This document shows, piece after piece, positions 1 to 21,977 of a stretch of DNA of 21,977 nt. The notes under the pieces are model-generated. The model was given only the letters and a program-made list of their open reading frames with translations. It searched no databases and had not been told where the DNA came from. The stretch is taken from assembly GCA_030430105.1 (NCBI GenBank), contig JAUIFW010000004.1, positions 1 to 21,977 of the forward strand, in the 5' to 3' direction. The position numbers were made by a program, and so were the translations under genes. Source of the stretch: a bacterium (GTDB lineage Bacteria > Patescibacteria > Gracilibacteria > 1-14-2-50-48-13). Each line of letters opens with the position of its first letter. Positions within the stretch are counted from its first letter, which is position 1.

Positions 1-1
1 C

Positions 2-55
2 TATTGGGTTCCTGTGGAGAAGAAGGAGAAGAAAGAACTAAGGAAAGGTGATTGA
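2..55 (+). CDS. Possible 3' end of an upstream gene (partial)
   Basis: The window opens inside a possible reading frame that ends at a TGA at 53-55. The 17 visible residues are very rich in Lys and Glu (core EKKEKKELRKGD), which is typical of a charged cytoplasmic tail. No family can be named from so little sequence, and this could be chance open frame. The first complete gene follows about 50 bases later. Confidence 0.25.
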   Translation, partial: YWVPVEKKEKKELRKGD

Positions 56-106
56 TGTATTCCCATGCTTCTGTAGAGTTTATGTAGTATTGCTCACCCC
101 GCTCAA

Positions 107-385
107 ATGCATCCTCCAGTATTAGAAACTCTTTCCACCTTATCTGATCGGCAAATCCTCGAGCAACAAATACAAACCCTAGAGAATATTCGATGGGAGC
201 TAGAGCAACGTCGTCATAGGGAGCAGAGAGCACGCTGGTGGAATATCGGAAAAAGCATCTTGAAATATGCTCTTATCATAGGCTTGGCCTGGTATGTAAC
301 TTCTACGCTTCAAGGTGCCTTTGATTCAGTTCGTGCGAGTATACCAGCGCTTCCAGAAGTGGACTTGAGCGGGATAGGTCTATAG
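107..385 (+). CDS. Small single-pass membrane protein with N-terminal coiled coil
   Basis: This 92-residue protein has a charged, Glu/Arg/Gln-rich helical N-terminal half (about residues 10-48) that looks like a short coiled coil. One hydrophobic segment follows (about 50-70, core YALIIGLAWYVTS), then a short Pro-containing tail. I recognise no family. The likely topology is one membrane helix with a cytoplasmic coiled coil. No Shine-Dalgarno site precedes the ATG. The stop overlaps the stop of the convergent GIY-YIG gene inside a 12-bp palindrome. Amino-acid composition looks real, but function is unknown. Confidence 0.6.
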   Translation: MHPPVLETLSTLSDRQILEQQIQTLENIRWELEQRRHREQRARWWNIGKSILKYALIIGLAWYVTSTLQGAFDSVRASIPALPEVDLSGIGL

Positions 386-388
386 ACC
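377..388. repeat. 12-bp perfect palindrome holding two convergent stop codons
   Basis: GGTCTATAGACC is self-complementary. It contains the TAG of the forward membrane-protein gene (383-385) and the TAG of the reverse GIY-YIG gene (380-382). It may be a minimal joint 3' end, but there is no adjoining T tract and it could be coincidence. Confidence 0.5.
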
Positions 389-625
389 TCCATGCAATAA
401 TCGCTCTTTCTGGTCTCTAGAATATCGCTTGAGCTTCCATTCACGGCTCATGGCTTCGGACTTTGTTGAGTATGCCTCATGGTATACAAACCTTACAGGA
501 AGTCTGGCTCGTGTATATTTAGCGCCTTTTCCCTCATTATGCATCTTCTCTCGTAAGGAGAGGTTATTGGTGTACCCCACATAAAGGGTTTGGTCACTGC
601 AGCGGGCGAGATAGACGTAGTGCAT
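380..625 (-). CDS. GIY-YIG domain protein (UPF0213-like)
   Basis: This 81-residue protein is a stand-alone GIY-YIG nuclease-fold domain. The N-terminus has the signature in the form YVYLARCSDQTLYVGYTNN, followed by the conserved KGAKYT and R-P-V pattern and an E-A-x-x-R-E-x-x-K-K-like segment (SREWKLKRYS). This matches the short UPF0213/YhbQ-type proteins, usually 80-100 residues. Their biological role is unsettled; they are presumed to act on nucleic acid. The start has only a pyrimidine-rich upstream stretch and no Shine-Dalgarno site. The gene converges with the preceding membrane-protein gene. Confidence 0.88.
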   Translation of the reverse strand: MHYVYLARCSDQTLYVGYTNNLSLREKMHNEGKGAKYTRARLPVRFVYHEAYSTKSEAMSREWKLKRYSRDQKERLLHGGL

Positions 626-703
626 AGAGGAAGAGGAGGGAATGACAAGTGTGAAGGAAGTATACTACAAAGGTAGGACGTAAAGAAACAAGGTAAGAGA
701 TAG

Positions 704-731
704 TTGACAAAAACATAAAATGTATAAAAAT
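704..731 (+). promoter_or_regulatory. Promoter of the AT-rich orphan gene
   Basis: A perfect -35 box TTGACA lies at 704-709. The following sequence is so A/T-rich that several -10 choices exist; AAAAAT at 726-731 gives a 16-bp spacer, and TATAAA at 723-728 sits closer. A strong Shine-Dalgarno site follows (AAGGAGG). Confidence 0.55.
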
Positions 732-757
732 AAATATAAGAAAAAAGGAGGAATAGC

Positions 758-1249
758 ATGCTGAAAACGAAGAAATCGAGACTGTGTGTTTCAGTTGTAT
801 CGATAGATACCATGGAGTATTACAATCAAAGGTTTGGGAAACCCTATGTCTCTATAGGGGCAGCTCCTTGGACAGAACTTATGGTGAGTGAAATATATGC
901 GGACCTTTGGATATCGAAATTACTGCAAAGCGCCGCAAATATTGGCGTACATAACCAGTCTGATCTATGGGTGCCAGAGAGTTGTGGTGAGCTCATAGGG
1001 CCTGGTGAATGTATGCTCAAGGATGAGTATCTGTTCGCAGAATTTATCTCCAAGGAACCTCTACGCATTGAGTTCTCCTTAAAAAATCAAACTTACTCCC
1101 TTTGTAAAATAAGGGGGAAACGACATATCCGCACTATGCTTGGCTCGATTATTGGTCCAAACAGAAGTGAATATGAAGCACTCAGAGCATACTGGCTCAC
1201 CTATCCATGGATTGTGTCAGCCTCCTCATACGAGGAGTGCATCCTCTGA
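758..1249 (+). CDS. Hypothetical protein, AT-rich orphan with own promoter, SD and terminator
   Basis: This 163-residue soluble protein matches no family I recognise. It is a mixed alpha/beta sequence with Trp- and Cys-containing patches (PWTELM, DLWVPESCGE, YWLTYPWI) and no membrane segment or signal peptide. It is expressed as a single unit: a TTGACA promoter element, an excellent Shine-Dalgarno site (AAGGAGG, about 9 nt before the ATG), and an intrinsic terminator just after the stop. This architecture matches the island genes further on and differs from the adjacent housekeeping-like genes, which lack SD sites. It may therefore be a separately acquired gene. Confidence 0.75.
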   Translation: MLKTKKSRLCVSVVSIDTMEYYNQRFGKPYVSIGAAPWTELMVSEIYADLWISKLLQSAANIGVHNQSDLWVPESCGELIGPGECMLKDEYLFAEFISKEPLRIEFSLKNQTYSLCKIRGKRHIRTMLGSIIGPNRSEYEALRAYWLTYPWIVSASSYEECIL

Positions 1250-1262
1250 GTACAAAACATGC

Positions 1263-1288
1263 AAGACTGCCACTTGGCAGTCTTTTTT
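1263..1288 (+). terminator. Intrinsic terminator of the orphan gene
   Basis: A 9-bp stem (AAGACTGCC / GGCAGTCTT) with an ACTT loop is followed by a run of T. It starts 13 nt after the stop of the 758-1249 gene. The stop codon of the convergent 2H phosphoesterase gene lies in the T tract. Confidence 0.9.
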
Positions 1289-1826
1289 ATGGCAGGAGAA
1301 TATGATGATTGGAAGCAGCATTTACTTGCTCAGGAACTTCCTGGTCAAACATGAGACAGAGAACTTTGGTAACCTGAAAGATGACGGGCTGCTTTTCCAT
1401 CGCTGGCAGCAGATCCGAAAGTTTCGCAGCCGGAACATTCTGCGCAACCGTAGCATGGGGCCAGTAGTCCAGGTCGTAGTTTTTGCGCTCAGGGTACAGG
1501 AAAGGGAGGGCGTGAAGTTCATCTACAAGGAATTCTTGGAGATCTCGAATGCTAGGTGACTCCAGTCCAAGCATGAGGAGGCTCCCCTGAGAAGAGCTCG
1601 TGGTTTTTACCCCAGATTGCCTGAGAATGAGCGGAAGGTTAGTTTCCAGCTCTTCTACGTGTGCCTTTACGCTCGCATAGACATCCTGAAGTTCATCCTC
1701 TTCACCGTTCCTCGCCTGGGTTAGGGTGATATGAGGAAATATAGATACAGGGTGCTCCTCCGAAAGAGTGGTAAACCATTCTGGAGGAGAAAGGGGTTTT
1801 AGGTCTGTGACGAATTGGATGTGCAT
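1287..1826 (-). CDS. 2'-5' RNA ligase / 2H phosphoesterase family protein
   Basis: This 179-residue protein has the two H-x-T motifs that define the 2H phosphoesterase fold: PHIT at about residue 32 and PHAT in the second half (WPHATVAQ). Length and spacing fit the LigT/ThpR-type family, whose members hydrolyse or transfer 2',3'-cyclic phosphates on RNA or nucleotides. Which reaction this one performs cannot be told from sequence. There is no Shine-Dalgarno site before the ATG, as with other core-type genes here. The 3' end abuts the terminator of the convergent orphan gene. Confidence 0.85.
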   Translation of the reverse strand: MHIQFVTDLKPLSPPEWFTTLSEEHPVSIFPHITLTQARNGEEDELQDVYASVKAHVEELETNLPLILRQSGVKTTSSSQGSLLMLGLESPSIRDLQEFLVDELHALPFLYPERKNYDLDYWPHATVAQNVPAAKLSDLLPAMEKQPVIFQVTKVLCLMFDQEVPEQVNAASNHHILLP

Positions 1827-1856
1827 AGGCGGAAGCAGATAGCTATATAGTGCTGC

Positions 1857-1976
1857 TTATTTCTTGGGGGTTTGATTCTTTGTCACAAGCCAGATAAATA
1901 TTCCTAAACAAACAAGAAAAAACCCAATACCATAGGGTGACATCCAAGCAAGGGGTGTGGTGAAGGTTTGTAGCAT
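1857..1976 (-). CDS. 39-residue single-pass membrane peptide
   Basis: A short open frame encodes 39 residues with one clear hydrophobic helix (about 16-33, core GIGFFLVCLGIFIWLV) flanked by a short polar N-terminus and a Lys-rich tail (TKNQTPKK). That positive-inside arrangement is typical of real small membrane proteins. It fills an otherwise empty gap between the 2H phosphoesterase and CYTH genes and lies on the same strand as both. No convincing Shine-Dalgarno site is visible. No family assignment is possible, and some risk remains that this is a chance frame. Confidence 0.5.
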   Translation of the reverse strand: MLQTFTTPLAWMSPYGIGFFLVCLGIFIWLVTKNQTPKK

Positions 1977-2129
1977 GTTGCATGCAGTAAGAGTATATGT
2001 GGCTAGCTTACCCTTTTGGGGTGAAGAAGTAAATACAAGGCATAGGCGTTATTTGTAAAGGAGAAGTAGTATCTTGAAGAACCCACACAGCAACCATTTA
2101 GAAGAGTGGATCAGTATGAAGTTAAGTTG

Positions 2130-2723
2130 TTAATTCCTATTTTGAAACGGAGGCTTCGCAAACGTACAAAAGGCAAGTCCCTCCCTTACGGTTTCACGGT
2201 CCAAACTGTGTAGCTGCATATAGATGTCCTCTACAGAGCTGACAATCCTATCCTCCCACTGAAACCCAAGGAGTACTGCCGTGCGTTCAAGCGCAGCGAT
2301 ATCAGGAGCCTCAATCTCAATATACGGGTCCAGGCCTGGCCAGGTATCTATTTCGATGTCCACATCTCCCAGCTTCCAGCTCTCTCTTTTTGTCTCTTGC
2401 TCATTGGTCTTGGTTAGACCAGCTTGCTCCAGGATTTTTAGGGTCGTCTGATACTCTGAGACGGTCACAACGAGCTCCAAATTATCATGTGGGTCACCAT
2501 CGACTACCGTGTGCTTCTTTGCGCTTAAGGTAACAGTGCCACCTTCATCCCGTACTCGTATATAGTCCGCGTCTAGCAAGTTGTTCTTCTCCTTACCAAA
2601 AAGGCTACGCATCATGGTTCTCTCTGGCGTGGCTACATGTGCACCCACGTTTGAAAGGTGCGTCCTCATCTCACTGATAGACGTATGCGTAATGAGAAAT
2701 TTTGCTTCGATTTCGCTCTTCAT
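2130..2723 (-). CDS. CYTH domain protein (class IV adenylate cyclase / triphosphatase-like)
   Basis: This 197-residue protein begins with the CYTH signature E-x-E-x-K (KSEIEAKF, residues 2-9). It continues with the paired basic substrate residues (YIRVRDEG), a strand ending in TLSAKK, and the acidic metal-binding strands near the C-terminus (VDIEIDTWPGLDPYIEIEAPD region). The fold is a beta-tunnel that binds triphosphate or polyphosphate with divalent metal. Known members are adenylate cyclase CyaB, thiamine triphosphatase and inorganic triphosphatases; the exact substrate here is open. The frame extends upstream to 2774, but only the chosen start places the EIEAK motif at the N-terminus as in the family, and the longer version would run into a hairpin. 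Confidence 0.85.
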   Translation of the reverse strand: MKSEIEAKFLITHTSISEMRTHLSNVGAHVATPERTMMRSLFGKEKNNLLDADYIRVRDEGGTVTLSAKKHTVVDGDPHDNLELVVTVSEYQTTLKILEQAGLTKTNEQETKRESWKLGDVDIEIDTWPGLDPYIEIEAPDIAALERTAVLLGFQWEDRIVSSVEDIYMQLHSLDRETVREGLAFCTFAKPPFQNRN

Positions 2724-2773
2724 GCTCGTGATTATGATACCTTCCCACCTTACGTAAATGCTATGAAATAGCA

Positions 2774-2788
2774 ATCCCCACAGGGGAT
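2774..2788. other. Hairpin between two reverse-strand genes
   Basis: ATCCCC-ACA-GGGGAT forms a 6-bp stem with a 3-nt loop. It lies just past the stop of the acylphosphatase-like gene and upstream of the CYTH gene. The T-rich stretch following it on the reverse strand is weak, so it is at best an imperfect terminator. Confidence 0.4.
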
Positions 2789-2805
2789 ACCAAAGCTTGT
2801 TTAGG

Positions 2806-3114
2806 CTAGAGCTCGTACCTCGATGCTATGTTTACCTTTAACTTAGACAAAACAGGATTGGGCACGTCCTCTTGCATAAGTGTAACGGTTGCAGAGAGTA
2901 TGGAGTGCAAGTATTCCAAGACAAATGTCACATCCTGAGAGCGAAGCACTGCAAATCTGACAGTATTGTCTGCATCGGAAGCATTTTCACAGAGAAAGCT
3001 TGTGTGCCTATCCAGAGCTAGTTTCCGTAGCCTACCGCGAAGCATGACCCCATGGATGGGAGCATCACTTTGAATTTCGTAGATATCCCAAGTTAGCAGT
3101 TGTGGGTGAGACAT
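2806..3114 (-). CDS. Acylphosphatase-like protein
   Basis: This 102-residue protein is close to the usual acylphosphatase length of about 90-100. The segment HGVMLR (residues 21-26) resembles the phosphate-binding QGVxFR loop. Asn44 (in CENAS) lies exactly 18 residues after Arg26, the same spacing as the catalytic Arg23/Asn41 pair in muscle-type acylphosphatase. The rest of the sequence is divergent: the glycines of the usual GRVQG and GWV.N patterns are partly lost. The call is therefore a fold prediction with plausible catalytic residues, not a firm enzyme assignment. There is no Shine-Dalgarno site; TTATAG occurs just before the ATG. Confidence 0.5.
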   Translation of the reverse strand: MSHPQLLTWDIYEIQSDAPIHGVMLRGRLRKLALDRHTSFLCENASDADNTVRFAVLRSQDVTFVLEYLHSILSATVTLMQEDVPNPVLSKLKVNIASRYEL

Positions 3115-3220
3115 GGTCTATAACAGTAAATAGGATGGCGCACATGATAGCTGCTAGTAGATACAAAGTCTACAAATGTGCAATTTTGAAGGTGATACAT
3201 TTGTGGTGCCCTATTAGTTC

Positions 3221-3250
3221 AAAAATAAAACAGACCAATAAATGGGTCTG
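3221..3250 (-). terminator. Intrinsic terminator for the interrupted reverse-strand gene
   Basis: On the reverse strand a CAGACC / GGTCTG stem with an 8-nt loop (3231-3250) is followed by a U-rich tract (TTTTATTTTT). It lies about 20 bp beyond the stop of the 3273-3629 frame, which supports that frame having been a real gene. Confidence 0.75.
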
Positions 3251-3272
3251 TCTACTTCTATGCGCATAGAAT

Positions 3273-3629
3273 CTAATCCACGACGGTTTCTGTTTCGACT
3301 CTCTGAGGGTGGAGCTTAATCTTGAGGTAATGCTCTAGTACATTCGCATATGCATCTACCTGCCCAAGTTCAAACTCGGGTAAGTAATTATATAATGGGT
3401 TGCATTTATATGCTACTAAGAATTCATACCCGTTCTTGAAAACCTCTTTTAGTAGATTCAGAGTATCGCCCTTGAGGAATATATCTTGATCCTCCTATAT
3501 CAGAAGGGAGCTAATATCTGAAATTCCACCCACTACCTGCTTGCAACGAATAGGTATAGGAACGCCCTTTGCCGACTTCAACTGCTCAATTCTAACGATG
3601 TGAGACAAAATTAAATTCATCAATACCAT
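3273..3629 (-). pseudogene. Interrupted hypothetical gene with in-frame TAG
   Basis: A reverse-strand frame runs 118 codons from an ATG at 3627-3629, preceded by GAGGT 7 nt upstream, to a TAG at 3273-3275. It is broken by a TAG at 3495-3497. Both halves look like real protein: the first has 44 residues (core VRIEQLKSAKGVPIPIRCKQ), the second 73 (core YEFLVAYKCNPLYNYLPEFE). A TTGACA box upstream and an intrinsic terminator downstream bracket the whole frame. The internal TAG is embedded in AGGAGG, so an alternative reading is two small genes, the second lacking a normal start codon (an ATA lies 8 nt after the SD). I recognise no family. Neither half was long enough to be obvious on its own. 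Confidence 0.65.
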
Positions 3630-3655
3630 GTGAGTAACCTCATTTCTGTATTGGT

Positions 3656-3686
3656 TGTATGATGATTAATTGAGAAGTTTTGTCAA
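3656..3686 (-). promoter_or_regulatory. Promoter of the interrupted gene
   Basis: A perfect -35 TTGACA lies on the reverse strand at 3681-3686. A loose -10 (TCATAC or CATACA, 3656-3662) follows at 18-19 bp. It diverges from the PurZ-like gene promoter. Confidence 0.5.
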
Positions 3687-3757
3687 TATGGTGATGGTAC
3701 GGTACAAGCGTGTTCAGAATCCTGTGTAGTCTAGTCTATTAATAATTGAGGATGATG

Positions 3758-3788
3758 TTTACAAATTTCAAAATAAGCTAAGTATATA
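3758..3788 (+). promoter_or_regulatory. Promoter and strong SD of the PurZ-like gene
   Basis: TTTACA at 3758-3763 and TATATA at 3783-3788 are separated by 19 bp, slightly long for sigma70. A near-perfect Shine-Dalgarno site, AAAGGAGG at about 3799-3806, lies 7 nt before the ATG at 3814. Confidence 0.5.
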
Positions 3789-3813
3789 AGCAATACAGAA
3801 AGGAGGCGTAGCA

Positions 3814-4926
3814 ATGCTTGGCCAAGGAAAGTTGATTGTAGTGATTGGACTACAGTTTGGGTCTGAAGGGAAAGGAGCTATTACAGACTATTATTCGCCA
3901 ATATTATCTGGCGGGATTAGAGTTGGTGCTGCTAACGCAGGACATACAGCCTATTTTAAAGGGAAACCTTATGTGATGAGGCAACTACCAGCAGTTTGGA
4001 TGAATCCAGTTGCATCTTTATTCATCGGACGATCAGCAATTATTAGTCTGGATGTCTTGTTGAACGAAATTGAATGGGTACATGCCTTGGTTCCTGTGAA
4101 GCATCGTCTGTATATAGATGGTGACGCTTTTGTGACTACTGAGAAAGCAAAGGCGTTAGAAAGGAATCTAACTCTTGAGTCTTCCATTAGCAGTACATCT
4201 TCAAAGGCAAACCTAGGAATAGGAACTACTCAAGCTCTAAAAGTCCTAAGGGTAGATGGATTTGTGAAAGCAAAAGACGTTCCAGAGTTGAAGCCATATA
4301 TTAGAGATACTTCAGTAATGATCTATCAATGGCTATCTGAAGGACAGTATCTTCTTCTAGAAGGTACACAGGGGCACAGTCTAAGTATTGAGTTTGGGCT
4401 ATACCCATTTGTAACTAGTAGAGATACAACAGCTGCAAACCTTGCGAGTTCTGTTGGGTTACCTCTCCATAGGGATGATGTTTTTCGGACTCATGTAATT
4501 GGAGTGATGAGAACATTTCCTATCCGAGTGGCTGGAAATAGCGGTCCATTCTACGAGGATTCTAAGGAAGTTACATGGCAATATGTCTCCAAGTTTGCTA
4601 GTCGTCAGATGACCAAGAGGGCTAAGATTAGGGAGTTCACGTCCGTTACAGGAGCAGAGCGTCGAGTCGCCACAATTAGTTTAAAGCAAATTAATGAAGC
4701 TATTCGGATTAATGGTGTGGACGAAATTGCAGGTACTTTTCTAGATTATCTAGACTATAGGCATCACAATGATGCTGATAGTATTGGATATATGGCAGAA
4801 GCTTTCTGTGATACAATAGAAAGACAAACAGGAGTTTCAGTTGGCCTAGTTAAAAACGGGCCAATGACGATACATGATACTAATTGGTATCGTGCTAATC
4901 ATTGTCGGAAACTCAGATATTGGTAG
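3814..4926 (+). CDS. Adenylosuccinate synthetase homologue of PurZ type (catalytic Asp replaced by Ser)
   Basis: This 370-residue protein is a short-form PurA-family ligase, the size of archaeal PurA and phage PurZ rather than the usual bacterial 430. Visible motifs are the P-loop LQFGSEGKG (residues 13-21), NAGHT with the catalytic His at 44, the EGTQGHSLS loop, TSRDTTA, and an Arg-rich FTSVTGAERR near the nucleotide site. PurA has an invariant Asp in its GDEGKG loop, the catalytic base acting on IMP. Here that residue is Ser17. The same Asp-to-Ser/Gly change is the hallmark of PurZ, which couples dGMP with aspartate to make the 2-aminoadenine precursor in Z-genome phages. I infer a PurZ-like substrate, but this is unproven. 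The gene is AT-rich with its own promoter, SD and terminator. No other Z-pathway gene (MazG-like MazZ, HD-domain DatZ, DpoZ) is in view. Confidence 0.9.
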   Translation: MLGQGKLIVVIGLQFGSEGKGAITDYYSPILSGGIRVGAANAGHTAYFKGKPYVMRQLPAVWMNPVASLFIGRSAIISLDVLLNEIEWVHALVPVKHRLYIDGDAFVTTEKAKALERNLTLESSISSTSSKANLGIGTTQALKVLRVDGFVKAKDVPELKPYIRDTSVMIYQWLSEGQYLLLEGTQGHSLSIEFGLYPFVTSRDTTAANLASSVGLPLHRDDVFRTHVIGVMRTFPIRVAGNSGPFYEDSKEVTWQYVSKFASRQMTKRAKIREFTSVTGAERRVATISLKQINEAIRINGVDEIAGTFLDYLDYRHHNDADSIGYMAEAFCDTIERQTGVSVGLVKNGPMTIHDTNWYRANHCRKLRYW

Positions 4927-4950
4927 ACCTATGCAAATAGGTCTTTTTTT
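4925..4950 (+). terminator. Intrinsic terminator overlapping the stop codon of the PurZ-like gene
   Basis: AGACCTAT-GCAA-ATAGGTCT forms an 8-bp stem with a GNRA-type loop, followed by seven T. The last two bases of the TAG stop codon lie in the stem. Confidence 0.92.
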
Positions 4951-5066
4951 AAAGCCTTTGTTGTGAAATCTATATATTGAGAAGCTAAATTCAGGATGGG
5001 GTACTCAGCTGGGAATGTATAAGAATAAAATAGCCTTCTATAGATGGTAGTATACCACCTAAAAGC

Positions 5067-5096
5067 TTGACTAATAGTAAAATAAATTAATAATAT
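5067..5096 (+). promoter_or_regulatory. Promoter of the cupin gene
   Basis: TTGACT (5067-5072) and TAATAT (5091-5096) are 18 bp apart, a good sigma70-type promoter. The AAAGGA Shine-Dalgarno site follows at about 5103-5108. Confidence 0.7.
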
Positions 5097-5117
5097 AAAA
5101 AAGAAAGGATCAGTATT

Positions 5118-5501
5118 ATGCATACACATGAGAAAATTTTGACCAGCCTAGAGTGGGATGGGCAAGAAGAAGTGGAAAATGGGTTTCTAAAGTATTTACT
5201 AGTTAGATCAGGAGAAGGTGTAGTGGAGTTTTTGCATCTCGAAAGTGGTGCAAAGTTACCTCTACATAAGCATGAACACAGTAGTGCCATGATATATGTT
5301 CTCGAAGGTTGTGGAAAAGCAATCGTAGGTGTAGATAAACCAACTCCTCCAGTTTCGTATAAGAAGGGGGACTCGTTCTTTATACCTGCGACGCATTGGC
5401 ATGAGTTTTTTGCCACATCAACAACTGTCCTGCTGGCAGTGCAGGACAAAAGCACTGAGTACGATACAATCCTCTATAGTTCCAGTTCGAACTTGGGATA
5501 A
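5118..5501 (+). CDS. Cupin domain protein
   Basis: This 127-residue protein is a single small beta-barrel cupin. Motif 1 appears as LPLHKHEHSSAMIYVLEG, giving the His-x-His metal ligands and a Glu further on. Motif 2 appears as KKGDSFFIPATHWHEF, with its conserved Gly-Asp, Pro and His. Such proteins bind a divalent metal and act as isomerases, dioxygenases or sugar or ligand sensors; nothing here picks one. The gene is monocistronic, with a good promoter, SD and terminator, and sits directly upstream of the first 123-bp repeat. It may be the cargo of the first repeat-delimited unit. It shares AT-rich composition with the PurZ-like gene but has its own promoter. Confidence 0.88.
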   Translation: MHTHEKILTSLEWDGQEEVENGFLKYLLVRSGEGVVEFLHLESGAKLPLHKHEHSSAMIYVLEGCGKAIVGVDKPTPPVSYKKGDSFFIPATHWHEFFATSTTVLLAVQDKSTEYDTILYSSSSNLG

Positions 5502-5521
5502 GCCAACAAAATGAAAAATTT

Positions 5522-5549
5522 GACCATCATTGTAAGATGGTCTTTTTTT
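5522..5549 (+). terminator. Intrinsic terminator of the cupin gene
   Basis: GACCATC / GATGGTC form a 7-bp stem with a 7-nt loop, followed by seven T. It ends 13 nt before repeat copy A begins. Confidence 0.9.
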
Positions 5550-5562
5550 AATCTAGGGTTAC

Positions 5563-5685
5563 GAGACACCAGACGGTAGGTACATTCAGTTTTAGGTCGG
5601 GGTAGAGATGCAAAAGAGGCACTACTACAAAGATTTGGGGAGAAGGATGCACACGGTGGAGGAGGCGTATTTGGTGGAGGTGTAG
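5563..5685 (+). repeat. 123-bp coding repeat, copy A
   Basis: This is the first of five same-orientation copies. Read in frame from 5563 it gives 41 codons ending in TAG at 5683-5685, with the shared motifs GRYIQF, RHYYKDLG and VEEAYLVEV. Copy A carries an in-frame TAG at 5593-5595, replacing an Arg codon present in B, C, D and E. It has no start codon of its own. It lies between the cupin terminator and the terminator of the reverse-strand SemiSWEET gene. Confidence 0.95.
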
Positions 5686-5694
5686 CTACTTATC

Positions 5695-5715
5695 AAAAAA
5701 AAGCGGCAATGCCGC
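5695..5715 (-). terminator. Intrinsic terminator of the SemiSWEET gene
   Basis: On the reverse strand GCGGC-ATT-GCCGC is followed by eight T (5695-5702), starting one base after the stop codon. It lies 10 bp from the end of repeat A. Confidence 0.9.
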
Positions 5716-5716
5716 C

Positions 5717-5986
5717 TTAAGCTCTATTCTTTCTGTATAGCCAGAATTGGTAAATGATAACGCTTGAAAGGATCACACCTGGTGCTTGTCCCATAACAAG
5801 GTTATAGTCTGGTTTTGTGAGTCCATACGTAGTCCAAAGGGAATAGCTGATCAATGCTGGACCAATAAGACCAAGAGAAATGCCCTGTGTGCTCTTTAGT
5901 TTATAGTTTTTTCGTATTTGCATTGGAAGGCCAATACAAGAAATAGTGATAGAAGCTATTGCCGCCAATATTCCAATTATTTGCAT
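5717..5986 (-). CDS. SemiSWEET / PQ-loop family sugar transporter
   Basis: This 89-residue protein has three membrane helices: about residues 3-20, 38-55 and 65-83. The first ends in the PQ-loop-type motif GLPMQIRKNYKLKSTQGIS, and conserved Asn and Trp residues follow in the middle helix region (SYSLWTTYG). Length and layout match bacterial SemiSWEETs, which dimerise to move sugars across the inner membrane. The ATG at 5984-5986 is chosen because an AAAGGTGG Shine-Dalgarno site sits 6 nt upstream; an in-frame TTG immediately before it is less likely. The gene is oriented against the repeats and is bracketed by copies A and B. Confidence 0.88.
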   Translation of the reverse strand: MQIIGILAAIASITISCIGLPMQIRKNYKLKSTQGISLGLIGPALISYSLWTTYGLTKPDYNLVMGQAPGVILSSVIIYQFWLYRKNRA

Positions 5987-6015
5987 CAAAATCCACCTTT
6001 CTTTTATTTAGGGAA

Positions 6016-6043
6016 TTTATAGTGAAAATGTGATAAATGTCAA
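6016..6043 (-). promoter_or_regulatory. Promoter of the SemiSWEET gene
   Basis: On the reverse strand a perfect TTGACA (6038-6043) and TATAAA (6016-6021) are separated by 16 bp. The -35 box begins only 8 bp from the start of repeat copy B, so the full expression unit fits between two repeats. Confidence 0.8.
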
Positions 6044-6051
6044 TGTGTGAC

Positions 6052-6174
6052 GAGACACCAGACAGTAGGTACATTCAGTTTCGCGTTGGTGTGGAGATGC
6101 AAAAAAGGCACTACTACAAAGATTTAGGTAGTAGGATGCATACGGTAGAGGAGGCGTATTTGGTGGAGGTGTAG
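6052..6174 (+). repeat. 123-bp coding repeat, copy B (intact frame)
   Basis: The 41-codon frame is uninterrupted and ends in TAG at 6172-6174. Compared by hand with copy E it has 17 differences: 12 at third, 3 at second and 2 at first codon positions, with no indels. This pattern shows past selection on the encoded peptide. The repeat separates the SemiSWEET and NUDIX units. Confidence 0.95.
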
Positions 6175-6198
6175 TCAGTTCAGAAACATACTGTACTA

Positions 6199-6204
6199 TA
6201 TAAT
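6199..6204 (+). promoter_or_regulatory. -10 box for the NUDIX gene
   Basis: A perfect TATAAT lies 25 bp after repeat B. No strong -35 is visible. Transcription would start near 6211, so the start codon must be the ATG at 6216 or 6228, not the upstream TTG at 6204. Confidence 0.55.
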
Positions 6205-6227
6205 TGAATTATGAAATGACTATTTTT

Positions 6228-6614
6228 ATGCAAATAGCAGCTAGTGCGATAATAATTAAGGATAAGAAGATATTTTTAGCGAAGCGTTCTAACTACACTT
6301 CTGTTTTTCCAGGGTGTTGGGGGTGTCCAGGGGGTAGGGCTGATGAAGGTGAGACTCCTGAGCAGACTGTTTCTAGAGAGGTGTTAGAGGAGACTGGGCT
6401 AATATTTTGGCCTCAGGAATGTGTTAAAATAGGCGTGTACAAAGATAGGCAGCTTTACCGTTTTCTCGGTGACTGGGAAGGAGACAATCAAGTTCAACAA
6501 GAAGAAATTGCTGATTGGGGGTGGTTTTCCTATGTGGAGGCAGTAGGGCTAGAGCTGTCATTTGACTATAATGAGGTGCTCGAACTGCTTAAAGACCGAG
6601 GCATAGTTGGTTAA
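6228..6614 (+). CDS. NUDIX hydrolase
   Basis: This 128-residue protein is a single NUDIX domain. The complete NUDIX box is present: GRADEGE, seven residues, then REVLEETGL, with the metal-binding REVLEE helix intact. Such enzymes cleave nucleoside diphosphates linked to another moiety, for example oxidised dNTPs or nucleotide sugars; the substrate cannot be told here. The frame is open upstream to a TTG at 6204, but the TATAAT box there points to initiation at 6216 or 6228, and the family usually starts a few residues before the first strand. No terminator is visible before repeat C, unlike its neighbours. Confidence 0.92.
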   Translation: MQIAASAIIIKDKKIFLAKRSNYTSVFPGCWGCPGGRADEGETPEQTVSREVLEETGLIFWPQECVKIGVYKDRQLYRFLGDWEGDNQVQQEEIADWGWFSYVEAVGLELSFDYNEVLELLKDRGIVG

Positions 6615-6649
6615 ACTCCGACGTTCTTCTCAAACAACATAGCTGCGGC

Positions 6650-6772
6650 GAGACGCCAGACGGTAGGTACATTCAGTTTCGCGTGGGTGTGTAGATGCGG
6701 AAAAGGTACTACTACAAAGATTTGGGGAGTAGGATGTATTCGGTGGAAGAGGCATATTTGGTAGAGGTGTGA
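6650..6772 (+). repeat. 123-bp coding repeat, copy C
   Basis: Exactly 41 codons long, ending in TGA at 6770-6772. An in-frame TAG at 6692-6694 replaces the Glu codon of the other copies, so this copy cannot encode the whole peptide. The stop codon differs between copies (TAG in A and B, TGA in C, TAA in D and E), which argues against recent duplication of one element. Confidence 0.95.
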
Positions 6773-6837
6773 TATAAAAACTATTAGCCTTAATACAATG
6801 TGGCTGTTAACATACTGAAAAAGAAAGGGTGATACTA

Positions 6838-7086
6838 ATGGCAAATAAAGACACGATGCCAATCACAATGTTGGAACATGTAATTGTTCTTTGTATGAGG
6901 GTATTTCAGATTGGATTGTTTGGAAGTTTAGCGCTGGGTGCTTATTTTTTTCTTGGTGACCATGTCATTGAGCTTATACTCAAGTTGGCTACTGGGGTTG
7001 TATTCGGTCTAGCGATATTCATTCATGTCCCTAAGGCGGTATCAAATCTCAAAGAAATCCTTGCGCTTAAAAAAATGATTGAATAA
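6838..7086 (+). CDS. Small two-helix membrane protein
   Basis: This 82-residue protein has two hydrophobic segments (about residues 28-44 and 50-66) joined by a short loop with Asp and His, and a basic C-terminal helix (NLKEILALKKMIE). I recognise no family. The ATG at 6838 is preferred because AAGGGTG lies 6 nt upstream; a GTG at 6829 is also in frame but overlaps that site. The gene is bracketed by repeats C and D and followed by hairpins that should end its transcript. Confidence 0.7.
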   Translation: MANKDTMPITMLEHVIVLCMRVFQIGLFGSLALGAYFFLGDHVIELILKLATGVVFGLAIFIHVPKAVSNLKEILALKKMIE

Positions 7087-7110
7087 GGAACCCTATTCCT
7101 TATCCAAAAT

Positions 7111-7137
7111 AGCTCTGGAAATGTTTCTAGGGCTTTT
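7111..7137 (+). terminator. Terminator of the small membrane-protein gene
   Basis: AGCTCTGGAA / TTCTAGGGCT pair over 10 bp (two G-U) with an ATGT loop, then TTTT. Another hairpin, ATAAGGAA / TTCCTTAT (7083-7103), overlaps the stop codon just upstream. Confidence 0.6.
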
Positions 7138-7165
7138 CTACTTTCCAGTGTATACCTAGTGTGGC

Positions 7166-7288
7166 GAGACGCCAGACGGTAGGTACATTCAGTTTCGAGT
7201 GGGAGTGGAGATGCTGAAAAGGCACTACTACAAGGATTTGGGGAGTAGATTGCATACGGTGGAGGAGGTGTATTTGGTGGAAGTTTAA
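7166..7288 (+). repeat. 123-bp coding repeat, copy D (intact frame)
   Basis: The frame is uninterrupted and ends in TAA at 7286-7288. The convergent EamA gene's TAA occupies 7285-7287 on the other strand, so the two stops share a TTAA palindrome. The cargo gene thus ends exactly at the repeat boundary. Confidence 0.95.
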
Positions 7289-8127
7289 TCAATTTTCACG
7301 AGTTCTAGGGCAGTTGGCTTATTTGATCGAAGACTCGCATATACTGATGTTGTTAATATTATCATACCTCCGAGGTAGATTCGATAGTCTGGGATTTCGC
7401 TTAGTAAGAATATAGCTAATACTATTCCGTAAACTGTCTCGAGAGAAAGTATTACGCTTACAAGGTTTGCTGGGATAGTTTTCAAACTCTTAAGCAAGAG
7501 GAATTGTGGAATTGCTGAAAAAGGTACTCCAAGTAAAGCCAAAAGACCAAGCTCTACTGAAGTAAGAGAGAAAGGTAGCAATACAGCTACTGGAAGTAAA
7601 AGGAACGTCGCGAAGAGATTTTGATAGAACGTCACTGTAAGGGTTCCATATGTTTGCAAGTAAGGCTTACTTCTTATTGAAATGAGGGCTAGCATTAGTC
7701 CAGAATTTAATCCCCATAGTAGGCCAAGAAAGGTATTGTTTTCAAATGAATACTCAGGAACAACAAGTGCAACTCCTATAAATGTGCAAAGTGCAAGTAG
7801 TAGGCTGCTTACTTGAGCTTTTTCACCAGAGAACCATGGCTCTAAGAGAGCGGTGAATACTGGGAACGTTGAAAAGGACAGAACTCCTATGGCCACAGTA
7901 GAAACTTGTACTGATTGAAAAAATGAGAATAAGTTAAGTGCCCAAAAAGCTCCAAGCATTGAAAGGCCAGCAATACGTTTCATTGATCTAATTTTTAGAT
8001 TTTCTCTGGTTAACTTGGCAACTGTAAATAAGAAAATTGAGGCAAAAAAAACACGCCCGAGTACGATGACGTGAGGTGAAACATGGAGCCACTTTCCAAA
8101 TAACCCTGTGAATCCAAAGAGAAACAC
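7285..8127 (-). CDS. EamA/DMT-family transporter, probably with a frameshifted N-terminus
   Basis: This roughly 280-residue inner-membrane protein has about ten hydrophobic helices in two EamA repeats and ends in a basic tail, as drug/metabolite transporters do. It probably exports a small metabolite; the substrate is unknown. In the open frame the only start is a GTG at 8125-8127, which cuts into helix 1. The same frame stays open upstream and encodes plausible helix sequence (KNYDLLAVHLSV) but has no start. An ATG at 8166-8168 is out of frame by one base across a run of five T on the plus strand (8156-8160). One extra base there would give a complete N-terminus. The gene may therefore be broken, phase-variable, or affected by a read error. 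Confidence 0.85.
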   Translation of the reverse strand: MFLFGFTGLFGKWLHVSPHVIVLGRVFFASIFLFTVAKLTRENLKIRSMKRIAGLSMLGAFWALNLFSFFQSVQVSTVAIGVLSFSTFPVFTALLEPWFSGEKAQVSSLLLALCTFIGVALVVPEYSFENNTFLGLLWGLNSGLMLALISIRSKPYLQTYGTLTVTFYQNLFATFLLLPVAVLLPFSLTSVELGLLALLGVPFSAIPQFLLLKSLKTIPANLVSVILSLETVYGIVLAIFLLSEIPDYRIYLGGMIILTTSVYASLRSNKPTALELVKID

Positions 8128-8194
8128 AGAAAGGTGAACTGCTAGAAGGTCATAATTTTTGATTCCATAGTCTCAATTAATTACAGGTAAACAG

Positions 8195-8223
8195 ATGATG
8201 TCCTTACCTTGATTGAAAGTCAA
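8195..8223 (-). promoter_or_regulatory. Candidate promoter of the EamA gene
   Basis: On the reverse strand TTGACT (8218-8223) and a weak -10 CATCAT (8195-8200) are 17 bp apart, between repeat E and the gene. Confidence 0.35.
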
Positions 8224-8240
8224 CTTAGTTTAGATGTGGC

Positions 8241-8363
8241 GAGACGCCAGATGGTAGGTACATTCAGTTTCGTGTTGGAGTGGAGATGCGGAAAAGGCAC
8301 TACTACAAAGATTTGGGGAGTAAGATGCATACGGTGGAGGAGGTGTATTTACTAGAGGTTTAA
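8241..8363 (+). repeat. 123-bp coding repeat, copy E (intact frame)
   Basis: This is the last copy, with an uninterrupted frame ending in TAA at 8361-8363. Its stop runs into the A tract that serves as the U tract of the terminator for the following reverse-strand gene. No further copy was found between here and the tRNA-Asp gene. Confidence 0.95.
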
Positions 8364-8387
8364 AAAAAAGGGCTGCATGTAGCCCTT
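8362..8387 (-). terminator. Intrinsic terminator of the last cargo gene
   Basis: On the reverse strand AAGGGCT-ACATGC-AGCCCTT is followed by a T run. The T run overlaps the stop codon of repeat E. Confidence 0.9.
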
Positions 8388-8396
8388 GAGGTTGCA

Positions 8397-8654
8397 TTAA
8401 ACATTGTGAATTCCCTTGATTCTCGCTATTTGAGAAATAGATAAGCCAAATAGCAAGTAGCTAATGAATATCATGGGAAGAGGATGTATTGTTTGGAGTA
8501 TAAATAGTTCTAAGGATAGTAGAGCCAGACTTATAATCGTAGTAACGCTTAGTACAAAGACATTTAATACTGGAACGCAAAGTGCAAAGAAAGGTATAGC
8601 AAGTGAAACGAATGCCATATAGTTTTGCACAGGCCTATTATCAATAACTCTCAT
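8397..8654 (-). CDS. Small two-helix membrane protein
   Basis: This 85-residue protein has long hydrophobic stretches (about residues 12-54, probably two helices with a Pro/Cys kink, plus a third at about 56-75) and a short basic end. No family is recognised. An AGGAG Shine-Dalgarno site lies 7 nt before the ATG, and TTGACT occurs further upstream near the tRNA gene. It is the last gene of the AT-rich island, about 60 bp from the 3' end of tRNA-Asp. Confidence 0.7.
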   Translation of the reverse strand: MRVIDNRPVQNYMAFVSLAIPFFALCVPVLNVFVLSVTTIISLALLSLELFILQTIHPLPMIFISYLLFGLSISQIARIKGIHNV

Positions 8655-8717
8655 TTAGTGCTCCTATAATTTGTATTTGCACAAATTCTGCCAAATACTT
8701 TTCAAAAGTCAATATGG

Positions 8718-8794
8718 TGGCGGAACGGACGGGACTCGAACCCGCGACCTCCTGCGTGACAGGCAGGCGTTCTAACCAACTGAACTACCGCTCC
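8718..8794 (-). tRNA. tRNA-Asp (GTC)
   Basis: A complete 77-nt cloverleaf is visible on the reverse strand. The acceptor stem GGAGCGG / CCGTTCC contains one G-U pair, the anticodon stem CCTGC / GCAGG encloses CTGTCAC with anticodon GTC (8758-8760), and the T arm carries GTTCGAGTC. The 3' CCA is encoded (8718-8720). The 3' end faces the AT-rich island, as expected if the island entered next to a tRNA gene. Confidence 0.97.
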
Positions 8795-8801
8795 ACTTCT
8801 A

Positions 8802-8818
8802 TTGATCACGTAGATCAA
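8802..8818. other. Inverted repeat in the tRNA-Asp 5' leader
   Basis: TTGATC-ACGTA-GATCAA has perfect 6-bp arms and begins 8 bp from the tRNA 5' end. It may be a leader hairpin or a protein site; its role is unknown. Confidence 0.4.
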
Positions 8819-8825
8819 CGGCATG

Positions 8826-8853
8826 AGTATAGCGATGTCCCTCAGCGGGGCAA
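8826..8853 (-). promoter_or_regulatory. Promoter of tRNA-Asp
   Basis: On the reverse strand TTGCCC (8848-8853) and TATACT (8826-8831) are 16 bp apart, giving a leader of roughly 25 nt before the mature tRNA. Confidence 0.55.
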
Positions 8854-8874
8854 GTCAATTTTAGCGAACTTGCG

Positions 8875-8903
8875 TTGAGAAAAAACACGGGCCCACGTAC
8901 ACT
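8875..8903 (+). promoter_or_regulatory. Promoter of the ruvA-murC pair
   Basis: TTGAGA (8875-8880) and TACACT (8898-8903) have a 17-bp spacer. The predicted mRNA starts about 15 nt before the ruvA ATG, with no Shine-Dalgarno site in the short leader. Confidence 0.55.
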
Positions 8904-8924
8904 GCTCGTACATAACCCACATCT

Positions 8925-9524
8925 ATGATTGGCTCACTCCACGGTACCATCGCTTCCATCCATGGAAATCACCTTCTCATCCAGGTCGGAGGAGTAGGCT
9001 ACGAGGTGCTTGCTTCTCACCAGGTTCTACACAATCTGCAGGTAGGGGCAGAGACCTCATTGATAATTCATACCCATGTGAAGGAAGATGCTCTTTCTCT
9101 GTTCGGATTTACGAGCCTGCAGGAGCGTGAGTTCTTTTTGAAGGCGTTGTCTATTAGTGGTATCGGCCCAAAGACAGCTATGGAGCTCCTTGCGCTCCCG
9201 ATGCAGCAGCTTATGCAGGCCATCACACTGCAGGATCCAGCACTCCTGACTACTGTCCCTGGGATCGGGAAGAAGACCGCCGAGCGCGTCCTCCTAGAAA
9301 TGAAAGGCAAGTTCAAGGGTATGGAGCATATGGAATCTTTGGGGGGAGCTGGAGAACACGAGACAAGTGGGCAACACTTTCAGGATATCCTGGTTGCCCT
9401 CGAGCAGCTCGGATACCAACGTCCTGCTATTCAGCAGACGCTGCAAAAATATCAAAAGGAGCACGAGGGAGAGCTACAGCCCGAGGAGGAGGTGCTACGC
9501 TATTGTCTTCAACACTTAGTATAA
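8925..9524 (+). CDS. ruvA: Holliday junction branch migration protein RuvA
   Basis: This 199-residue protein is the normal RuvA length. Domain I is an OB fold (MIGSLHGTI to about residue 64, with GGVGYEV). Domain II carries two helix-hairpin-helix motifs, SISGIGPKTAMELL and VPGIGKKTAERVLLEM. Domain III is a short C-terminal helical RuvB-binding region after a flexible linker. RuvA tetramers bind Holliday junctions and load the RuvB motor. No ruvB or ruvC is adjacent. murC follows after 3 bp, so the two are probably co-transcribed. There is no Shine-Dalgarno site. Confidence 0.97.
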   Translation: MIGSLHGTIASIHGNHLLIQVGGVGYEVLASHQVLHNLQVGAETSLIIHTHVKEDALSLFGFTSLQEREFFLKALSISGIGPKTAMELLALPMQQLMQAITLQDPALLTTVPGIGKKTAERVLLEMKGKFKGMEHMESLGGAGEHETSGQHFQDILVALEQLGYQRPAIQQTLQKYQKEHEGELQPEEEVLRYCLQHLV

Positions 9525-9527
9525 GCT

Positions 9528-10793
9528 ATGAATGTCTATCTAATTGGCATAGGAGGAGTAGGGTGTAGCTCGGTTGCACGGTATTTGCATGAGACAGGGC
9601 ACGCCGTGAGCGGTGTAGACGCAGTGGAAAACCCCACGGTAGAAGAGCTTCGCTCAGAGGGGATAGAAATCGTCGTTGGGGAGCATCCAGATCGCATCAC
9701 AAAGGATATTGATATGGTTCTCATGTCACCCGCACTGCTATCCGCAGATGTTGCAGATGTCAGAAAGGCAAAGGAGCTCGGTCTACCGCTCAAGACGTGG
9801 CAAGCGTACATTGGTGAGTTGACCAAGGAGAAAAAGACCATAGCTATCTGTGGCGCTCATGGGAAAAGCACAACTACAGCGATGGTCTCCCTCTTGCTGA
9901 CGGAGGCAGGTATGGATCCTACGGTGATTATTGGGACAAAACTCAAGGAGTTTGGAGGTCGCAATGTACGAGTGGGGACTTCCGAATGGATGGTGATCGA
10001 GGCGGATGAGTTCAATGAGAACTTCCTTCACTATCATCCAAATTACGTGTTGGTCACGAGTTATGAACCAGATCATCTCGATTACTTCGGTACAGAGGAG
10101 CGCTACCAGGAAGCCTTCAAAAAATTTTACACCCAGGTAAAGCCTGGTGGATCTATATTTTTTCACAAAGGCGACACGGTGACTGAGAGCTTGGCTGAAG
10201 AGAAAGGAAGAGAAGTTGGTGCGTATTACCACGGAGAGCTTGGAGTAACAGGAATTCACAATAGGGCAAATGCCGCATTGGTGGATAGTCTCGGGCAGAG
10301 CTTGGGAATATCCGAGGACGTGAGGCAACAAGCCCTGGCTTCGTTCAAGGGGACATGGCGCAGGCAAGAGCGTGTTGGGGAATATGCAGGTATGAGTGTG
10401 ATCGATGACTATGCGCATCACCCCACAGAGGTACGCGCTTCTCTCCAGGCCATTAAGGAGGCATATCCAGATGTACCATTGCATGCATTTTTTCAGCCAC
10501 ATCAATTCTCTCGAACTAGGCTCATGCTACAAGAGTTCGCAGAATCATTTGAGGACGCAGATGAAGTCTACATCCTAGATATCTACGCAAGCCGAGATTC
10601 ACAGGAAGACCTGCAGGCAGTATCAGCGCAGGACTTAGTACGCGAGGCAAATAAACATCATCCAAAGGTGCACTACGCAGGCAGCCTAGAGCACGCAGAA
10701 GCCCTAGCAAAAACCATACAGGCCCCAGGAGTCCTCCTCTTCATGGGAGCAGGCACCATCACAACTATTCCAAGAAAGCTCACCAAAGAATAA
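9528..10793 (+). CDS. murC: UDP-N-acetylmuramate--L-alanine ligase MurC
   Basis: This 421-residue cytoplasmic Mur ligase adds the first L-Ala to UDP-MurNAc in peptidoglycan synthesis. The N-terminal UDP-binding Rossmann domain starts with GIGGVGCSSVARYL. The ATP loop is GAHGKSTTTAM, the metal site EADEFNENF, and the C-terminal domain has the MurC-typical DDYAHHPTEV and FQPHQFSRT. Mpl is a less likely alternative because the length and the C-terminal motif favour MurC. The ATG lies 3 bp after the ruvA stop, with no SD of its own, so translation is probably coupled. The length is slightly short of the usual 450-490. Confidence 0.94.
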   Translation: MNVYLIGIGGVGCSSVARYLHETGHAVSGVDAVENPTVEELRSEGIEIVVGEHPDRITKDIDMVLMSPALLSADVADVRKAKELGLPLKTWQAYIGELTKEKKTIAICGAHGKSTTTAMVSLLLTEAGMDPTVIIGTKLKEFGGRNVRVGTSEWMVIEADEFNENFLHYHPNYVLVTSYEPDHLDYFGTEERYQEAFKKFYTQVKPGGSIFFHKGDTVTESLAEEKGREVGAYYHGELGVTGIHNRANAALVDSLGQSLGISEDVRQQALASFKGTWRRQERVGEYAGMSVIDDYAHHPTEVRASLQAIKEAYPDVPLHAFFQPHQFSRTRLMLQEFAESFEDADEVYILDIYASRDSQEDLQAVSAQDLVREANKHHPKVHYAGSLEHAEALAKTIQAPGVLLFMGAGTITTIPRKLTKE

Positions 10794-10798
10794 CCCTC

Positions 10799-10857
10799 AT
10801 TTGTCATCTGTCATTTGAGATTTGAAATTTGTCATCTTGGCTGTGCTTTGCACAGCC
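10799..10857. repeat. Intergenic low-complexity repeat plus hairpin
   Basis: An 11-bp direct repeat ATTTGTCATCT occurs at 10799-10809 and 10827-10837. A perfect hairpin GGCTGTGC-TTT-GCACAGCC (10839-10857) follows. No T tract comes after it, so it is not a canonical terminator, though it is the only candidate 3' structure after murC. Confidence 0.6.
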
Positions 10858-10922
10858 CCATCCCCTCACAACAACCAAGTCACCACGCAAGCCAAACCAT
10901 CGCTCTGAACCTCAAGATTTGA

Positions 10923-10928
10923 TATAAT
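10923..10928 (+). promoter_or_regulatory. -10 box for the small helical gene
   Basis: A perfect TATAAT; transcription would begin near an ATG at 10935. That ATG opens a three-codon mini-frame ending in TAG, in frame with and just upstream of the gene start at 10956. No clear -35 is seen. Confidence 0.5.
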
Positions 10929-10955
10929 AAGTAGATGTATTCATAGCGCAAATCC

Positions 10956-11273
10956 ATGTCTGCATGGGACAACCTAGCCGAGAAACTTTCCCAGGAGGGA
11001 CGTAGTCTTTTGATTGGAGACAAGGTTCGTATTCAGTCAGATAGTAAGGAAGTTCCCTTCCGTCAGTCACTTATGGAGCGACGCATCCACAAGCTCATGG
11101 AGAAGTTAGGGAGATATCCCAAAAAGGCCTATGGACATTGGAAAGGGGAGCAGACAGAGATCAAAGAAGTGATCCACCTTCTCAGAGAAAACCTCACCTA
11201 CTTCAACCAATTGGAGCAGAAGATGCTCCGCAAAGGTGCGGAGGAAAAGCGAGAGAATGAGAAAAACGCTTGA
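10956..11273 (+). CDS. Hypothetical small helical protein
   Basis: This 105-residue soluble protein is predicted to be almost entirely helical and highly charged, with a coiled-coil-like C-terminal half (VIHLLRENLTYFNQLEQKML, then a Lys/Glu/Arg tail). I recognise no family. It has no membrane segment or signal peptide. It is transcribed alone: a TATAAT box upstream, and a terminator whose loop contains its TGA stop codon. It lies between murC and tsaB on the same strand. Confidence 0.7.
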   Translation: MSAWDNLAEKLSQEGRSLLIGDKVRIQSDSKEVPFRQSLMERRIHKLMEKLGRYPKKAYGHWKGEQTEIKEVIHLLRENLTYFNQLEQKMLRKGAEEKRENEKNA

Positions 11274-11290
11274 GAAAAAGGCGTTTTTTT
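11262..11290 (+). terminator. Intrinsic terminator overlapping the stop codon
   Basis: AAAAACGC (11262-11269) pairs with GCGTTTTT (11281-11288) around an 11-nt loop that contains the TGA stop. The descending arm merges into the T tract. Confidence 0.7.
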
Positions 11291-11313
11291 GGTTTCCTTG
11301 ATAGGTCTAACTA

Positions 11314-11916
11314 ATGTGTATGGAGCTTTTTCTCAGTAGTGCAACCGCAAGGAAGCAAGTTATGTCGTATCGAGCTGACCAGGGCATACTTGCCTGCGTG
11401 TTTTGGGAGGAAAAGGGGCAAGAGTCCAAGCACCTTCTTCCAGCCGTGCAGGAGGTGGTAGGATCTGGCACTATGAATGATGTGGAAACCATTACTATCC
11501 TCTCAGGCCCAGGCAGTTTCACCGGCCTCAGGGTTGTTGCCAGTTATGTTGAGACAGTCAGGGCACTCTACCCAAGTATACGTGTGCAGGAGGTGCATAT
11601 GGGAGAGGTGCTCCATGTGCTCAAAAAAGGTGATCCGGAGTATCTTGCCTTTCAAGTGTATCCATCAGATTTGTTCCTCTTCCATGCAGATGGATCCTTT
11701 TTGAAGCGGGTACAAAAAGCAGACTTAGATTCTCTCAAAGGGCATGTCATAGAGGGTATGGTACTTCCTGAAGCAGAGGAATTGCTTGGGATACAGTCCT
11801 TGGACATCAAGCTGCTGGAGGAATCAGAAGTCCTCCGCGAAGTGCTCAGCTGCGCTAAAGAAGTGAAAGGAATCTTCGAGCCTTTTTATGCTAAAGGAGC
11901 GAATATTCATAAGTAG
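11314..11916 (+). CDS. tsaB: tRNA threonylcarbamoyladenosine biosynthesis protein TsaB (divergent)
   Basis: The diagnostic TsaB/YeaZ motif SGPGSFTGLRVV appears at about residues 64-75, preceded by HLLPAVQEVV as in the family. TsaB is a catalytically inactive ASKHA-fold partner of TsaD, needed for t6A37 formation on ANN-decoding tRNAs. The protein is 200 residues, near normal. The N-terminus is unusual: the typical first strand (xLAIDTS) is replaced by ELFLSSATARKQVMSY, so the nucleotide-like first loop is degenerate. Either the ATG at 11314 or that at 11320 could start it. No Shine-Dalgarno site is seen. It converges on the rpiB-rpe fusion. Confidence 0.85.
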   Translation: MCMELFLSSATARKQVMSYRADQGILACVFWEEKGQESKHLLPAVQEVVGSGTMNDVETITILSGPGSFTGLRVVASYVETVRALYPSIRVQEVHMGEVLHVLKKGDPEYLAFQVYPSDLFLFHADGSFLKRVQKADLDSLKGHVIEGMVLPEAEELLGIQSLDIKLLEESEVLREVLSCAKEVKGIFEPFYAKGANIHK

Positions 11917-11939
11917 ACGCGTAGCGTATCTATACAAGT

Positions 11940-12011
11940 CACTGTTCACTATTCACAGTTCACAGAACAACTAACTCAAAAGTCTCTATAGCCAGTGAAT
12001 AGTGAAAAGTG
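11940..12011. repeat. Long imperfect inverted repeat between convergent genes
   Basis: The 17-nt arms 11940-11956 and 11995-12011 pair with a single mismatch (CACTGTTCACTATTCAC against GTGAATAGTGAAAAGTG). The structure sits between the 3' ends of tsaB and the rpiB-rpe fusion and could act as a shared 3' hairpin in either transcript. No adjacent T tract is present. Confidence 0.65.
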
Positions 12012-12041
12012 TGTAGTGAGTAGTGAAAAGTGTGTAGTGAG
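12000..12041. repeat. Two tandem 21-bp repeats rich in TAGTG
   Basis: The unit TAGTGAAAAGTGTGTAGTGAG occurs twice in tandem and is followed by partial units (TAGTGAG, TAGTG). It overlaps the right arm of the inverted repeat, and the complementary TTCACT words make up the left arm. Confidence 0.85.
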
Positions 12042-12054
12042 TAGTGAGTAGTGA

Positions 12055-13194
12055 TCATTGCTCCCCTCGAAGCTGCTTCACTGCCTCCACCGTATCCTTC
12101 GCCTTAAACAAGAACGAGCCAGAAACAATACAGTCAGCTCCATGAGAGCGGGCTATCTTTGAGGTCTCTGCATCCATCCCTCCATCCACATTGATATGCA
12201 TATCAGGATAACTAGCACGAACCTTTGCAATAGTTTCGAGCGCTTCAGCGATGATCTCCTGGCCACTACAGCCAGGCTCTACGGTCATAATAAGCACGTG
12301 GGACACTAGTGGAAGCAGCTTCTCTATCTCTGAAAAGGGGGTAGATGGACGCCAAGTAAGACCTGGTCGCAAATCATGTGTAAGAGCAGTCTCAATAACG
12401 TCTTGCTCGCGTCCCCTTATAGTCTCCGTGTGGAGGTAGACCACATCGCAGTACGGTGACATATCCGGGAGGTATGGCAAAGGATCCTCCACCATGAGGT
12501 GAGCATCTATAGGAATATCTGTCTGAAGGTGTTTGAGAAGTGGCATACCAAAGGTCATGTTTGGTACGAATCGATAATCCATCACATCAAAATGCCACCG
12601 ATCCACAAGTGGTTCGAGTCGACTCACTTCCTCCTGCAGTCGACTGAGGTCACAGCTGAGTAGTGAGGGCGACACTTCTACATCTGTGGGGTTCGAGAGC
12701 GCTTGGAGTGGGACTTCACGAAAGTTCTCCTCCTCTATGGCCTCCACCTTCCCAACACGTCGCTCGTGCCGACCAGCCTCCCAAGAGGTGGAAAGAAAAG
12801 CACTGATAAGGGTTTTCATCTCTTCCTCAGAACTAAGGTCTGCAGAGAGACAAAGCATCTGCGCATGGTCATCCTTTGCACTGCTGATCGCTTGTGTTTC
12901 CGTAGTAGCCAAGGCTGCGCGTACCCCTTTAAACTTATTCGCAACAATACACACACCTCCACCACTGCGGCACATCACGATACCACGAGCCTCTGGATCT
13001 CTTTGTATGTGAAGAGCCACCTCGGATGCAAAGTCCGGGTAGTCATCCGCAGAATCACAGGGCACATTGCCAAAATAGGTGACAAGGTGGCCTTGCTCCT
13101 CAAGCCAAGCAATGAGAGCCGGGGCAACCTTGCAGCCGCCATGATCGAAGCCGAAGTAAATAGTCTGAGACATGTGAGTCGGTAAGGGCATCAT
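12055..13194 (-). CDS. Fused ribose-5-phosphate isomerase B and ribulose-phosphate 3-epimerase
   Basis: One frame of 379 codons joins two pentose-phosphate enzymes. The N-terminal RpiB domain (to about residue 155) has FGFDHGG, the catalytic-Cys loop VMCRSGGG, ANKFKGVRAA, the DDHAQ His and the GRHERR phosphate site. The C-terminal Rpe domain (from about 175) is a TIM barrel with VSPSLLSCDL, WHFDVMD (His and Asp ligands), DAHLMVEDP, MTVEPGCSGQ and INVDGG. Both active sites look complete, so the protein should interconvert ribose-5-P, ribulose-5-P and xylulose-5-P without releasing the shared intermediate far. The start is uncertain: a reverse-strand TATACT box favours a leaderless start at 13191 or 13194, whereas family alignment favours the Met at 13173. 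Confidence 0.93.
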   Translation of the reverse strand: MMPLPTHMSQTIYFGFDHGGCKVAPALIAWLEEQGHLVTYFGNVPCDSADDYPDFASEVALHIQRDPEARGIVMCRSGGGVCIVANKFKGVRAALATTETQAISSAKDDHAQMLCLSADLSSEEEMKTLISAFLSTSWEAGRHERRVGKVEAIEEENFREVPLQALSNPTDVEVSPSLLSCDLSRLQEEVSRLEPLVDRWHFDVMDYRFVPNMTFGMPLLKHLQTDIPIDAHLMVEDPLPYLPDMSPYCDVVYLHTETIRGREQDVIETALTHDLRPGLTWRPSTPFSEIEKLLPLVSHVLIMTVEPGCSGQEIIAEALETIAKVRASYPDMHINVDGGMDAETSKIARSHGADCIVSGSFLFKAKDTVEAVKQLRGEQ

Positions 13195-13197
13195 TTA

Positions 13198-13203
13198 AGT
13201 ATA
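13198..13203 (-). promoter_or_regulatory. -10 box of the rpiB-rpe fusion, leaderless arrangement
   Basis: TATACT on the reverse strand lies 3 nt before the first ATG and 6 nt before the second ATG of the fusion gene. This is where transcription would begin at or beside the start codon. Confidence 0.5.
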
Positions 13204-13214
13204 CCATACACGAG

Positions 13215-14315
13215 CTAGTTTAGTAAGTCCTCCACATGCACAAACCCCAAATCCTTACCCTTCCAAGCCCCAGTGCCGATCTCCTCACTAGTCGTAGTGA
13301 TAAAAGTTTGAATATGCGAGGGAATATGGGAAAGCAGCTGCTCCTGACGCTTGTCGTCCAGCTCAGAAAACACATCATCCAAGAGTAAGAGCGGAGATCG
13401 CCCCGTATGCTCCTCAATATAGCCGATTTCCGCAAGTTTCAGGGCGAGCACCATGCTCCTCGTGTCCCCTCGACTGGCATAGGTGGTGATGCCACGATTT
13501 TCGCATTGGAAGAGAATATCATCGCGATGCGCCCCCTTCGATGTGGACTCAAAAAGCAAATCCTTGTCGAGGCTGGATTGAAGTCCCGCATAAATATCTG
13601 AGGGGGTATATTCCTCAAGCTGCATTGAGGGCTCGTAAAGGAGCTCAAATTGCCCCTCAGTGCCCGATATATCGCGATAGAGCTTCGAGAGTGGTTCCGC
13701 AAGTTGCTCCATGAGTCGGTCACGCTCCTGCATGATATGCGCCATATGCTCACTAAGTGGCTGATCCCAGGCGGAGAGCTCATCCTTAGAGGCCTCTCGA
13801 CGTTTGATTCGCTTGAGAAGTGCATTGCGCTGCTTTAGGAGTTTTTGGTACTGCACCAGGTGATGCAAGTACACAGGGGAGCTTTGTGCGAGGAGCATAT
13901 CCACATACTTTCGTCGGTTGCCAGGAGCAATGAGAAGCATATTAATGTCGTCAGGGGAGAAGAACACCACATTGCTTTGCCCTACATATTCTCCGTAGCT
14001 GTACTCCACGTCGTTGATGAGGTACTTCCGCCCTTTCTTGGGGTGAAACGCAACGCGCACGTCAAAGTTCCGGCTTCTATTCTTGTCTTCAAACTGTCCT
14101 TCAATACGAAAAAATCCTTGATCCCATTGGAGTACATCCTTCACACGGTTGGTACGAAAAGACTTCACAAAGGAAAGGAAGTACATGGCTTCGAGTATAT
14201 TGGTTTTCCCAATAGTATTGGGTCCCACAAAACACACGAGCTGATGCTGTGGAATCTCCAGACTCAGGGACTGGAATTTTCTAAACTGTGTTAGAGTAAG
14301 GTGGGTAAGGCGCAT
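13215..14315 (-). CDS. recF: DNA replication and repair protein RecF
   Basis: This 366-residue SMC-like ATPase starts with the RecF-typical MRLTHLTLTQFRKFQ. The Walker A loop is GPNTIGKTNILEAM, where the usual second Gly (GxNGxGKT) is Thr. Other visible motifs are FFSPDDINML, the ABC signature region (TYASRGDTRSMVLALKLAE) and Walker B LLLLDDVFSELD. RecF loads RecA at gaps with RecO and RecR; neither is adjacent. The gene shares a 35-bp divergent intergenic region with the nucleotidyltransferase-fold gene. A TAGAAT box 8 nt before the ATG suggests a nearly leaderless mRNA. Confidence 0.95.
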   Translation of the reverse strand: MRLTHLTLTQFRKFQSLSLEIPQHQLVCFVGPNTIGKTNILEAMYFLSFVKSFRTNRVKDVLQWDQGFFRIEGQFEDKNRSRNFDVRVAFHPKKGRKYLINDVEYSYGEYVGQSNVVFFSPDDINMLLIAPGNRRKYVDMLLAQSSPVYLHHLVQYQKLLKQRNALLKRIKRREASKDELSAWDQPLSEHMAHIMQERDRLMEQLAEPLSKLYRDISGTEGQFELLYEPSMQLEEYTPSDIYAGLQSSLDKDLLFESTSKGAHRDDILFQCENRGITTYASRGDTRSMVLALKLAEIGYIEEHTGRSPLLLLDDVFSELDDKRQEQLLSHIPSHIQTFITTTSEEIGTGAWKGKDLGFVHVEDLLN

Positions 14316-14322
14316 AGGTACA

Positions 14323-14329
14323 TATTCTA
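14323..14329. promoter_or_regulatory. Overlapping divergent -10 boxes
   Basis: TATTCT (14323-14328, forward, toward the nucleotidyltransferase-fold gene) and TAGAAT (14324-14329, reverse, toward recF) occupy the same bases in the 35-bp divergent gap. The two promoters should compete for polymerase. Confidence 0.45.
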
Positions 14330-14350
14330 CTTAGGCTAAAGAAATAGGGC

Positions 14351-15301
14351 ATGGGCAAGAAAGTCAAGCAAATGCAGCCAGGAATCGAGGAAATTACGCA
14401 GGTACTTCGCGATACGCTTGCCTTTTTTGCTTTGTTTGAGCGGCCTTTGCAAGAGGAGGAGCTACTGCAGTTCCTGTATGTTCACGAGAAGTTCAGAGAA
14501 GATAGAGCTTGGTATGCTAGTAGGGGGGCAAAGAGCGTGCTCCTCGATGTAGTATCAACCAACAAACAGTTCAAAGAAAAAAATGGATGGTGGTATCTGA
14601 GTGATGCGACATATTCTATGGAACCAGAGGAGTTCCAGGGTCGGGCTCAGAAATACTGGAAGCGCGTAGATCGCTATATGCCTCTTCTTCGATTCATCCC
14701 CTTCATCAGGAATGTCAGCGTCGGCAACACCCTTGCTTTTGATACGATTAAGCCAAAGGGGAGTGATATAGATCTCCTGATTATCACGGCAAAAGGACAT
14801 ATTTGGGAGGCGCGACTATGGACCACCATCTTACTGCAGCTCCTCGGTGTACGTCGGCATGGTAACAAAACACAAAGGCGATTTTGCTTGAGTTTTTATG
14901 TCGCTGAGGATGCGCTTGATTTTACCCCTATTCTTAAAGGGGAGGATATATACATGCAGTTTTGGCTGGCCACTTTGGTGCCACTATGGGGTGAAGACGC
15001 GTACGTGAAACTCTGCAGAGAAAATCGGCATCTACTCGAGGCATTCCCAAGGTTATCAGCGAAGAGCATGCGCTTTCGAAAGGAAGTAGGAAGGGTGCAA
15101 AAACTTAAAGAATCCCTATCATTCAGGTGGGCTTCGAATCTAGCTAAGTGGCTCCAAGCAAAAAAGATGCAACATCTCCCTGTGGCACAGACAAAGGAAT
15201 CCTCTATAGTGGTTTCCGACAAGATGCTGAAATTCCACAACAAGGACAGGCGTGAAGAGTTTCGGGATCGTTGGAACAAGCTTCGTAATCCAGACTCATG
15301 A
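14351..15301 (+). CDS. Nucleotidyltransferase-fold protein of unknown substrate
   Basis: This 316-residue protein has a Pol-beta-type nucleotidyltransferase core: SVGNTLAFDTIKPKGSDIDLLIIT, where GS followed by D-x-D supplies the metal ligands. An N-terminal winged-helix-like region (about residues 10-90, FFALFERPLQEEELLQFLY) precedes it, and a long helical basic C-terminus follows. Families with this layout modify RNA, proteins or small molecules; I cannot assign a substrate. Its stop overlaps the start of the phosphoesterase gene (ATGA), so the two are translationally coupled. Confidence 0.7.
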   Translation: MGKKVKQMQPGIEEITQVLRDTLAFFALFERPLQEEELLQFLYVHEKFREDRAWYASRGAKSVLLDVVSTNKQFKEKNGWWYLSDATYSMEPEEFQGRAQKYWKRVDRYMPLLRFIPFIRNVSVGNTLAFDTIKPKGSDIDLLIITAKGHIWEARLWTTILLQLLGVRRHGNKTQRRFCLSFYVAEDALDFTPILKGEDIYMQFWLATLVPLWGEDAYVKLCRENRHLLEAFPRLSAKSMRFRKEVGRVQKLKESLSFRWASNLAKWLQAKKMQHLPVAQTKESSIVVSDKMLKFHNKDRREEFRDRWNKLRNPDS

Positions 15302-15828
15302 TTGTCCTGTTTCTTTCCGATACACACGACCAGCCCAAATATATTGAGCAGATGTGGCAAACCCTTGAGGAGAAGCAGATTCGCCCAGCTGTGGTTATTC
15401 ATTGTGGAGACCTGGTACATCCAGAGATGCTAGCCCACATCAAACAAAAAGGAGTACCGACCTACTACGCAATGGGCAACAATGAAGAGGGGCTCGAGGA
15501 GCAGCTCATGCAAGAAGCGCAGCAGGTGGGAGTGGAAATGTCTCTAGATGTGGGAGCCATAGAGGTAGATGGGAAGCGAATCGCGTTCACGCATCTACCT
15601 AGGGTTGCAGAAAGTTTGGTCGGGTTTGGTTCCTATGATGTAGTGGCTTTTGGCCATACGCATAGAAAGTATCTAGAGGAGCGAAATGGCTGCATTCTAC
15701 TCAACCCTGGAGATATGGTTGGTAGGCATGGCGATCCTTCTGTGGCACTCTACGACACGCAGACCTCCAAGGTGGAATTTATAGAGCTTCCAAAGCATAC
15801 ACGTAGCTATCATTTTGCCACGGCATGA
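15298..15828 (+). CDS. YfcE/MJ0936-type metallophosphoesterase
   Basis: This 176-residue calcineurin-like phosphodiesterase shows the metal ligands in order: D-x-H in LSDTHDQ (residues 8-10), HCGDL, the GNNE Asn, a His in FTHLP, and FGHTH. NPGD near the C-terminus is also typical of YfcE/MJ0936 enzymes, which cleave phosphodiesters or phosphomonoesters with two divalent metals. The usual G-H of the fourth motif is T-H here. The start overlaps the previous stop by ATGA. The 3' end overlaps the convergent regulator gene by 19 bp. Confidence 0.9.
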   Translation: MIVLFLSDTHDQPKYIEQMWQTLEEKQIRPAVVIHCGDLVHPEMLAHIKQKGVPTYYAMGNNEEGLEEQLMQEAQQVGVEMSLDVGAIEVDGKRIAFTHLPRVAESLVGFGSYDVVAFGHTHRKYLEERNGCILLNPGDMVGRHGDPSVALYDTQTSKVEFIELPKHTRSYHFATA

Positions 15829-16562
15829 AGATTGGAGAGGAGCGTTGTGCGAAACAGGTGCTCCAAGGAAGTCGCCCACGCATCATGGAGTATGCGCACC
15901 CCCTGTATAACGCCCTTGTCCTCAGAAAAAAATCCACACTGCTTTTTATCTGAGAGAAGAAGGTCTCCCGACAGTTCACAGGTGTCCCACTCGGTTACCC
16001 AGTGGCGGCTTAATGGTGCCAATTCTTCTTTGGTGAATTCCCCAGGTGGCAGAAAGACATAGACTTCCGCATTGGTCGCAGCGAGGAAGCGGAAGAGGGT
16101 TTCGGAAAGTAGTCGTCGAACTTCTTTACTGTGCCTACGAAGATACACGTAGAGTTCCTCTTCTCCTTGAAAATGATGGAGAAGAGAGCGAAGTCCATCC
16201 ATCCCCTGATACACCTCAGCATGGAGTCCACCAGGCGTCCTGTCTGGGGTATCAGGTAGACGAGCGAGTGCCGTATCAAGCTCCTCCTCAAGCAGCTTCC
16301 ATTCCCGCCTGCGCTGCTGCACGTACTCGATCACCGTCTGGGCAGGGGCGACTTTGAAGTAGTGCATATTATTTTTGAGTATCATGGTAGCGAGTCCTTT
16401 CTCTACCAATCGCTTCAGCGTGATGTAGGTGGTAATGCGATGAATGCCAGAGCGCTCAGAAATCACAGAGGCAGGCTGCAGTCCAAGGGGAAATGCAGCA
16501 AGAAAGATTTCCAGTTCCTTATCTGAGAGGCCAATACGCTTTAAAAGGGTACGAAGTTCCAT
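15810..16562 (-). CDS. TrmB-like transcriptional regulator
   Basis: This 250-residue protein begins with a winged helix-turn-helix of TrmB type (residues about 1-65: LLKRIGLSDKELEIFLAAF, then a recognition helix around RSGIHRITTYITLKRLVEKGL). A short coiled coil follows (about 80-95), then an alpha/beta effector domain. Such regulators bind sugars or other small ligands and are frequent in archaea and CPR bacteria. The frame extends upstream to 16619, but the chosen Met fits the family start and gives a normal helix 1. It diverges from the phosphoribosyltransferase-like gene; a palindrome between them is a likely operator. Confidence 0.8.
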   Translation of the reverse strand: MELRTLLKRIGLSDKELEIFLAAFPLGLQPASVISERSGIHRITTYITLKRLVEKGLATMILKNNMHYFKVAPAQTVIEYVQQRRREWKLLEEELDTALARLPDTPDRTPGGLHAEVYQGMDGLRSLLHHFQGEEELYVYLRRHSKEVRRLLSETLFRFLAATNAEVYVFLPPGEFTKEELAPLSRHWVTEWDTCELSGDLLLSDKKQCGFFSEDKGVIQGVRILHDAWATSLEHLFRTTLLSNLHAVAK

Positions 16563-16626
16563 AGACACGGGTGAGCAAATACATGAGCCTAGCGTAAAAA
16601 TCAGCTGCAACATTCGCAAAGAATTA

Positions 16627-16647
16627 TCACGAATTAATTTTTCGTGA
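16627..16647. promoter_or_regulatory. Palindromic operator candidate between divergent genes
   Basis: TCACGAA-N7-TTCGTGA is a perfect inverted repeat with 7-bp arms. It lies 18 bp upstream of the forward promoter and 65 bp from the regulator's preferred start. Dimeric TrmB-family proteins bind palindromes of this kind, so it is the obvious candidate site. Confidence 0.6.
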
Positions 16648-16664
16648 AGCGCAAAAAGTTGCGG

Positions 16665-16693
16665 TTGTCATCAAGAAACGAAAGGGGTACTCT
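16665..16693 (+). promoter_or_regulatory. Promoter of the phosphoribosyltransferase-like gene
   Basis: TTGTCA (16665-16670) and TACTCT (16688-16693) are separated by exactly 17 bp, giving a leader of about 27 nt. No Shine-Dalgarno site precedes the ATG. Confidence 0.65.
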
Positions 16694-16726
16694 TTTTTTT
16701 GAAATTTATGTCTAACACTTGTACCC

Positions 16727-17728
16727 ATGCCAGAGACAATGATCAAACGGGGACTTACACCCGATCCAGAACACGTCGCAGTGACGAATCAAAAAATGGA
16801 AGAATTTGAAAATGAACGAGTCAATCTCATCGAGAAAGCCGTTCATTTTTCAAATGAGAAGAGAAAGGCCATCTTGAGCACACTTGAGTCTGACATGTTC
16901 GGGAGGCTCGAAGATGGTGAGAAGTTTCACCCGCTCACAGAGGATGAGTTGGCAGTGCTTCATTATGAACTCCAAAAGTACGAGGAATCAGGTCAGCTCA
17001 CTGTATTTACGAATATTGAGCCTGAGTTGCATAAAACGGTAAACAATATGCGAATCAAGCAACTCACAGGAGTAGAGTATCCTGAGCTCTATGTGAAGGA
17101 GGGAGAGCGTTTAGTCAATGAAGCACTATCAAGAATGCATGTGTCTGGAGTCTTTCGTCCCCAAGATGCCAGAATGATGATACTATGGAGAGCGGCTCTT
17201 ATAGGAGCAAGGCCAGGGCATATGCAAGGAATTAGAAAATTTGAGCATGAGAACACTTCAAGAGATGAGCATACTCTAGAAACAATTGTTACCGACGAGG
17301 CTGAGGAACTAAGGGATATCATGAATGAGCGCTATGTAGATGAAAAGGAGGTCCACATTATCTTCGATCCAATGCTTGCTACAAGTGGATCAATGGAAGA
17401 TGCGCTCATGGAAAAACTAAATCATGCAAAGGAGGAGAAAGTTGTGATCTTATGTCTATTTGCGGCACCTGAAGGGCTGTGGCATATCCTCAAAGAATAT
17501 CCAAATGTGGAAGTATTTGTTGTAAAGGTAGACACTAGGTTAAATAGCGAAGGGTTTATCGAGCCAGGAGTGGGCGACAGTGGTGATCTCACTTTCAATA
17601 GCATGACCTTGGAGGATAAAATAGAGTTTCACCGACAAATGTTGAAGTTAGCCATTATCAAGAATTTGAGAGTCCATGACATGCTAGGAGAAAGACTTGG
17701 TGTGCAAAAGCAAAAAGCACTCGTATAA
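16727..17728 (+). CDS. Uracil phosphoribosyltransferase-like protein with N-terminal extension
   Basis: The C-terminal part of this 333-residue protein is a type I phosphoribosyltransferase of the UPRTase group. It has the PRPP loop FDPMLATSGS (about residues 213-222; DPMLATGGS in UPRTases) and a uracil-binding-like PGVGDSGD (280-287). UPRTases make UMP from uracil and PRPP in pyrimidine salvage. An extra helical region of about 105 residues with many Glu and Lys precedes the catalytic domain and is not part of normal 210-residue UPRTases. The usual RAGL substrate loop is altered (LWRAALIGARPG), so the base specificity may differ. Its promoter faces a TrmB-like regulator across a palindrome. 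Confidence 0.8.
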   Translation: MPETMIKRGLTPDPEHVAVTNQKMEEFENERVNLIEKAVHFSNEKRKAILSTLESDMFGRLEDGEKFHPLTEDELAVLHYELQKYEESGQLTVFTNIEPELHKTVNNMRIKQLTGVEYPELYVKEGERLVNEALSRMHVSGVFRPQDARMMILWRAALIGARPGHMQGIRKFEHENTSRDEHTLETIVTDEAEELRDIMNERYVDEKEVHIIFDPMLATSGSMEDALMEKLNHAKEEKVVILCLFAAPEGLWHILKEYPNVEVFVVKVDTRLNSEGFIEPGVGDSGDLTFNSMTLEDKIEFHRQMLKLAIIKNLRVHDMLGERLGVQKQKALV

Positions 17729-17729
17729 T
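17724..17729 (+). promoter_or_regulatory. -10 box placed for a leaderless mRNA
   Basis: A perfect TATAAT lies exactly 6 nt before the ATG at 17736. It overlaps the last codons of the upstream gene. This supports 17736, not 17697, as the start of the glycosyltransferase. Confidence 0.65.
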
Positions 17730-17735
17730 AGCTCC

Positions 17736-18812
17736 ATGCATGTAGCACTACTTGTCGACAGTATAGATACACAGCAAGCGGGCGTAGCCATCTACGCCCA
17801 GGAGCTCATAAAGGCGCTTCTAGAGAGAGCGCCTTCTTCTATGCGTTTCACCGTCATCCATGTGAAGGAAAATGAGTTCTTCGAAGGTCTTCCACATGCG
17901 ATACTAGGGTACCCCAATTTGCCCCTTGGGAGCCAGACCTGGAGAATGCTGCATACCCTGCCAAAACTCCTCAGGGAACTCAATGTGGATGTGGTGCATG
18001 ACACCTTTCACATGGCGCCCTTTTTGCAAACCCATGCGTCCTATAAGAGAGTGGTAACCATCCACGACCTCACCCCCATATTGTTTCCTGAGCATCATGT
18101 ATGGCGTGGGCCGCTACTCCACAAGCTTTTGCTTCCTAGAATACTTCGAAACGCTGACGCAATCATTTGCCCATCAGAGTCTACGAAACAAGATGTCCTA
18201 GAGTTTGAACAACACATACAGGAACCAAGCGTCATACCTCTCGCTCCAAGGAATCTGGGTACCCCTAAAAGCATGCCAGTAGAAAAGCCGTTCATATTGT
18301 TTGTAGGGACCTTGGAGCCTAGGAAAAGGGTCACGATGCTCCTTGAAGCGTTTGAGGCTCTGGATATGAACATTGATCTCGTATTAGCTGGTGAAATGGG
18401 ATGGAAAAGCTCTTCGATCCAAAAGGCTATACAGTCATCTTCGAAAAAGGATCAAATTCATCTACTTGGTAGAGTCTCTGATAGCGAGCTCGCATGGCTC
18501 TATCAGAACACTAGAGGCGTAGTATATCCTTCCATCTACGAGGGATTTGGGCTCCCTCCACTCGAGGCTATGGCATATGGAGCGCCTGTGATTGTATCAA
18601 AGAACTCCAGCCTCATAGAAGTGGGAGGTGAAGCTGCCATGTATCTAGATGGTGGTGCTGGTGACCTCAAAAACATGCTGAAGAAACTTCTAAATAGCCC
18701 TGAGGAAGAAAAACTACGCGCTACTCTTGGGAAAAAACATGCTGCATCTTTTAGCTGGAAACGCACCGCAGAACAAACCATAGAGGTGTACCAGACTCTA
18801 CGGTCTATTTGA
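17736..18812 (+). CDS. Glycosyltransferase family 4 protein
   Basis: This 358-residue GT-B enzyme starts with MHVALLVDSID and a GVAIYAQEL glycine motif in the acceptor domain. The C-terminal donor domain has FVGTLEPRKR, LLGRVSDSELAWLY, and the E-x7-E signature YEGFGLPPLEAMAYG. It should transfer a sugar from a nucleotide donor to a growing surface glycan at the inner membrane. The longer frame to 17697 overlaps the upstream gene; the TATAAT box and family alignment favour 17736. It opens the polysaccharide cluster. Confidence 0.9.
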   Translation: MHVALLVDSIDTQQAGVAIYAQELIKALLERAPSSMRFTVIHVKENEFFEGLPHAILGYPNLPLGSQTWRMLHTLPKLLRELNVDVVHDTFHMAPFLQTHASYKRVVTIHDLTPILFPEHHVWRGPLLHKLLLPRILRNADAIICPSESTKQDVLEFEQHIQEPSVIPLAPRNLGTPKSMPVEKPFILFVGTLEPRKRVTMLLEAFEALDMNIDLVLAGEMGWKSSSIQKAIQSSSKKDQIHLLGRVSDSELAWLYQNTRGVVYPSIYEGFGLPPLEAMAYGAPVIVSKNSSLIEVGGEAAMYLDGGAGDLKNMLKKLLNSPEEEKLRATLGKKHAASFSWKRTAEQTIEVYQTLRSI

Positions 18813-18860
18813 CTTACGCGGCATCATCTGTACCGTAATACACGATCATAACGTAATCCT

Positions 18861-19550
18861 ATGAAAGGAATCATTTTGGCAGGTGGAAATGGAACAAGGC
18901 TGCAGCCCTGCACCCTTGTAACGAGCAAGCAGCTGCTTCCTCTGTATAGCAAGCCCATGATTTACTATCCCCTTGAGACACTCATGAGGGCTGGGATCAA
19001 AGATATTCTCATTATCGTGGCACCAGATAGAGCAGGTGATTTCCTAAGGTTCCTAGGGAGTGGAAAGGAATTCGGGTGTAGGTTTACCTATGAAATTCAA
19101 GATGAGCCGAAGGGGCTCTCAGAAGCCTTCCTTATTGGAGAAAGCTTCATCGGTAACAATGATGTGACACTGATACTAGGAGACAATTATTTTGAGAATG
19201 ATTTTGCAGAAGATATTAAAAGCTTTGATGGTGGGGCACGAGTCTTTGCAAAAGAGGTCGAGGATCCAAACCGCTATGGTGTTGTATCTTTTGATGAACA
19301 CAATCAGGTAGAGTCCATTGAAGAAAAACCTTCGAAGCCCAAGTCAAATTTTGCCGTAACTGGGCTCTACGTATACGATCATACCTGTGTGGAAAAGGCA
19401 AAAAGTTTGAAGCCATCCGCAAGAGGAGAGCTAGAAATCACTGACCTCAACCGCTTGTACCTCGAAGAGGGTACGCTCGATGTGCGAACTTTTGACGGAG
19501 ATTGGTATGAAGCCACCTGTAAGGTACGGGAAAAGGCACTTGCGTCATGA
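18861..19550 (+). CDS. Sugar-1-phosphate nucleotidyltransferase (RmlA-like)
   Basis: This 229-residue protein begins with [16 protein letters not shown], the NTP-binding loop of glucose-1-phosphate thymidylyl/uridylyltransferases. Further motifs are [26 protein letters not shown] (metal Asp), [20 protein letters not shown] and [14 protein letters not shown]. It activates a hexose-1-phosphate for the neighbouring glycosyltransferases. It is shorter than RmlA (about 290) and ends soon after WYEAT, where the family usually has W-x-D-x-G; the metal-binding Asp is thus Glu. Whether it is fully active is uncertain. Its stop overlaps the next start by 4 bp. Confidence 0.88.
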
Positions 19551-20617
19551 AAACGCTGCTGATCGTTGATCAGTTTCCGCCGCACGTTGGAGGAGCGGAG
19601 GTGTTTTACGCGCACCTGGTTCGTGCGATGCAGCCTGGTGGCGAAGTGGTCGTAGTGACAAGAAAGCATGAAGATAGAGCAGCATCGGAGTATGTGCTTG
19701 AAGTAGGTGGCCCAAGAGCTCTTTTCCCTCTTTTTGCATGGAGAAAAGCGTGGCGAGCTTCCAAGGGCGCAGATAGGGTCGTAGGCGCTATGTTTGTCGC
19801 TAGTCCCCTTGCTTGGATGATTGGAAGGTTGCGGCGCGTACCGCAGGCCCTTATTGTGTTTAATCTTGTGGGTACTTTGTTTCGCAAGGAAGTAGTGAGG
19901 CCCATAGCTTGGCTACTGAGCTGGGCAGAACTATTGCTTGTAAAACTTCCTGGGCAGATACATATCTGCACTTCTGAGGATACGAAGAAGGACTTGATAG
20001 AGCTCGGATGCAAGCGTGTGCATATCTGGAAAGGAGGGCGGGAACAAACATGGGAAGGAGTGAGAAAAACAGAAGCGGATCGAAGAAAAGGTAGGATGTT
20101 TTCCTACCATGGTCGGGTATCAGAGCTCAAAGGGCTGTGGACCCTTTTGGACGCGTATGCCAGCTATGTGCAGCAGGGAGGCGCATGGCACTTGCAACTA
20201 TGCCTGGGCGGAAATATAGAGAGTGTGGAGGGTTTTCTACGTAAGCATGCACTGGAAAAGCGTGTCACGGTTCACAAAAATGTGCCGCATGACCAGGTAG
20301 TGAAGTATCTGGAAAGTGTTTCTATTGGGATCGTACCTTCGAGAACAGAAGGTTTTGGCTTAAGTGCGCTGGAGTACTGTGCCCTCGGCATTCCACTCAT
20401 CGCAGCGAAGGTTGGTGCATTGCCGGAAGTTGTAGATGGGAAGGTGAAATGGGTGAAGCCTGGAGATGTAGAGGGGCTTACGCAAGCACTGCAAGATATA
20501 GAGCAAGGGAATATGCAGTGGGAAGAAGTGCAGAACAAGGCGAGAAGTTGGCAGGAATCGGAGGCGCAGATAAGAGAGTTACTTACTAGCCTTCCTAGAA
20601 AAAACACGGCGAAGTAA
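19547..20617 (+). CDS. Glycosyltransferase family 4 protein
   Basis: This 356-residue GT-B enzyme starts [20 protein letters not shown], with the glycine-rich acceptor-side loop. A linker region rich in Arg and Lys follows (HIWKGGREQ). The donor domain has [11 protein letters not shown] and the E-x7-E motif [17 protein letters not shown]. It is translationally coupled to the nucleotidyltransferase (ATGA overlap). Its 3' end overlaps the convergent GT2 gene by 39 bp, so both C-termini are read from the same DNA. The acceptor and donor sugars cannot be told. Confidence 0.9.
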
Positions 20618-21592
20618 CGTAGTTGTGTGTCCTGGCACAAAGAAGGGAGCTCTACGGATGCTGCCTTGTAGTTCCTGTAGAAATGAAGGGTGAGAGGATC
20701 GTAGCTGTGTATACTCTTCCAAGAATTCTGCTCGACGATGCTTTGCATCCCTATAGGCCCGCACCCATATCTTGCCTTTGCCTTGAAGTACCGCAGCCAT
20801 GATAGACATCGCGTCTCCTATCCACACGCGCAAGGTTCTTGTACTTCCCAGGTATTTCCACCGAAGCCACCAAGAGTTTCGCATGCCATAGTAGGCGACC
20901 GTATCTGAATACCCTCCACCACTACCCTGCGATCCTAGGTGAATGGAGACCTCCGGGAGAACCGTTTGACTGCAGCCAAGCATGGCTGTGCGTATACAAA
21001 GATCTGCATCCTCAAGATACAGAAAAAAGCGAGAATCAAAGACTTCGTCAAAGTATTCAATCAAACGCTGGCAGTGCTCTCGAGTAAGTAAGAGACAGGC
21101 GCCACTCGGGCCAAGGAGCGGATCCCTCTCACGTTTCCTATGTGAACAATACCCTGAGGCATAGTAGGTGAGGCCAATATTTTCAAGCTCTTGATGTTCT
21201 CGCTGTAAGGTAAGTCCTGTGAGGTCAAAGGGCGATGAGAGAAGCGCGAGAAGTGATTCTTCTGAGAGAAAGCAATCATTGTTTAGAAGAAGGATCGGCA
21301 TGTCTTGGGTTTCCTTCAGAATATGATGGATGAGAAAATTATGTCCGCCCGCAAATCCGAGATTTTCTTCTGGCTCGAGCACCTCCGTACCCAGTGCGTG
21401 CTCTTGTAAATACCTTCTAAGGACAGTGCTAACATCTGGATCCTTCGTGTTATTGAGAATAAACACCTCAAGATTCGCATGAGCAGAAAGGGCTGCCAAG
21501 CTATCCAGCGCGCGCAAGGTATGCTCCACTGGTCCAAAGTGAAGCATCGATATGGCAAGGCTGCTTGAAGTATTCATAGGGGTGGCGTACAC
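20579..21592 (-). CDS. Glycosyltransferase family 2 protein (rhamnosyltransferase-like)
   Basis: This 337-residue GT-A enzyme has an N-terminal nucleotide-binding region (SMLHFGPVEHTLRALDSL), the WbbL-type motif PEENLGFAGGHNF, the metal-binding LLNNDCFL (D-x-D variant) and the acceptor/base region FLYLEDADLCIR. The C-terminal helices are basic and probably membrane-associated. It likely adds rhamnose or a similar sugar to an O-antigen-like chain. Two in-frame ATGs (21592, 21577) are possible starts; the second fits family length better. It runs opposite to the rest of the cluster. Confidence 0.9.
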   Translation of the reverse strand: MYATPMNTSSSLAISMLHFGPVEHTLRALDSLAALSAHANLEVFILNNTKDPDVSTVLRRYLQEHALGTEVLEPEENLGFAGGHNFLIHHILKETQDMPILLLNNDCFLSEESLLALLSSPFDLTGLTLQREHQELENIGLTYYASGYCSHRKRERDPLLGPSGACLLLTREHCQRLIEYFDEVFDSRFFLYLEDADLCIRTAMLGCSQTVLPEVSIHLGSQGSGGGYSDTVAYYGMRNSWWLRWKYLGSTRTLRVWIGDAMSIMAAVLQGKGKIWVRAYRDAKHRRAEFLEEYTQLRSSHPSFLQELQGSIRRAPFFVPGHTTTLLRRVFSRKASK

Positions 21593-21623
21593 TAGGGCTA
21601 CCTATGCGTGACTCTACCAATCC

Positions 21624-21977
21624 ATGCAAAAGAAGCAATACTGGTACATGACCTGGATGCTTGCCAAGACAGATGTATTGCTCAGGTACTCAGGATCCAG
21701 CCTCGGGTTACTTTGGGTAGTGCTCAAACCACTGAGCCTTTTTGCAGTACTAGCTTTGGTTTTTGGATCGATCTTTCAGTCCGAACCAGGGTACCTACAG
21801 CATCTCTTTCTAGGTTTGATACTGTGGTGGTATTGGTTCGAAGGAAGTATGAGTGCGCAGATGTCTCTCTTGAGTAAGGGGTACATGCTCAAAAAGTTAC
21901 CTGTTCCTCATGCCAGGATCGTACTTGCATCACAGTGTCACGCGGCAGCCCTCTTTGTCGTAGAGCTGCTTCTCTTT
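21624..21977 (+). CDS. ABC-2 type polysaccharide exporter permease, 5' part (Wzm/TagG-like)
   Basis: The last 354 bases form an open frame of 118 codons that runs off the window. After a short basic N-terminus it shows the hallmark of polysaccharide ABC permeases, RYSGSSLGLLWVVLKPL, followed by a helix (LFAVLALVFGSIF), a Trp-rich second segment (LILWWYWFEGSM) and the KLPVPHARIVLA cytoplasmic loop. Such permeases pair with an ATPase to export lipid-linked glycans across the inner membrane, so the neighbouring glycosyltransferases probably build an ABC-exported surface polysaccharide. An in-frame TGA just upstream excludes a much longer N-terminus. Confidence 0.9.
   Translation, partial: MQKKQYWYMTWMLAKTDVLLRYSGSSLGLLWVVLKPLSLFAVLALVFGSIFQSEPGYLQHLFLGLILWWYWFEGSMSAQMSLLSKGYMLKKLPVPHARIVLASQCHAAALFVVELLLF

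What the first reader, a model, noticed from the sequence alone, without database searches (positions are those of the whole stretch)
5522..8654. Array of single-gene units separated by five 123-bp coding repeats, integron-like but not an integron
Seen directly: five same-orientation repeats (5563-5685, 6052-6174, 6650-6772, 7166-7288, 8241-8363), each exactly 123 bp, flank single cargo genes in mixed orientation (SemiSWEET -, NUDIX +, membrane protein +, EamA -; cupin and another membrane protein outside). Most cargo carries some of its own promoter, SD or terminator. Inference: each unit was inserted at the 3' end of a host gene and brought or duplicated that gene end, as tRNA-targeting elements do, but with a protein gene as target. 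No recombinase is in the window. This could be an undescribed cassette-capture system.
Basis: partly seen in the sequence, partly recalled or inferred. Interest (0 to 1): 0.88.

Follow-up and report, generated by a model that had tools for sequence, protein, structure and literature searches.

The report
Stacked serine-recombinase gene ends beside tRNA-Asp
The five repeats look like leftover tail ends of a DNA-inserting enzyme gene that is cut in two whenever its mobile element inserts at a tRNA gene; five such gene-carrying units are stacked beside one tRNA in a candidate-phylum bacterium.

Summary
The five 123-bp repeats are real and coding, but they are neither integron sites nor the end of a host protein gene. 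Each is the last ~41 codons of a large serine recombinase gene, the element's own integrase. In relatives the element reads R (the repeat) - cargo - recombinase - tRNA. The recombinase frame ends inside an opposite-strand tRNA in 27 of 30 recombinase loci, against 1 of 76 viral-contig serine-recombinase loci. Joining the two ends in silico gives one open frame of 592-616 aa in all five elements where both ends were found. Unsplit recombinases that end in R exist. So attP lies inside the recombinase gene and integration at the tRNA end splits it. The window holds five R+gene units before tRNA-Asp; the core TGGCG is intact near the tRNA and decays away from it. No recombinase body was found in the window.

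It works like archaeal 'suicidal' integrases, which a 2021 review (passages read) calls exclusively archaeal. Here the enzyme is a bacterial serine recombinase that loses only its C-terminal tail. I found no published description in ten searches of an open-access library. How units came to hold one gene each is inferred.

The parts
5559..5685 (+). R1: core remnant TTACG + recombinase C-terminal fragment (int(C)) with an in-frame stop
   Evidence: core 3 of 5 matches to TGGCG
5717..5989 (-). cargo of unit 1: SemiSWEET (PF03083)
6048..6174 (+). R2: core remnant TGACG + int(C), open frame
   Evidence: core 4 of 5
6204..6614 (+). cargo of unit 2: NUDIX (PF00293)
6646..6772 (+). R3: core remnant CGGCG + int(C) with an in-frame stop
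   Evidence: core 4 of 5
6841..7086 (+). cargo of unit 3: small membrane-like protein (ORF listed from 6829; ATG at 6841)
   Evidence: no Pfam match; 'membrane' is read from the sequence
7162..7288 (+). R4: core TGGCG + int(C), open frame
   Evidence: core 5 of 5
7285..8127 (-). cargo of unit 4: EamA transporter (PF00892); its stop overlaps the stop of R4
8237..8363 (+). R5: core TGGCG + int(C), open frame
   Evidence: core 5 of 5
8397..8654 (-). cargo of unit 5: small membrane-like protein
   Evidence: no Pfam match; 'membrane' is read from the sequence
8718..8794 (-). tRNA-Asp (gtc), the integration target; its CCA end reads TGGCG on the + strand at 8718-8722

Best explanation
The array is a stack of integrations at the CCA end of tRNA-Asp by elements whose integrase is a large serine recombinase with attP inside its own gene, just before the last ~41-55 codons. 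SHOWN by sequence in relatives: (1) the repeat R is the C-terminus of that recombinase; (2) in integrated elements the recombinase frame runs into the tRNA and R sits at the far end, starting with the tRNA's CCA-end bases; (3) rejoining the ends restores one open frame; (4) cargo between R and tRNA differs between relatives. SHOWN in the window: five R copies in the expected orientation before tRNA-Asp, each beginning with the TGGCG core or a decayed form, most decayed farthest from the tRNA. INFERRED: the circular element makes the full enzyme (integrase); integration removes its C-terminal hairpin and so blocks or changes its activity; repeated integrations stacked up, the newest next to the tRNA; the recombinase bodies and other element genes were later lost, leaving one gene per unit.
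For: R as recombinase C-terminus: of 121 recombinase-like proteins over 400 aa held, 3 match the R profile (P0059 5.5e-17, P0057 6.5e-12, P0046 1.4e-8), each at the C-terminus; several others (such as P0109, P0110, P0118) look similar by eye. Recombinase runs into tRNA: 27 of 30 loci (22 of 30 when only the longest standard-code ORF was used), against 1 of 76 viral-contig serine recombinases. Geometry: of 34 R loci, 27 had a tRNA downstream in the DNA held, 26 on the opposite strand (P 2e-7). Core: 23 of those 26 R starts begin TGG; the next base equals that of the tRNA in 22 of 23, the miss being the window, where the script took the wrong TGG (one search gives TGGCG in both); summed match 113 against a shuffled mean of 87.2, 0 of 20,000 shuffles reaching it. 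Junctions: 5 of 5 elements with both ends give one frame of 592-616 aa. Breakpoints in G065 and G079: right-flank homology ends 1 nt beyond the tRNA, left-flank homology within about 10 nt of the R core. Window core decay 3,4,4,5,5 of 5 from R1 to R5. Coding constraint in independent pairs, e.g. 3/1/14 and 2/2/13.
Against: No recombinase body or remnant is in the window, and no genome of the window is held, so the link to a tRNA-Asp-specific recombinase is by homology of R alone; no Asp-like tail was found among the recombinases held. The C-terminal part is the most variable: the R profile matched only 3 of 121 recombinases and the far-end R was found in only 3 of 20 recombinase loci searched with about 6-18 kb held, so most partners were not seen. 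A second search from P0059's R region found only itself. Three of 30 recombinase loci show no tRNA (L139 and L154 at contig ends; L153 unexplained). One R locus (L120, weak) has a same-strand tRNA. Left ends of the window units share no arm beyond the core, so how single-gene units formed is open. Co-occurrence of R and recombinase across genomes is weak (7 of 353 with both, 3.2 expected, P 0.03).
Confidence: 0.92

Rival explanations
1. Trans-mobilised mini-cassettes: each unit (core + int(C) + one gene) was itself an integrating circle, moved by a recombinase supplied from elsewhere, so int(C) works as a cassette attachment site, much like attC.
For: Five units with exactly one gene each and no recombinase remnant. 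Most R loci outside the window also lack a recombinase (full in 5 and a C-terminal remnant in 1 of 34 loci; 16.1-bit scrap in L119). An extra R+gene unit separates G425 from G426.
Against: The right ends of the units share no sequence with each other, whereas a serine-recombinase attP would need both arms. L058 shows a decaying recombinase remnant, which supports loss after integration. The 704-aa and 744-aa genes in G425 are paralogues, so duplication also explains that case.
Confidence: 0.15
2. Integron-type cassette array with attC-like repeats.
For: Array form, one gene per unit, repeat length within the attC range (range recalled, no call).
Against: Neither GTTRRRY nor RYYYAAC occurs in any of the five repeats on either strand (motifs recalled). 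Single-strand folding is not exceptional: z from -2.16 to +0.43, 1 of 10 strands below -2. The repeats are coding and match recombinase C-termini.
Confidence: 0.01
3. Host protein gene as target: each unit brought or duplicated the end of a host protein gene.
For: Same sharp 5' boundary and exact end at the stop codon, as expected of a gene-end target.
Against: In 353 genomes of the related class no R match lies in a long frame other than weak ones (open frames 33-150 aa); the matching full-length proteins are recombinases; a tRNA lies at the other end.
Confidence: 0.02
4. Remnants of tandem full-length paralogues interrupted by genes.
For: Copies differ by 9-25% and were under coding constraint.
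Against: All five start at the same point and no upstream homology is left; the same start recurs at unrelated loci.
Confidence: 0.01

Closest known systems
Archaeal SSV-type ('suicidal') integrases: SSV1, pTN3, pT26-2 (Badel et al. 2021, PMC8371274; passages and one section read)
   Same: attP lies inside the integrase gene; tRNA genes are targets; integration splits the gene into int(N) and int(C), left at the two ends; many different tRNAs are used by related enzymes.
   Different: Those are tyrosine recombinases in archaea and their int(C) carries the catalytic domain. Here it is a large serine recombinase in bacteria; int(N) keeps both Pfam recombinase domains and only a ~41-55-residue tail is lost. 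The review states that self-disrupting recombinases are found exclusively in archaea.
Large serine recombinases / serine integrases of phages and integrative elements
   Same: Resolvase (PF00239) and Recombinase (PF07508) domains, about 590-615 aa unsplit.
   Different: attP in the gene's 3' end and use of tRNA CCA ends; 76 viral-contig relatives gave one such case.
tRNA-borne genomic islands (TIGER/Islander type; abstract or passages seen)
   Same: Integration at tRNA 3' ends, tandem accretion, variable cargo.
   Different: The far end here is marked by a conserved recombinase gene end, and the shared core is only 4-11 nt.
Integrons
   Same: One gene per unit, repeats between units.
   Different: No attC motifs, no integrase in the window, coding repeats, tRNA anchor.

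Membership tests
Self-splitting (SSV-type) integrative elements, by architecture | Integrase gene split by integration, fragments at the two ends of the element | tested here: met
   5 of 5 elements with both ends found rejoin to one frame; for the window only the int(C) half is present
Self-splitting (SSV-type) integrative elements, by architecture | tRNA gene as attB | tested here: met
   27 of 30 recombinase frames end in a tRNA; window R cores match tRNA-Asp
Archaeal SSV-type tyrosine integrase family | Tyrosine recombinase of archaea | tested here: not met
   PF00239 + PF07508, serine recombinase; nearest genomes are Patescibacteria
Large serine recombinase | Resolvase + Recombinase domains, about 450-620 aa | tested here: met
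   four relatives' proteins; the window itself holds only C-terminal fragments
Large serine recombinase | Catalyses attP x attB recombination | not testable with these tools
   needs experiment
Integron | attC core motifs in the repeats | tested here: not met
   0 hits of GTTRRRY and RYYYAAC in 5 repeats, both strands
Integron | attC-like single-strand fold | tested here: not met
   z -2.16 to +0.43 over 10 strands
Integron | IntI tyrosine recombinase nearby | tested here: not met
   no recombinase domain in 27 gene-like ORFs of the window; the rest of the genome is not held
tRNA-anchored genomic island | Unit bounded by a tRNA and a copy of its 3' end | tested here: met
   TGGCG at R4, R5 and the tRNA; 3-4 of 5 at R1-R3; longer matches in relatives, up to 11 nt

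The most novel reading that the evidence does not exclude
Integration is a built-in switch, not suicide. Unlike the archaeal case, the split enzyme keeps both recombinase domains and loses only a tail that is predicted as a C-terminal beta-hairpin on a disordered linker. Frames of integrated recombinases are mostly still open. The full form would integrate; the short form made after integration would be stable, silent or excising without a separate directionality factor. Stacking would also rejoin one element's int(N) to the next element's int(C), making chimeric enzymes with new targets. In this lineage the int(C)-headed units could then act as a tRNA-anchored cassette system.
Probability: 0.25. 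Interest if true: 0.9.

Novelty: new variant of a known kind. Interest (0 to 1): 0.78.

Why it matters
It suggests that integrases that break their own gene arose independently in a second, unrelated enzyme family and in bacteria, against the published statement that they are exclusively archaeal (PMC8371274). It gives a simple sequence tag (R) for finding past insertions beside tRNA genes in Patescibacteria, whose mobile elements are poorly known. Serine integrases are used as genome-engineering tools; a natural enzyme whose C-terminus is swapped by its own reaction makes the open question of directionality control directly testable.

Tried and rejected
Led nowhere: searches of the R peptide in phages, plasmids, viral contigs and genome contigs and in proteins of about 130-415 aa (the recombinase is longer, which is why it was missed); Pfam on R; Rfam, tRNA only. 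Considered and rejected: attC sites, a structured RNA, a host gene end, tandem paralogues, a start codon for a free small protein (R4 has a stop right before the conserved start). A conserved out-of-frame ATG near the R start was noticed and set aside as a by-product of the in-frame codons. First viral control used too strict a filter (6 of 80 usable) and was redone. GNAT search for an empty site found 3 of 89 genomes and no clean empty site; it gave the G065/G079 comparison instead.

Rows dropped: one R per locus was used (window R1-R4, second copies in L101, L102 and L103 not counted), and weak hits that were not fetched in full (G413, G474, G530, G668) were left out. One search also listed weak matches in G411, G556 and G690 that one search did not confirm. 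One search used the 30 loci returned out of 43 matches listed. Of the 358 homologues the best 120 were listed and used.

Earlier miscount mended: an earlier count said 24 recombinase loci; the recount gives 22 of 30.
Full report
What is in the window. Five same-strand copies of a 123-bp sequence are confirmed. Conservation starts about 5 nt before the stated starts and stops at the stop codon. The copies are coding in origin: variable columns fall 8/5/22 on codon positions 1/2/3 (P 3e-4), and three different stop codons end them. Copies 1 and 3 have in-frame stops. After each copy comes one gene. Beyond the fifth gene lies tRNA-Asp on the minus strand, 8718-8794. The stretch from about 3200 to 8700 is lower in G+C than what follows.

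Finding relatives. The peptide (R) was not found by exact-word searches. The window's own genome is not held. MurC placed it nearest to Patescibacteria: 45% identity to G199 was the best of 379 genomes drawn from the phylum, and 44-45% the best within the 89 genomes of G199's order. A profile of R in 353 genomes of that class gave 12 genomes at E <= 0.05; an enlarged profile gave 31 at E <= 0.01, always in short open frames of 33-150 aa apart from one weak partial match in a 227-aa frame. In relatives R starts at the same point while the DNA before it is unrelated. Independent pairs change mostly at third codon positions, e.g. 3/1/14, 2/2/13 and 3/2/9, though one close pair is uninformative at 2/1/2.

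The tRNA link. Of 34 R loci (one R per locus), 27 had a tRNA downstream in the DNA held; 26 of these tRNAs are on the opposite strand and 1 on the same strand (L120, a weak match). The seven without one had at most 4.5 kb of DNA left. Nearest upstream tRNAs split 4 to 3. R begins with the bases of that tRNA's CCA end: 23 of 26 begin TGG, and the next base agrees in 22 of 23 by script. The miss is the window, where the script took an earlier TGG; the tRNA end at 8718 reads TGGCG, as do R4 and R5. Of the three not beginning TGG, L057 has a shift of two bases against the profile and then a 9-nt match by eye, and L061 and L065 have other DNA at their 5' ends. The summed match is 113, against a shuffled mean of 87.2; 0 of 20,000 shuffles reach it.

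The enzyme. In L101 and L066 a 555-556-aa large serine recombinase lies between R and the tRNA and its frame ends 21 nt inside the tRNA. Its domains are Resolvase and Recombinase. Among 121 homologues over 400 aa held, three carry R at their C-terminus: P0059 (5.5e-17), P0057 (6.5e-12) and P0046 (1.4e-8); the next best is not significant. Others of 582-609 aa end in similar-looking tails (by eye), and some of about 570-590 aa end in read-through of a tRNA. In the class, homologues occur in 36 of 353 genomes at E <= 1e-30. Of the 30 loci returned, the frame ends inside an opposite-strand tRNA in 27 (TGA read as glycine in six loci by my choice of code 25; L133 and L140 have a stop codon inside the frame that was read past); with the longest standard-code ORF only, 22 of 30 (recounted). 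The exceptions are L139 (contig end), L154 (near a contig end) and L153. The control, 80 best viral-contig serine recombinases, gave 1 of 76 whose frame end was reached (L175, tRNA-Val).

The junction. In five elements with both ends found (L101, L066, L155, L156, L158), joining the sequence left of the tRNA core to the R core gives one open frame of 592-616 aa, the size of the unsplit proteins. L158's R is a weak profile match (10.8 bits) that meets the core and frame tests. R was not recognised in 17 of the 20 recombinase loci; the C-terminus varies and several loci are cut by contig ends. So the split is shown directly for five elements and by the tRNA overlap for many more.

Cargo turnover. 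G065 and G079 (flanking GNAT 92% identical) share the tRNA-Thr/murB flank up to 1 nt beyond the tRNA and the GNAT flank to within about 10 nt of the R core in G065; what lies between differs, apart from R copies at 81.5% and 73% identity. In G079 the GNAT side is on another contig, so the two sides are not joined in one piece there. G426 and G425 share neighbours, but G425 has one more R+gene unit; the extra gene is a paralogue of the next one, so local duplication is possible. Cargo in larger elements, named from their sequences by eye, includes restriction-modification, Fic and nuclease genes.

How the window arose. The core reads TTACG, TGACG, CGGCG, TGGCG, TGGCG from R1 to R5 (3, 4, 4, 5, 5 matches). 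This fits serial insertion at the tRNA with the newest unit next to it; five points are few. No recombinase body or remnant is left, and the unit ends share no sequence beyond the core. Across the 34 R loci scanned, a full recombinase was found in 5 and a C-terminal remnant in 1 (L058); a 16-bit match in L119 is far from the site. Loss after integration is the simplest account; mini-cassettes moved in trans are not excluded.

What the split may do. AlphaFold2 on P0059 with 22 sequences (mean pLDDT 78.5, pTM 0.40) gives a disordered linker at 524-558 and a two-stranded hairpin at 562-591 with block pLDDT of 79-85. The core falls at the end of that linker. Integration thus removes a separate C-terminal piece and leaves the recombinase domains. 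Whether the short enzyme is dead, silent or reversed in direction is not shown.

What is known. The review on archaeal tyrosine recombinases (PMC8371274; passages, section 31) describes suicidal integrases split by their own integration and says they are found exclusively in archaea. My ten paper searches (listings seen; one search failed and was not counted) showed no bacterial or serine version in their listings. Passages of PMC13059738 and PMC12884075 do not mention it. The library is open-access only, so absence there is weak.

Noticed in passing
L061:10561-10611 and 16935-16985: A 51-bp copy of the tRNA-Thr 3' end (96%) bounds a 6.4-kb island with two tyrosine-recombinase-like genes (named by eye), lying between an R copy and the same tRNA: a second type of element at one tRNA.
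   Followed up: partly
L175 (viral contig), frame end near 11759-11835: The only viral-contig serine recombinase of 76 whose frame ends inside an opposite-strand tRNA (tRNA-Val).
   Followed up: no
L145-L148: Recombinase homologues in genomes where TGA seems to be read as an amino acid also end inside tRNAs (Lys, Arg, Pro, Pro).
   Followed up: partly
L101 and L102, just upstream of each R: Four R copies are preceded by short hairpins that differ in sequence but keep their position (by eye).
   Followed up: no
L063:13402-13524 and 16909-17030; L066:2428-2549: Imperfect palindromes of about 120-125 bp; the one in L066 abuts an R start.
   Followed up: no
window 3200-8700: Lower G+C stretch that also holds a divergent adenylosuccinate synthetase (3814-4926) and a cupin (5118-5501), possibly older acquired DNA.
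   Followed up: no
L059:8379-8538: R with a frameshift that splits its frame in two.
   Followed up: no
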